A stretch of DNA of 55,839 nucleotides from positions 89,689 to 145,527 of the forward strand of contig VBOW01000022.1 in assembly GCA_005893275.1 (NCBI GenBank), in the 5' to 3' direction. The stretch comes from Candidatus Eisenbacteria bacterium. GTDB taxonomy: Bacteria > Eisenbacteria > RBG-16-71-46 > SZUA-252. Both the position numbers and the translations under genes were made by a program. Under the pieces are notes generated by a model. The model was not told the origin of the DNA. It made no database searches and saw nothing but the letters and a program-made list of their open reading frames with translations. Shown one piece after another: positions 1-55,839 of this stretch. The first letter of the stretch is position 1; every line of letters starts with the position of its first letter.

Positions 1-19
1 GACTGCGCACCTTACCCAT
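1..19 (-). CDS. start of an unidentified gene, cut by the window edge
   Basis: Only the first six codons are present on the minus strand, reading MGKVRS from the ATG at 19-17. A full AGGAGGTG ribosome binding site lies at 32-25 with a 5-base gap to the ATG. A TTGACA-17-TATCGT promoter ends about 20 bases upstream of the start. Start, ribosome site and promoter agree, so a real gene is very likely. Six residues do not allow a product call; a short basic N-terminus would suit a ribosomal or nucleic-acid-binding protein, but that is a guess. Confidence 0.55.
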
Positions 20-40
20 TTGGACACCTCCTATGCGGAA

Positions 41-69
41 ACGATACGACTCTGCCTCTCGCGTGTCAA
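41..69 (-). promoter_or_regulatory. sigma70-type promoter, minus strand
   Basis: On the minus strand a perfect -35 TTGACA (69-64) is followed by a 17-base spacer and a -10 TATCGT (46-41). Transcription would begin near 34, giving a leader of about 15 bases that carries the AGGAGGTG site of the gene starting at 19. It stands back to back with the promoter at 115-143. Confidence 0.65.
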
Positions 70-90
70 GGCTTAAGTGAGGTCCGAAAA

Positions 91-105
91 GAGGCTGGCA
101 GCCTC
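91..105. promoter_or_regulatory. 15-bp perfect palindrome between divergent promoters
   Basis: GAGGCTG-G-CAGCCTC has two perfect 7-bp arms around one central base. It sits between the two outward-facing -35 boxes, ten bases upstream of the plus-strand TTGACA. The position suits a dimeric repressor or activator site acting on one or both promoters, but no regulator family can be named from the sequence. Confidence 0.4.
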
Positions 106-114
106 CTAATTGCC

Positions 115-143
115 TTGACAAGCCGGGGCGTTTGTGGTAGGGT
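115..143 (+). promoter_or_regulatory. sigma70-type promoter, plus strand
   Basis: A perfect -35 TTGACA (115-120) is followed by a 17-base spacer and a -10 TAGGGT (138-143). Transcription would start near 150 and read through the hairpin at 167-196 and the tRNA-like element at 207-279 towards the transposase. The strong consensus is typical of stable-RNA genes. Confidence 0.65.
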
Positions 144-166
144 TATGTCTGTTGGGATAAGAAGAT

Positions 167-196
167 GGCCGTCCACGGTTGCCGCCGTGAACGGCC
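167..196 (+). ncRNA. leader hairpin upstream of the tRNA-like element
   Basis: GGCCGT (167-172) pairs with ACGGCC (191-196), and CACGG (174-178) pairs with CCGTG (185-189), leaving a single C/A mismatch and a 6-base loop. This 11-bp stem lies between the promoter at 115-143 and the tRNA-like element. No T-run follows, so it is not an intrinsic terminator; it may be a processing signal or a folded RNA domain. Confidence 0.4.
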
Positions 197-206
197 AGTA
201 GTGCAA

Positions 207-279
207 GCCCCTGTAGCTCAAATAGATAGAGCCACCGCTAGCTACGTGTGAGATGCGGGTGCAAGACCCGCCAGGGGCA
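207..279 (+). tRNA. degenerate tRNA-like sequence
   Basis: Exactly 73 bases fold as a tRNA. The acceptor stem GCCCCTG/CAGGGGC has 7 Watson-Crick pairs, the D stem is GCTC/GAGC with a 9-base loop, and the T stem is GCGGG/CCCGC with loop TGCAAGA. The anticodon arm is poor: CACCG (233-237) pairs with CG-GTG (245-250) only if T247 is bulged, giving loop CTAGCTA with anticodon AGC. The D loop lacks the GG pair (AG instead) and the T loop has TG instead of TT, so the two loops changed together. No CCA is encoded. The outer arms resemble a bacterial tRNA-Arg. It could be a decayed tRNA or a tRNA mimic; a normal decoding tRNA is unlikely. Confidence 0.4.
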
Positions 280-343
280 CACCTAATATACACCGGATTC
301 CCCAAATCGTCAAGTTTCAATGGGGTATCCATGGGAGTAATCC

Positions 344-1165
344 ATGAATCGGCTCTCCGTCGATAGACGCGCCCAGATTGTCCGAGTGCTCGTAGAGGGA
401 AACTCGATCCGCGCCACCTGCCGCATGACCGATACCACCAAGGGAACCGTGCTCAAGCTCCTAGTGGACCTTGGCCGTGCGTGTTTCGAGTACCAGGACA
501 AGACCCTACGGAACCTGCCATGCAAGCGGCTCCAGCTGGACGAGATTTGGAGCTTCGTCGGCGTGAAGGAGAAGAACCGCCCGGAGCGTGAGCGCGGCAA
601 CTATGGACGCGGGGACGTTTGGACGTGGACGGCGCTCTGTGCCGATACGAAGGTTGTCCCGTCTTGGCTCGTATCGTCGCGGGACGCGGGAGCGGCCACG
701 GAATTCTGCCAGGACTTGGCGGGCCGTCTCTCCGGGCGCGTGCAGATCACCACCGACGGCCACCGCGCCTATTTGAACGCGGTCGAGGATGCGTTCGGAA
801 CGGACGTGGATTACGCGGTGCTCCAAAAGCTGTACGGGGCCGTTCCTGACGAGGTTCGGTACAGCCCGGCCAAATGCATCGGATGCCGCCGCGATTCGAT
901 CACTGGCGATCCTGACCCCCGCCATGTCTCCACGAGCTACGTGGAACGCCAGAATCTGACCATGCGCATGTCAATGCGACGGTTCACGCGGTTGACCAAT
1001 GCCTTCTCAAAGAAGCTGGAGAACCTAGAGGCTGCGGTTGCCCTGCATTTCATGTGGTACAACTTTGGGCGGATTCACCAGACATTGCGGGTCACGCCTG
1101 CGATGGAGGCCGGAGTCGCGGATCACGTCTGGGCGGCGGAAGAAATCGTGGGCCTCTTAGAGTGA
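344..1165 (+). CDS. IS1-family DDE transposase
   Basis: This 273-residue protein would catalyse cut-and-paste or copy-out movement of its insertion sequence. An N-terminal helix-turn-helix-like segment (about residues 10-45) precedes a catalytic domain with the IS1-type order D66 (in QLDEIWSFVG), D138 (in TTDGH) and E201 (in YVERQN). A C-terminal block with the MWYNFGRIHQTL signature follows. A CxxC pair at 178-181 lies inside the catalytic domain. It is one continuous frame, unlike classical two-frame IS1. The start is backed by GGGAG six bases upstream. All catalytic residues are present, so it looks intact. Its codon use and GC are lower than those of the genes after 1211, in line with transfer. 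Confidence 0.88.
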   Translation: MNRLSVDRRAQIVRVLVEGNSIRATCRMTDTTKGTVLKLLVDLGRACFEYQDKTLRNLPCKRLQLDEIWSFVGVKEKNRPERERGNYGRGDVWTWTALCADTKVVPSWLVSSRDAGAATEFCQDLAGRLSGRVQITTDGHRAYLNAVEDAFGTDVDYAVLQKLYGAVPDEVRYSPAKCIGCRRDSITGDPDPRHVSTSYVERQNLTMRMSMRRFTRLTNAFSKKLENLEAAVALHFMWYNFGRIHQTLRVTPAMEAGVADHVWAAEEIVGLLE

Positions 1166-1180
1166 AAACGACCCACTACC
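1163..1180 (+). repeat. candidate right terminal inverted repeat of the IS
   Basis: The 18 bases overlap the transposase stop codon and end in CCCACTACC. The reverse complement starts GGTAGTGGGTCG, a form suited to an IS1-type end. Only a weak partner (GGTAG at 136) is visible in this window. Confidence 0.4.
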
Positions 1181-1210
1181 CCGTCCCGCTCCACCGGAGA
1201 TGTTCGACCC

Positions 1211-2203
1211 ATGCCCGCAAACCTGACGCCGCAATACAAGGAGGCGGAGCAGCGATTCCGTCATGCGACCTCGCATGACGAGAAGCTCGAAACGCTCCGG
1301 GAGATGCTGGCGCTCCTGCCGAAGCACAAAGGCACGGAGAAGATCCAGGCGGATCTGAGACATCGCATCGCGAAGCTCGAAGAGGAAGGAGAGCATGCGA
1401 GGCGCGCCGGACCGCAGCGCTTTGACCCCGGGCACGTTCGCCGCGAGGGGGCCGGACAATGGGTCCTGATCGGACCACCGAACGCGGGGAAATCGGCGCT
1501 GGTGCGGGCGCTGACCCATGCCCGCCCGGAGGTGGCCGCGTATCCTTTCACCACGCGCGTGCCGCTACCCGGGATGATGCCGTTCGAGGATGTGCAGGTG
1601 CAGCTCGTGGACACCCCCGCCGTGGCCCCGCACCACACGGAGCCCTACCTCGCGAACCTGGTCCATTCCGCCGACGGAGTTCTTCTCGTGCTGGATGTGA
1701 CATCCGACGACCTGGAAGAGAGCGCACGGGAGCTCGTCTCGGTTTTGGAACGGGGGCGGGTGTGGCCCGAGGACCGGCTCCTTCCGCCCGATGCGCCCAC
1801 ATTTCTCCAGGTGAAACCCGTGCTCGCGGTCGGCAACAAATGTGATCTCGACCCGGATGGCACGTTCGCGGCGCTCGCGCGGGACTCGATCGCTCCGGGG
1901 CTCGCGTTTCACTCCGTTTCCGCCGAGCACGGAGCGGGCCTCGAGGATCTCCGCCCCGTGCTCTTCCGGCGGCTGGGACGAATCCGGATCTACGCCAAGG
2001 AGCCGGGGAGGAAGCCCGATCTCGAAAAGCCTTTCGTCTTGAAGCACGGGGCTACGGTGCAGGCCCTCGCGCTCGCGGTGCACAAGGAGCTCGCGGAGCG
2101 CGTCAAGTACGCGCGGATTTGGGGAGCCGCCCGGTTCGACGGGCAGCAGGTCGACAGGGAACACGTGCTCTCCGATCGGGACGTGGTCGAGTTGCATGCA
2201 TGA
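1211..2203 (+). CDS. Obg/DRG-type GTPase with C-terminal TGS domain
   Basis: A 330-residue P-loop GTPase of the TRAFAC/Obg-HflX group. The first 80 residues are charged and helical. Then come G1 GPPNAGKS (88-95), the TT of G2 near 114, G3 DTPA (134-137), G4 NKCD (209-212) and SVSA as G5 near 235. A TGS domain fills residues 257-330, as in DRG proteins. Family members bind ribosomes or tRNA-related partners and couple GTP hydrolysis to translation or stress control; the exact partner cannot be seen. GGAGA lies about 11 bases before the ATG. It is the first native gene after the insertion sequence. Confidence 0.8.
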   Translation: MPANLTPQYKEAEQRFRHATSHDEKLETLREMLALLPKHKGTEKIQADLRHRIAKLEEEGEHARRAGPQRFDPGHVRREGAGQWVLIGPPNAGKSALVRALTHARPEVAAYPFTTRVPLPGMMPFEDVQVQLVDTPAVAPHHTEPYLANLVHSADGVLLVLDVTSDDLEESARELVSVLERGRVWPEDRLLPPDAPTFLQVKPVLAVGNKCDLDPDGTFAALARDSIAPGLAFHSVSAEHGAGLEDLRPVLFRRLGRIRIYAKEPGRKPDLEKPFVLKHGATVQALALAVHKELAERVKYARIWGAARFDGQQVDREHVLSDRDVVELHA

Positions 2204-2255
2204 GGGGGCCGGGTCCGCACCCCGGCCATGCCCTTTCCCCGGAGCCGAAACGGCG

Positions 2256-3647
2256 ATGCCCCAGGACGTGAGGCAGCAGAGTCTCCTCCGATCGGTCAAC
2301 CCGGCGACGGGTGAAACCCTCCAGGAATACGAGGAGACGGATCCGCGCGAGGTCGATGCCGCGCTGCACCGGGCCAATCGCGCCTATGCCGTCTGGCGCG
2401 GCGAAGGATTTCCCAAGCGCGCCTCGGCGATGCGCCGCGCGTCGTCCATCCTGGTCGAGCGGAAGGAACGCTACGCCGCGCTCATGGCGCGCGAAATGGG
2501 CAAGCCTCTCGCCCAGGGCAGGAACGAGATCGAGAAGTGCGCGTGGGCGTGCGACTATTTTGCCGAGAACGCCGAACGCTTTCTCGCGGCCGAGCGGGTG
2601 CCGACCGACGCGAAGGAGAGCTTCGTCACGTATTCTCCGCTCGGCGTCGTGCTCGCGGTGATGCCCTGGAATTTCCCCTTTTGGCAGGTGTTCCGTTTCG
2701 CCGCCCCGACGCTCATGGCCGGGAACGCGGCGGTCCTCAAGCACGCGTCCAATGTTCCCGGTTGCGCGCTGGCGATCGGCGATATCTTCCGGGAGGCCGG
2801 GTTCCCGAACGGGCTCTTCGAGGTGCTCCTCATTCGATCCGAGCAGGTGTCCCGTGTGATCGAATCTCCGGAGATCGTCGCAGTCTCCCTGACGGGAAGC
2901 GCCGCGGCCGGACGCCACGTGGCCGGTCTCGCGGGGCGGGCGCTCAAGAAAACGGTGCTCGAGCTGGGTGGAAGCGACGCCTACGTGATTTTCTCCGACG
3001 CCGATCTCGACGGGGCGGCCGAAACTTGCGTGAAGTCGCGCCTCATGAACAGCGGCCAGAGCTGTATCGCCGCCAAGCGCTTCATCGTGCCGGGCGGAAT
3101 CCACGATCGGTTCGTACAGCTCTTCGTGGAAAAAATGAAGACCAGGCGCCTCGGCGATCCGCTCGACGACCGCACGGACATCGGTCCGCTCGCCCGAATG
3201 GATCTTCGGGACGAGCTGCACCGTCAGGTCGAGGCGAGCTGCCGGGCCGGCGCGCGTCCGGTGCTCGGCGGAACGGTGCCGAAAGGGCCCGGTGCCTACT
3301 ATCCTCCAACCGTTCTGACCGACGTGCGGAAGGGGACGCCCGCCTACGCGGAGGAGCTTTTCGGCCCCGTGGCCGCGATGATTCGCGTCGCTGACGAAGA
3401 GGAAGCGATCCAGGTCGCCAACGATTCCCCCTACGGGCTCGGTGCGGCCCTCTTCACCAGCGACGTCGGCCGCGCGAAGCGCCTCGCCGCCGAGGCGATC
3501 GAGGCGGGAACGTGTTTCGTGAACACCCATGTCCGATCCGATCCGCGCCTCCCGTTCGGCGGGATCAAGGACTCAGGCTACGGCCGTGAGCTGTCGAGCT
3601 TCGGGATTCGTGAGTTCGTGAACATCAAGTCCGTCTTCATCGGGTGA
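2256..3647 (+). CDS. NAD(P)-dependent aldehyde dehydrogenase, succinate-semialdehyde type
   Basis: A 463-residue class-1-fold aldehyde dehydrogenase that oxidises an aldehyde to its acid. It shows the cofactor segment MPWNFPFWQVFR, the glutamate region LELGGSDAYV (Glu near 235) and the nucleophile region NSGQSCIAAKRF (Cys near 269). Overall layout matches the short succinate-semialdehyde dehydrogenases of the GabD/YneI group, which feed succinate into the TCA cycle; other semialdehydes are possible. I prefer the ATG at 2256, with GGAG 11 bases upstream; the in-frame ATG at 2196 would overlap the GTPase gene. No GABA transaminase is nearby. Confidence 0.85.
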   Translation: MPQDVRQQSLLRSVNPATGETLQEYEETDPREVDAALHRANRAYAVWRGEGFPKRASAMRRASSILVERKERYAALMAREMGKPLAQGRNEIEKCAWACDYFAENAERFLAAERVPTDAKESFVTYSPLGVVLAVMPWNFPFWQVFRFAAPTLMAGNAAVLKHASNVPGCALAIGDIFREAGFPNGLFEVLLIRSEQVSRVIESPEIVAVSLTGSAAAGRHVAGLAGRALKKTVLELGGSDAYVIFSDADLDGAAETCVKSRLMNSGQSCIAAKRFIVPGGIHDRFVQLFVEKMKTRRLGDPLDDRTDIGPLARMDLRDELHRQVEASCRAGARPVLGGTVPKGPGAYYPPTVLTDVRKGTPAYAEELFGPVAAMIRVADEEEAIQVANDSPYGLGAALFTSDVGRAKRLAAEAIEAGTCFVNTHVRSDPRLPFGGIKDSGYGRELSSFGIREFVNIKSVFIG

Positions 3648-3690
3648 GGGACTCTAGGGAAAGCCACCGACGCGGGAGGGAACCACCATC

Positions 3691-4938
3691 ATGACTCGGG
3701 GAACGCGGAACCGTTGGACGCTCGCAGCCTGTGGATTGCTGGTGCTCGGGATCGGAGCGGCGGTTCTCGCCGCCAATCCTTCGCCAACCTCCGAGAAATA
3801 CCTCTACATCTGGGCTGGAGATCAGGCGCGAAAGGCTCCCGATTTTCTCGCCGTGGTCGACTTCGACCCCCACTCACCGGGCTACGGAAAGGTCGTCACG
3901 ACGCTGCCCCTCCCGGAGCCGGGAGCGACTTCGAACGAGCCTCATCATGTCGGGCTCTCGAGCGACGGCAAGATCTTGGGTACCGGCGGACTCTTGAGCG
4001 TTCTGAAGGGGCAGAAGGAGGTTTTCTTCTTCGATGTCTCGGACCCGAGCCATCCCAAGTTCATCCAGTCGGCGGATCCGCCGCAGTCGGCGATCACTGA
4101 TGAGTTCTACCCGCTGAGCGGCGGCGGGTTTCTCGTGACCATGATGGGCGGGGCGCAAGGTCATGACCCCGGGCGCGTCGTGGAGTTCGACAAGGACCTC
4201 AAGCTCGTCGGCGAGTACCCGGCAGAGCCGCCGCAGAATGGCTTCAACCCGCATGGGATCTCCGTTCGTCCGGAGGCGAATCTCATGGTGACGAGCGATT
4301 TCATCTGCCCGGCTTCGACTCTCTCGGCATCGGAAGGGGATCTGATGCTGCGCGGCGGCGTTCGCGTGTGGGACTTCAAGGCCCGGAGCATCGTGAGATC
4401 GGTCGAGATCCCGGGGGCGGGCGGCACGATCGATGTACGGCTGATACCCAGGGACGAGAACATGCGCGCCTACACGGCCGGGATGGGCGCGGACAAGCTC
4501 TACCTGGTCGACACGAAGAACGGAACGGCCGCGGCCGTCTTCGATTTTTCTTCCATCGCCAAGGGGGGCTGGCCGCAGCTCATGCGGATGACGTCGGACG
4601 GCAAACGGCTCTTCGTCACGATGAACCAGGCGGGCAAAGTCGCGATGTTGGACACTTCGAAGCCGGACTCACCCAAGCTGCTCCAGGTGCTGGACCTTGG
4701 CGCCAACGCCGGGCCGCACTATCTCGCGCTCACCAAAGACGAGAAGAGGCTCGTCGTCAGCGATTATTTCCTGAACGAGGACGATGCGGGCAAGGTCCAC
4801 GCGGAAGGGGACCACAAGATCCACGTGGCGAGCGTGTCGTCGAAGGGGCTCACGCTGGACCCCAAGTTCAACCTGGATTTCAACACGGCGGTCGCGTCGG
4901 GCCCGGCCAGGCCGCACGGCGTTGCCATGAGCCGCTGA
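3691..4938 (+). CDS. secreted selenium-binding protein (SBP56/methanethiol oxidase family)
   Basis: A 415-residue beta-propeller protein with an N-terminal signal peptide (hydrophobic 10-27, cleavage near AALA/NP). Similarity to the SELENBP1 family is clear along the whole length: the start DFLAVVDFDPHSPGYGKVV, the EPHHVG segment and the ending GLTLDPKFNLDF. Human SELENBP1 is a copper-dependent methanethiol oxidase; the HH of the metal region is kept, but the CSSC motif of the animal protein reads LSSDG here, so selenium or thiol chemistry may be lost. GGGAGGG lies about ten bases before the ATG. The signal peptide puts it in the periplasm or outside. Confidence 0.75.
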   Translation: MTRGTRNRWTLAACGLLVLGIGAAVLAANPSPTSEKYLYIWAGDQARKAPDFLAVVDFDPHSPGYGKVVTTLPLPEPGATSNEPHHVGLSSDGKILGTGGLLSVLKGQKEVFFFDVSDPSHPKFIQSADPPQSAITDEFYPLSGGGFLVTMMGGAQGHDPGRVVEFDKDLKLVGEYPAEPPQNGFNPHGISVRPEANLMVTSDFICPASTLSASEGDLMLRGGVRVWDFKARSIVRSVEIPGAGGTIDVRLIPRDENMRAYTAGMGADKLYLVDTKNGTAAAVFDFSSIAKGGWPQLMRMTSDGKRLFVTMNQAGKVAMLDTSKPDSPKLLQVLDLGANAGPHYLALTKDEKRLVVSDYFLNEDDAGKVHAEGDHKIHVASVSSKGLTLDPKFNLDFNTAVASGPARPHGVAMSR

Positions 4939-4990
4939 CACGGGGTGCCGGCGGCCCCGGGGGTCAGGGGTCCCCCCCACGGGGCAGCGA

Positions 4991-5464
4991 TCAACGGACG
5001 ATGCAGCGGTCGCAGGCGATAATCCCCATCATGATGTAATAGGCCGCGATATGGGCGTTCTGGTCGGCGTCTTTTTCGCCCAGCTTGCTGCTCGCCGTGC
5101 ACGTGACGGCAATCTGGATCCCATCCGCGAGCGAAGTGCGGGACACGGTGTATCCGAACCGGATGCTCGATCCTGCTTCCACCGGGGCCGGAACCTGCGC
5201 GTAGGTCGGAGGGTCATAGGTGACGAGCATGGAGTCGGTGACCGAGCGAAGCTTCATCGAGGCATACCGGTCGACGAACGCATGGGCCCGGTCCCACGTC
5301 TGGAGCGATCGCTCCCGTGGCACCGTGAACGTGAGCGGCGTTCCCATCGCGAGGTGGAGCGAGGCCTGTTCGTCTCCCGAGAGTTGAAAGACCGAGCTGG
5401 CCGCGCATGAGAGCACCCCGGCCACAAGCATGGATGCGGCTGCGCGTGCCACGAAGAGTCCCAC
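4991..5464 (-). CDS. small hypothetical lipoprotein
   Basis: No family is recognised. From the GTG at 5464 the product is 157 residues with an N-terminal hydrophobic stretch ending in VLSC, a probable lipobox, then a mixed alpha/beta region (SGDEQASLHL, RSLQTWDRAHAFVDRY) and a C-terminus with CDRC. It runs convergently to the selenium-binding-protein gene and head to head with the hydrolase gene at 5568. No clear ribosome site supports the GTG; the ATG at 5431 is an alternative start that would shorten the signal peptide. The codon pattern looks real on this strand and not on the other. Confidence 0.5.
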   Translation of the reverse strand: MGLFVARAAASMLVAGVLSCAASSVFQLSGDEQASLHLAMGTPLTFTVPRERSLQTWDRAHAFVDRYASMKLRSVTDSMLVTYDPPTYAQVPAPVEAGSSIRFGYTVSRTSLADGIQIAVTCTASSKLGEKDADQNAHIAAYYIMMGIIACDRCIVR

Positions 5465-5567
5465 GCAGTCGATTCTAACCGCGCGTTCCGGCGTGTTCCA
5501 GGCCCCACTGGCGGTGCCCTGGGTCTTGCGAGCGAGCATGCGAACATTAACCGAGGGGAGGTCCATG

Positions 5568-6860
5568 ATGAGACAAGACGCATGCCTTCGCCACCTCACC
5601 CTGCCCGTCCTGCTGGCGATCGTCGCGATGACCGCCCAATCTGCGATGGCGGTGGACTGCGCCAGGGATTCGACCGGGCTGATTCCGCTCACCGACTTGG
5701 GCCCCGGTCTGTATGGAGGGTTTCAGGGAGGTCTCTACAGCGGCGGAACGAACGAGCGCCCGGCGGCGCACACCCAGGCGGGGCTTTCGATCGCGAATTC
5801 GATCGCTCCCCTCGATACGCTGGGGAACCCGGATCCGCAGTCAGGCAAAGTCGTTCTGATTTCGATCGGAATGAGCAACACGACCCAGGAATTTCAGACG
5901 TTCATCCCGAAAGCCATGGCCGATCCGCTCAAGAAACAGAGCGTGATGGTCGTTGATTGTGCCGTGGGAGGGATGTCGGCCGATCGCATCAAGGATCCCC
6001 GTGCCGCGTACTGGGATTCGGTGGCCACGAGACTCCGCCGGACCGGGTCCTCGCCGCTCCAGGCCCAGGTCGTCTGGCTCAAAGAGGCGATCGCGGGGCC
6101 GCGGGGCGGATTCCCGGCGTCGGCCGAGACCCTTCAATGGTACCTGGGCTCGATCGCGCGGATCATCGGACAGAGGCTCCCGAACGTGCGCCTTTGCTAC
6201 ATCACCAGCCGGATCTATGCAGGCTACGCCACCACCAACCTGAACCCCGAGCCTTATGCCTATGAATCGGCGTTCGCCGTGAAGTGGCTCGTCGATTCCC
6301 AAGCTCGAGGGGACAGCCTGAACTACGATCCGGCACGCGGCGCGGTCGAGGCGCCATGGCTCTCGTGGGGACCTTACCTCTGGGCGGACGGGTTGAATCC
6401 GCGCGGGGACGGGCTGACCTGGCCGTGCAGCTATTTCCAGAGCGATGGGACGCATCCCGCCATGGGGGCCCGGGTGATCGTGGCCGACAGTCTTCTGGCG
6501 TTCTTCGAGCATGACCCCACGACCGTCCCCTGGTGGAGCGTGGGCACGGTGACCGGCGTGGGCGCCTCTGGCCCCCGGCCGAGCATGTCGCTGACGGTGG
6601 CCCCGAACCCCTCCACGGGGGGGTCCAGGATCTTTTTCGCGGCCTCGGCCGGAAAGAAGTGGCGTCTCGAAGTGTTTGATCTCGTGGGACGCCGCGTGCG
6701 TGAAATCGGACACGGGACCGGCGCCGGGGCGCGTGAGGAAATCGGCTGGGATGGACGCAGCCAGGCTGGGGACCGCGTTCCGCAGGGTGTCTACTGGATC
6801 CGGCTCACGTCGGATGGCGCTCACGTCTCGAGTCGAACGGTGGTCCTTGAGTCGCGGTAG
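5568..6860 (+). CDS. secreted SGNH/GDSL-like hydrolase with C-terminal FlgD-like sorting domain
   Basis: About 430 residues with a signal peptide (LPVLLAIVAMTAQSAMA). The catalytic domain shows a block-I-like ISIGMSNTTQEF and the C-terminal DGTHP, where Asp and His would complete a Ser-Asp-His set as in SGNH esterases, for example acetylxylan or sialate esterases. The last 90 residues (from VAPNPSTGG to the end, with LEVFDLVGRRVREI and VPQGVYWIRL) form the FlgD-like/Por-secretion-type beta domain common in FCB-group exported proteins. GGGGAGG at 5555-5561 favours the second of two adjacent ATGs (5568; the other is 5565). The substrate is unknown. Confidence 0.7.
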   Translation: MRQDACLRHLTLPVLLAIVAMTAQSAMAVDCARDSTGLIPLTDLGPGLYGGFQGGLYSGGTNERPAAHTQAGLSIANSIAPLDTLGNPDPQSGKVVLISIGMSNTTQEFQTFIPKAMADPLKKQSVMVVDCAVGGMSADRIKDPRAAYWDSVATRLRRTGSSPLQAQVVWLKEAIAGPRGGFPASAETLQWYLGSIARIIGQRLPNVRLCYITSRIYAGYATTNLNPEPYAYESAFAVKWLVDSQARGDSLNYDPARGAVEAPWLSWGPYLWADGLNPRGDGLTWPCSYFQSDGTHPAMGARVIVADSLLAFFEHDPTTVPWWSVGTVTGVGASGPRPSMSLTVAPNPSTGGSRIFFAASAGKKWRLEVFDLVGRRVREIGHGTGAGAREEIGWDGRSQAGDRVPQGVYWIRLTSDGAHVSSRTVVLESR

Positions 6861-7710
6861 ACGCGGGGCGAGAGTAGCGGCGTGTCTCTCGACCGCGCTG
6901 GCCGCGCTTTTCGTGGGGGCGCCCCTGGCGGGCGCGAATCCCGGGGCCGAGGGAGAACCCGCCTTCGGGATCTCAGGCTATTTCAAATTTCCGCCGCGCA
7001 TCAACGAGCCCTCGCCCCTCCTCGTCCGAGTCTGGGGAGAGGACGCCTACGACGGGCCCGTGACGAGCATCGCCAGGATCAGCGTCCCGGAGGGAATCGA
7101 AGTTGTTTCGGGAGACACGGTGAGCGTCGCGCATGTCTCGAGGCGATCGAGGAAGCATGCGGGGCGGGTGTTCCAGATCATGATCCGCCCGGTGCGGGTC
7201 GGGAGCTACGTGATTCGCGGTTGGCTTGGAATCGAAGCGGGGGAGGAGCGGGGCTCGGATGAGACGGACTTCCTCCTGCCGATCGAAGTGAGACCGGACA
7301 CGGTGATCTACGCTCGGGCGCCGCGCGCGACCCGTTTCGAGACCGTGCGTGGAGGGCAGAGGTATCGCTACGGCGGGCGCTATCTCGTTCCCATCGACAG
7401 CACCGAGGCCCTCCTGGAGGACGAGATCACGGAAAAGCCCAAGCCCTTGACCCAGGAGGCCGCGCTCTGTGCCGGTTGCGCCGCCCCGCTCCCCACGGTC
7501 GTGCCGTTCGTTGTGATGGTAGGAAGGGACGGACGGTTGCACGACTCGCGTTTCCTCGATATGGACGAGCAGGGAACGATGGATCCCGACGTGGTCGCCG
7601 CCGCGAGCGGGGCGCTTGCGCGGTGGACGTTCGAACCGGCGCGCGTGGACGGCCGTCCGGTGGCGGACTACGTCGTGGTTCGGGTCCTGGTACGGGGCCG
7701 GGAACCCTAG
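6814..7710 (+). CDS. exported protein with TonB C-terminal-like domain
   Basis: About 298 residues. A signal peptide (ACLSTALAALFVGAPLAGA) is followed by a beta-rich middle region and a C-terminal segment (about the last 75 residues) of TonB-C type, with VGRDGRLHDSRFL, WTFEPARVDGRPV and a final VVVRVLV strand. In the TonB family this fold contacts outer-membrane receptors; stand-alone copies like this one have no known partner. A CAGC motif lies just before the TonB-like part. The ATG at 6814 overlaps the upstream gene by 47 bases; a TTG at 6847 preceded by GGTGG is also possible. Confidence 0.55.
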   Translation: MALTSRVERWSLSRGRRGARVAACLSTALAALFVGAPLAGANPGAEGEPAFGISGYFKFPPRINEPSPLLVRVWGEDAYDGPVTSIARISVPEGIEVVSGDTVSVAHVSRRSRKHAGRVFQIMIRPVRVGSYVIRGWLGIEAGEERGSDETDFLLPIEVRPDTVIYARAPRATRFETVRGGQRYRYGGRYLVPIDSTEALLEDEITEKPKPLTQEAALCAGCAAPLPTVVPFVVMVGRDGRLHDSRFLDMDEQGTMDPDVVAAASGALARWTFEPARVDGRPVADYVVVRVLVRGREP

Positions 7711-7756
7711 TCATGGTCGCGGGGCCGAAGCCCGGGTGCGCGATCGCCGGCCCGCC

Positions 7757-8779
7757 CTAGCGCGGGATTTCCCCCGCGAGAATTCGCGCGAGCTTCGTCA
7801 AGTCGATATTCCCGCCCGAGACGACACAGACGATCTTCCGACCCTCCGCATCGCCGCGGAGCGCCGCTGCGACCGGTGCCGCGCCGGCGCCTTCCGCGAT
7901 CACTCGATTCCGTTCCGCGAGAATTCGGATCGCGGAGGCGACCTCCTCGAGCGTCACCACGATCGAGCCCTCGACGAATCCTCGAACCATCGGCCACATT
8001 TCCGGAAGAACGCTTCGTCCGCCGATCCCATCGACGAAGCTCGCGCGATGCTCGATCGTCACAGGCGTGCCGGCCGCGAGCGACGCGGCGAGCGGCGCCG
8101 CGGTCTCCACCTCACACGCGTAGGTCCGGACCGTTGGTCTCTTCGCGAGCACCGCGGCGGCGACGCCCGAGAGAAGCCCGCCTCCGCCGTAGGGAACCAA
8201 GATCGAGTCGGTGTCTGGGAGGTCCTCGAGTATCTCGAGCCCGATGGTCCCGTTTCCGGCGATCACGGCCGGATCGGACACCGGATGGACGAAGACCCCT
8301 CGCATGCCCGGATAGCGATGCTCCTCGATGACCCGCCACCACGTTTCGAATGGGACCTTCACGACGGTGGCGCCGAGCCGCTCGATCGCCTCGAGCTTGG
8401 TTTGCGGCGCGCGATCCGGGACGATCGCGGTGCAGGGGACCCCCATGGCGCGGGCGCTCCAGGCCACCCCCTGCGCCATGTTTCCCGCGCTCGCGGTATA
8501 GACGCCGTTTCGGAGGGCCGCCGGGTCCGCGAGCCGCATCGCGTTCGCCGCGCCGCGGAGCTTGAAGGACCCGATGGGTTGGAGGCTCTCGAGCTTGAGA
8601 TAGATCCCGCCCGGCGCTTCGGGAACGTTTAAGGGAACCAGGGGCGTGCGGACCGCGGAACCGGCGATGCGCTCCCGCGCGGCGAGGATCTCCTCGGGTC
8701 GGGGTGGATCAATGGCCTTGATCGCGCCGCCCTCCCAGCTCGATCGCGATTCCGGCTCCGCTCTCTCTCGCCTTTTCAT
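7757..8779 (-). CDS. PLP-dependent serine/threonine dehydratase-family ammonia-lyase
   Basis: A fold-type II PLP enzyme of about 340 residues. The cofactor lysine is in SFKLRGA, the substrate loop is SAGNMAQG, and the phosphate-binding glycine loop is GGGGLLSG. A SGGN motif near the end contacts the pyridine nitrogen. Relatives eliminate ammonia from serine, threonine or 3-hydroxyaspartate. It is last in a three-gene operon and its start overlaps the cyclodeaminase-family gene by about 70 bases. The first ATG in frame is at 8779, with a TTG at 8800; neither has a good ribosome site. The asparagine loop reads SAGNMAQ, whereas the paralogue at 9713 has the usual SAGNHAQ. Confidence 0.8.
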   Translation of the reverse strand: MKRRERAEPESRSSWEGGAIKAIDPPRPEEILAARERIAGSAVRTPLVPLNVPEAPGGIYLKLESLQPIGSFKLRGAANAMRLADPAALRNGVYTASAGNMAQGVAWSARAMGVPCTAIVPDRAPQTKLEAIERLGATVVKVPFETWWRVIEEHRYPGMRGVFVHPVSDPAVIAGNGTIGLEILEDLPDTDSILVPYGGGGLLSGVAAAVLAKRPTVRTYACEVETAAPLAASLAAGTPVTIEHRASFVDGIGGRSVLPEMWPMVRGFVEGSIVVTLEEVASAIRILAERNRVIAEGAGAAPVAAALRGDAEGRKIVCVVSGGNIDLTKLARILAGEIPR

Positions 8780-9716
8780 AGACGTGGTGCGCCGCGGCAA
8801 GATCCTCGACCGCGAGCCCGACCGATTTGAAGAGCGTGATCTCCTTCCCGGACCGACGGCCCTCGATGCGACCCAGGAACGCCTCGCCTACCTCGCCGAC
8901 GATATGGTCCTCGCCGATCGCCCCTTCGGTCCGAGGGATGAGGAAATCCCCGGCTTCGTGGAGCGCGGATTCGAGACGATCGACGTAGAGCTTCGCGCGC
9001 TTGACGGCCGGGGTGTCCAGCTCGCGCCCGGTCGCGAACGAGGAGCCGACCGCGTTGATGTGGACGCCGGGAGAGAGCCACTCGCCGCGAAGGACCGGTT
9101 CGCGCGACGCGGTGGTGGTGCAGATCAAATCCGCGCGCTCCACCGCGGCGCGCGGGTCCGCGACCGCCTCGACCGGCGATCCGTAGCGCGCGGATTCCCG
9201 CTCGGCGAACGACCGGGCGTGCGCGGCGTCGCGGCTCCATACCCTGACTCTTCGGATGGGCCGCGCCACGCGCATGGCCTCGAGGTGCGACGCCGCCTGC
9301 ACCCCCGAGCCCAGGATCGCGAGGTCGCCGGCGTCCTCCCGCGCCAGAAGCCGGGTGGCGGCGGCGCTCACCGCGGCCGTCCGGATCGCCGTGATGGAAG
9401 TAGCATCGATCACGGCGAGAAGCGAGCCGTGCTCGATCTCGAAGAGGAGCACCACCCCCTGGTGCGAGTCGTACTCCGTGCCGTGGTTTCCGGGCATGAC
9501 CGAAACCGCCTTGAGTCCCATCGATGGCGGCGCTCCGAGATAGGCCGGCATGACGCCGAGGAGCCCCGATCGGTCGGGCAGCCACACCGCGGTGCGGAGC
9601 GGGAGGACGGCGTGGCCGCGGCTGAGCGTCCGGAGGGCCTCGGCCATGAGATCCACGCACTCCGCCATGGGAAGAAGCTTGGATACGTCTCGTTGCGGGA
9701 TGACGAGGGTGCTCAT
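8709..9716 (-). CDS. ornithine cyclodeaminase/mu-crystallin family protein
   Basis: A 335-residue NAD(P)-dependent enzyme. The Rossmann glycine motif is LGSGVQAASH, the substrate region is GLKAVSVMPGN, and the family segments RTAAVSAAAT and NAVGSS are present. Members include ornithine cyclodeaminase, alanine and iminosuccinate reductases, and EutC of hydroxyectoine breakdown. The ATG overlaps the stop of the upstream dehydratase as ATGA, so the two are translationally coupled. The pairing with a threonine-dehydratase-like enzyme matches EutB-EutC and also BhcB-BhcD of the beta-hydroxyaspartate cycle, so reduction of an imine made by the dehydratase is more likely than ornithine deamination. 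Confidence 0.8.
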   Translation of the reverse strand: MSTLVIPQRDVSKLLPMAECVDLMAEALRTLSRGHAVLPLRTAVWLPDRSGLLGVMPAYLGAPPSMGLKAVSVMPGNHGTEYDSHQGVVLLFEIEHGSLLAVIDATSITAIRTAAVSAAATRLLAREDAGDLAILGSGVQAASHLEAMRVARPIRRVRVWSRDAAHARSFAERESARYGSPVEAVADPRAAVERADLICTTTASREPVLRGEWLSPGVHINAVGSSFATGRELDTPAVKRAKLYVDRLESALHEAGDFLIPRTEGAIGEDHIVGEVGEAFLGRIEGRRSGKEITLFKSVGLAVEDLAAAHHVYEKARESGAGIAIELGGRRDQGH

Positions 9717-10714
9717 CTCTCGTAGCCCTCCTGGAACGCCGAGCACGCGCGGGCCAGGTCCACGTTGCCGCCCGAAACGACGGCGACGGTGCGGGCGCCC
9801 TCGGGGAGCCGGACCCGGCCCGAAAGGAGCGCCGCGGAGGCGGCGGCCCCCGAGCCTTCGACGTAAAGCTTGGCGCGGGTGATCAGGAGCTCCATCGCGG
9901 CGATAATCTCCTCCTCCGAGACGTTCACGATCTCATCCACGAACCGACGGGCCACCTCGAGCGGGATCGCGCCCACGAACGGAGGCGTCATCCCGTCGGC
10001 GAGCGTGTTCGACGGCCGGGTCACGGTCACGGGCTTCCCTGCGTCGAGCGCCGGCTTGAGCCCCGGTCCCGCTTCGAGCTCCACCGCGATGACGCGGGTC
10101 ATCGGGCTCAGCGCCTTGACCGCGCACGCGACGCCGCTCAGGAGACCTCCCCCTCCCACCGGGACGATCACCGCCTGCGACTCGGGCATCTGCTCCATGA
10201 TTTCGAGCCCCACCGTGCCGGCTCCGGCGAGCACGACGGGATCGTCGAACGGGTGGACGAAGGTGGCGCCGCGCGCGCGGCACTCCTCGTGGAGCTTGTC
10301 GAAAAGGGTCGCCCGGTCTCCGTGAAGGATCACTTCCGCGCCGTAGCCCCTCACCGCGTCGAGCTTGGATCGGGGCGCATCGACCGGCATCACGACCGCG
10401 CAGGGCACCCCGACCTGCCGCGCGGCCCATGCGACCGCCTGGGCATGGTTCCCCGCGGAGACGGTGATGAGGCCCCGGGAGCGCTCCGCGCGGGAGAGGC
10501 TCAGAACTTTGTTCAAAGCGCCGCGCGGCTTGAACGATCCGGTCTTCTGGAGGTTTTCGCACTTGAGATGGAGCCGTACTCCGGCACGGTCGCCGAGAGT
10601 CGAGGCGGATAGAAGCGGTGTGTGATGGACGCTGTCGCGAAGCCGATCCGCGGCGCGCCGGATTTCCGAGACCTCGATCACAGAGGGCCTGTTCGCGCGG
10701 GAGAGGGCTGACAT
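9713..10714 (-). CDS. threonine ammonia-lyase-type PLP enzyme
   Basis: A 333-residue fold-type II PLP enzyme. Visible features are SFKPRGA with the cofactor lysine, SAGNHAQA, the phosphate loop GGGGLLSG and the C-terminal SGGNVD. It lacks the regulatory ACT domain of biosynthetic IlvA, so a catabolic threonine or hydroxyamino-acid dehydratase is likely. It heads the operon with the cyclodeaminase-family gene (ATGA overlap) and a second dehydratase. The ATG at 10714 fits the family N-terminus; longer in-frame extensions upstream read as low-complexity Arg-rich sequence and are rejected. Hydroxyectoine utilisation EutB is a second reading. Confidence 0.82.
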   Translation of the reverse strand: MSALSRANRPSVIEVSEIRRAADRLRDSVHHTPLLSASTLGDRAGVRLHLKCENLQKTGSFKPRGALNKVLSLSRAERSRGLITVSAGNHAQAVAWAARQVGVPCAVVMPVDAPRSKLDAVRGYGAEVILHGDRATLFDKLHEECRARGATFVHPFDDPVVLAGAGTVGLEIMEQMPESQAVIVPVGGGGLLSGVACAVKALSPMTRVIAVELEAGPGLKPALDAGKPVTVTRPSNTLADGMTPPFVGAIPLEVARRFVDEIVNVSEEEIIAAMELLITRAKLYVEGSGAAASAALLSGRVRLPEGARTVAVVSGGNVDLARACSAFQEGYER

Positions 10715-10814
10715 CGGGAAACCGGGAGCGTAGCACAAGCCTCTTGAGGAATCGCGGCCGCGGGCGCATGGTATCCCGTCGCCCGTGCTCCGTCTAACGT
10801 TCCAGGGAGATCCA

Positions 10815-12725
10815 ATGATGCGATATTTCGCGCGGTTGTTGGCAGCAGCTCTCCTCGCGGCCCTCGCCGGGGGCGGTCTTCCGCGGCCCGTCCTTGGCGC
10901 CGATTCGATCACGCTCTTCGCGGATCTGACCGAGGCGCCGCGCAGGATCATCCACGCGCGTCTCGGGATTCCGGCGCGGCCAGGGCCGGTCACCCTTTTC
11001 TACCCCAAGTGGATCCCCGGCGAGCACGGCCCGACGGGGCCGATCGTGAACCTGGCCGGTCTCACGATCACATCGAACGGGAAGACGGTGCCGTGGCGGC
11101 GCGACGATGTGGAAATGTACGCGATCCATGTCTCGGTGCCGGGCGGTGCCAAAAGCCTCGATCTGTCGTACGACTTTCTTCTCTCGGGGGAGGAGGAGGG
11201 GTTCACCTTTGGAGCGTCTTCCACCGCGAACCTGGCCGTCCTGAATTGGAACCAGGTCCTCCTCTACCCGACCGGGATCCCGCTGGACAGTCTGATCTAC
11301 ACGGCGACCCTCCGTCTTCCCGCGGGATGGAAGTACGGGACCGCGCTTCCGGTCGCGAGGGAGTCGGGCGGTTCGGTCGAGTTCAAGCCGGCGCCGATCG
11401 TGACGCTCATCGACTCGCCGGTCCTTGCGGGCCGCTATTTTCGTACGATCGCGCTCGCGCCCGAGATCACGCCGCGCCACGTGATCCACATCGCGGCGGA
11501 CAGCCGGGAAGCGATCGAGATGCCTCGAGAGGTCGAGGAGCACTATTCGCAGCTCGTTCGGGAGGCGGGCGCGACGTTCGGCGCGCGTCACTACCGCGAA
11601 TACCACTTCCTCTTGACCCTGAGCGATCACGTGCCCTCGTTCGGGTTGGAGCATCACGAGTCGAGCGACAATCGTGTGAAGGAACGAACGTTGATCGACG
11701 AGGATCAGAGGCTCCGGTCGGCGGACCTGCTTCCCCACGAGTTTGCCCACTCCTGGAACGGGAAACACCGCCGCCCCGCCGACCTCGCGACCCCGAACTA
11801 CGAAGTGCCGATGAAGACCGATCTGCTGTGGGTGTACGAGGGCCTCACGGAGTACCTGGGGTGGCTGTTCGCGGCGCGGAGCGGACTCTTGACCCCCGAG
11901 CAGGCGCGCGAATACCTCGCGAGCGTGGCCGCCGAGCTGGAAAACGAGCCGGGCCGGACCTGGCGGCCGCTCCTCGACACCGCGGTCTCGGCGCAGTTCC
12001 TCTACGGCTCCGGGTGGCCCTGGTCCTCCTGGCGGCGCGGCGTCGACTTTTACAACGAGAGTCTTCTCTTTTGGCTGGAGGCCGACGCGATCATCCGAAA
12101 CGAGAGCAAGGGCGCCCGATCACTGGATGACTTCTGCCGCCGCTTTCATGGAGGGGAGGGGGGCGCGCCGGTGGTGAGGCCCTACACGTTCGAGGATGTG
12201 GTCTCGACGATGAACGACGTTCAACCCTACGACTGGCGGAAGTTTTTCAGCGAGCGCGTCACCGAGGTGAGGCCGCACGCGCCGCTGGGTGGAATCGAGC
12301 GCGGCGGATGGAAGCTCACCTACGCCGACTCCGCATCGGCATATCAGAAAAGCCTTGAAAAGGCCAGGAAGCGGGTCGACCTACGCTACTCCATCGGACT
12401 CTATCTCAACGACGAGGGGGAAATCCTGGATCTCCTGCCCAGGAGCCCGGCCGCGAAGGCGGGGCTCGGCCCGGGAATGAAGCTGACGGCGGTGAACGGC
12501 CGGAAGTGGACGGCGGACGCGATCCATGAGGCGATTCGGGCTGCCGCGCGCTCCCGGAGCGCGATCGAGATCCTGGCGCAAAACGGGGATTTCTACGCGT
12601 CCTATCGAATCGACTACGTGGGTGGAGAGCGATATCCGCGGCTCGTGCGGGTGACAGAGGTGCCCGATCTGCTCGGGGTCGATCTCGCGTCGCACGCCGC
12701 AGGAGGCGCTGCCAAGAAACCCTAG
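10815..12725 (+). CDS. M61-family glycyl aminopeptidase with PDZ domain
   Basis: About 636 residues with a signal peptide ending near VLGA. The zinc site HEFAH lies near residue 308, followed by the glutamate in VYEGLTEYLG, as in M61 peptidases that release N-terminal Gly or Ala. A PDZ domain near residues 530-600 carries the carboxylate loop IGLYL and the LLPRSPAAKAGL segment. The N-terminal beta-rich third matches the M61 layout. AGGGAGA stands four bases before the ATG at 10815 and seven before the ATG at 10818. It is divergent from the dehydratase operon. A periplasmic or surface role is expected. Confidence 0.88.
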   Translation: MMRYFARLLAAALLAALAGGGLPRPVLGADSITLFADLTEAPRRIIHARLGIPARPGPVTLFYPKWIPGEHGPTGPIVNLAGLTITSNGKTVPWRRDDVEMYAIHVSVPGGAKSLDLSYDFLLSGEEEGFTFGASSTANLAVLNWNQVLLYPTGIPLDSLIYTATLRLPAGWKYGTALPVARESGGSVEFKPAPIVTLIDSPVLAGRYFRTIALAPEITPRHVIHIAADSREAIEMPREVEEHYSQLVREAGATFGARHYREYHFLLTLSDHVPSFGLEHHESSDNRVKERTLIDEDQRLRSADLLPHEFAHSWNGKHRRPADLATPNYEVPMKTDLLWVYEGLTEYLGWLFAARSGLLTPEQAREYLASVAAELENEPGRTWRPLLDTAVSAQFLYGSGWPWSSWRRGVDFYNESLLFWLEADAIIRNESKGARSLDDFCRRFHGGEGGAPVVRPYTFEDVVSTMNDVQPYDWRKFFSERVTEVRPHAPLGGIERGGWKLTYADSASAYQKSLEKARKRVDLRYSIGLYLNDEGEILDLLPRSPAAKAGLGPGMKLTAVNGRKWTADAIHEAIRAAARSRSAIEILAQNGDFYASYRIDYVGGERYPRLVRVTEVPDLLGVDLASHAAGGAAKKP

Positions 12726-12757
12726 GGCGAACCGATTCCCCGCCGCGCGGGGCCGCT

Positions 12758-12937
12758 TCAGGGGGCGGGGGACTCCGAGCGCCGAGCCGTGGGCCGTCTC
12801 ATGGCCTTCGAGAGGGCGGCGGCGCAGCGGTCGCATCCGGGCTGGGCGCGCCGCCTGTGCATCCACCGTCGGAGGAGCCACCCGCCCGAGAGAAGCGCGG
12901 CGAGCACCGCGACCAGGTCCTGCCAGCCCGCGCTCAC
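12758..12937 (-). CDS. FeoB-associated small Cys-containing membrane protein
   Basis: A 59-residue protein with one transmembrane helix (DLVAVLAALLSGGWLL), a basic stretch and then CDRC in the tail. Its GTG start overlaps the feoB stop as GTGA, so it is made together with FeoB. Short proteins of this kind (one helix plus a cysteine pair) follow feoB in many bacteria and may stand in for FeoC or pass iron; the role is not settled. The reading frame extends upstream into feoB, but only the coupled start gives a sensible protein. Confidence 0.7.
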   Translation of the reverse strand: MSAGWQDLVAVLAALLSGGWLLRRWMHRRRAQPGCDRCAAALSKAMRRPTARRSESPAP

Positions 12938-15210
12938 CCTAACCCCATGAGCTTTCCGCCTTGGTAGACCGCGAGGGAGGCGATCCAGGCGAGCCCGTTC
13001 ATCATCACGACCATGAAAATCGGCCACCGCCAAGAGTTCGTCTCCCGGCGCACGACGGCGACGGTCGACATGCATTGGCAGGCGAGCACGAAAAACACCA
13101 TGAGGCTCACCGCCATGAGCGGGGAGTAGGCTTTCCCCCCGCGCGGATTTTCGGCGTGGCGCAGCTTCTCCCGCAGGGAAACCGACGTCTGGTCCACGTC
13201 CCCCAAGTTGTAGACGGTTGCCATCGTCGAAACCATGACTTCACGCGCCGCGAACGAGGAGAGAAGCGCGATTCCGATCTTCCAATCGAATCCGAGGGGC
13301 GCGATCGCCGGCTCGATGAGACGGCCCGCGCGTCCCGCGAAGGAATCACGAAGGGAGATGCCCGCGATCTCGTTCTGGATCTGGGCCGCCTCGGCTTTCT
13401 TCGCGCCCGCCTCCGCGGCCCATCCGCGAGCGGCCGCTTTCGCCGCGTCATCCTCGACCGCCTCGAGCCGTTTCTCGAGGGGAAGGACCCGGCCCGGGCT
13501 CTTGGGATAGGAGGCGAGGAACCAGAGCACGATCGAGACCGCGAGGATCACCGTGCCCGCTTTCTGGACGAAGAGCCCGGCGCGGTCCCGGACGGTGAGG
13601 AGCACCGAACGCAAGGAGGGAAGGCGATAGGGCGGCAATTCCATCACGTAGAGCGGACGGCTTCCCCGGAGCGCGGTGCGCTTCAATGCCCACGCCACGA
13701 GCACCGCGGCCAGAATTCCCAATACGTAGAGGGAGAAGAGCACGAGCCCGGGGAGGTTCAGGAATCCGACCGTGCGATTCGGGATGAAGGCTCCGATCAG
13801 GAGCGCGTAAACGGGAAGCCTCGCGCTGCAGGACATGAACGGCGCGATGAGGATCGTCGTCAAACGGTCGCGCCGGTTGTCGATCGTACGGGTAGCCATG
13901 ATCCCGGGAATGGCGCATGCGAAGGAGGAGAGGAGCGGGATGAAGGCGCGTCCGGAGAGCCCAACGCCGCGCATGAGTCGGTCCATGATGAACGCCCCGC
14001 GCGCCAAGTAGCCGGAGTCCTCCATGAGCGAGATGAAGAGGAAAAGGATCGCGATCTGGGGGACGAAGGTCACGACGGCGCCCACGCCGGCGATCGCGCC
14101 GTCCACGACGAGGGAACGGATCGGCCCCGCCGGGAGCGCCGGGGCGATGAACCGGCCGAGCGCCGATACCCCTGCGTCGATCGCGTTCATGATCGGTGTC
14201 GCCCACATGAAGACCGACTGGAAGACGACGGCCATCAGGAGAACGAAAATCAGAGGGCCGAGCACGCGGTGGGTCAGCACGCGGTCGATCCGCTCCCGGA
14301 GCTTCGCCTCGGGTTTGACCCGAAGCGTGGCCTTCCGGACCAGCTCTTCGATCGCGTGGTAATGGCCGATGGGCTCGTGGGAGCGCCACTCTGGAATTTC
14401 CGCGTCGAGCCGCGCGCGGAGCGTCATGACCTCCCGCCGTGCGGGGATCGGGGCCGCATCGATGAGCGAGTCCTCCTCCCCTTCGTCGAGGAGGAGCGCC
14501 ATCGCGACATGAAAGCGGCTCAACGCCGCAAGGGGCCCTACGGGCGCGAGCATCCGCGCAATCCGCTCCGCCGCGTCTCGAAGCGGCTCGGGAAGGCCGC
14601 GCGTCACGGGCCGCGGAGGCGGGACCTCGCGCTCCATGGCTTCCATCAGCTGGGCGATGCCGCTTCCGGTTCGGGCCGAAATGGGGACGACCGGGGCGCC
14701 CAGAGCGCGCGAGAGGAGACCGGCGTCAATATCGAGCCCCTCGTCCCGCGCGGTATCCATCATGTTGAGCGCTACGAGAACCGGTCTTCCGATTTCGATC
14801 AGCTGCATGCAGAGGTAGAGCTGGCGATCGAGACACGTGGAGTCGAGCACGAGGAGCGTGAGATCGGGAAGCGGCGTGTGGGCCTGGACGCCCAGGAGCA
14901 CGTCGCGCACCACGACTTCGTCGGGGGACCCGGGCCGCAGGCTGTAGGTGCCGGGCAGGTCGAGCAGCTCCAGCACACTTCCGGAGCGAAGCGCGCAAAA
15001 ACCCGCCTTCTTCTCCACCGTGACGCCCGGGTAGTTCGCTACCTTCTGCCGTAACCCGGTGAGCTTGTTGAAGAGGGTGGACTTCCCGCAGTTCGGGCCG
15101 CCGGCGATCGCGACCAGCTTGCGCCGGCTCCGTCGTGGAGCGGGGTCGCGGAGCTCGAGGCGGACCGCGGGCTTCGATTCGACTTCCGCAAGCTCAGAAG
15201 GGATCGACAT
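12934..15210 (-). CDS. feoB: ferrous iron transporter FeoB
   Basis: A 758-residue inner-membrane Fe(II) transporter. The N-terminal G domain has G1 GGPNCGKS (37-44), G3 DLPG, G4 NMMD and a helical GDI-like region. The membrane part holds the Gate motif ALLSSFACAIPGIMATR, paired with a second cysteine Gate copy SSFAAREVMVSTM, plus about eight helices. Between the last helices is a charged insert of about 50 residues. The gene overlaps feoA by 17 bases upstream and the small membrane protein downstream. The Walker glycine reads GGPN where most FeoB proteins have GNPN. Control by the DtxR protein of the same operon is likely. Confidence 0.95.
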   Translation of the reverse strand: MSIPSELAEVESKPAVRLELRDPAPRRSRRKLVAIAGGPNCGKSTLFNKLTGLRQKVANYPGVTVEKKAGFCALRSGSVLELLDLPGTYSLRPGSPDEVVVRDVLLGVQAHTPLPDLTLLVLDSTCLDRQLYLCMQLIEIGRPVLVALNMMDTARDEGLDIDAGLLSRALGAPVVPISARTGSGIAQLMEAMEREVPPPRPVTRGLPEPLRDAAERIARMLAPVGPLAALSRFHVAMALLLDEGEEDSLIDAAPIPARREVMTLRARLDAEIPEWRSHEPIGHYHAIEELVRKATLRVKPEAKLRERIDRVLTHRVLGPLIFVLLMAVVFQSVFMWATPIMNAIDAGVSALGRFIAPALPAGPIRSLVVDGAIAGVGAVVTFVPQIAILFLFISLMEDSGYLARGAFIMDRLMRGVGLSGRAFIPLLSSFACAIPGIMATRTIDNRRDRLTTILIAPFMSCSARLPVYALLIGAFIPNRTVGFLNLPGLVLFSLYVLGILAAVLVAWALKRTALRGSRPLYVMELPPYRLPSLRSVLLTVRDRAGLFVQKAGTVILAVSIVLWFLASYPKSPGRVLPLEKRLEAVEDDAAKAAARGWAAEAGAKKAEAAQIQNEIAGISLRDSFAGRAGRLIEPAIAPLGFDWKIGIALLSSFAAREVMVSTMATVYNLGDVDQTSVSLREKLRHAENPRGGKAYSPLMAVSLMVFFVLACQCMSTVAVVRRETNSWRWPIFMVVMMNGLAWIASLAVYQGGKLMGLG

Positions 15211-15454
15211 CGATTCTGTCTGCCTCGGAGGTTCGGATCGAAAAATGGGTGCCGCGGAGTCTGAGCTCGATCGGATCGCCCATCGGAGCCCGACGCACGA
15301 ACGTGACAGGCGTTCCCGGGACGAAGCCCAGCTCCATCAGGCGGCGAAGGAGCCCCGGCTCACCCGACACGCGCCGGACGATCCCGCGTGACCCGGGCTC
15401 GAGCTCCGCCAGCTTTCTGGTGCGCCGGTCGGCGCGGTCGCGCGGCGGGGTCAC
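15194..15454 (-). CDS. feoA: ferrous iron transport protein FeoA
   Basis: An 86-residue SH3-like domain protein with the family pattern LAELEPGSRGIVRRV, LLRRLMELGFVPGT and a final FSIRTSEADRI strand. FeoA acts on the cytoplasmic side of FeoB and supports transport. The GTG start overlaps the stop of the regulator gene (GTGA) and the end overlaps the feoB ATG, so the whole cassette is translationally chained. Confidence 0.9.
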   Translation of the reverse strand: MTPPRDRADRRTRKLAELEPGSRGIVRRVSGEPGLLRRLMELGFVPGTPVTFVRRAPMGDPIELRLRGTHFSIRTSEADRIDVDPF

Positions 15455-16014
15455 TCGAGCGCCCCCTCCTCCGGCGGGCCGGCGAGCCCCGGGAAGGTTT
15501 CCGCGAGGCAGCGTCCTTCCTTGCAGACCGGGCACTCCTTGTGGGCTTCTTTGCCCGCGCATCGATGCTGGTACTCGCGGAACGCGGTCCGGAACCTGTT
15601 CGCGGCGGGGTGGTCGGAGCCGATGAAGGCGGTCAGACGCAGGAACTGGATCATCGATTCGGGACCCACGAGATGCTCGATCATGCACGCGTCCTCGTAG
15701 GCGATCTCTTGCGGAACGCGTAGGATGCTCGTAAAAAACATCGTGAGCACGTGGCGATTGGATTCCGTGCGCCGGGCCAGTCGGTGCCCGGCGTCGGTAA
15801 GCTCGACGCAGCCGTAGGGCTCGTGGGTTACCAGTCCGCGCGATGAGAGGGAGCGAAGCATCGAGGTGACCCCGCTCTTCGAAACGCCGAGCCGATCGGC
15901 GATGTCCCCCACGCGGGCGTGGCCTTTTTCGTGTTTAAGGCCGGCCACGGCCTGCAGATAGTGCGCCATGGAATGCGTCAATTCTTTGTCGTTGAACCGT
16001 TTCCAGATTTCCAC
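15451..16014 (-). CDS. DtxR/MntR-family metal-dependent repressor
   Basis: A 187-residue regulator with an N-terminal winged helix (ARVGDIADRLGVSKSGVTSMLRSL), a wing reaching TDAGHRLA and a dimerisation/metal domain with the usual E-D-C/E-H residues (YEDACMIEHLVGPESM). The C-terminal tail adds CAGKEAHKECPVCKEGRC, a cysteine-rich segment not usual in short DtxR proteins. The GTG at 16014 has GGAGG seven bases upstream. It is the first gene of the feo operon and two palindromes stand just in front, so it probably represses its own operon when Fe(II) is plentiful. An Mn(II) sensor cannot be ruled out. Confidence 0.85.
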   Translation of the reverse strand: MEIWKRFNDKELTHSMAHYLQAVAGLKHEKGHARVGDIADRLGVSKSGVTSMLRSLSSRGLVTHEPYGCVELTDAGHRLARRTESNRHVLTMFFTSILRVPQEIAYEDACMIEHLVGPESMIQFLRLTAFIGSDHPAANRFRTAFREYQHRCAGKEAHKECPVCKEGRCLAETFPGLAGPPEEGALE

Positions 16015-16036
16015 GGGCGAGCCTCCGACCCTCTGG

Positions 16037-16067
16037 CAGCATGCTGAATAAAGTTAACCATGCTTAA
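16037..16067. promoter_or_regulatory. two palindromic operators before the feo operon
   Basis: CAGCATGCTG (16037-16046) is a perfect 10-bp palindrome. TTAACCATGCTTAA (16054-16067) is a 14-bp palindrome with two mismatched positions. Their centres are 19 bp apart, nearly two helical turns, and both contain GCATG or CCATG cores. The AT-rich segment between them would also hold the -10 region of the minus-strand operon. This is the likely target of the DtxR-type regulator that starts at 16014. Confidence 0.5.
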
Positions 16068-16138
16068 TATCCGAGATGGCCCGGCGATGTCAAGGGCTTT
16101 CCCCTCGGCCCGGCAGAGTTTCCGCGTGCGGACCTCTC

Positions 16139-16645
16139 CTAGAGTCGAAACCAGATCTTGCGGTGCAGGGGGGTAACGTAGGACCCGCCGGGAATGAGGG
16201 GCCGGGAGAGCGGGGTCGATTCCCACCCCATGGTCTCGATCGCCCGCTGGGCGGCCGGCGAGGGTCCGAACGTGCTTTCGTCGAACCAGGTCTTGACCGA
16301 CACAAGATAGAAAGTCCCCTCGGCCCTCGTCTCATGGGGCGGAGCGCCCAGGGATTTCCTCTTCGACACGCCCTCCACCGAATAGGCGAGGTGACAGTCG
16401 ATCTCGCAGAAGTACTTCTTCACTCCGGGCGCGAGCACGCGCTCCTGGCTCGTGAGCGACGCTCCGAAGAGAAGCGTCGCGTATCCGAGGAGGATCACGC
16501 CGAGGCCCATCGCGGTCCAGCGGCGCACGGCCGGCTGGTTCCGGACCGTGCCGTAGACCGCCGCCGCCGCCGCGAGCATGACGGCGAGGACCGTGCCGAG
16601 AAACAGGAGAACGACGATCGGGGCGTACTGGGGCATGAGGGACAT
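16139..16645 (-). CDS. hypothetical membrane-anchored protein
   Basis: A 168-residue protein with two N-terminal transmembrane helices (about 8-32 and 44-62) and a soluble C-terminal domain containing KKYFCEIDCHLAYSVEGV and a stretch VSVKTWFDESTFG. The C-x-x-x-C pair and the beta-rich tail are conserved-looking but I cannot name the family. AAGGGGA stands before the ATG. It is divergent from the TauE-like gene, with a palindrome between them. Confidence 0.65.
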   Translation of the reverse strand: MSLMPQYAPIVVLLFLGTVLAVMLAAAAAVYGTVRNQPAVRRWTAMGLGVILLGYATLLFGASLTSQERVLAPGVKKYFCEIDCHLAYSVEGVSKRKSLGAPPHETRAEGTFYLVSVKTWFDESTFGPSPAAQRAIETMGWESTPLSRPLIPGGSYVTPLHRKIWFRL

Positions 16646-16683
16646 ACCATCCCCTTTCCTTTCGGCTAAATTTATGAAAACTA

Positions 16684-16698
16684 CTTTATAGTACAAAG
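16684..16698. promoter_or_regulatory. AT-rich palindrome in a divergent intergenic region
   Basis: CTTTATAGTACAAAG is a 15-base near-perfect inverted repeat (one mismatched pair plus the centre). Its minus-strand reading contains TATAAAG, a possible -10 for the gene starting at 16645. The AT content stands out sharply from the flanks. A repressor site serving the divergent pair is the simplest reading; a BlaI/CopY-like TACT...AGTA half-site pattern also overlaps it. Confidence 0.4.
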
Positions 16699-16780
16699 CA
16701 TGGTCCGCGCAACGCCGATTTTCCCGCGCGGCCCCTGGCCATCGACGCGGGCTGCGGTTACACTGCGGGGGCGGCGATCC

Positions 16781-16799
16781 GCCTCCGCCCGGCGGAGGC
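16781..16799 (+). promoter_or_regulatory. hairpin that encloses a candidate ribosome binding site
   Basis: GCCTCCGCC and GGCGGAGGC are perfect 9-bp complements around a single C. The 3' arm contains GGCGGAGG, the only ribosome-binding-like sequence before the ATG at 16811. In RNA the stem would close over it, so translation of the exporter may depend on opening it. Confidence 0.4.
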
Positions 16800-16810
16800 C
16801 GCACTCCACC

Positions 16811-17581
16811 ATGCACCCTGTGAATCTCCCAGAGCACCTGATCCTGGTCTTCGCCGCATTCTGTGCGGGGACGGTGGACGCGATCGCCGGTGGGGGTGGC
16901 CTGATCATCGTGCCGGCGCTCCTCGCGGTAGGGCTCCCGCCGCATTTGGCCCTCGGAACCAATAAGGGGCAATCGCTCTTCGGTTCGCTCGCGGCCGCGA
17001 TCCGCTATGCAAGGGCAGGTCTCGTCGACCGGGATACGGGAAGGATCACGTTTCCGACGGCGTTCCTGGGCGCTTTGATCGGGACCACGCTCGTCCTCGT
17101 GATCCGCCCGGAGGTGCTTCGGCCGCTGGTGCTCGTCCTCCTCATCGTCGCCGCCATCCTCGTGACGATCGTGCGGCCCAATCCGCGCGGAGAGCCGCGC
17201 GGGAGCAAGGGCGGGGCGTGGTGGGCCGCGGGTCTCGTGGCGCTCGCGGTCGGCACCTACGACGGCTTCTTCGGACCGGGTGCCGGGACCTTTTACATCG
17301 CGGGGTTCGTCGTCTTTCTGAGGCTGTCGATGGCGCGCGCCAGCGCGGACGCCAAGATCGCGAATTTCGCCTCGAATGTGGCCGCGGCCGCGATCTTCGC
17401 CCATCGAGGCGTCATCGTGTGGTCGATCGCGCTCCCGATGGCGGGCGCGCAACTGCTTGGAGGATTCCTCGGCGCCCACATCGCCGTTCGCCGAGGAGAT
17501 CGCCTCATCCGGGCGCTGGTGCTCGCCGTCTCTCTCGCGCTCGTGATCAAGATCGGCCGAGATCTCTATCTCGGACGCTGA
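16811..17581 (+). CDS. TauE/SafE-family sulfite/anion exporter
   Basis: A 256-residue inner-membrane permease with about eight helices in two repeats. The first repeat carries AGTVDAIAGGGGLIIVPAL and GTNKGQSLFGS, the second GTYDGFFGPGAGTFYIAGF, which are the paired signature loops of the family. Relatives export sulfite, sulfoacetate or related anions; substrate cannot be read from sequence. The ATG at 16811 follows the hairpin at 16781-16799. Upstream and divergent is a membrane-anchored protein of unknown role. Confidence 0.85.
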   Translation: MHPVNLPEHLILVFAAFCAGTVDAIAGGGGLIIVPALLAVGLPPHLALGTNKGQSLFGSLAAAIRYARAGLVDRDTGRITFPTAFLGALIGTTLVLVIRPEVLRPLVLVLLIVAAILVTIVRPNPRGEPRGSKGGAWWAAGLVALAVGTYDGFFGPGAGTFYIAGFVVFLRLSMARASADAKIANFASNVAAAAIFAHRGVIVWSIALPMAGAQLLGGFLGAHIAVRRGDRLIRALVLAVSLALVIKIGRDLYLGR

Positions 17582-17623
17582 GCGATGCGCCGGCAAGGAA
17601 TCGGCGCCAGGCGAAGGCTCCCC

Positions 17624-19243
17624 TTAGAGCACCGACCCGGATAGTTTCACGTCGGCCCGCGCCCACGCGCGAACGAAACGCTTCTTCGCGCCGAGCCCTT
17701 CCGTGATCCGCCCGCGGGCGTTCAAAGCCTCGGCGAGCCCGTAGAGCGACCAGCCGTTTCCGGGATGTCGCTTCAGGTCCGCCCGGTAGACCGCCTCGGC
17801 GTCGGCGGGCTTCCCGGCCCGGAGCAGCGCCGCTCCCAGGGACTGCCGCACGGGGTAGTACCAGGGGGGCGGCTCGTCGTAGTGGAGCGAATCCTCCGCG
17901 GCCACTGCGGCCCGGAAGCTTTCGATCGCCTCCTCGGGACGTCCCGCTCGCATCGCGCGTTCTCCGTCCAGGACGGCCGTCGCCAGCCGAAGGAGCGCGG
18001 CCGACGAATTGAGCCCCGCCATCGCCTCCGGCGTCATGGCCGCCGCGATCGCCTCGAGGCTGTCCCGTTCCATCGAGGCGGCATCCGGATTCCCGGTCGC
18101 GGCGAACGCCACGCCGCGCGCGTAGTGCCACATTCCCGTCGTGTACCGCATGTCCTGAGGGGGGGCGGGCTCGCGAAGGATCTCGTCCCATTTGGCGAAG
18201 CGCGCGAGCGCGAAATAGGGCACCGGAAGCCAGAACTCCATCGGCGGCATCGTGCGCACCATGTCGACCGACACGTGGCTGGCCAGCGTTCGCGCCATTC
18301 GAATCGCTTCCTTGCTCCTGCCCTCGAAGCTCATCGCCGCCCAGCCCATGTGCATGTTGTGGCTCAAGTACATGTGCGGGTAGACGCCCTGGGGTTTCTC
18401 CTTCTCGATATAGGCCAGGTCCACGCCGATCGCCTTGCGGTTCAGCTCGGCCGCTTCGTGGTACCGACCAACCAGCATGTAGACGTGCGAGGGCATGTGC
18501 ACGAGGTGTCCGGCGTTCGGCGCAAGGCGCGCAAGGCGGCTCGCGGCCGGAAGGGCGCGCGCCGGATTGGGGGATTCCTCGATCGCGTGGATAAAGAGAT
18601 GGTTCGCCCCGATGTGGGATGGGCTCTTCCGGAGCACCCGGGTCAGGGCCTGGACGGCCTCCAGCGTTCCAGGCTGCGGCTTCCCGTCGCGCGACCACCA
18701 GTCCCAGGGTCTCACGTCGAGAAGCGCCTCGGCGAAAATCACGGCGGCGTCCAGGTCGTCCGGGTATTTCACCGAGAGCCCGCGCATCGCGTCCGCGAAC
18801 GCGACATCCAGCGCATGGAGATCCGCTTTGGGATCGTCCGAATAGCGCCTCGCCAGCGCATCGATGTACGCGCGCTCGCGTGCCGTCGCCGCCGCTCCGC
18901 GCTGGCGCGCCTTCTGCACTTCGGCGAATGCTTCCCGTTCGCGGTCGGGATCGACCGGGAGGTTCACGTTCGGCCCGAGCGCATAAGCGATTCCCCAGTG
19001 CCCCATGGCGCACGACGGATCGAGCCTTACCGCCTCCCGGAACGCCCGAATCGCTTCGTCGTGATTGAAGGCGTAGCAGAGCTTTAAACCTTGATCGAAG
19101 TAGCGCTGCGCGGCCGGGGAGCGGGTCGTTACCGCGTGATGCAGGGTGCCGAGGCCCGAGTAGAGCGGCACATCCGCGCGCGCGGCCCCAGAGAGGTTGA
19201 GCCATACGAGTGATCCGCAGAGCACCATGAGCCTTCGTGTCAC
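17624..19243 (-). CDS. exported TPR-repeat protein
   Basis: A 539-residue protein with a signal peptide (MVLCGSLVWLNLSGAARA). Tetratricopeptide repeats dominate: AQRYFDQGLKLCYAFNHDEAIRAF near the N-terminus, several middle repeats, and AAEAVYRADLKRHPGNGW-type helices at the C-terminus. Motifs such as MPSHVYMLVGRYHEAAELN and LSHNMHMGWAAMSFEGR are typical of a family of large periplasmic TPR proteins without known biochemical role. The GTG at 19243 has GGGAGG seven bases upstream. It is divergent from the flavoprotein gene at 19385. Confidence 0.8.
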   Translation of the reverse strand: MTRRLMVLCGSLVWLNLSGAARADVPLYSGLGTLHHAVTTRSPAAQRYFDQGLKLCYAFNHDEAIRAFREAVRLDPSCAMGHWGIAYALGPNVNLPVDPDREREAFAEVQKARQRGAAATARERAYIDALARRYSDDPKADLHALDVAFADAMRGLSVKYPDDLDAAVIFAEALLDVRPWDWWSRDGKPQPGTLEAVQALTRVLRKSPSHIGANHLFIHAIEESPNPARALPAASRLARLAPNAGHLVHMPSHVYMLVGRYHEAAELNRKAIGVDLAYIEKEKPQGVYPHMYLSHNMHMGWAAMSFEGRSKEAIRMARTLASHVSVDMVRTMPPMEFWLPVPYFALARFAKWDEILREPAPPQDMRYTTGMWHYARGVAFAATGNPDAASMERDSLEAIAAAMTPEAMAGLNSSAALLRLATAVLDGERAMRAGRPEEAIESFRAAVAAEDSLHYDEPPPWYYPVRQSLGAALLRAGKPADAEAVYRADLKRHPGNGWSLYGLAEALNARGRITEGLGAKKRFVRAWARADVKLSGSVL

Positions 19244-19330
19244 CGCACACCTCCCGGGAGAATGGGTCTCGGTCGCGCCGATCTGGAGGGTCCGATGCGG
19301 GGCGCGGCCGCGTGTGTTTTCGAGGCCGAT

Positions 19331-19349
19331 CCGGTAAGATACCGGCTTC
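19331..19349 (+). promoter_or_regulatory. palindrome and shared extended -10 motif
   Basis: CCGGTA-AGA-TACCGG (19331-19345) is a perfect palindrome with 6-bp arms. It overlaps GGTAAGATACCGGCTTC (19333-19349), which differs at one base from the motif at 26118-26134. TAAGAT would be the -10 box of the flavoprotein gene; no good -35 is seen 17 bases upstream, so an activator bound at the palindrome is possible. Confidence 0.45.
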
Positions 19350-19384
19350 ACCGGCCTTTCGCAAAGCGCTCGGGGGCAATCGTT

Positions 19385-20803
19385 GTGGATCGACTCTATC
19401 AGCTGCTTCAGAACCGCATCGAAGGCGCCGTCTCCACACCGGACCAATTTCACCCCGCCCAGCTGACCAACTTCGGAAATCTCCACCACTGGACTCCGCG
19501 ATTCGTTGTCGAGCCGGCATCGGCCCGGGACGTCGCGGCGGTCGTGGCCTTCGCCCGGGATCACGGGCTCACGGTTTCGGCGCGGGGCTCGGCGCACAGC
19601 CAGAGCAGGCTCGCCATCAGTGACGGCGGCATCCTCCTTTCGATGCCGTCCATGCGGCGCATTCTCGACCTCGACCCTTCCGGCCGGACCGTGGACGTCG
19701 AAGGGGGAGTGGTGTGGCGCGACCTGGTGCGCCACCTGGCTCCTCGGAATCTCGTTCCGCCGGTGCTCACGAACAACTTGAGTGTCACCGTGGGCGGCAC
19801 GCTCGCGATCGCGGGGCTTGGGCTCACGTCGTTCAAGTACGGGACCCAGGGGGATAACGTTCAGGAACTGGACGTCGTGACAGGGACGGGAGAGAAGGTC
19901 ACGTGTGACCGCAGACGGAGCCCGGACCTGTTCTGGGGGTCGCTCGCTGGTTTGGGCCAGGCCGGGATCATCACGCGAGCGCGCCTCGACTTGAGAAAAG
20001 CGAAACCCATGACCCGCACGTATTACCTGCTCTATGACGACCTGCGCGGGTTCCTCGAGGACGCGAAGCTGGCGATGGAGAGCGGGTGGTGGGACCACCT
20101 CGAGAGCTGGGCGTCGCCGTGCCCCCAGGGGACCAAACCTGTCGCCGGTCGGAGGCAGGTCTTCGCGCGCTGGTTCTACCCATTCCATCTCACCGTCGAG
20201 TTCGATCCGGAGAACCCACCGGATGACGCGAAGCTGCTCCGCGGGCTCAAGCCCTTCGATCGCCTCTACACGGACGACGTGCCGACGATCGATTTCCTGG
20301 AGCGGATGATTCCCGTCTTCGATCTGTGGAAGCAGGGAGGAACGTGGAAGCACGTTCACGCTTGGGTCGAGACCGTTCTTCCGTGGGAGCGCGCGGCGGA
20401 CTGCATCGAATCGGTCCTGCCCGATCTTCCCCCGTCGGTCCTGGTCGGGGGGCACGTGCTCCTATGGCCCGCCAAGGGGAAATCCTCCCGGTCCCGCTTC
20501 TTCATGAGGCCGCCGGGCGAGGACCTCATGGGTTTCGGCGTCCTTCCGGCGATTCCGCCGCGCTTCTGGGAGCAGGCCAGGCCGATGCTCGACAATTTGA
20601 GCCGGCTCACCGAGCTCATGGGCGGGAAGCGATACTTGAGCGGGTACATCGACTGGGACGAGGATCGGTGGCGGGAGCACTTCGGAGATCAGTGGGAGCC
20701 GTACTGCGCGCTCAAACGGAAGTACGATCCCGATTCGCTGCTGAATCCCGGGTTCGTCCCGTTTCCGGCGGCGCGCCCCGCCGGCAGCCCGGCTTCCGAC
20801 TGA
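19385..20803 (+). CDS. FAD-binding oxidoreductase, cytokinin dehydrogenase-like
   Basis: A 472-residue flavoprotein of the PCMH/VAO superfamily. The FAD domain shows FVVEPASARDVAAVVAFARDH, the ARGSAHS loop whose His (about residue 71) is the site of covalent FAD linkage in cytokinin dehydrogenases, and the segments VGGTLAIAGLG and VQELDVVTGTGE. The substrate domain ends with ALKRKYDPDSLLNPG. In plants and some bacteria this family oxidatively cleaves isoprenoid adenine side chains; the bacterial substrate here is unknown. The GTG at 19385 suits the family N-terminus; no strong ribosome site is present. The stop overlaps the next ATG as TGATG. Confidence 0.75.
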   Translation: MDRLYQLLQNRIEGAVSTPDQFHPAQLTNFGNLHHWTPRFVVEPASARDVAAVVAFARDHGLTVSARGSAHSQSRLAISDGGILLSMPSMRRILDLDPSGRTVDVEGGVVWRDLVRHLAPRNLVPPVLTNNLSVTVGGTLAIAGLGLTSFKYGTQGDNVQELDVVTGTGEKVTCDRRRSPDLFWGSLAGLGQAGIITRARLDLRKAKPMTRTYYLLYDDLRGFLEDAKLAMESGWWDHLESWASPCPQGTKPVAGRRQVFARWFYPFHLTVEFDPENPPDDAKLLRGLKPFDRLYTDDVPTIDFLERMIPVFDLWKQGGTWKHVHAWVETVLPWERAADCIESVLPDLPPSVLVGGHVLLWPAKGKSSRSRFFMRPPGEDLMGFGVLPAIPPRFWEQARPMLDNLSRLTELMGGKRYLSGYIDWDEDRWREHFGDQWEPYCALKRKYDPDSLLNPGFVPFPAARPAGSPASD

Positions 20804-21228
20804 TGGCGCTGGATTTCGGCACCCCCGAATGGGCTCGGGCCCTCGAGACCGAGATCAACGCTTCGAGCGAGTATCGGAACGCGGCCGCGTCCTGGGGCGC
20901 CGGGTTCAACGGAAACATTCTCCTCGCGTTCGAGAAGGGCGGGCCCCTCGAGCAGGGTCTCTATCTTCTGTTAAGGCTCGAGCGCGGCCGCTGTCTCGCG
21001 GCCGAGTTCGTCCCGGGTCCTTCGCGACCGGAAGCCGGGTTCACGCTGCGCGCGCCGTATGCGCTCTGGCGGGAGATCCTGAACGGGAAGACGCTCGCGG
21101 CGAGCGCGATCCTGACCGGGAAAATGCGGGTCGAAGGAAACATGGTCGCGCTCTTGAAGCACGCGGGCGCGCACCGCTCGCTCATCCACTGTGTCGCGTC
21201 GCTCGAGACGCGTTTCCCCGAGGCCTAG
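20803..21228 (+). CDS. SCP2-type sterol/lipid-binding protein
   Basis: A 141-residue single-domain protein. The pattern (EWARALETEINASSEYRNAA, GNILLAFEKGGPLE, LTGKMRVEGNMVALLKH) is that of the SCP2 sterol-transfer fold: a hydrophobic tunnel protein for lipids or acyl chains. It starts on the stop codon of the flavoprotein gene, so the two are probably made together, which suggests a hydrophobic substrate for the oxidoreductase. No signal peptide. Confidence 0.7.
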   Translation: MALDFGTPEWARALETEINASSEYRNAAASWGAGFNGNILLAFEKGGPLEQGLYLLLRLERGRCLAAEFVPGPSRPEAGFTLRAPYALWREILNGKTLAASAILTGKMRVEGNMVALLKHAGAHRSLIHCVASLETRFPEA

Positions 21229-21247
21229 GCCCAAGGAGATAGGTTTC

Positions 21248-23194
21248 GTGGCCCCTCCCCGCAGCGCGAGGTACGGATCCTGGAAGTCCCCCATCACGCC
21301 GGATCGGATTGTCTCGGAGACGGTCGTCCTGGGCCAGCCGACCCTGGGAACGGACGCGATTTTCTGGTCCGAGATGCGCCCGAGGGAAGGCGGACGCGTC
21401 GTCATCGTGCGCCGTGGCGCGGAAGGCGATATCGCGGACATGATCCCCGCGCCGTGGAGCGCCCGCACCCGGGTCAACGAGTACGGGGGCGGGGCGTACG
21501 TCGTCGCGGGAGAGGAGATCTTCTTTTCGAACGACGGCGATCAGCGGATCTATTCGGTGCGGCGCGGCCACGAACCGAGGCCGCTCACCCCGGACGGGAA
21601 GATGCGCTACGCGGACGCGGTGCTGGATCCGGAACGCGGTCGCCTCGTCTGTGTCCGCGAGGACCACAATGTCGTTGGGACGCAGGCGGAGACCACGATC
21701 GTCTCGGTGCCCTTCGAAGGGGGTTCCGAGGGAGTCGTTCTCGTCCGGGGAAGCGACTTCTACTCGACGCCTCGGATCAGTCCGGACGGATCGCGTATGG
21801 CGTGGCTCGCGTGGAATCACCCCAACATGCCGTGGGATGGCACGGAGCTTTGGCTGGCCGAAATCCGCGGCGACGGATCGGTGGGGGAGCGACATCTCGT
21901 GGCGGGGGGCGCCGAGGAGTCGGTGTTCCAGCCGGAATGGTCCCCCGGCGGCGTGCTCCACTTCGTCTCCGACCGCACGGGGTTTTGGAACCTCTACCGC
22001 TTCCGGGCGGGGTCCGTCGAGCCGCTCACCGCGCGTGAGGCGGAGTTCGGGCGACCGCAGTGGATCTTTGGTATCTCGACCTACGCGTTCGACTCCCCGC
22101 GCCGGATCGTCTGCCTTTTCTGCGAACGCGGCATCTGGCGCATGGCGCTCCTCGACGCGGAGTCCGGGAGCCTCGCTCCCGTCGACCTCCCGTACACGGA
22201 CATGCGCTTTCTCCGGGCCGCGGCGGGTCGGGCGCTCGTTCTCGCGGGCTCCCCGAGCGAGCCGGAGAGCCTGGTCTTGCTCGATCTCGACACGAGGAAG
22301 CCCGAGATGGTCCGTCGTTCCAGCGAAACCGCGATCGATCCCGGATACCTTTCCCCGGCGAAGCGCGTCGAGTTTCCGACCGCGCGCGGCCTCACCGCCC
22401 ATGCGCTCTACTACGCGCCACGGAACCGCGATTTCGTCGCGCCGGAGGGCGCCAAGCCGCCGCTCCTCGTTCGATGCCACGGCGGGCCGACGAGCTCCGC
22501 GCCGAGCACGCTCGATCTCGAGATCCAGTACTGGACCTCACGCGGGTTCGCGGTCGCCGACGTGAATCACGGTGGAAGCACGGGCTACGGCCGGGCCTAT
22601 CGCGAGCGTTTGAACGGCATGTGGGGAATCGTGGATGTGGAGGATTGTGGGGCGGCCGCGCGGTACCTGGTCTCGCAGGGGCTTGCCGATCCCGCGCGTA
22701 TCGCGATCCGGGGCGGGAGCGCCGGCGGCTACACCACCCTCCGCGCGCTCGAGTCGGGGCGGGTCTTCAGCGCGGGAGCGAGCTATTTCGGCATCGGGGA
22801 TCTCGAGATCCTGGCGGGCGGCTACGAGCACAAGTTCGAATGGAAGTACTCGGAGCGGTTGATCGGGCCGTATCCCTCGCGCGTCGACATCTATCGCGAG
22901 CGCTCGCCCGTCTACGCGGCCGATCGGATCCAAGTCCCCGTGATCTTCTTTCAAGGAACGGAGGACGTCGTCTGCCCGCCGGAGCAGACCGACATGATGG
23001 TGCGGGCGCTCCAAGAAAGGGGCGCGCCTTATGCGTATCTCACGTTCGAGAACGAGGGACACGGGTTCCGCCGCGGGGAGACGATCCGCCGCGCCCTCGA
23101 AGCCGAGCTCTTCTTCTACTCGCGTGTGTTCGGCTTCGAGCCCGCCGAGCCTCTTGAGCCTGTTCCGATCGAGAACTTCGGGGCGCTGCGCTGA
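21248..23194 (+). CDS. S9-family serine peptidase (prolyl oligopeptidase/acylaminoacyl type)
   Basis: A 648-residue protein with an N-terminal beta-propeller and a C-terminal alpha/beta-hydrolase. The nucleophile is in GGSAGGYTT (Ser near 491), the acid in GTEDVVCPPEQ (near 571) and the histidine in NEGHGFRRGE (near 604). HGGPT forms the oxyanion segment. No signal peptide is seen from the GTG at 21248, which has AAGGAGAT seven bases upstream. It would trim short peptides in the cytoplasm. It follows the SCP2 gene closely. Confidence 0.88.
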   Translation: MAPPRSARYGSWKSPITPDRIVSETVVLGQPTLGTDAIFWSEMRPREGGRVVIVRRGAEGDIADMIPAPWSARTRVNEYGGGAYVVAGEEIFFSNDGDQRIYSVRRGHEPRPLTPDGKMRYADAVLDPERGRLVCVREDHNVVGTQAETTIVSVPFEGGSEGVVLVRGSDFYSTPRISPDGSRMAWLAWNHPNMPWDGTELWLAEIRGDGSVGERHLVAGGAEESVFQPEWSPGGVLHFVSDRTGFWNLYRFRAGSVEPLTAREAEFGRPQWIFGISTYAFDSPRRIVCLFCERGIWRMALLDAESGSLAPVDLPYTDMRFLRAAAGRALVLAGSPSEPESLVLLDLDTRKPEMVRRSSETAIDPGYLSPAKRVEFPTARGLTAHALYYAPRNRDFVAPEGAKPPLLVRCHGGPTSSAPSTLDLEIQYWTSRGFAVADVNHGGSTGYGRAYRERLNGMWGIVDVEDCGAAARYLVSQGLADPARIAIRGGSAGGYTTLRALESGRVFSAGASYFGIGDLEILAGGYEHKFEWKYSERLIGPYPSRVDIYRERSPVYAADRIQVPVIFFQGTEDVVCPPEQTDMMVRALQERGAPYAYLTFENEGHGFRRGETIRRALEAELFFYSRVFGFEPAEPLEPVPIENFGALR

Positions 23195-23228
23195 GCCGCG
23201 CGCCCCGGCCAACGCGGAGGAGACCGCC

Positions 23229-23522
23229 ATGCCGGAGCCATCGAGAACGATGAATCGCCGCCGCTTCGTCACACTGGTTGCCCTGAGCGGCGCCGCCGCG
23301 CTCACCTCTCCCTTGTCCCCCGCGGCCGCGCCCGGTGCAAAGGGGGCTGGAACGGCCGCCCCCGCAGGCCGGCGGCCGCTCACCGCCGCCATGCGCCGGG
23401 AGATCGCGAGCCAGGAGAAATCGCTCGCGGAGCAGCTCGAGGCGATCCGGAAATTCGAGCTCCCGCCCGGGAGCCCGATGGCCTTCGTCTTCACCCCGCT
23501 TCGGGCGCGGCGGGGGCGCTGA
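23229..23522 (+). CDS. small Tat-signal protein upstream of the amidase
   Basis: A 97-residue protein. NRRRFVTLVALSG is a twin-arginine motif followed by a hydrophobic stretch and AAA sites. The mature part is about 55 residues: a charged helix (ASQEKSLAEQLEAIRKFEL) and the end PMAFVFTPLRARRGR. GGAGGAG stands six bases before the ATG, and the stop lies two bases before the amidase ATG. It may be a partner that carries the amidase through the Tat system. No named family. Confidence 0.7.
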   Translation: MPEPSRTMNRRRFVTLVALSGAAALTSPLSPAAAPGAKGAGTAAPAGRRPLTAAMRREIASQEKSLAEQLEAIRKFELPPGSPMAFVFTPLRARRGR

Positions 23523-23524
23523 TC

Positions 23525-24934
23525 ATGCTGAGCGAGGACATTTTCTACCTTCCCATTTCGGAGCTGGGCGTGCGGATTCGCTCGCGCCGGCTCTCGCCGG
23601 TCGAGCTCACCGAAGGCTACCTCGACCGGATTCACCGCTACGGCACAAAGCTCAACGCCTTCGCGACGGTGACCCCCGATCTCGCGCTCACGCAGGCACG
23701 CGCGGCGGAGCGCGAGATCCATTCGGGGCGCTACCGCGGACCGCTCCACGGGATCCCGTATGCGGCGAAGGACCTCCTCGCGACCGCCGGGATCAAGACC
23801 GGGTGGGGCGCCCACCCCACTCGGGACCAGATCCCCGACAAGGACGCGACCGTCGTCCGGAAGCTCCGCGACGCGGGTGCCGTCCTGCTCGGAAAGGCCG
23901 CGATGGTGGAGTTCGCGGGGTGCCTGGGCTATCGCTTCGCGGACGCTTCGCTCACAGGGCCGGGGCGGAATCCCTGGGACCCCGAGCGGTGGACCGGGGG
24001 GTCGTCGTCGGGCTCCGGGGCGGCCGTGGCCTCGGCGCTCGTCGGCTTCGCGATCGGGACGGAAACATGGGGTTCGATCCTCTGCCCGTCCGCCTTTTGC
24101 GGCGTGACGGGACTCCGCCCGACGTACGGACGCGTGAGCCGCGCGGGAGGGATGGTGGGCGCGTACACCTTCGACAAGATCGGACCGATGGCGCGCTCGG
24201 CCGCGGACTGCCGCGTCGTGCTTCAGGCGATCGCGGGACCCGATCCCGACGACCCCAGCGCATCCACGGAACCGCTTCGCCTGGATCGGGGAGGCGTTGA
24301 ACTCTCGCGCCTCCGGGGAGCCTTGGTCCCGCTCGATTTCACGAAAACCAAGGGCGCGGAACCCGAGGTCAAAGCCGCCTTCGATCGCGCCGTCGCGGAC
24401 CTCGGGGCTCTGGGTCTCAAGCTCGAGGAGGCGAAGCTCCCCGATTTCCCCGCCTCGGAGATGGCGAGCCTGATCATCAACGCGGAGGCGCTCTCCACAT
24501 TCGAGAACTACTACAAGAATGGCGGGGTCTGGGAGTTGAAGGATCCCTACGCTCCGTACCAGCGAGAGATCACCCGGGCCCTGAACGGCGCGGACCTCGT
24601 GAAGGCGTGGCGGATGCGGACGCTCCTCCAGGAGAGGATCGCGGATTTCTTCTCGCGCTACGACGTCATCGTGACGCCGAACTTCATGTCGGTTGCGCCC
24701 TCGATACGCGACGATCTCGTGAAGGCCCTCCCGTACCCGGATCCAGTCGGCGCGATCGGGAACTCGTGCGGGCTCCCCTCGATCGCGCTCCCGTGCGGGT
24801 TCGGCAAGGGGCGCATGCCGGCCGGCTTCCAGATCATGGGCTCCGCCTTCGAGGAAGGGACGCTCCTCCACCTAGGGGAAGCGTTTCAGTCGCGGACGGC
24901 GTTTCACCGAGAGCGCCCGCCGCTCTTCGTCTAG
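23525..24934 (+). CDS. amidase-signature family hydrolase
   Basis: A 469-residue AS-family amidase. The Ser-cisSer-Lys triad is visible as Lys in YAAKDLL (about 81), Ser in GGSSSGSG (about 160) and the nucleophile Ser in the GTETWGSI loop (about 184), where most relatives read GxDTGGS. The C-terminal part matches GatA-like enzymes, but no gatB or gatC is next to it, so a stand-alone amide hydrolase is more likely than Glu-tRNA amidotransferase. It has no signal peptide of its own and is two bases downstream of the Tat-signal protein. Confidence 0.85.
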   Translation: MLSEDIFYLPISELGVRIRSRRLSPVELTEGYLDRIHRYGTKLNAFATVTPDLALTQARAAEREIHSGRYRGPLHGIPYAAKDLLATAGIKTGWGAHPTRDQIPDKDATVVRKLRDAGAVLLGKAAMVEFAGCLGYRFADASLTGPGRNPWDPERWTGGSSSGSGAAVASALVGFAIGTETWGSILCPSAFCGVTGLRPTYGRVSRAGGMVGAYTFDKIGPMARSAADCRVVLQAIAGPDPDDPSASTEPLRLDRGGVELSRLRGALVPLDFTKTKGAEPEVKAAFDRAVADLGALGLKLEEAKLPDFPASEMASLIINAEALSTFENYYKNGGVWELKDPYAPYQREITRALNGADLVKAWRMRTLLQERIADFFSRYDVIVTPNFMSVAPSIRDDLVKALPYPDPVGAIGNSCGLPSIALPCGFGKGRMPAGFQIMGSAFEEGTLLHLGEAFQSRTAFHRERPPLFV

Positions 24935-24958
24935 AAAGGGGGGCTCGCGGGGGCGGCG

Positions 24959-25393
24959 CTATCCCCGGAACCCGGTCTCCACCAGAAAACAGCTTCCGTC
25001 GGCGATGACCTCGAGCCCGCGCGCTCGCGCGATCCGGACCGCTTCCGGGCTTTCCGCTCCCGGTTGCATCCACACGAACCGCGCGCCGGCGTCGGCGGCC
25101 TCCGCGACGATCTTTTCCGTGATCGGCGGCGGCGTGATGATGGAGACGCCGCGCGGCGTCTCCGGAATCGATTTGAGATCCGCGTAGGTCTTCAATCCCT
25201 CGATTTCGGGCTCGCGCGGATTGATGGGATAAACCCTGAACCCCTTCCTTTGATACGCGCGAAGCACCTTGTTCCCGAACTTGTCCCGGTTCGTCGAGGC
25301 GCCGACGACGGCGTAGGGCCCCTCCGCGAGAAAATCGGCGATGATGTCGCGAATGGGGCGCGCCGAGGCCCCGGACCCGAGATCCCGTTTCAT
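24959..25393 (-). CDS. CoA-binding domain protein (YccU-like)
   Basis: A 144-residue single Rossmann domain. VVGASTNRDKFGNKVLRAYQRKGFRVYPINP, EGLKTYADLKSIPE and the ending DGSCFLVE follow the CoA_binding_2 family. These small proteins bind CoA and their role is unknown. The ATG at 25393 has GGAGGT seven bases upstream and overlaps the stop of the glycosylase gene as ATGA. Confidence 0.85.
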   Translation of the reverse strand: MKRDLGSGASARPIRDIIADFLAEGPYAVVGASTNRDKFGNKVLRAYQRKGFRVYPINPREPEIEGLKTYADLKSIPETPRGVSIITPPPITEKIVAEAADAGARFVWMQPGAESPEAVRIARARGLEVIADGSCFLVETGFRG

Positions 25394-26040
25394 TCGAGCG
25401 ACCTCCAGAGATACCAGCTCGCCACGGTACGGAACGGCCGCCAGCGCTCGCCGCGCCGGGCGACCGACTTGGGTTCCGGGATGCCGCGCGTGCGAAACGT
25501 GCGCTGGAATCCCTTGCGTACCCCGTAATCGTGAATGGGGAGCACATCGGGTCGGCCGAGCCTGAAAATGAGGAACATCTCGGCGGTCCACCGTCCGATT
25601 CCCCGCACCACCGTGAGCCGCTCGACCACGTCCTCATCCTCCATCGCGCCCAGCCTCCTCATCGTGGGGATCGTTCCGTCGAGCGATTTCGCCGCGAGGT
25701 CGCGCAAGGCCGCGCATTTTGCCCTCGAGATCCCGACTTCGCGGAGCGCGGTGTCGGATGCCTCGAGAACCCGCTCCGGGGGCGGAAAGCGTCCGTCCCC
25801 GAGGCGATCCCGGAAACGTCCGGCGATGGTCTCCGCCGCGCGGCCGGTGATCTGCTGATAGAGGATGCTCTCGGAGAGCGCTTCGAACGGCGTGGCGACC
25901 GGATCCAGCTTGAGCCGAAACGCCCCGACTCGATCGATGAGGAAGGCGAGCTTCGGATCCCGTCCGCGGAGAAGCGAGAGAGCTTCGCAGGCATCGAATC
26001 GGACTTCCGCGCCGAGGATTCTGGACGAGCGTCCTGCCAT
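25390..26040 (-). CDS. DNA-3-methyladenine glycosylase II (AlkA type)
   Basis: A 216-residue HhH-GPD glycosylase that removes alkylated bases. The helix-hairpin-helix is VVRGIGRWTAEMFL and the catalytic Asp is in LPIHDYGVRKG (Asp near 171). Features earlier in the chain, SILYQQITGRAAETI, match the short AlkA/MAG group without the N-terminal TBP-like domain. TGGAGAT stands just before the ATG. A -10-like TACAAT on the minus strand at 26055-26050 lies only about ten bases before the ATG, so the transcript may be nearly leaderless. Confidence 0.88.
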   Translation of the reverse strand: MAGRSSRILGAEVRFDACEALSLLRGRDPKLAFLIDRVGAFRLKLDPVATPFEALSESILYQQITGRAAETIAGRFRDRLGDGRFPPPERVLEASDTALREVGISRAKCAALRDLAAKSLDGTIPTMRRLGAMEDEDVVERLTVVRGIGRWTAEMFLIFRLGRPDVLPIHDYGVRKGFQRTFRTRGIPEPKSVARRGERWRPFRTVASWYLWRSLE

Positions 26041-26096
26041 GGGATCTCCATTGTACCGATCCGCGGTCGCCGCGCATAAGCGGAAGCTTCCGGCGT

Positions 26097-26134
26097 TTGA
26101 TCGGGTGAGGCCGTTGTGGTAGGATACCGGCTTC
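26097..26134 (+). promoter_or_regulatory. promoter with conserved start-site motif
   Basis: -35 TTGATC (26097-26102), 17-base spacer, -10 TAGGAT (26120-26125), then ACCGGCTTC in the start region. The string GGTAGGATACCGGCTTC (26118-26134) recurs with one change at 19333. The leader to the ATG at 26230 would be about 100 bases. Confidence 0.6.
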
Positions 26135-26229
26135 CCTCCGGGCCTTCTCCCTCCGAGGCAGCGCGGCGGCGCGGGCGGAGGCGGCTCAAACTTGGCGGTT
26201 TGTCGCTCCACAGCAAGGAGGAACTCCCC

Positions 26230-27267
26230 ATGCCAAGAAAGCACAAATCCTCGGGTCCCGTCCTGCTGGCGCTGATCGCGCTGGTCGGGTTCGCGGCCCT
26301 CTTGCTCTCGAGCTGCAGCCGGGAGCATGGCTCCTCTCTCACTCCACCGACCAGCTCCGCGGGCGCCCGGGCGGGGAATGACGTCCTCTCGCCGCGCAAT
26401 CCGGCGGACGTTGCGCTGGCGATGCGCATTCAAAACGCGCATACGCCCGACCTCCTCAAGCACGCCGACGTGGTCGGGACGGGAACCGGAGTCGGCTCGA
26501 GCGGCCACCTGGCGCTCCTCGTTCTGACGCGGCGTCCCGGCGTGGCCGGCATCCCCGGAGAGCTCGACGGGATTCCCACGGAGATCCGCGTCGTGGGGGA
26601 CGTCGTGCCGTATGCGAAGCCGCAACCCCTCCAGTGCGGAACCTCGACCGGCAACGACCTCGAGTGCGCGGCGGGGACCATCGGCGCCGTCGTCTTGAAG
26701 ACTGGAACGAAGTATCTTCTCTCGAACAATCACGTGTACGCGCGCGAGAACGCGGCGAGGGTCGGCGAGCGTGAGGACGCTCCCGGCCGCTACGACGGCA
26801 AGCCGAGATGCGCGCAAACCCAGATCTGCGGCACCCTGTCCGACTTCCAGCCCATCAATTTCGGCGGCGGCAGCAACACGATCGACTGCGCGATCGCCCT
26901 GATGGACACGGGCCGGCCCACCCCGGTGACCCAGTCGGGCGGCTATACCGCGACCTCGAACGTGGTGGCGGCTTCGGTTGGGCTCGCGGTCAAGAAATCC
27001 GGCCGCACGTCGGGTCTCACGCACGGCACCGTTCAAGCGATCAACGTCACGATCCAGGTCCAGTACTCCTCTGGGATCGCTACCTTCAACGGACAGATCA
27101 TGACGCCGGCGACCTTCATCAGGGCGGGAGACTCCGGCTCTCTGATGGTGACCGAGACGGCGAACGACCCCGTCGGGCTTTGCTTCGCCGGGGGCGGAGG
27201 GGGCTCCTTCGCGAACCCGATCGGGCCCGTGCTCCAGAGGTTCAACGCAACGATCGCCACGCAGTAG
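26230..27267 (+). CDS. lipoprotein trypsin-like serine protease
   Basis: A 345-residue protein. An N-terminal helix ends in LLSSC, a lipobox, so the protein is anchored in a membrane. The chymotrypsin-fold triad is His in LSNNHVYA, Asp in [10 protein letters not shown] and Ser in AGDSGSLMV. Four cysteines and a glycine-rich tail ([10 protein letters not shown]) are present. Targets are unknown; an envelope protease of HtrA-like chemistry without PDZ is a fair description. AAGGAGGAA stands six bases before the ATG, and a strong terminator follows the gene. Confidence 0.8.
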
Positions 27268-27294
27268 GGCACAGGATCAGGAACCAGGAAGTCC

Positions 27295-27323
27295 GGGGCC
27301 ATCCGCCGCGTGGCCCCTTTTTT
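27295..27323 (+). terminator. rho-independent terminator
   Basis: GGGGCCA (27295-27301) pairs with TGGCCCC (27311-27317) around a 9-base loop, followed by six T. It ends the protease transcript and separates it from typA. Confidence 0.85.
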
Positions 27324-27350
27324 CTAACTGGGAAACAGGAGGTCGCACGC

Positions 27351-29177
<1,827 letters not shown>

Positions 29178-29208
29178 TCGCAGCATCCACTCTCGTAGGG
29201 AGGTGACC

Positions 29209-29985
29209 ATGAAGCGTCTTTCCGGATTTGCGCTCGTGCTCGCGTTATCGGCGGGCTGCGCGGCGGTGCCGCCGCAGCACGTCGGCGTTCTGGACACGTT
29301 CGGCAAGGTGCACGACCAGACCTGGGGCCCCGGGCTCCACGCGTGGGCTCCCTGGCTCGGAGTCCATCGCATCAACTGCCGCACGCTCCAGGCCGAAGAG
29401 CAGACGATCACTCCCACCGGAGAAGGGCTCCTCGTGGGGCTCGACGTCAGCTTGGTGTATCACGCGAATCCGGACAAGGGGGCGGAGATCTATTCGCGGT
29501 ACGGCGGGCTCGCGGGCATCGAGGCGAACGTCCTGCAGCCTGAGTTCCGATCCACGATTCGCGACGTCACCGCGGGCTTCAACGCGGTCGATCTCTACTC
29601 GGGTCGGCGTCAGGAAGTGAGCGCGACCATGCTCAGCGAGCTGCGAAAGCGGCTGGAAGGGCGCGGGATCACGGTCGAGGCGGTTCTTCTCCGCAACGTC
29701 AAGATGCCGAAGCAGGTCTCCGACGCGGTCGAAGCGAAGCTTGCCGCGGACCAGAAGGCGCAGCAGATGGAGTTCGTGCTCCGCAAGGAGAAGAGTGAGG
29801 CCGAGCGGAAGCGGATCGAGGCGGGCGGCATCGCCGATTTCCAGCGGATCGTGACCGCGGGGATCACCCCCGGGCTCCTCACCTGGAAGGGAATCGAGGC
29901 GACCGAGAAGCTCGCGGAGTCCGCCAATTCGAAGTTCATCGTGGTCGGAGGCAAAAACGGGCTGCCGCTGATCCTGAATCCCTAG
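29209..29985 (+). CDS. lipoprotein SPFH/prohibitin-family protein
   Basis: A 258-residue protein. The start MKRLSGFALVLALSAGC is a lipoprotein signal with lipobox LSAGC. The body is an SPFH domain (VLDTFGKVHDQTWGPGLHAWAPWLG, then TPTGEGLLVGLDVSLVYH) followed by a charged coiled coil (VEAKLAADQKAQQMEFVLRKEKSEAERKRIEA). SPFH proteins oligomerise on membranes and usually have an N-terminal helix; anchorage by a lipid is less usual. GGGAGGT stands just before the ATG. The gene is close behind typA. Confidence 0.8.
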   Translation: MKRLSGFALVLALSAGCAAVPPQHVGVLDTFGKVHDQTWGPGLHAWAPWLGVHRINCRTLQAEEQTITPTGEGLLVGLDVSLVYHANPDKGAEIYSRYGGLAGIEANVLQPEFRSTIRDVTAGFNAVDLYSGRRQEVSATMLSELRKRLEGRGITVEAVLLRNVKMPKQVSDAVEAKLAADQKAQQMEFVLRKEKSEAERKRIEAGGIADFQRIVTAGITPGLLTWKGIEATEKLAESANSKFIVVGGKNGLPLILNP

Positions 29986-30118
29986 ATCCCCGGCGTGCCG
30001 CCGTTTCGCGGCTTCACGAGCATCGCGCGGCGCCCGCGACGGCGTGGTCCGCGATGGGCCTGGATTGCCCCGCGGTCACCGGACCGATGGGCTGACGGCC
30101 TCCTTCAAGTAGCCACGG

Positions 30119-30532
30119 CTATGGATGCCGGTTCTTCCGCCTTCGCGCGTCGACCGAGTACGGCCCGCCCCCATGCGCCGCGAGGAATAGGAAAACGAAG
30201 CAGTACAGGACCGCGAGCTCACCGTGATTCAGGATGGGCCAGAACCCGTGCGGGGCATGGGCCATGAAATAGGCGACCGCCATCTCCCCCGAGAGGAGGA
30301 ACGCGACCGGTCGTGTCAGAATCCCCAGCGCGATGAGGGCGCCCCCGACCAGTTCCAGGATCCCCGCGAACCAGGGCAGCTCCGGAAACTTGAACGACAT
30401 CTTGGGAGCGCCCGGTTCGGCGAACCAGCCCAGGATTTTCTGCGCCCCATGGCAAAAGAAGAGAAATCCAACGACGATCCGAAGCAGCGTGAGCGCCCAG
30501 TCGCTGAACTTCCCCCGCGCGTGTTCATCCAT
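30119..30532 (-). CDS. DoxX-family membrane protein
   Basis: A 137-residue inner-membrane protein with four helices. LRIVVGFLFFCHGAQKILGWF and the GALIALGILTRPVAFLLSGEMAVAYFM segment match DoxX/DoxD-like proteins linked to thiosulfate or redox balance in some species. AAGGAGG stands six bases before the ATG at 30532. It faces the typA side convergently; the 133 bases between 29985 and 30119 hold nothing I recognise. Confidence 0.8.
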   Translation of the reverse strand: MDEHARGKFSDWALTLLRIVVGFLFFCHGAQKILGWFAEPGAPKMSFKFPELPWFAGILELVGGALIALGILTRPVAFLLSGEMAVAYFMAHAPHGFWPILNHGELAVLYCFVFLFLAAHGGGPYSVDARRRKNRHP

Positions 30533-30586
30533 CGCCACCCTCCTTTTGAGAACGGACCTCTTCCGCGACCCTCATCCCGCACAACG

Positions 30587-30982
30587 TCACCGGCGCTCCC
30601 GCGTGGCCGTGATCAGCGCCTCCATGTGGTCCAGATAGCGTAGAAGGGAGCGCCGCCCGAGCTCCGTGATTCGAAACTCGGTCCTGGGGAGCCGGCCTTC
30701 GAAGGATTTGGCGCACACGATGTACCTCGCCCCTTCGAGCTTCCGCGCGTGCACGCTCAGGTTCCCGTCCGTGGTTCGCATGAGGCGCTTGAGCTCCTTG
30801 AACGTCAACGAGTCGTTCACGGCCAGGGCGCTCAGGATCCCAAGGCGCAGCCGCTCGTGGATGAGCCGGTTGAGCTCCGGCGGGCCGACCGAGGGTGCGC
30901 GTTGGCGTGGGACGCGCGCGGCGGGCCGCTTGAGCGCGGCGCGGCGGACGCGTCTTCGCGGAGTCCGCTCGAGCTCAGCCAC
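30587..30982 (-). CDS. winged-helix transcriptional regulator (HTH_34/MarR-like)
   Basis: A 131-residue regulator. A basic tail of about 30 residues precedes a winged helix (ERLRLGILSALAVNDSLTFKELKRLMRTTDGNLSVHARKLE) and a wing segment EFRITELGRRSLLRYLDHMEAL. No ligand domain is seen. The GTG start overlaps the end of the membrane-protein gene, so the two are coupled; these pairs are common and the regulator probably controls the membrane protein. Confidence 0.75.
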   Translation of the reverse strand: MAELERTPRRRVRRAALKRPAARVPRQRAPSVGPPELNRLIHERLRLGILSALAVNDSLTFKELKRLMRTTDGNLSVHARKLEGARYIVCAKSFEGRLPRTEFRITELGRRSLLRYLDHMEALITATRERR

Positions 30983-31586
30983 CGTACCGCCTCGCGATCG
31001 CGATGCCGAAGGCGATGTGGAGGCCGCCGAATCCGGCCGCCATGAGCGGGTCGCCCCAGGTCGCGGGGCCGTAGAGCGCACACGCGCCGAGCAGCATGAA
31101 GCAGAGTCCCATGACCGGAACAACGGCCACCGAGAAAAGCCCGCCGGTAACGATTCCGGCGCCGTAGAGAATGAGCCACAATCCCGGGATCCGGTCGGAC
31201 GCTCCCGAGCGAAGCAGGGGAGGGGTCAGGAGGGCGCCCACCAGAATCGGGAGCCCGAAGCTCAGAGCGAATTTGCGGCTCGCGCCCGTGAAGAGCGGCA
31301 GCTCGGCCTTGCGCGCCTTCTTCGCGATCGCCCAGGCCGAGACGAGGAGCGCGGCGAGCGCCTCGGCGACCCACACCAGAACCCAGCGTTCGCGGGAACC
31401 CTGGCCCGCCGCGATCCAGGCGGCGGCGAACGCCGTGACCCCCACCGCGGCCTGTCCCGTGCCGGAGACCGCCGTGAAGGTGCCGGCGCGCTCGATCGCG
31501 CCGCGGATGAAGGAGAGATTGTCCATGGCGCGGAGATGGATCGGGACCGGATCGGCGTGCGGCTTCGGAGGATGGGGCTCGTTCAC
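30975..31586 (-). CDS. membrane protein paired with a winged-helix regulator
   Basis: A 203-residue integral membrane protein with six predicted helices. The N-terminal DNLSFIRGAIERAGTFTAVSGTG precedes the first helix and is typical of this uncharacterised family. The start is the GTG at 31586; an ATG at 31526 (MDNLSF) is an alternative close to the conserved block. Downstream, the regulator gene overlaps it by eight bases. Function is unknown. Confidence 0.7.
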   Translation of the reverse strand: MNEPHPPKPHADPVPIHLRAMDNLSFIRGAIERAGTFTAVSGTGQAAVGVTAFAAAWIAAGQGSRERWVLVWVAEALAALLVSAWAIAKKARKAELPLFTGASRKFALSFGLPILVGALLTPPLLRSGASDRIPGLWLILYGAGIVTGGLFSVAVVPVMGLCFMLLGACALYGPATWGDPLMAAGFGGLHIAFGIAIARRYGG

Positions 31587-31638
31587 CCCGCAATGCTAGG
31601 AACCGGTGCTTGGAACGTCAAGCGGGGCTTTGCAGCTT

Positions 31639-31661
31639 AAAGTGAAAGGGGGAGCCCCCCG
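31639..31661 (-). terminator. weak terminator candidate after the DUF4097 gene
   Basis: On the minus strand GGGGG-CT-CCCCC-like pairing (31660-31648) is followed by TTTCACTTT. The stem is short and the T-run is interrupted, so confidence is low. It lies about 20 bases beyond the stop at 31681. Confidence 0.35.
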
Positions 31662-31680
31662 CGCCACGTCCGGGGGGGGA

Positions 31681-32682
31681 TCATTCATCGTCATCCTCGT
31701 CCGATTCGGCCTTCTCGTGCTCCTCTCCCTTGTCTTCGTCCTCCGAGGTACAGCGGGAGCGGGCCTCGTTCGGCCGGCGGAGGAAGATCGTGCCCTGGAA
31801 GGACTCGAGCTCGAGCTTGGCCCTGCCCGAGCCGAGCGTCGTCTGAAATCGCCTGGACTTGATCTTCTTCAGCGTCACGGGGAAGCTCGAGTCGATTCCG
31901 CCGCTGAAGGTCGAGAGGGACAGCGTGGCGTTGGACCGCTCGGGCATGGCGACGTCGATGCAGCCGTTGTGCGTGGCAAAACGGTAAAAGCCCGCGTCGG
32001 AAATCGCGCCCTCGAACGTGACCGGCCCGTTGACCGTGGACGCCTCCACCGAATCGGATTGGGCGCCTTCGATGACGATTCCACCGTTCACCGATTCCGC
32101 GAAGATCGGGCCCACGATGTTCTCGAGGTGGACGCCCTGATTCACCGAGCTGGCCTCGATGCGTCCTCGAATTCCCTGCACTCGGATCAAACCCTGAATC
32201 GAGCTGAGCGAGGCAAACCCGGAGCAACCCCTGAGCGTGACGTCTCCCTGCACGGTCTCGACGCGCACCTCGCCGCGCGAGTCTTCGACGTCGACATCGG
32301 TGTTCACCCCGGAAAGCTCGAGCTTCATCCAGCGGGGCGCCGTAATGCGGTAGCGCACGGAACCCGGCACCCATCGGCGCGATTTCACCTTGAGTCGCAG
32401 AGCGGAGCCGGTTTTCTCGATCAAGATCTGATCCCTCAGAGAATGGTCCGCGGCGATCTTGATCGCCTCCCGGTCCCAGGTCTTCACGGTAATCGCGCCG
32501 CCGAAATTCTCGATCTCGAGCGTGATCCCGGGCCGCACGACGATGGTCGTGTCGGGTTGCGGGACGACGACCCCCTTTGCGGAGACGCCGGTCTCGGAAT
32601 CCCAGCGCTCGGCTGCAAAGGCCGCGGGCCGCGGGATCAAGGAGACGGCAGCCAAGAGGACCGCCGCGAGCGCCGCGCGCAT
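31681..32682 (-). CDS. exported DUF4097-type adhesin-like beta protein
   Basis: A 333-residue exported protein. After a signal peptide ending AAFA come repeats of short beta strands (LEIENFGGAITVKTW, EVRVETVQGDVTLRGCSG, RIEASSVNQGVHLEN, ESVNGGIVIEG, ASTVNGPVTFEG), the right-handed beta pattern of DUF4097/DUF2807 proteins. The C-terminal 30 residues are almost all acidic. The ATG overlaps the anti-sigma stop as TGATG. It is the third gene of the sigma/anti-sigma operon and may be the envelope-facing sensor or output. Confidence 0.75.
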   Translation of the reverse strand: MRAALAAVLLAAVSLIPRPAAFAAERWDSETGVSAKGVVVPQPDTTIVVRPGITLEIENFGGAITVKTWDREAIKIAADHSLRDQILIEKTGSALRLKVKSRRWVPGSVRYRITAPRWMKLELSGVNTDVDVEDSRGEVRVETVQGDVTLRGCSGFASLSSIQGLIRVQGIRGRIEASSVNQGVHLENIVGPIFAESVNGGIVIEGAQSDSVEASTVNGPVTFEGAISDAGFYRFATHNGCIDVAMPERSNATLSLSTFSGGIDSSFPVTLKKIKSRRFQTTLGSGRAKLELESFQGTIFLRRPNEARSRCTSEDEDKGEEHEKAESDEDDDE

Positions 32683-33470
32683 CACCGGGATCCCTCCGAA
32701 GTGGATGAGCTCGCCAGCATCGTGGCGCGCTGCAGAAGCTCGACCTTCCGCCGCATCGTGTCGGCGAGGTGCTCCTTGACATAGGTGTTCGCGGGATCCG
32801 CGGCGAGGGCGCGCTTCGCCTGGTCGATCGCCAGATCGATGATGGCCAGGTTGGATTCCAAGGTGCGGATTGTGGCGGGGTCGAGTCGATCCCGCTCGCG
32901 CGCGAGCGCTTTGCGAAGCTCCGCGATCGCTTCCTCGTGGGGCGACTCCAAGGAGCCCTTCGGGGACACCGCCCCGAGGGAGGCGGGCTCGGCCCGTGCG
33001 GGCGGGGAGGTCCCCCGCTCCGGCGCCGACATGGTCCCCGACTCGGGCGCTCCGCTCAGCGAAGGGACGGGAGCCGTGGCCGGCCGTTTGGGGTTTTTCA
33101 AGAGCCCGAACACGGCGCCCCCGGAGACCAGGGCCACCGCGAGGCATGCCGCGACCAGCTGGGGGATCGAGAATGAGAACCGCCGCCCGCGTGCGAAATA
33201 CGGTTCCGCGGCGTGCTCGGGCTCGATCCGGCTTCCCGGGAAGGGAACCGTGCGCCGGGCCAGGATGCCCGCCTCGATGCGGGCCCAGAGACTTGGAGGC
33301 GGAGCCGCGTCTTTCAGATCGCGCGCGCGGGCGCGGACCTGCCGGAGGCCGGCGAGGATCGAGGCGCACTCGGGGCAGATTCCCAGATGCTCCTCGAGCC
33401 TCTCGCGTTCCTCTCGGTCGAGCTCCTCGTCCAAGTACTCGGACAACCGATGGGTCCAGGGGTCTTGCAT
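32682..33470 (-). CDS. zinc-finger anti-sigma factor, membrane anchored
   Basis: A 262-residue single-pass membrane protein. The N-terminal ZAS domain has H-x3-C-x2-C (LEEHLGICPECASIL) for holding the sigma factor. A transmembrane helix follows (QLVAACLAVALVSGGAVFGLL) and then a Pro-rich linker and a periplasmic helical tail (IRTLESNLAIIDLAIDQAKRAL). GGAG stands seven bases before the ATG at 33470. It lies 13 bases after the sigma gene, the usual order for RsiW/RseA-type control. Confidence 0.85.
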   Translation of the reverse strand: MQDPWTHRLSEYLDEELDREERERLEEHLGICPECASILAGLRQVRARARDLKDAAPPPSLWARIEAGILARRTVPFPGSRIEPEHAAEPYFARGRRFSFSIPQLVAACLAVALVSGGAVFGLLKNPKRPATAPVPSLSGAPESGTMSAPERGTSPPARAEPASLGAVSPKGSLESPHEEAIAELRKALARERDRLDPATIRTLESNLAIIDLAIDQAKRALAADPANTYVKEHLADTMRRKVELLQRATMLASSSTSEGSR

Positions 33471-33483
33471 CACGTCGCTCCGA

Positions 33484-34062
33484 TCATCGCGTGAGGTGCC
33501 GGCGGAGGATCATTCGCGCCCGGTGGAGCTGGGCCTTGGATGTGCCGGACGAGATCCCCAGCATGCCCGCGATTTCCCCGTGCTGGTAGCCCTCCACGTC
33601 GTACAGCACGAAAACAACTCTCGCCCCCTCGGGAAGGACCTCGATCGCGCGCTCGAAATCCATTTTCAGATCCGCGCTCCCCGCCTTGGCGGGGAGGGAA
33701 TCCAGGGTTCCATCATCTTCGCGGAGGCGCCCCTTCTCCGTCCGGAGGGCCGCCCGGCGCGCCAGGATGACGTTGACGGCGAGCCTGTGAAGCCACGTTC
33801 CGAATGCCGCTTCCCCCCGGAAGGTCCCGAGCTTCTCCCAGGCTCTCAGGAAAATGTCCTGGGTGATATCCGTGGCCGATTCGCTCGTCGTCATCCGACG
33901 TGCCAGATTGAAGATCCGGGCGGAGTGTCCGCCATAGAGGCGCGCGAAAGCCCGGACGTCCCCGCGGGCGGCAAGCACGGCGTCCTCCAGGTCCTTGCTT
34001 CTCGATAGCGTGCCTTCCGAGTCCTTGCTCGGTGTCATGACCCCGCCGCCGGAGTAGCTCAT
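33484..34062 (-). CDS. ECF RNA polymerase sigma factor (RpoE type)
   Basis: A 192-residue sigma factor. Region 2 (FARLYGGHSARIFNLARRM, TDITQDIFLRAWEKLGTFRG) binds the -10 element and core; region 4 (VVFVLYDVEGYQHGEIAGMLGISSGTSKAQLHRAR) binds -35. A 50-residue linker joins them. AAGGGGG precedes the ATG. With the anti-sigma and DUF4097 genes it forms an envelope-stress operon, divergent from the outer-membrane gene at 34366, a likely target. Confidence 0.9.
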   Translation of the reverse strand: MSYSGGGVMTPSKDSEGTLSRSKDLEDAVLAARGDVRAFARLYGGHSARIFNLARRMTTSESATDITQDIFLRAWEKLGTFRGEAAFGTWLHRLAVNVILARRAALRTEKGRLREDDGTLDSLPAKAGSADLKMDFERAIEVLPEGARVVFVLYDVEGYQHGEIAGMLGISSGTSKAQLHRARMILRRHLTR

Positions 34063-34093
34063 TCGCCCCCTTGGATAGAAATGGCCCGCTTGG

Positions 34094-34131
34094 GGTTGGA
34101 ATCGCCCGAGGGGTCGCCCCCGCTTCCAACC
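34094..34131. promoter_or_regulatory. wide inverted repeat in front of the sigma operon
   Basis: GGTTGGAA (34094-34101) and TTCCAACC (34124-34131) are perfect 8-bp inverted arms 22 bases apart. Each arm contains GGAA in opposite orientations, as in ECF -35 elements, so the repeat may be a divergent promoter pair used by the sigma factor or a regulator site. The rest of 34063-34365 holds a GC palindrome CGCCGCCGGCGGCG at 34291-34304 and a -10-like TATCAT at 34327, but no gene. Confidence 0.4.
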
Positions 34132-34365
34132 ATTCCTCCCGGAGGGCCATCTTACCGTTGCGTCGGGCCCGGGCGCACCCCCCCGCGGCGCCGGCGCTCG
34201 AGGCCAGGAAGCCTGCCCTGAGCCGGCATCTTGGCCACCGTCGCCTCAAGTCTCGAAGCGCCGTCCGCCCGCGGGGGATGAAACCGGGCACGCCGCCGGC
34301 GGCGTACAGTCCTCAGCCGGGCGGCGTATCATGCCTCCGGCCGGGCGCACCATCCGAGGAAAGGG

Positions 34366-37035
34366 ATGCCGCGAATGCGCGTGATCTTCTTGATTCTCCT
34401 GTTCTCCGCGCTGCCCGCCTTCGCTCAGACGTCGGATTCGACGCGCGCGTACCGGCACGAAAATGCTCCGGTGATCCGCGCGGCCGCGGCGTCCGAGCGC
34501 ATCCGGGTGGACGGGAAGCTCGACGATCCCGCCTGGTCCAAGGCGACGCCCGCCGATCAGTTCACCCAGCGCGACCCCAACGAGGGGCAGCCGGTCTCCG
34601 AGCGGACCGAGGTGCGGATCCTGATCGGCGAGGACGCGCTTTTCGTGGGGGCCCGGCTCTACGATCGAGAGCCGTCGAAGATCCGCCGCCGTCTCGTCCG
34701 GCGGGACGAGGATTTGGCGTCCGACTACTTCGCGTTGATGCTCGATTCCTACCACGACCACCTGACCACCTATCGATTCCGTGTGAATCCCGCGGGCTCC
34801 TACGACGACTCGTACATCGACTCCCGCGGAAGCGCGGACTTTTCCTGGGACCCGGTATGGAACGTCCATACGGCTGTCGACTCCCTCGGCTGGACCGCGG
34901 AGATGGAGATCCCGCTGTCCCAGCTGCGTTATAACCCCGCGGCGGACGCGGTGTGGGGAATCCAGATGAGGCGCTGGATCGACCGGAAGCAAGAATTGGC
35001 CGAATTCGCGTTCACGCCGAAGAAGCAGCAGAGCGACGCGAGCCGGTACGGGCACCTCACGGGGCTCGGGGAGCTTTCCACTCCGCGGCACGTGGAGATC
35101 CTCCCGTACAGCCTCGCGAAGGCCGACTATCACGCCGTCGCGCAGGGGGACCCGTTCCAGGACGGCACCGAGAAGGCCGGGTCGCTGGGGGCCGACGTGA
35201 AATACGGTCTCACGAGCAATCTCACCCTCGACGGGACGGTGAACCCCGATTTCGGGCAGGTCGAGGTGGACCCGGCCGTCGTGAACCTCACCGCCGTGGA
35301 GACGTTTTTCCCGGAGCGGCGACCCTTCTTCATCGAAGGGGCCGACCTCTTTCGGTTCGGTCAGAGCCGAAGCCAGAACAGCTTCAACACGACGATACCG
35401 TTCCACGCCCGGCGGATCGGAAGGGCTCCCCAGCGGACCCTGAGCGGCGGGGGCTATCACTTCGTGGACAGCCCGTCCGTGACGACCATCGACGCGGCGC
35501 TCAAGCTCACGGGAAAGACCGGAAGCGGGTGGTCCGTGGGGGTGCTCGACGCCGTGACCTCCCGGGAGCGGGCACGCTATCTCGATGACGCCGGGCTCAT
35601 GCACCGGGATCCGGTCGAGCCTCTGACGAACTACTTCGTGGGAAGGCTCCGGCGTGAGTCCGGAGGCGGCAACACGTCGGTCGGCGTCCTCGGCACGGCC
35701 GTCGCGCGCGACGGATCGGATTCGACGCTCGCTTCCATGCTCCGCTCGCGCGCCTACGCCGGCGGGATCGATTTCAACCGGTACTGGGCCAACAGGAACT
35801 GGTCGCTGGACGGATACCTCCTCGGCAGCTACATCCGAGGCACGGCCGCCGCGATCGACCGAGCCCAGCGGTCGAGCGTCCGCTACTTTCAGCGTCCGGA
35901 CGCCGATCATCTGCGCTACGACCCGACCCGCACCTCCCTGACCGGCGCCGCGAGCCAGCTCTCGCTCAACAAGATCGGCGGCGAGCACTGGATTGGAACC
36001 GTCACGTATCAGGATTGGAGCCCGGGGTTCGAGATCAACGACGTGGGATATTCGAATGCGGCGGATGCCCGCGGCTTCTCGTGGCTGGCGCTCTACAAGC
36101 AGAACAAGCCGGGCAGGATCTTCCACAACTGGGATGCGTTCGCGTTCACGAACCATTCGTTCAACCACGCGTGGGATCTGACGTACCAGGGCTACGAGGC
36201 GGACGCCGAGGGCACGTTCCGAAATTACTGGTACGGGGACACGCGGGTCTCGTGGTACCCGGGCGGCTACGACGACCGTCTCACGCGCGGTGGGCCGATG
36301 TCGCGCGTCCCACCCGGCGGGCGCGCGCGGTTCACGGTCGACTCCGATTCCCGGAAGAGCTACCTCGCGGGCTTCCAGGGAAACTGGACGTGGGACGACG
36401 CGGGCGGACGCTCTGCCCAGTACAACCCGTCCCTGACCCTCCATCCTTCCACCTCGGCGCTGCTGCGTTTCGAGCCCACGATCCGTTTCTCGCGGGACAT
36501 GGCGCAATACGTGACCACCACGCCCGACCCCACGGCGGCGGCCACCCACGGCGCCCGGTACGTGTTCGCGACCCTGGACCAGACCTCGATCTCGCTGGAC
36601 ACGCGGCTCAACTGGACCTTCTCCCCGAAGCTGAGCCTGCAGCTCTATCTGCAGCCGTTCGTCGTGTCGGGGCTCTACAAGGATCTCAAAGAGCTGGCGA
36701 CGCCGCGGAAATACGATTTCAGCGTGTACGGCAGGAACGCCGGCACGATCCAGCGCGATTCCACGGGCGCCTATCAGATCGACCCGGACGGTCCCGGGCC
36801 CGCGTCCGGCTTCACCGTCCCCGACCCGAACTTCAACTTCCGCTCGCTCCTCGGCAACGCCGTGCTCCGCTGGGAGTACCGGCCCGGCTCCGCGGTCTTC
36901 CTCGTCTGGCAGCAGAGCCGGAACGAGGAGCAGCCGTTCGGAGACTTCGATTTCTCCCGCGACTTCCGGGCCCTCTTCGAGAGCGGCCCTGAGAACATCA
37001 TCGCCCTCAAGGCGACCTACTGGCTGGGCATCTGA
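34366..37035 (+). CDS. DUF5916 outer-membrane protein with CBM9-like N-terminus
   Basis: An 889-residue protein. After a signal peptide ([14 protein letters not shown]) comes a CBM9-like domain ([34 protein letters not shown]) and then DUF5916 with [36 protein letters not shown]. The rest alternates short amphipathic strands that suit a beta-barrel, ending in KATYWLGI with aromatic-rich strands. The family is common in FCB-group and related bacteria and lies in the outer membrane; carbohydrate binding is inferred from the N-terminal domain only. GAGGA stands five bases before the ATG. Confidence 0.8.
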
Positions 37036-37041
37036 ATCTGC

Positions 37042-37056
37042 TATCCTGACCGCTTC
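37042..37056 (+). promoter_or_regulatory. candidate -10/start-site motif before the DinB gene
   Basis: TATCCTGACCGCTTC resembles the TAGGATACCGGCTTC motif of 26120 in its TA...T box and CCG-CTTC start region. It lies about 45 bases before the ATG at 37098 and directly after the stop of the upstream gene. No convincing -35 is visible. Confidence 0.35.
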
Positions 37057-37097
37057 GACTCCACTCGCACCACCCAACCCAATCCGGAGATGCGGTC

Positions 37098-37676
37098 ATG
37101 GCAGAAGTGGTGAAGTCCCTTCTCAGGCCCGCGGAAGGCTTTCGCTCCCGCGAGGCCGCCAGCTTCTACGCTCAGCTCGAGGATCAGGCCCGCATTCTCC
37201 ACGAAACCGTTCAGGGGATCACGCCCCAGGAGCTGGAGTGGCAGCCCGAGCGCGGCATGAACACCATCGGGATGCTCCTCACGCACAACGCCATCGTGGA
37301 CGTCTTCTGGACCCAGCTCGCGATTCTCGGAATCACGCAGACCGACAGCCTGCCCGCCCTCGGGATCTCGATGGACGACGATGGGATGCCGATCCCTCCG
37401 GACGCGGAGGGGCCGCCCAACCTCAAGGGCAAGCCGCTCGCCTTCTACGAGGATCTGCTCTCCAGGGGACGCGCCTTCGTCCGGGAGGCGTGGGCCAAGG
37501 TTTCGGACGCGGACATGAACAAGGAGATCACGCGGGAGCGTCCCGACGGGAGCCAGCGGCTTTTGAGCATCCGCTGGGCCATGTACCACGTGCTCGAGCA
37601 TTACGCGGGGCACCGCGGACAGGTTCAGCTCCTTCGCCACATGTATCGGGCGACGGTCGGTGCTCCCTCGAAGTAG
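37098..37676 (+). CDS. DinB-family metal-dependent protein
   Basis: A 192-residue four-helix-bundle protein. Possible metal ligands are His in LLTHNAIVD and the [12 protein letters not shown] motif, which fits the DinB/DUF664 group. Related enzymes include thiol-dependent hydrolases and bacillithiol transferases; the substrate is unknown here. GGAGATG stands before the ATG. The next gene begins nine bases after its stop. Confidence 0.75.
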
Positions 37677-37684
37677 AACGCGCG

Positions 37685-38503
37685 ATGGATCGAAACGAGC
37701 GCGGCACCGGCGGCGGTCGCGGGGTCGTCCGCTACGAGGTCTACACCTGGGTTCCCGAGGACATGCTTGCGGAGTGGAACGACTGGCATAACCGGGTCCA
37801 CATCCCGCACGTGCTCGCCGCCCCTCAGATGAAGAGCGTGCGGAAGTTTCGCGTGCAAGAGAGCACGGGAGATCTGAGATTCCGCCCCCAGTACGTCACC
37901 GTATACGAGCTCGCGAGCACCGCGGACTTCGAGGCCTACCGGACGGGTCCCGGCATCGCGCTCAAACGCGAGTACGATGAGCGGTACGGCAGCGGGGGGA
38001 AGATCGCCCGCATGGTCTACGTCGAGACGCCGCTCGAGCAGGTCCGCCCCGCGCGCATCCCCGAGGACCTTGTGCTCGTGCGCTCGCTCTTCGAGGAATA
38101 CGCCGGCTCGCTCGGGTTCGATCTCTCGTTCCAGGATTTCAAGAGGGAGCTGGCGGGGCTTCCCGGCGAGTATGCTCCACCGGGCGGCGCGATCCTCCTC
38201 GCGTGCGAAGGGGACCTGGTCCTGGGGTGTGTCGCGCTGCGGCCGATGGGAAAGGGCGTGTGCGAGATGAAGCGGCTCTTTGTGCGACCCGGATTCCGCG
38301 GCCGCGCCGTGGGGCGCGGGCTCGCGCAGGCCGTGATCATGGAAGCCGCCGCGAAAGGATACCGGAAGATGCGGCTCGACACCGTTCCCGCCATGATCGA
38401 GGCGATCGCGCTCTACCGCTCGCTGGGGTTTCGGCCGATCGAGCCGTACCGGGCCAATCCGATCGCCGGCGCGTTGTTCTTCGAGAAGGATCTCGGCCCG
38501 TGA
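37685..38503 (+). CDS. fusion of EthD-like domain and GNAT acetyltransferase
   Basis: A 272-residue two-domain protein. The first 110 residues ([49 protein letters not shown]) look like a ferredoxin-like alpha/beta barrel of the EthD/DUF4286 type. The second half is a GNAT acetyltransferase with [26 protein letters not shown] carrying the acetyl-CoA loop and [13 protein letters not shown] at its end. The joining of these two folds is unusual. Its stop overlaps the start of the phosphatase gene as GTGA. No strong ribosome site precedes the ATG. Confidence 0.72.
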
Positions 38504-39699
38504 GCCAGCGCAGGATCAACCCGCGCCGGGTGCTCAGCCTCATCGCGTGGCAGACCTTCCTCGCGGTGCCGTTCGGCGTGTTCTTCAACCTGCTCTACGG
38601 GGAGGGACTCAAGACCCTCCTCCCCTTCATCCTCGTCTCGCTCCTCTTCGCGTACGTGATCGGTCTGGCGGTGATGGTGAACAGGATGTGGATCCTTCCC
38701 GCAATCCTGCGAACGGTTCGCCCGCAGGGGACCTCCGCGCTGGTGATCGAGATCGGCAGTTTCGCGGTGGCGAGCATGCTGGGGGCCATCCTCTCCGGCC
38801 TGCTCCTGAACGCGACCGTGGCCCACGGCCAGTTTACCTCCGCCCACGGTGTCGCGAGTTTCCTGGCGTTCACGGTTCTCTTCTCCGCCCTCTTTCTTGG
38901 ATGGATCTATGCGGTTCGTTTCCAGCGCCGCTACACCGAGCGCATCCGCGCCGAGGCGGAGGCGAAGGCGAAGGAAGAACAGGAGCTCCGGATCGCCGGT
39001 GAGATCCAGCGCGGGCTCCAGCCCGGCCGCCCGCACGCGACCCGCTCCTTCGCCGCGGCCGGAGCGGCGATCGCGTGCCGGACGATCGGCGGCGATTTCT
39101 TCGACTACTTCGACCTCCCGGGGGGACGCCTGGGATTCGCGCTGGGGGACGTGGCGGGCAAGGGCCCGCCGGCGGCGCTCCTCGCCGCCATGGTGCAGGG
39201 GATCTTCACCTCGCACGTCGACGACGGGCACGGCCCCGCCGGAACCATCGAACGCGTGAACCGGGTCCTGTCGCAGCGCATCGTCGAGGGAAGGTTCGCG
39301 ACGATTTTCTATGCCGTGCTTTCTCCGGACGGGCGGCTGGTGTCGTGCAATGCCGGCAACAACCCGCCGTTCCTCGTCGGACGGGATGGGTCCATCCGCC
39401 GCCTCGAGCGGGGAGGTCTCCCGATCGGTCCGTTCGCGGACACCACCTTCGAAGAAGAGGAAACGCCGCTTCGTCCGGGGGACACGCTGGTTCTCTACAG
39501 CGACGGCGTGAGCGACGCGGCCGATCCCAGCGACGAACCGTTCGGTGAGGAGCGCCTGCTCCGGTGTCTCGGTGCCGCGTGCGGGATGGAGCCCGAGAAA
39601 TTGATCGAGCACGTGCTCGGGGAGGTCCGCGCGTTCGCGGCCGACCGGCCCCAGTTCGACGACATCACGCTGCTCGTCGTCCGCTACGCCGGGGAGTAG
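38500..39699 (+). CDS. membrane-bound PP2C/SpoIIE-type phosphatase (RsbU-like)
   Basis: A 399-residue protein. The first 150 residues hold four transmembrane helices, then a charged helical linker ([31 protein letters not shown]) and a SpoIIE phosphatase domain. The metal-binding acidic residues lie in [31 protein letters not shown] and QFDDITLLV. Such enzymes dephosphorylate anti-sigma-factor antagonists in partner-switching systems; no STAS or RsbW gene is nearby. Its GTG overlaps the stop of the fusion gene. Confidence 0.85.
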
Positions 39700-39757
39700 T
39701 CGGGTCGACGTTCACCCGGCGGGCCCGCTGGATCCACGGGCGGGACCGGACCACGCC

Positions 39758-40885
39758 CTATCCCAGCCTCTTCTGGAATCGCTGGACGCTGAACCCGAAA
39801 AAGACGACCGCCAGCAGGAGAAGCATCAGCGTCTGCGGAAGGACGTCGAGAAGATCCGCCCCCTTGAGGACGACCCCGCGAAGGATCTGGAGGTAGTACG
39901 TGAGCGGGAAGAGGAGCCCGATCTCCCGCGCCACGTACGGCATCCCTTCCCTTGGGAACATGAACCCCGATAGCAGCACGTTCGGGAGAAAGAAGAAGTA
40001 GGAGGCCTGCATCGACTGGGCCTGGGTCTTGGCCAAGGTGGATATGAAGAGCCCGAGGCCCAGGTTGGCCACGATGAAGAGAAACGTGACCGCGTAGACG
40101 ACCAGCAGGCTGCCGCGGATCGGGACATGAAAGATGAAATGACCCAGCGTGAGCACGGCGGTGAGCTGCACGTATCCGACGAGCACATAGGGGGCGATCT
40201 TCCCGATCATGATCTCCCCGCGCGTGATCGGGGTCACGATGAGCTGCTCCAGCGTACCCTGCTCGCGCTCCCGCACCACCGACATCGATGTGATGATCAT
40301 CATCGTGACCGAGAGGATCATTCCAATGATGCCGGGGACGATGAAGATGGAGCTCTTGAGCGCGGGGTTATAGAGCGGCCGAACCCGGACGTCCACCGGG
40401 GGCGCGTCGGTGTCCACCGGCATCCGGGAAAGCGACGTCAGGACGTCGATGTTCTTGCGCTGCCCGACGAGCTGCGCCGCCGCGATCGCGTTCTGAGATG
40501 TATTGGGGTCGGAGGCATCGACCAGGAGCTGCGCCGAGCTGGGGCGCGCGCGCTTGAGCCGCCGGGCGTAGTCCTCCGGGATCACGATCGCGGCACGCAC
40601 CGTCCCGCGGTCGATGAGGCGGTTGGCTTCGGTGTAGGACTCCACATGGCGCGTCACGACGAAGTTGTCGGTGGCCGCAAGCTTCTGGATGAGCTCCCGG
40701 CTCTCCTGCGTACGGCTTTCGTCATAGACCGCCATGGGGAGGTGGCGCACATCCATGCGGATCGCGTAGCCGAAGACCAGGAGCTGGATGATCGGGATCC
40801 CGAGCATCATCCCGAGCGTCGCCCGGTCACGGCGCATTTGGATGAACTCCTTCCAGATGATCGAGCGCAGGCGGTGGCGCGTCAC
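39758..40885 (-). CDS. ABC-2 type transporter permease
   Basis: A 375-residue permease (YbhR/YhhJ type). One N-terminal helix (LGMMLGIPIIQLLVFGYAI) is followed by a large periplasmic domain (about 45-170) and five C-terminal helices with the conserved SVVREREQGTLEQLIVTPI and NVLLSGFMFPREGMPY. The GTG start overlaps the ATPase stop as GTGA. With HlyD and the ATPase it forms a tripartite-type exporter; no outer-membrane channel gene is in view. Confidence 0.88.
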   Translation of the reverse strand: MTRHRLRSIIWKEFIQMRRDRATLGMMLGIPIIQLLVFGYAIRMDVRHLPMAVYDESRTQESRELIQKLAATDNFVVTRHVESYTEANRLIDRGTVRAAIVIPEDYARRLKRARPSSAQLLVDASDPNTSQNAIAAAQLVGQRKNIDVLTSLSRMPVDTDAPPVDVRVRPLYNPALKSSIFIVPGIIGMILSVTMMIITSMSVVREREQGTLEQLIVTPITRGEIMIGKIAPYVLVGYVQLTAVLTLGHFIFHVPIRGSLLVVYAVTFLFIVANLGLGLFISTLAKTQAQSMQASYFFFLPNVLLSGFMFPREGMPYVAREIGLLFPLTYYLQILRGVVLKGADLLDVLPQTLMLLLLAVVFFGFSVQRFQKRLG

Positions 40886-41655
40886 GACTCCTCCCGCTCC
40901 TGGATCGCGACGAAAATGTCCTCGAGGCTCTGGCCGACGCCGAAGGTGGTTTTCACTTCCGCCGGCGTACCGAGGGCCTTGAGCTTGCCGCGTGAGAGAA
41001 ACGCCAGCCGGTCGAACTTCTCGGCCTCGTCCATGTAGTGCGTGGTCACGATCATCGTGGTGCCGGAATCGGCGAAGGTGCGGATGATCCTCCAGAAGAG
41101 CCGCCGCGCGGCCGGATCGACTCCGGCCGTCGGCTCATCGAGGAACACGACGGGGGGCCGGTGGAGAAGGGCGCAGGCGAGCGCGAGCCTCTGCTTGATC
41201 CCTCCGGAGAGGGTCCCCGCGAGCTGATCCGGGCTGCCGACGATGTGCATTGCGTGAATCGCCCATTCGACCCGTTCTCGCCATTCGCGCTCGAGGCCGT
41301 ACACGCCGGCGTAGAAGCGGAGGTTCTCCACGAGCGTGAGGTCGCGATAGAGGCCGAAGGACTGCGACATGTAGCCGATTCGGGACTTCACCTGGTCGGG
41401 ATCTTCCAGGACATCGATCCCGGCGACGCGCGCGGTCCCCGAGGTGGGCTGCAGGAGCCCGCAGAGAATCCGGATCGTGGTGGTCTTTCCCGAGCCGTTC
41501 GGCCCCAGGATCCCGAAGATTTCGCCCGGTTGGATCCGGAAAGAGACATCCTCGACGGCCGTGATCTTCCCGAAGCGCCGGGTGATCGCGCGGACCTCCA
41601 CGACGGGCGAGGCGCCGGGCCCCCCGCGCTCAACGGCCTGCGAGGATTCGCGCAT
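40882..41655 (-). CDS. ABC transporter ATP-binding protein
   Basis: A 257-residue nucleotide-binding subunit. Walker A GPNGSGKTT (51-59), signature LSGGIKQR (148-155), Walker B VVFLDEP (168-174), and a switch histidine in VTTHYMDEAEKF are complete. It belongs to the CcmA/YbhF class that pairs with ABC-2 permeases. Its ATG at 41655 overlaps the HlyD gene by 26 bases and its stop overlaps the permease start. Confidence 0.92.
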   Translation of the reverse strand: MRESSQAVERGGPGASPVVEVRAITRRFGKITAVEDVSFRIQPGEIFGILGPNGSGKTTTIRILCGLLQPTSGTARVAGIDVLEDPDQVKSRIGYMSQSFGLYRDLTLVENLRFYAGVYGLEREWRERVEWAIHAMHIVGSPDQLAGTLSGGIKQRLALACALLHRPPVVFLDEPTAGVDPAARRLFWRIIRTFADSGTTMIVTTHYMDEAEKFDRLAFLSRGKLKALGTPAEVKTTFGVGQSLEDIFVAIQEREES

Positions 41656-42634
41656 CGGCAGGAAGTCCGGGCTTCAGGATGCCGCCGCCTGGATCGAGCG
41701 CCACCTTGACCCCGAATACGATGTTCGCACGCTCCTCCTCCGTGAGCGCCGCGCGCGGGGTGAACTCGGCGCGGGTCGCGATCTCGACGACCCGTCCGGT
41801 GAACGCCCGGCGCTCGCCCAGGACGCGCACTTCGACCCTGTCGCCGAGACGCACCTTGGTAAGCTGCGGCGCCGGAACGTAGACGCGCAGCCATAGCTTC
41901 GCCGGGTCCCCGAGCGTGAGAATCGGGATTCCCGGTCCGATCACCTCGCCTTCCTCGACGTTCTTCAAGAGGACCACGCCCGCGATGGGCGCCGTGAGCA
42001 CAAGCTCGTGCGCCCTGCTCCGGGCCGACGCGAGTCCGGCGCTCGCGGCCTCGGCCGCATGCCTCGCGGCCGCCACGACCTGCCTGCGGTATCCCGCCTC
42101 GAGGAGCCTGGATCGCTCCGCCGCGGCGTCGCGCCGGGCCGCGGCCTGGTCGCGCTGCGCCTGCGCGCGATCCAGATCGGACTGCGCGATAAGCTGCTTC
42201 ACGAAGAGCGCCCGCACGCGGTTGAGATCGTTCTCCGCGAGCTTCAGGGCCGCCTCTGCGGTGTCGAGATCCGCCCTGGCCGCCCTCCGCTCCTCGGGCC
42301 TCGGCCCCAGCTCCTGGTCCCGCGCGAGCGCTCGGGCGCGCTCCGCCTCGGCCTCCTGCTCGCGCACGCCGGCGGTCACTTCACCTTGTGCGAGCACGGC
42401 AAGCGTGTCGCCGGCGCGCACCGAGTCCCCCTCCTCGACCGTGACGAGCGACACACGCCCGCCCACGAGGGAAGCGATGTCCACTTCATCGAGCTCGATC
42501 GTTCCGCTCCCCCGGATCCCCCGGTCCGGGTTCGAGCATCCGGCGAGAGCCGCGGCGAGGATCAGCGCTCCGCCCAGCGAAGAGAAGGCAATCGATGCGC
42601 TCCGGCTCGCTCCGCCGGGCGGCCGGGCCCTCAT
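41630..42634 (-). CDS. HlyD-family membrane fusion lipoprotein
   Basis: A 334-residue periplasmic adaptor. [10 protein letters not shown] is a lipobox, so it is probably membrane anchored by lipid. The lipoyl-like half motifs ([23 protein letters not shown] and [21 protein letters not shown]) flank a long coiled-coil hairpin (about 85-205). A beta-barrel domain follows ([19 protein letters not shown]). It connects an inner-membrane ABC exporter to an outer-membrane channel in the known systems. The ATG overlaps the macrodomain stop as ATGA. Confidence 0.88.
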
Positions 42635-43149
42635 GGGCTCGTCACCGGGCGAAGGGCCTCCTGGTAGAGTGATAGATCGCGCGGGCTGAAGCAGACGAAG
42701 CGGACCACCTCGATGGAGGACGGCCCGTGGAGCCGTTCGCGAACCGCGCGCACAGCGATCCGCGAGGCCTCCTCGATGGGGTAGCCGTACGCGCCGGTGC
42801 TGATCGAGGGGAACGCGATGGAGCGGAGTCCGCGCCCGCTCGCCAGATCGAGGCTCGACTCGTAGCAGCGGCGCAGCAACTCGGGTTCGCCCGCGCGACC
42901 TCCGCGCCAGACCGGCCCCACCGTGTGGATGACGTATCGCGCGGGCAGACGGTACCCTCTCGTGAGGCGTGCCTCCCCAGTGGGACAGCCGCCCAGCGCC
43001 GCGCACTCCTCGAGGAGCTCGGGGCCCGCCGCCCGGTGGATCGCTCCGTCGACGCCTCCGCCGCCCAAGAGTGAGGAATTCGCCGCGTTCACGATGGCGT
43101 CGACGCGCATCGTGGTGATGTCCCCTTGGACCGCTTCCAGCGTCGCCAT
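42631..43149 (-). CDS. macrodomain protein (O-acetyl-ADP-ribose deacetylase-like)
   Basis: A 172-residue single macrodomain. The start [36 protein letters not shown] gives the ADP-ribose pocket (Asn 21, 24 and the GGGGVDG loop), and [16 protein letters not shown] the phosphate loop. This fits the YmdB/TTHA0132 group that removes acetyl or ADP-ribosyl groups. It is the first gene of an operon with the exporter, an unusual place for it. Confidence 0.85.
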
Positions 43150-43203
43150 CGCTGGTACTATATCAGGCGTGTCCAGGCGGCGCATGTCCCAGCCGGGGAA
43201 CGA

Positions 43204-45003
43204 ATGAGTCCAGAGCACGATCCGGCCAGGCGCGGCGGCGGGATGACCGGGCGCCGCGTCGCGCTCTCCCTCGCCGTCGCGGGGCAGGGAATCATCAACC
43301 TTTTCTCGGCGCTCCTCTCCCACCCGCCGAGCCGTCTTGTGGCGCTTCGACGCATCGTTCCCACCCAAGTGCTCGACACGAGCCGCACCTTTACCCTCCT
43401 CGCGGGAGCGCTCCTCCTCGTGACCGCGTGGGGTTTGCGAAGAGGGAAACGGCGCGCCTTCGTGGCCGCCCTCTTCCTCTGCGCCGTCTCGGTGCCGGTG
43501 AATATGCTCAAAGCATTCGACTTCGAGGAGGCGACCGCGGCCACCCTCCTCATGTTCGTCCTGGGCGTGAGCGCGGACGCGTTCCGTGTGAAAAGCCGGG
43601 AGCCCTCGCTTCGCGCGCTCAGGTCGCGCGCGCTCTGGGCGGCGCTCGGCCTCGGCGTCTACGCGATCGCCGGCTGCTGGTTCCTCGAGGCCCGGTACGG
43701 TGGCGGCGCGTCGCTCGCGCGCGCGGTCGGGGAATCGGCGTACCGGCTCTTCGGCGTCGGTCACGAGACGCTCGCTCTTCCGTATCATCTTGGAGCGCAC
43801 GCGCGGAACGTGGTCCGGTGGTTTCTCGATTCGCTGAGCATCCTCGCGCTCACCCTCGTGGTCGGGGTGGGCATCGGGGCGCTCAAGCCGGTCCGGCACG
43901 GGGGGCGGTATCGGCTCGAGTCCGCGCGCGTCGCGGCGTTGCTCGAGAGGCACGGCGACTCATCGGTCGCCGCGTTCGCGCTGACGCCCGGCACCGACTA
44001 CTTTTTCAGCCCGAATGGCCGTGCGGTGATCGCCTATCGCTTCGAGTCCGACACGTTGCTCGCGATCGGCGACCCCATCGGGCCGGAGGAGGAATTGAGA
44101 CCCCTGCTCGAGGCTTTCTCGGAGCATTGCGCCGAGCGGGACTGGAGCTTCGCTTTTTTCCAAGCCCGCCCGGAGCGGCTCCCGGTCTACCGCTCCCTGG
44201 GCTGGCGCGCGCTCCACATCGGCGAGGACCCCATCCTCTGGACCGATCGTTTCACGCTCGAGGGACCGGCCATGGGGGACGTGCGGCGATCCACCCGCAA
44301 GCTCGAAGCCGCCGGCATGGAGGCGCGGCATTTCGTGCCCGGTTCCAATCCCTTCGACCCCTCCAAGCCCGAGGGCGTGCTCGCGGCCGAGCTGCGTCAC
44401 GTCTCGAACGAATGGCTCTCCGCGCGACACGCGGAGGAGAGGGGATTCTGCATGGGCCGATTCGATCCGCACCGCCTGCCCCGGGAATGGCTCGCGGTCG
44501 CCTGGAATCAGGAACAAGGCCGGGCCGAGGGGTTCGTCACATGGGTTCCGATCTGGGCGCGCCGCGGCTGGGCGCTCGACCTGATGCGCCGCCGCCGGGA
44601 AGCGCCGGCCGGCACCATGGAATTCCTGATCGCCAAATCGGTCGAGAAGGCAAAATCCCGCGGCGATGCGCTGCTCTCGCTCTCCCTTTCCGCGCTCGCG
44701 AAGGTGGACAGCCCTGAGCAAGATTCCGGATCCGCGAGCCCGCCCGCCTCGGGGAGGCAGGAGAGGGCCCGCGCGTTCCTGATGCAGCATCTCGCGCGCT
44801 TCTACGACTTCGAGAACCTCTTCCGTTGGAAGGGGAAGTTCAATCCTACCTTCGAGGACCGGTATCTCGTCTACCCCGAGCCGCTCTCCCTGCCGCGCAT
44901 CACGCTCGCCCTCGTCCGGGCCCAGACGACCGGCGGGATTCTCTCCTATCTCCGCCGGCCGCGCGGTCCGGGCGCGGAGCCTCAACCGGTGGCCGCATCA
45001 TGA
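43204..45003 (+). CDS. MprF-like phosphatidylglycerol lysyltransferase-domain protein
   Basis: A 599-residue membrane protein. About six helices in the first 230 residues precede a soluble DUF2156 domain (from [33 protein letters not shown], to the GNAT-like [17 protein letters not shown]). DUF2156 enzymes move an amino acid from aminoacyl-tRNA to a lipid and lower the cell's negative charge. The shorter membrane part compared with full MprF (about 14 helices) suggests no flippase function. GGGGA stands before the ATG at 43204. Confidence 0.8.
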
Positions 45004-45128
45004 AATGGCTGGGATCCATGCACCCATCGCCGCCGAGACGCTCCCGGGAACTCGCCTCCAAACCGCGGGGTAACTACTTGCGGAACAGGTGCCTCGGAAC
45101 CCCCGTGCACAAAGGAGCCGGAAGCTCA

Positions 45129-45935
45129 ATGAAACGTGGATGGATCATCGCGGCCCTGGTCGCTTGGGCGGCGCTGGCCCTTGGGGGCGCTGCCGAGGCA
45201 AGCGTCGCGGCATCCCCCCCGGCGCCCCGCCGAGTTGCCGCCTCCCTCCGGCACTCGGCGGCGGGCGCATCGGCCACCGCCACGCGCGGCCTGAGGGCGC
45301 GTCATGGACGAAGGCATCACCGCGGACTTCGCCCGGCTGAGGGGCCTCGTCAGATCAGCGCTCGCCCCTCAGGTTCCACGGCAGGAGGCTCCTCCCCCCC
45401 GCTGCCGGCCCGCCGAAGCTCGGGCCAGCGCCACAACGCGGCTCTGAGTCCGCCGCCGCACCTTCCTCGGCCGCTCGCGCGAACCAAGGCGGGAAGCCCG
45501 GGGCTGGCCGCGGTGTCGCCTTCTTGCATCGCCGTTTTCACCGCGATGAGCCGGCTGGATTCCAATCCCGTGTCGCCGCCCATTTCGCAGGACGACCCGG
45601 TTGCCTCCGGCCGGGGCCCCCCGCGGGCCGGCCCCCAATGCGTCGCGCTTTCCCCCTCGCTAATCGCAGCCTCCGGCTTTTCGCGTACCCCGAATTCCAT
45701 CGCATCACAACCCGATGAAAACCGATCCGGCCCCCTGAGCCCGTTCGAGGCTCCCCCTGCCTTCGCGCGGGCCGAACCGGTTCGCTCCGTTTTGTTTCGG
45801 GATCGGCTCGAGAGCCGTCCCCACGCCGACCGCCTGGAGGGCGCGGCGGCGTGCTTCGATTCGCCCTCTACAGGAGGTGTTTCATGTTCCGCTCTGCCAA
45901 GTTTCCCACGCTCTCCGCACTCGCGGTCGGGATGA
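45129..45935 (+). CDS. uncertain exported protein, possibly decayed
   Basis: AAAGGAG stands nine bases before an ATG that opens a clear signal peptide (MKRGWIIAALVAWAALALGG, then AAEA). After about residue 60 the sequence becomes Arg/Ser/Pro-rich and protein-like character fades. The frame stays open to 45935 and runs over the start of comEA, which a working gene would rarely do. A short downstream frame, shifted by one base, starts at 45304 and ends at 45449. The gene may be a remnant with a frameshift or a sequencing error. In the 880 bases from 45004 to 45883 nothing else is convincing. Confidence 0.25.
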   Translation: MKRGWIIAALVAWAALALGGAAEASVAASPPAPRRVAASLRHSAAGASATATRGLRARHGRRHHRGLRPAEGPRQISARPSGSTAGGSSPPLPARRSSGQRHNAALSPPPHLPRPLARTKAGSPGLAAVSPSCIAVFTAMSRLDSNPVSPPISQDDPVASGRGPPRAGPQCVALSPSLIAASGFSRTPNSIASQPDENRSGPLSPFEAPPAFARAEPVRSVLFRDRLESRPHADRLEGAAACFDSPSTGGVSCSALPSFPRSPHSRSG

Positions 45936-46345
45936 TCCTTCCGATCGCCGCGTATGCCGTTCAGGGGACGACCGCGCCCCCGTCGGCCACTCCGGCTACC
46001 AAGGCCGCGTTGCACCACACGGCGACGCCGGTCAAGGCGATGAACGCGAGCAAGGCGCACGCGACGCATGCCAAGCGTCCGGCGCCTGTCGACATCAACA
46101 CGGCGAGCAAGGAAGAGCTGATGGCGCTCCCGGGCGTCACCGATGAGATCGCGCAAAAGATCCTCGACGCCCGTCCCTTCAAATCGAGGGCCGAGCTCCT
46201 GAGCAAGAAGATCCTCACGCGCGCCGAGTACTCGAAGCTGCGCGGCCGCGTGATCGCAAAGCAGGAGGCGAAGACGTCCGAGGCCAAGCCGATGGAATCC
46301 ACGCCGGGATCCAAGGCTCCCGAGGCGACACCCGAAACGAAGTAG
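45884..46345 (+). CDS. ComEA-like helix-hairpin-helix DNA-binding protein
   Basis: A 153-residue exported protein. After a signal peptide (LSALAVGMILPIAAYA) and a Thr/Ala/Lys linker comes a helix-hairpin-helix unit (VDINTASKEELMALPGVTDEIAQKIL) with a second partial one. The C-terminal 25 residues are a Lys/Pro/Glu tail. ComEA proteins bind DNA outside the inner membrane during uptake; this one could do so, or bind another polymer. AGGAGGTG stands four bases before the ATG, and a strong terminator follows. Confidence 0.8.
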   Translation: MFRSAKFPTLSALAVGMILPIAAYAVQGTTAPPSATPATKAALHHTATPVKAMNASKAHATHAKRPAPVDINTASKEELMALPGVTDEIAQKILDARPFKSRAELLSKKILTRAEYSKLRGRVIAKQEAKTSEAKPMESTPGSKAPEATPETK

Positions 46346-46358
46346 TAGATTCACGCTG

Positions 46359-46408
46359 GCCCGCGGAGGGAAGGAAGCCTACAGTCTCTCCGCGGGCTTC
46401 ACCTTTTT
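46359..46408 (+). terminator. rho-independent terminator
   Basis: GCCCGCGGAG (46359-46368) and CTCCGCGGGC (46388-46397) are perfect 10-bp complements with a 19-base loop, followed by TTCACCTTTTT. It ends the comEA-like transcript and isolates the oxidoreductase gene. Confidence 0.8.
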
Positions 46409-46429
46409 GTTTCACCGTTCGGAGATCGC

Positions 46430-48760
46430 GTGCTCGGACTCATCGCGCGTTACACGGAATGGCTTCACACACGCTGGCCCGCCGGCACCGTGGAGAAGCT
46501 CCCCGACGCGCGCGAAGGAGGCGGCACGAGCCTCCCCGGCACGTACATTTCGGGCGACCTGACCGGAATTCCGCTCCTCAAGTTCGCGATCGATTCGGGC
46601 GTCCGGGTCGTGCGCTCGATCGCCTCGGATTCCGGGCTTCGGTCGGAGGGTTCCGGGGAAGAGGACACGCTCGACGTCGCCATCATAGGAGCGGGAGTGT
46701 CCGGCATGGCCGCGGCCGTGGAGGCGAAAAAACAGCCCCTCACGTTCCAGATCTTCGAAGCGACGGAGCCCCTTTCAACCCTCGTGAACTTCCCGAAGGC
46801 GAAGCCGATCTATACCTATCCACGCTCGATGAAACCCGCCGGAGATCTCCAGGTGACCGCCGACGTGAAGGAGAAGCTGATCGAGGAGCTGAAGTCTCAG
46901 ACGGCGCGCGCGGGAATCACCCCCGCGGCCGCCCGAGCGGAGAGGGTGGAACGCCAGGGATCCAGGATCCTCGTCCATCTCGCCGGGGGCGGGACGCCTC
47001 GAGCGCGGCGCGCCCTGATCGCGATCGGGCGGAGCGGGAATTTCCGGAAGCTCGGCGTGCCGGGGGAGGGTCTCGACAAGGTCTTCAACCGGCTCCACGA
47101 TCCCAAGGACTTCTCCGGGAAAGAGGCGCTCGTGGTCGGCGGTGGAGACTCGGCGCTCGAGACCGTGATTGCGCTCGTCCAGTGCGGGGCTCACGTGACG
47201 CTCTCCTACCGTAATCCCGAGCTGTCGCGCCCGAAGCCGGAATTGATCGAGAAGCTGGAGCGGCTCCGCCGCGACCCGAAGGCGAACGTCTCCATCGAGC
47301 GCCCCCATTCCGAGCGCGTGACCACCGCGGCGGGACCGTTCGTCATGGAGCGGCAGCCGGGAGGCTCGGTCGCGCTGAAGCTCGGCACGAAGGTGCGCGA
47401 GATCCGCGAGACCGAGGTGGTGCTCACGGGGCCGGGGGGCGCCGAGGAAACCATACGCAACGATGTGGTCTTCACCATGTTGGGGCGAGAGCCTCCCCTC
47501 GAGTTTTTCCGGCGGTCCGGGATCCGGATCGCGGGCGAGATGCGGCCTCGCCAGTGGATCGCGATGGGGCTCTTTCTGCTCTTCTGCGCATGGCTTTACA
47601 ACTGGAAATCGGGCGGATCGATGTCCCAGCTTTTTGCGGAGCGACATTGGTTCCCCTTCAATCTGCCCGACCTCTTGAGCCGGCTCGGCCCAGGTCTCGC
47701 GGCCGCGGTCAGAACCCCCGGGACCCTCATCGGCACTCTGGCGATCAGCGCGTCGGGGCCTGCGTTCTGGTATACGCTGGTCTACTCAACCGTCGTCGTC
47801 CTCTTCGGGCTCAAGCGGATCCGCCGGAGGAGGACGCCCTACGTCACGGTGCAGACCTGCACGCTCATGTTCGTCCAAGTTGTTCCGCTCTTTCTGTTGC
47901 CCGAGATCATTCTTCCCCAGCTGAACTACCACGGCCTCCTGCCGCGCGGCATCGCGGACGCGCTCTTTCCGGCCGTGAGTTACGGGCACGGCCGTGAATT
48001 CTGGCGGGCGTACGGCCTCATCCTCGCGTGGCCGCTCAACGTGTACAACATCTTCACGCACGATCCGCTCTGGTGGTGGATCGCGATCGGGGCGCTTCAG
48101 ACGCTCGTCCTCATCCCGGTCGGGATCTACTTTTTCGGGAAAGGGGTCTACTGCGGGTGGATCTGCTCCTGCGGGGCCCTTGCGGAGACCCTGGGGGACA
48201 CGCACCGCCACAAGATGCCGCACGGACCCCTGTGGAATCGCATGAACATGATCGGGCAGGGGATCCTTGCGATCGCGGTCGCGCTCCTCGTGATTCGAAT
48301 CGTCGGGTGGATGCTGCCGCCCGGGAACTGGGCCGATTCAGTGTTCGATCCGCTCCTCAAGACGCCCTACAAGTGGTGCGTCGATGTGTTTCTCGCCGGC
48401 GTGATCGGCTACGGGCTTTACTTCTGGTTTTCGGGGCGCGTGTGGTGCCGGTTTCTGTGCCCGCTGGCCGCGCTCATGCACATCTACGCACGCTTCAGCC
48501 GCTTTGCGATCGTGGCGGAGAAGAAGAAGTGCATCTCGTGCAATGTCTGCACCTCGGTCTGCCACCAGGGCATCGACATCATGAACTTCGCGAACAAGGG
48601 GATCCCGATGCAGGATCCGGAATGCGTCCGCTGCTCGGCGTGCGTCCAGAGCTGCCCGACGGGGGTGCTGCAGTTCGGCCAGGTGGATCGAAGGGGAGCC
48701 GCCATCAAGCTCGACCTTCTCCCGGCGTCCCCGGTCCTCATGCGGGAAGGGAAGGCGTGA
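46430..48760 (+). CDS. FAD/NAD(P) oxidoreductase fused to a NapH/RdxA-type polyferredoxin
   Basis: A 776-residue fusion. Residues 30-65 carry GTYISGDLTGIPLLKFAID, the FAD-contact tail of disulfide oxidoreductases, placed in front of the Rossmann domain. Glycine loops GAGVSGMAA (87-95) and GGGDSALE (237-244) bind FAD and NAD(P). No CxxC pair of thioredoxin reductase is present. From 375 about six helices follow, with CGWICSCG and CRFLCP cysteines as in NapH/CcoG, and two 4Fe-4S clusters: C701/704/707/711 and C732/735/738/742. Electrons probably pass from NAD(P)H through FAD and clusters across the membrane. GTG start with GGAG five bases before. Confidence 0.82.
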   Translation: MLGLIARYTEWLHTRWPAGTVEKLPDAREGGGTSLPGTYISGDLTGIPLLKFAIDSGVRVVRSIASDSGLRSEGSGEEDTLDVAIIGAGVSGMAAAVEAKKQPLTFQIFEATEPLSTLVNFPKAKPIYTYPRSMKPAGDLQVTADVKEKLIEELKSQTARAGITPAAARAERVERQGSRILVHLAGGGTPRARRALIAIGRSGNFRKLGVPGEGLDKVFNRLHDPKDFSGKEALVVGGGDSALETVIALVQCGAHVTLSYRNPELSRPKPELIEKLERLRRDPKANVSIERPHSERVTTAAGPFVMERQPGGSVALKLGTKVREIRETEVVLTGPGGAEETIRNDVVFTMLGREPPLEFFRRSGIRIAGEMRPRQWIAMGLFLLFCAWLYNWKSGGSMSQLFAERHWFPFNLPDLLSRLGPGLAAAVRTPGTLIGTLAISASGPAFWYTLVYSTVVVLFGLKRIRRRRTPYVTVQTCTLMFVQVVPLFLLPEIILPQLNYHGLLPRGIADALFPAVSYGHGREFWRAYGLILAWPLNVYNIFTHDPLWWWIAIGALQTLVLIPVGIYFFGKGVYCGWICSCGALAETLGDTHRHKMPHGPLWNRMNMIGQGILAIAVALLVIRIVGWMLPPGNWADSVFDPLLKTPYKWCVDVFLAGVIGYGLYFWFSGRVWCRFLCPLAALMHIYARFSRFAIVAEKKKCISCNVCTSVCHQGIDIMNFANKGIPMQDPECVRCSACVQSCPTGVLQFGQVDRRGAAIKLDLLPASPVLMREGKA

Positions 48761-48761
48761 C

Positions 48762-49625
48762 GTGGGCGAAGGGCCGCCGGTCTCCTTCCGGGCGCTGGAC
48801 ACCGTTTGGATCCAGGTCACGGGGACGCTCTGCAACATCGCCTGCCGGCACTGTTTTGTGAGCGCCGGTCCGAGGAGCGCCTCGCTCCCCGTGATGTCGC
48901 GGGGGCAGGTCGAAGCCGCCCTCGAAGAGGCTGTCGAGCTGGGGGCGCGCGACGCGTACTACACCGGGGGCGAGCCTTTCCTGCATCCCGAAATCCGGGC
49001 CCTCGTGGACCTGGCGCTCGAGCGGATGCCGCTCACGGTGCTCACGAACGCGCTTCTGATCGACGAGGACACAGCGGGTTGGATCGGTGACCGGTTCGAG
49101 AGAAGTCGCTACTCGTTCGACATCCGGGTGAGCCTCGACGGGGCGACCGCGGAATTGAACGACCGCGTGCGCGGCCATGGCGTCTACGAGCGTGTCGTGG
49201 AGGCCCTGCGCCGCCTCGCGCGCGCCGGGGTCACGCCGGTGGTGACGGTCGTGGAGCATGAGGACTCCCTGAAGGCGGCCGCGGCGCGGGCGGAGTTCGC
49301 CGAGTTCCTGCGTGGTCTGGGGTTTCAGCGTCCTCGGATCAAATTCCTGCCGCTCCTTCGCATCGGACGAGAGGAACGACGCACGCGTGGATACCTGGAG
49401 CAAGAGCGGCTGGGCCCGGAGCCGGTCGCGCCCGAAATCGAAGAATCGCTGATCTGCTCGACAAGCCGCACCGTGACGGCGCGCGGCGTTTGGACCTGCC
49501 CGATCCTGGTCGAGGTTCCGGACGCGCGCCTGGGGGATTCCCTGCGGCAGGCCGGACGAGAGATCAACCTGAATTGGCGCGCCTGCCACACCTGCGTGGC
49601 GGAGGGGCTGCGCTGCGCGACCTAG
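48762..49625 (+). CDS. radical SAM protein with C-terminal cysteines
   Basis: A 287-residue enzyme. CNIACRHC (24-31) binds the SAM cluster and TGGEPFLHPEI is the SAM contact loop. The C-terminal Cys set (275, 278, 285, plus two near ICSTS and WTCPI) resembles a SPASM-like auxiliary cluster site. Family members modify peptides or cofactors. It starts two bases after the fusion oxidoreductase gene, which could supply the electrons radical SAM enzymes need. GGGAAGGGAAGG precedes the GTG. Its stop overlaps the convergent lipoprotein stop. Confidence 0.8.
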   Translation: MGEGPPVSFRALDTVWIQVTGTLCNIACRHCFVSAGPRSASLPVMSRGQVEAALEEAVELGARDAYYTGGEPFLHPEIRALVDLALERMPLTVLTNALLIDEDTAGWIGDRFERSRYSFDIRVSLDGATAELNDRVRGHGVYERVVEALRRLARAGVTPVVTVVEHEDSLKAAAARAEFAEFLRGLGFQRPRIKFLPLLRIGREERRTRGYLEQERLGPEPVAPEIEESLICSTSRTVTARGVWTCPILVEVPDARLGDSLRQAGREINLNWRACHTCVAEGLRCAT

Positions 49626-51010
49626 GGGCTCCGTCCCGGGAGCTCGCGCGGTTCCCTCTGGTCCAAATCCCTGAGGGTCCGGATCATCGGTTCCCACACC
49701 TGTCCGAGCGCCAGCCTGGCGAGCTCCCCTTCGGGCGGCACGTCGCCTAGGAAGAAGGCGCGTCCCCCCGCCCGGAGGTCTGAGTCGTCGCCGTACCGGG
49801 ATTCGGAGCCCGATCGCGCCTTCTCCTTGCGGGAGCGATCGAGCAGCTCGGTGAGCTTCCAGCCTCCGCAGCGATCTTCCCAGTCGGATTCGATCCGCTT
49901 CGCGCGATCGGGATCTGATTTCTTGATATCGGGCGGCACGAGGCAATAGTCGTCGCAATCGCCGGCCACGGGGCTCGACGTGAAGATCGCGTGCGCCGTC
50001 GCCTCCATCGTTCCGGAGTATCCGACGATCGCCGAGCCGTCCCCGACGTCGAGCACCTGGTACTCGTATCCAACCGAAAGGTCCCGGTCACGCGTCACGA
50101 CCTCGATCAGCTGCTCGACGTAGCGTTCGCGGGTCGCTCCTTTCTCGTCCTTGTCCTCCGTTTTGTGGAAGATGGTCTGGAGGAAGTTGCCGGTGTTGGT
50201 TCTCGTCCGAAGGCCGTAGAAGCGGCCGACGATGACCCGGTCGGCGCCGAGTTCACGCCCGAGCCGCGCGGCTTCTCTACGGTTGATGCGCTCGAGGAGG
50301 GACACGGGAACCGCGTCGTAGACGCGCTCCCGCGGCAGGAGGTCGGTGAATCGGAATTCCGGCGCGCTGGTCCGCCGCTCGAGCACCGTGTAGGCGCGGT
50401 CGGCGAAGCCCTTGGACAGGGCGGCCACGTCCGTCTCGTTTGCGAAGGGGAGGAGAGCGATCCGAGGAAGCGCCTCGTCGTAGGCCTGCTCGATCCGGCG
50501 CCCCACGTCCCGGTAGCGGGGCTCGAAGGCTTGGGCCAGCTGGAGCTCGTCGTAGGCCCGCTTCGGGTAGCCCTCCCCGAGATCCTCGAGCCCTTGGCGG
50601 TACTCGATCCCGGCGGCGCCGTGGCGAATCGCGTCCTCATCCCGGTCGAAGGAAGAGTCGGGGGCGAGAAAGACCCGATAGCCGATGACCTCGCGGCGGA
50701 ACGTGTCGAGGGCAAGGGAACGTTTCGCGGCCGCGACCGTGTCCCGTGCGGCGATCCCCCGGATCTCCGCCTTGCGCTCTTCCATGATCTTGGCCGCCGC
50801 CTGCGCCATCGCATTCCGCGCCCGCCGGTTCTCGGGATCCTTCCGCAGGGCGCGCGCCGCTTTCTGGTACGCCTTCTCCACCTCTCCCTGGCTGTAGGCC
50901 TTCTCGCTCTGCTGCGCCAGCTTGTTCGGCCCCGCGCAAGAGAGCACGACCGAGGCGGCGACCATGGGCCCCACGAAAAGACGTAACCTCGAGAACGTGC
51001 GTTCGTTCAT
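49622..51010 (-). CDS. exported lipoprotein with TPR-like and CsgG-like segments
   Basis: A 462-residue protein. The signal ends VVLSC, a lipobox. TPR-like helices follow (NKLAQQSEKAYSQGEVEKAYQKAARALRKDPENRRARNAM). A middle domain starts with LPRIALLPFANETDVAALSKGFADRAYTVL and ELGADRVIVGRFYGLR, which recalls CsgG/LpoB-type regions of outer-membrane lipoproteins. The C-terminal 150 residues are helical with CDDYC and CGGW. GGGGGGA stands before the ATG at 51010. Function is unknown. Confidence 0.72.
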   Translation of the reverse strand: MNERTFSRLRLFVGPMVAASVVLSCAGPNKLAQQSEKAYSQGEVEKAYQKAARALRKDPENRRARNAMAQAAAKIMEERKAEIRGIAARDTVAAAKRSLALDTFRREVIGYRVFLAPDSSFDRDEDAIRHGAAGIEYRQGLEDLGEGYPKRAYDELQLAQAFEPRYRDVGRRIEQAYDEALPRIALLPFANETDVAALSKGFADRAYTVLERRTSAPEFRFTDLLPRERVYDAVPVSLLERINRREAARLGRELGADRVIVGRFYGLRTRTNTGNFLQTIFHKTEDKDEKGATRERYVEQLIEVVTRDRDLSVGYEYQVLDVGDGSAIVGYSGTMEATAHAIFTSSPVAGDCDDYCLVPPDIKKSDPDRAKRIESDWEDRCGGWKLTELLDRSRKEKARSGSESRYGDDSDLRAGGRAFFLGDVPPEGELARLALGQVWEPMIRTLRDLDQREPRELPGRSP

Positions 51011-51073
51011 GATTCCCCCCGTGTTCGCCAGGTATCGGCCGCCCGGCACCTATGTATAGATTCAACCGGAGTC

Positions 51074-51301
51074 ATGACCGTGGAATGGCAGGGATTTGGC
51101 AAATTATTGATATTGTTCGGCGTGGCGCTGGCAATCCTGGGGGTGTTTCTTGCCTGGGGACCTAAGATCCCGTGGATCGGGCGCTTGCCCGGGGATCTGA
51201 GCTTCGGGGGCGAGCACTGGCGCGTGTACATCCCGCTCGGAACCTCGCTCCTCCTGAGCCTTCTTCTGACCGGCCTGTTCTGGTTGTTCAAACGTAACTA
51301 G
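51074..51301 (+). CDS. DUF2905 membrane protein
   Basis: A 75-residue protein with two helices flanking a conserved loop GPKIPWIGRLPGDL, the DUF2905 signature. It sits in the inner membrane and its function is unknown. GGAG precedes the ATG, and the -10-like TATGTATAGA around 51051-51060 may start transcription. Confidence 0.88.
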   Translation: MTVEWQGFGKLLILFGVALAILGVFLAWGPKIPWIGRLPGDLSFGGEHWRVYIPLGTSLLLSLLLTGLFWLFKRN

Positions 51302-51384
51302 TTCGTGGTAGGTTCCGCGGCATAGTCACCTGGGCCCGGGCCATCCGTGCCCGGCACGGTGGCACCCTACCATGGAGGTGAAAC

Positions 51385-51816
51385 GTGGCCAAGATGAACA
51401 CCGGTCGCGTCATCCAAGGTGGACTCCTCGCCGGTCTCGTCATCAATGTGATCTGCATGGTGAACAACGGGGTGATCCTGTCCGGTAAGCTCTTGCAGGC
51501 TCAGCAGCACGGCCATTTTCTCCAGCAGCCCCGTTTCGCCTTCATGCCCGCGTGGGTGCTCGTGATGTTCCTTGTCGGCATCGGGCTCGTGTGGCTCTAC
51601 GCCGCGGTCAGACCGAGGCTTGGACCGGGACCCGGCACGGCGTTGGCCGTAGGGATCGTGGTCGGGCTCATCGCCGGCGTCCCCGACAACCTGGCCAACG
51701 CCGCATGGGGCTTGAGCGGGCGTTACCTGCCGTTCATGTGGGCGGTCGAGCGGGTCGTGAGCTACATGCTAGGGGCGCTGGTGGGCGCGTGGTGGTACCG
51801 GGAGCCGGCCGCGTAG
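51385..51816 (+). CDS. hypothetical membrane protein
   Basis: A 143-residue protein with four predicted helices. The start RVIQGGLLAGLVINVICMVNNGVIL and the segment GVPDNLANAAWGL are conserved-looking features of small uncharacterised proteins. GGAGGTG stands four bases before the GTG at 51385. No further role can be read from it. Confidence 0.7.
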   Translation: MAKMNTGRVIQGGLLAGLVINVICMVNNGVILSGKLLQAQQHGHFLQQPRFAFMPAWVLVMFLVGIGLVWLYAAVRPRLGPGPGTALAVGIVVGLIAGVPDNLANAAWGLSGRYLPFMWAVERVVSYMLGALVGAWWYREPAA

Positions 51817-51829
51817 ACCGCGGGCGGGC

Positions 51830-52630
51830 CTACCTTCCGTCCCCGTCCAGGAGATTCCCCAGTCCGCCCAGAATCGAGCCTTCCTCACGACGCCGCCCGC
51901 CGGACTGCGGCGCGGCGGCGTAAATTCGGCTGGCAAGCCGGCTGAACGGCAGGGACTGCAGCCAGATTCGACCGGGGCCGCGGAGGGTCGCGAAGAACAG
52001 TCCTTCGCCTCCGAACAACGCGCTCTTCAGCCCGCCGACGAACTGGATGTCGTAAGCGACGCTGGGCTGGATCGCGACGAGGCAGCCGGTATCGACCCGC
52101 AGGGTCTCGCCCGCCCTAAGCTCCCGCTCGAGCAGCGTTCCGCCGGCATGGACGAAGGCCCAGCCGTCTCCCTGCAGGCGCTCCATGATGAAGCCCTCGC
52201 CGCCGAAGAGCCCGACGCCGAAGCGTTTTTGGAACGCGATCCCGATGCTCACGCCCTTGGCCGCGACCAGGAAGGATTCTTTCTGCGCGATCAGCTCGCC
52301 GCCCAGCTCCGCGAGATGCATGGCCTGGATCTTCCCAGGGTAGGGCGCGGCGAACGCCGCCTTGCGGGCCGACAACGCCTGATTCTGAAACACCGTCATG
52401 AACAACGACTCGCCCGTCAGGAGCCTCTTTCCCGCCCCGACCAGCTTGTCGATGAAATCTCCCTTGGCCTGCGACCCATCCCCGAAAATTGTGGTCATCT
52501 GGATCCCATCCTCGAGGTACATCATCGCCCCCGCTTCGGCCACCACCGCCTCGCCGGGGTCGAGAACGATCTCCACGAACTGGAGATCGTCGCCCAGGAC
52601 CTTATAGTCCACTTCATGCATTTTCGGCAT
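51830..52630 (-). CDS. AIM24/TIGR00266-family protein
   Basis: A 266-residue beta-rich protein. The segments [34 protein letters not shown] and [30 protein letters not shown] repeat the family pattern of three tryptophan-RNA-binding-like beta domains. It has no signal peptide. Function is unsettled in bacteria; in yeast mitochondria AIM24 supports inner-membrane organisation. AAGGAG stands seven bases before the ATG at 52630. Confidence 0.85.
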
Positions 52631-52761
52631 CGTCCGCTCCTTGGAAGGTGAATCAGGTGGGATTCCGGCCACTCACCCGAGCTCGCCCATAGTACTCCCC
52701 GCCCCTTTTCCCGAGTTCCACAAACTGCTCCGCGACCTTCACGCCGCTCCCGGAACACCGC

Positions 52762-52790
52762 GTGACGCGCCCCGGTCCTCTTTGTAGAAT
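52762..52790 (+). promoter_or_regulatory. promoter of the M16 protease operon
   Basis: -35 GTGACG (52762-52767), 17-base spacer, -10 TAGAAT (52785-52790) with a preceding G, then CGCCGTTC like the start-site motif at 26120. The leader to the TTG at 52840 is about 45 bases. Confidence 0.55.
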
Positions 52791-52839
52791 CGCCGTTCGC
52801 CGCCTCACCGGCGGGTCGAGCTTCGCGAGGGGGAATCGC

Positions 52840-54216
52840 TTGACGCTGCGACGTAGCGCCCGTCGGACCACGTCCATACTCCTGGCTCTCGCGTTTCATT
52901 TCGCGATCCCGGCCATCGCCTCTCCCTCCCCCGCGGCCGGTCTCAAGGCCTCGGCCCGCGAGGTCCAGGTCAGGACCTTGAAGAACGGCATGAAGGTGAT
53001 CGTCTGGCCCGATCACGATATTCCCAACGTCGCGATGTATACCTGGTTTCGCGTGGGGAGCAGAAACGAGCGGCCTGGAATCACCGGTCTGTCGCACTTT
53101 TTCGAGCACATGATGTTCAACGGCTCGCAGCACTATCCGTCCGGAGAATTCGACCGCGTGATGGAGCAAAACGGCGGATCGAACAACGCGTTCACGAGCG
53201 AGGATGTGACCGCCTATCAGGACTGGTTCCCGAAGGACATCCTCGAGCTCGTCTTCAGGCTGGAATCGGATCGGATCTGCTGCCTCTCGTTCGATCCGAA
53301 GATGGTCGAGAGCGAGCGCCAGGTGGTCTACTCGGAGCGGCGGACCTCGGTGGACAACGACAACGCGAGCCTCCTCGACGAGCAGGTCCAGGCTGCCGCG
53401 TACGTAGCGCATCCGTACCATAACCCGGTGATCGGTTGGCCGAGCGACATCGAGCGCTGGACCATCGACGACCTGCGCGACTACTTCAAGATCCACTACG
53501 CCCCCAACAACGCGACCATGATCCTCGTCGGAGACGTGGCGCCGGAGGAAGTATTCCGGCTGGCGGAACAATACTTCGGGCCGATCCCGGCCCAGCCCGA
53601 ACCGCCGGGCGTCAGGACGCAGGAGCCTCCGCAACTGGGGGAGCGGCGGGTTTCGATCCGGAAATTCGGCCAGACGCCGCTCCTCGAGCTGGCGTTCCAC
53701 ACCGGAGCGGCCGACGATCCGCAGGCCGAGGCACGCGATCTCCTCGTCGACATTCTCACTTCCGGGGAATCCTCGCGGCTCTACCGCCGCCTCGTGGACC
53801 AGGATCGATTGGCTGTCGACGTGAGCGGATCCGTGAGCCCGGAGGGCTTCGATCCGGGGTTGATCAAGCTCTCGGTCACGGTAGCCCCCGACAAAGGGCC
53901 CGAGGCCGCGGAGGCCGCGCTCCTGGACGAGCTTTCGAGGCTCGCGCGGTCCGGCCCGTCCGCGGCCGAGGTCCGAAAAGCGAAGAACACGCAGCTCGCC
54001 GCCCATTGGCGCCACATGAAGACCATCAATGAGAAGGCGGAGCGGCTGGGGACCTACGAGGTCTTCCGGGGCGATTACCGGAAGCTCTTCACGGCTCCCG
54101 ACCGGTATGACCGCGTCACGCGCTCGGAGATTCAGGCCCTGGCCCGAAAGACCCTCGACGCGAAGAACCGGACCGTGGGGATGCTGATCCCTGAAAAATC
54201 GGAGACCTCACAATGA
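52840..54216 (+). CDS. M16B zinc protease, active subunit
   Basis: A 458-residue exported metallopeptidase. Signal peptide (ILLALAFHFAIPAIA). Zinc motif HFFEH (86-90) and the third ligand Glu near 166 (VVYSERR) are complete. The C-terminal lobe with ESSRLYRRLVDQDRLA binds substrate. M16B enzymes act as heterodimers of an active and a defective subunit; the partner is the next gene, coupled by ATGA. The TTG at 52840 has GAGGGGGA five bases upstream; the ATG-free N-terminus suits a signal peptide only from there. Confidence 0.88.
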   Translation: MTLRRSARRTTSILLALAFHFAIPAIASPSPAAGLKASAREVQVRTLKNGMKVIVWPDHDIPNVAMYTWFRVGSRNERPGITGLSHFFEHMMFNGSQHYPSGEFDRVMEQNGGSNNAFTSEDVTAYQDWFPKDILELVFRLESDRICCLSFDPKMVESERQVVYSERRTSVDNDNASLLDEQVQAAAYVAHPYHNPVIGWPSDIERWTIDDLRDYFKIHYAPNNATMILVGDVAPEEVFRLAEQYFGPIPAQPEPPGVRTQEPPQLGERRVSIRKFGQTPLLELAFHTGAADDPQAEARDLLVDILTSGESSRLYRRLVDQDRLAVDVSGSVSPEGFDPGLIKLSVTVAPDKGPEAAEAALLDELSRLARSGPSAAEVRKAKNTQLAAHWRHMKTINEKAERLGTYEVFRGDYRKLFTAPDRYDRVTRSEIQALARKTLDAKNRTVGMLIPEKSETSQ

Positions 54217-55652
54217 CCGGACGCTCCATCGCCGCGATGGCCCTGGCCACGGCGCTCGCGGCGCCGGCTTCCGCTCCCGGGATCAACCTGCCTCCGTCGC
54301 GCGAAGTTCGATTGCAGAACGGAGCATTCGTGATTCTCGCGGAGAAGCACGATGTTCCGCTGATCGCCTTTTACGCTCTCCTGCGGGGCGGGGGAGTGGG
54401 GGACCCCGCAGGAAAAGAGGGGGTGGCCGCGCTCACCGGGGAGCTCCTGCGCAAGGGTGCCGGCAAGCGAAGCGCGCAGGATATCGCGGCGCTGGTCGAC
54501 GGGCTCGGTGCGACTCTCGGGACCGGGGCCGGTCTCGAAGCTTCCTACGCGTACGGCGAGTTCATGGCGCGCGATCAAGCCGTGATGCTGGATCTCCTGG
54601 CGGACATCCTCCTACGGCCCACCTTCCCGGCGGATGAATTCGACAAGGTCAAGGAGCAATCGATCGATGCGCTCCGAGCCGCAAAGGACGATCCTCGGAA
54701 CGTGATCCGAGACTACGCGTCGGCGTTCTTCTACGGAAACCATCCGTACGGCCGTCCGGTCGACGGGGACGAGGCGACCCTCCGGGGCTTGACCCGGCAG
54801 GACGTCGTGGACTTCTTTCGCGCGAATTACGGCGGTGACCGGCTCATCTTGAGCGTCGTCGGGGACTTCAGCGCGGCGGCGATGGAGGCGAAGCTCCGCG
54901 GGAAATTTTCCGATTGGCCGAAAGCCCCTTCGGCGGCGCCGGGTCCACCCGCGCCGGCGCGCGTTTCCGGCCGGCGCGTGCTGCTCGTGGACAAGCCGGA
55001 CGCGACCCAGACCTATTTCTGGATCGGCAATCTTGGCGTCGCGCGCGGGGATCCCGACCGGGTCCCGCTGGATGTCGCGAACACGGCGTACGGGGGACGT
55101 TATACCTCGATTCTCAACACGGCGCTTCGGATCCAAGGGGGGCTGACGTATGGCGCCCGGTGGCTGGCGCCCCGCTACATGCAGGCGGGCAGCGTCGCGA
55201 TCTACTCGTACACCAAGACCGAGACCACCGTGAAAGCGATCGACGTCGCGCTCGAGACCCTGTCCCAGGTGCGCCGCGCCGGTATCGATTCGCTCACGCT
55301 TGCCTCCGCCAAGACCTACATCCGGGGGCAGTTTCCGCCCCGCCTCGAGACCGAAGATCAAATCGCGGGCGCGCTCGCGGACGTGACCTTCTACGGCCAG
55401 ACCCGCGAAGAATTGGAGGGATACGCCCCGAAGGTGGCGGCGGCCCGCTCGGAGGACGTGACGCGCGTCGTTCAACGCGTCTATCCGCCTCTGGAAGACC
55501 TTACCTTCGTGTTGGTGGGCGATGCTGCTAAGATCCGCGCCGCCGTGAGGAAGTACGGACCGCTGACGGACGTGAAGATCGCCGAGCCGCTGCTTTCGCG
55601 GCTCCGGCCGGGAGCCCGGGACGGACGTCACAGGGGAGGGGACCGTGGTTAG
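54213..55652 (+). CDS. M16 protease, inactive partner subunit
   Basis: A 479-residue exported protein of the same family. Where the zinc motif should be it reads GKEGVAALTGELL, with no HxxEH, so it cannot bind zinc. The C-terminal part keeps the R-Y pair of the substrate pocket in YTSILNTALRIQGGLTYGARW. This split into active and inactive halves is the normal M16B plan. ATG overlaps the upstream stop. Confidence 0.88.
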   Translation: MTGRSIAAMALATALAAPASAPGINLPPSREVRLQNGAFVILAEKHDVPLIAFYALLRGGGVGDPAGKEGVAALTGELLRKGAGKRSAQDIAALVDGLGATLGTGAGLEASYAYGEFMARDQAVMLDLLADILLRPTFPADEFDKVKEQSIDALRAAKDDPRNVIRDYASAFFYGNHPYGRPVDGDEATLRGLTRQDVVDFFRANYGGDRLILSVVGDFSAAAMEAKLRGKFSDWPKAPSAAPGPPAPARVSGRRVLLVDKPDATQTYFWIGNLGVARGDPDRVPLDVANTAYGGRYTSILNTALRIQGGLTYGARWLAPRYMQAGSVAIYSYTKTETTVKAIDVALETLSQVRRAGIDSLTLASAKTYIRGQFPPRLETEDQIAGALADVTFYGQTREELEGYAPKVAAARSEDVTRVVQRVYPPLEDLTFVLVGDAAKIRAAVRKYGPLTDVKIAEPLLSRLRPGARDGRHRGGDRG

Positions 55653-55839
55653 AAGCAAGGTGTGGCTCTGGGTCTGTTTCACGCTGGGCGTCGCCGTCGC
55701 GACGGCGGCCTTCGCGGACCAAGACGCGAGGGAGAGGGCGCAGGACCGCGCGCAGATTCGCACCGACCGCGTCGAGGTGAGCCGCGACGTGGCGGAGGTG
55801 AGGCGGCTCGAACGGCTCCTCGCGCACCTGGACAGCGCG
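55646..55839 (+). CDS. start of an exported protein, cut by the window edge
   Basis: The first 64 codons begin at a GTG that overlaps the M16 stop, with GGGGAGGGG just upstream. The signal peptide is VWLWVCFTLGVAVATAAFA. The remaining residues are highly charged and helical (QDARERAQDRAQIRTDRVEVSRDVAEVRRLERLL), suggesting a coiled-coil exported protein. No family can be named. Confidence 0.6.

What the first reader, a model, noticed from the sequence alone, without database searches (positions are those of the whole stretch)
150..343. Promoter-driven RNA with hairpin and tRNA-like fold upstream of a transposase
The tRNA-like element keeps perfect acceptor and T stems and the exact 73-base length, while D-loop GG became AG and T-loop TT became TG together, and the anticodon stem needs a bulge. 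That pattern looks more like a maintained mimic than random decay. Position between a strong promoter and a transposase suggests a possible structural role in the mobile element, or a decayed tRNA used as an insertion site.
Basis: partly seen in the sequence, partly recalled or inferred. Interest (0 to 1): 0.6.

Follow-up and report, generated by a model that had tools for sequence, protein, structure and literature searches.

The report
Mismatched tRNA genes carried by transposons
The tRNA-like RNA is real and sits inside a recently inserted IS1-like jumping element; relatives of that element in many bacterial phyla repeatedly carry tRNA genes whose anticodon does not match their body, as if the element brings a tool for misreading the genetic code, although the copy in this window looks worn.

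Summary
Window 207-279 folds as a tRNA (Rfam RF00005, 39.3 bits, E 1.8e-6), above threshold but the weakest of 42 tRNA hits in its genome. It lies inside a 2,037-bp IS1-like transposon: inverted repeats GGTAGTGGGTCG..., an exact 8-bp target duplication CCGTCCCG, and an empty site in two congeneric genomes. I collected 253 unique relatives of its transposase; at least 26 carry a tRNA in the element, usually 50-250 nt upstream on the same strand. The surprise is identity. With anticodons masked, 102 of 114 host tRNAs are assigned to the right amino acid by body sequence; element-borne tRNAs match in 0 of 26. They are Arg-like bodies with Ser (GCU/ACU) anticodons, Ser bodies with Leu, Ile, Arg or Thr anticodons, Leu bodies with ochre-stop, Ser or Pro anticodons, and Glu bodies with Thr or Ala anticodons. 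An independent second sample repeated this 8 for 8. Stems covary strongly, and U33 is kept in 26 of 28. The window copy is Arg-like with GCU but has lost U33, G18 and U55, so it probably no longer decodes. Best reading: transposon-borne mistranslating tRNAs. Decoding and benefit are inferred, not shown.

The parts
1..1180 (.). Right 1,180 bp of a 2,037-bp IS1-like transposon; the left end is outside the window (G000:C22:88832, L082:8833)
   Evidence: IR pair and 8-bp TSD CCGTCCCG, empty site in two congeners
207..279 (+). Degenerate tRNA gene, Arg-like body (A20), anticodon region CTAGCTAC (GCU, or AGC if a U in the stem is bulged)
   Evidence: RF00005 39.3 bits; R1 44.1 bits; nearest bodies are tRNA-Arg
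166..197 (+). 13-bp GC-rich hairpin just upstream of the tRNA; reads as an intrinsic terminator on the minus strand
   Evidence: fold, terminator scan; similar hairpins upstream of 21 of 26 element tRNAs
115..143 (+). Candidate promoter TTGACA-17-TAGGGT for the hairpin-tRNA(-tnp) transcript; -10 weak
   Evidence: sequence; below threshold in scan
344..1165 (+). IS1-like DDE transposase, 273 aa; D66, D138, E201 conserved in 124-126 of 126 relatives
1163..1180 (-). Right terminal inverted repeat (GGTAGTGGGTCGTTTTCA read inward)
1181..1188 (.). Right copy of target-site duplication CCGTCCCG
1..19 (-). N-terminal codons of a divergent cargo gene (winged-helix-like by eye, no Pfam match) interrupted by a 10-N assembly gap just outside the window
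41..69 (-). Promoter of the divergent cargo gene, TTGACA-17-TATCGT (10 of 12)

Best explanation
The feature is a cargo tRNA gene of an IS1-like transposon family. In this family the tRNAs keep the body (and hence the predicted amino acid) of one isotype but carry an anticodon for another codon. They are therefore expected to be charged according to the body and to insert that amino acid at the wrong codon, acting as missense or ochre-suppressor tRNAs. Shown: location inside the element, recurrence, strand, stem covariation, systematic body/anticodon mismatch, intact decoding features in the relatives. Inferred: charging, decoding, and any benefit, such as tolerated mistranslation as a selfish or stress-adaptive cargo occupying a slot that in other elements holds toxin-antitoxin-like genes. 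The window copy is an Arg-like GCU member (would put Arg at AGC/AGU Ser codons) that has lost U33, G18 and U55 and is probably inactive in decoding.
For: Element ends, TSD and empty site; 150 unique IR-bounded elements, 125 with TSD; tRNAs inside elements; 0 of 18 match in the first set against 102 of 114 in the host panel, 8 of 8 mismatched in a second sample, Fisher p 2e-19; tRNAs flanking elements mostly match (about 9 of 12); in all ten Arg-like tRNAs A20, C35 and U36 (Arg determinants) are invariant and only N34 became a purine; sense versus antisense upstream 18 to 0; covariation; GU 13 versus AC 1, U33 26 of 28; carriage scattered on the tnp tree, 14 changes for 16 carriers.
Against: No expression, charging or mistranslation data. 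Body isotype is firm for Ser/Leu/Glu bodies but less so for several class I ones (nearest body Met, Asp, Thr or Cys in L013, L018, L196, L498, L503, L512). The tnp genes neither avoid nor significantly favour the codon their tRNA reads, so a link to tnp expression is not seen. The window copy itself is degenerate.
Confidence: 0.6

Rival explanations
1. The tRNA is a non-decoding RNA module (RNase P/Z punctuation, leader or attenuator) that controls transcription or processing around the transposase; the anticodon is free to drift.
For: Mostly same strand and just upstream of tnp; hairpin directly upstream in 21 of 26; the window copy keeps stems but loses decoding positions.
Against: U33 kept in 26 of 28 and recurrent anticodons (GCU, ACU, UUA) would not persist under drift; most tnp genes have their own promoter between tRNA and ATG; about 90% of elements do without a tRNA.
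Confidence: 0.2
2. Accidental capture of host tRNA genes followed by decay.
For: The window copy has lost universal positions; carriage is patchy on the tnp tree.
Against: Captured tRNAs should match their anticodons; 0 of 26 do. Relatives have perfect stems with compensatory changes, and changes centre on the anticodon.
Confidence: 0.1
3. The tRNA recodes genes of the element itself (own transposase or cargo needs the suppressor).
For: Ochre-type UUA anticodons in L086, L095 and in L516, L515 and L518 by loop reading.
Against: Cognate codons in tnp stand at conserved standard residues; no meaningful TAA read-through ORF in L086 or L095; no significant codon enrichment (p 0.13).
Confidence: 0.05
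4. The functional RNA is the minus strand, an antisense-tRNA small RNA running from a minus-strand promoter (313-285) to the hairpin as terminator.
For: Promoter 10 of 12 and terminator with U-rich tail on the minus strand; L178 has a 13-nt match to the complement of its anticodon arm.
Against: G-U pairs 13 versus A-C 1 and tRNA invariants lie on the plus strand.
Confidence: 0.05

Closest known systems
tRNA-ProX family with ProRSx (Streptomyces; dual-identity tRNAs, PMC10365949)
   Same: Body of one isotype with anticodon of another; dedicated mistranslation shown in E. coli, with toxicity and a stress benefit
   Different: Always a Pro body beside a ProRS paralogue; here several bodies, no synthetase seen, inside IS1-like transposons
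allo-tRNAs (Mukai et al. 2017, via review PMC7609411)
   Same: Ser-type bodies with many non-Ser anticodons including UAU, Leu and ochre; [quoted passage not shown]
   Different: Defined by 8/4 or 9/3 acceptor branches; the tRNAs found here fold as 7/5 and include Arg-, Leu- and Glu-type bodies; the carrier element is identified here
IS1 family insertion sequences
   Same: DDE transposase related to IS1, ends beginning GGT, 8-bp target duplication
   Different: Single long ORF, 1.3-4.6 kb, variable passenger genes; below the NCBIfam IS1 cut-off
skipping-rope RNA (RF02924)
   Same: tRNA-like shape, weak local similarity (GAGAUGCGGG)
   Different: 19.7 bits against cut-off 36.7; tRNA model fits far better

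Membership tests
tRNA (RF00005) | Cloverleaf scoring above the gathering score | tested here: met
   39.3 against 29 bits
tRNA (RF00005) | Universal decoding positions U33, G18, U55 and a 5-bp anticodon stem | tested here: not met
   Window has A33, A18, G55 and 3 of 5 pairs in the GCU register; relatives keep U33 in 26 of 28
IS1 family | DDE transposase of IS1 type | tested here: inconclusive
   PF03400 24.8 bits just above cut-off 24.1; NF033558 57.8 below cut-off 100; D, D, E conserved
IS1 family | 8-9 bp target duplication and terminal inverted repeats | tested here: met
   125 of 150 elements with exact TSD
IS1 family | About 0.8 kb with two frameshifted ORFs | tested here: not met
   2,037 bp, single tnp ORF, cargo
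tRNA-ProX | Pro body beside a ProRS paralogue | tested here: not met
   No Pro body; no synthetase in the cargo examined
allo-tRNA | 8/4 or 9/3 acceptor branch | tested here: not met
   Element tRNAs fold as 7/5, but ARAGORN favours 7/5, so 8/4 forms may be missed
Mistranslating tRNA | Charged by body identity and misincorporates | not testable with these tools
   Sequence inference only

The most novel reading that the evidence does not exclude
A pan-bacterial family of IS1-like transposons has repeatedly and independently acquired identity-swapped tRNAs (Arg for AGY Ser codons, Ser for Leu codons, Leu for UAA, Glu for Thr or Ala codons) as a programmed cargo that mistranslates the proteome of the cell or of rival elements.
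Probability: 0.45. Interest if true: 0.9.

Novelty: new variant of a known kind. Interest (0 to 1): 0.74.

Why it matters
Genetically encoded mistranslation in bacteria is known from a few chromosomal cases, and allo-tRNAs with odd anticodons have lacked a carrier and a reason. A mobile element family that repeatedly acquires mismatched tRNAs would explain how such tRNAs spread. It would also make the question 'is mistranslation selected?' testable with a set of at least 26 loci.

Tried and rejected
Skipping-rope RNA (sub-threshold). Recoding of the transposase by its tRNA and TAA read-through in ochre-tRNA elements. Codon enrichment in tnp (z 1.8, permutation p 0.13). Antisense pairing of the tRNA within the element: only L178. 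tRNA as target site: the target is intergenic with no tRNA, although some other elements lie next to host or phage tRNAs. Single inheritance of the tRNA with the transposase: labels scattered, about as many changes as in shuffles.

Full report
Observation. Window 207-279 was missed by ARAGORN and Rfam at default settings, but a permissive Rfam search gives RF00005 at 39.3 bits, E 1.8e-6, over the full model, and the whole-genome search ranks it last of 42 tRNA hits, still above cut-off. Acceptor, D and T stems are complete; relaxed ARAGORN reports a defective anticodon stem and a four-base anticodon AGCT. The hairpin at 166-197 is real, and 148-343 folds better than all 200 shuffles. The promoter claim is weaker: TTGACA is at 115-120, but TAGGGT is a poor -10 and does not pass the scan, which reports two minus-strand promoters and a minus-strand terminator at the hairpin instead.

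It is inside a transposon. The sequence left of the window (L082) shows GGTAGTGGGTCGTTTT at L082:8833; its inverted copy ends at window 1180, and both ends are flanked by CCGTCCCG, an exact 8-bp target duplication. Two congeneric genomes have the flanks joined without the element. The transposase is single-copy in the genome and absent from the 46 other genomes of the phylum tested, so the element arrived horizontally. The 2,037-bp element also holds a short basic ORF and two minus-strand ORFs.

The family. Homologues came from genome contigs, viral contigs, an inverted-repeat pattern scan and 1,190 further genomes. There are 150 unique elements bounded by the repeat GGTAGTGGGTCAGTTTGA, 125 with an exact duplication, median length 3.0 kb. 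In the tRNA-bearing elements examined the usual order is: a small Lys/Gly-rich protein first, variable cargo including coiled-coil/winged-helix-like genes, and toxin-antitoxin-like genes (Gp49-like with HTH_3, IrrE-like, SocA-like antitoxin, NYN), then the transposase.

tRNAs in the elements. A tRNA model built from 27 tRNAs of the window's own genome, ARAGORN and a T-arm plus acceptor pattern find tRNAs inside elements. Among 253 unique transposase loci the strict pattern hits 18 times upstream on the sense strand, never on the antisense strand, and 3 times downstream, at least two of those outside the element. Counting the less regular ones, at least 26 transposase loci plus a few elements without a detected transposase (such as L178) carry a tRNA. 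Carriage is scattered on a 132-protein tree, 14 changes for 16 carriers (the tree search was not finished).

Identity mismatch. I masked the anticodon loop and found the nearest body among 114 host tRNAs from five genomes. Across genomes this recovers the right isotype for 102 of 114. Element tRNAs: 0 of 18. The eight tRNAs from the second sample were also all mismatched, while the one outside an element matched. Fisher p for 0/26 against 102/114 is 2e-19. tRNAs flanking elements mostly match (about 9 of 12, my count over). Types: Arg-like class I bodies with GCU or ACU (L013, L018, L054, L072, L196, L252, L463, L503, L512, window); Ser-type bodies with UAA, CAA, UAG, UCG, UAU or GGU; Leu-type bodies with UUA, AGA or UGG; Glu-type bodies with AGU or UGC. 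Synthetases for Ser and Leu do not depend on the anticodon, and the Arg-like tRNAs keep A20, C35 and U36, the known Arg determinants (general knowledge), in all ten, changing only position 34 to a purine. This is what one expects if charging is preserved while the codon is changed.

Structure is under selection on the sense strand. In the ten Arg-like tRNAs 96.7% of cells pair, 17 of 21 pairs change on both sides, and the covariation score is 0.80 against 0.20 shuffled and 0.22 at best when slid (the alignment was made by MAFFT, not fitted to the structure). G-U pairs number 13, A-C 1; U33 is kept in 26 of 28 loops. A stable hairpin precedes the tRNA in most (21 of 26 with z below -2, mononucleotide shuffles); it may be a terminator shared with the upstream gene.

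The window copy. Aligned with L252, its loop reads TAGCTAC, anticodon GCU, with A33 for U33; D-loop G18 is A and T-loop U55 is G; only 3 of 5 anticodon-stem pairs form. The body is nearest to tRNA-Arg. The host has ordinary tRNA-Ser(GCU) and tRNA-Arg(UCU), so it does not need this one. I judge it a decayed or decoding-dead member in an otherwise young insertion.

What it does. Best reading: transposon-borne mistranslating tRNAs, by analogy with tRNA-ProX, shown to mistranslate, to be toxic in E. coli and to give a stress benefit (PMC10365949), and with allo-tRNAs, for which a transposon or toxin-antitoxin link was already suggested (PMC7609411). I found no sign that the element's own genes depend on the altered decoding. 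Charging, decoding and benefit remain to be tested.

Noticed in passing
L515, L516, L517, L518 (60-130 nt upstream of tnp): Four distant members of the tnp family carry tRNA-like genes with a reduced D-arm; in three of them the loop reads UUA, suggesting an unusual ochre-type tRNA conserved in one lineage.
   Followed up: partly
L178, about 60 nt downstream of its tRNA (minus strand): A 13-nt perfect complement of the tRNA's anticodon arm (CCTTCCAAGGACT) lies just downstream, with further similarity to the antisense of the D-arm, in a 1.1-kb element without a transposase.
   Followed up: partly
upstream of most tnp genes, e.g. L073, L062, L048: A conserved promoter TTGACaatgcTTGAgcggTCAAgcaTAATnnnnnnATG with an internal palindrome ends so close to ATG that the transposase mRNA is probably leaderless and autoregulated.
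   Followed up: no
L082:9680-9689, just left of window position 1: A run of 10 N (assembly gap) interrupts the divergent cargo gene of the element.
   Followed up: no
window 285-313 (minus strand) and 166-197: A minus-strand promoter and terminator would give a short transcript antisense to the tRNA.
   Followed up: partly
L114, L008, L048, L027: Several elements of this family are inserted next to host or phage tRNA genes (L114 inside a phage tRNA array), hinting at some target preference.
   Followed up: no
IR-bounded elements of 0.6-1.1 kb (L170, L176, L178, L187, L243, L257): Short IR-bounded elements, apparently without a transposase, may be non-autonomous relatives.
   Followed up: no
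L004:2787-2860 and L058:2640-2746: Second, irregular tRNA-like sequences lie in tandem with the main element tRNA, so some elements carry small tRNA clusters.
   Followed up: partly
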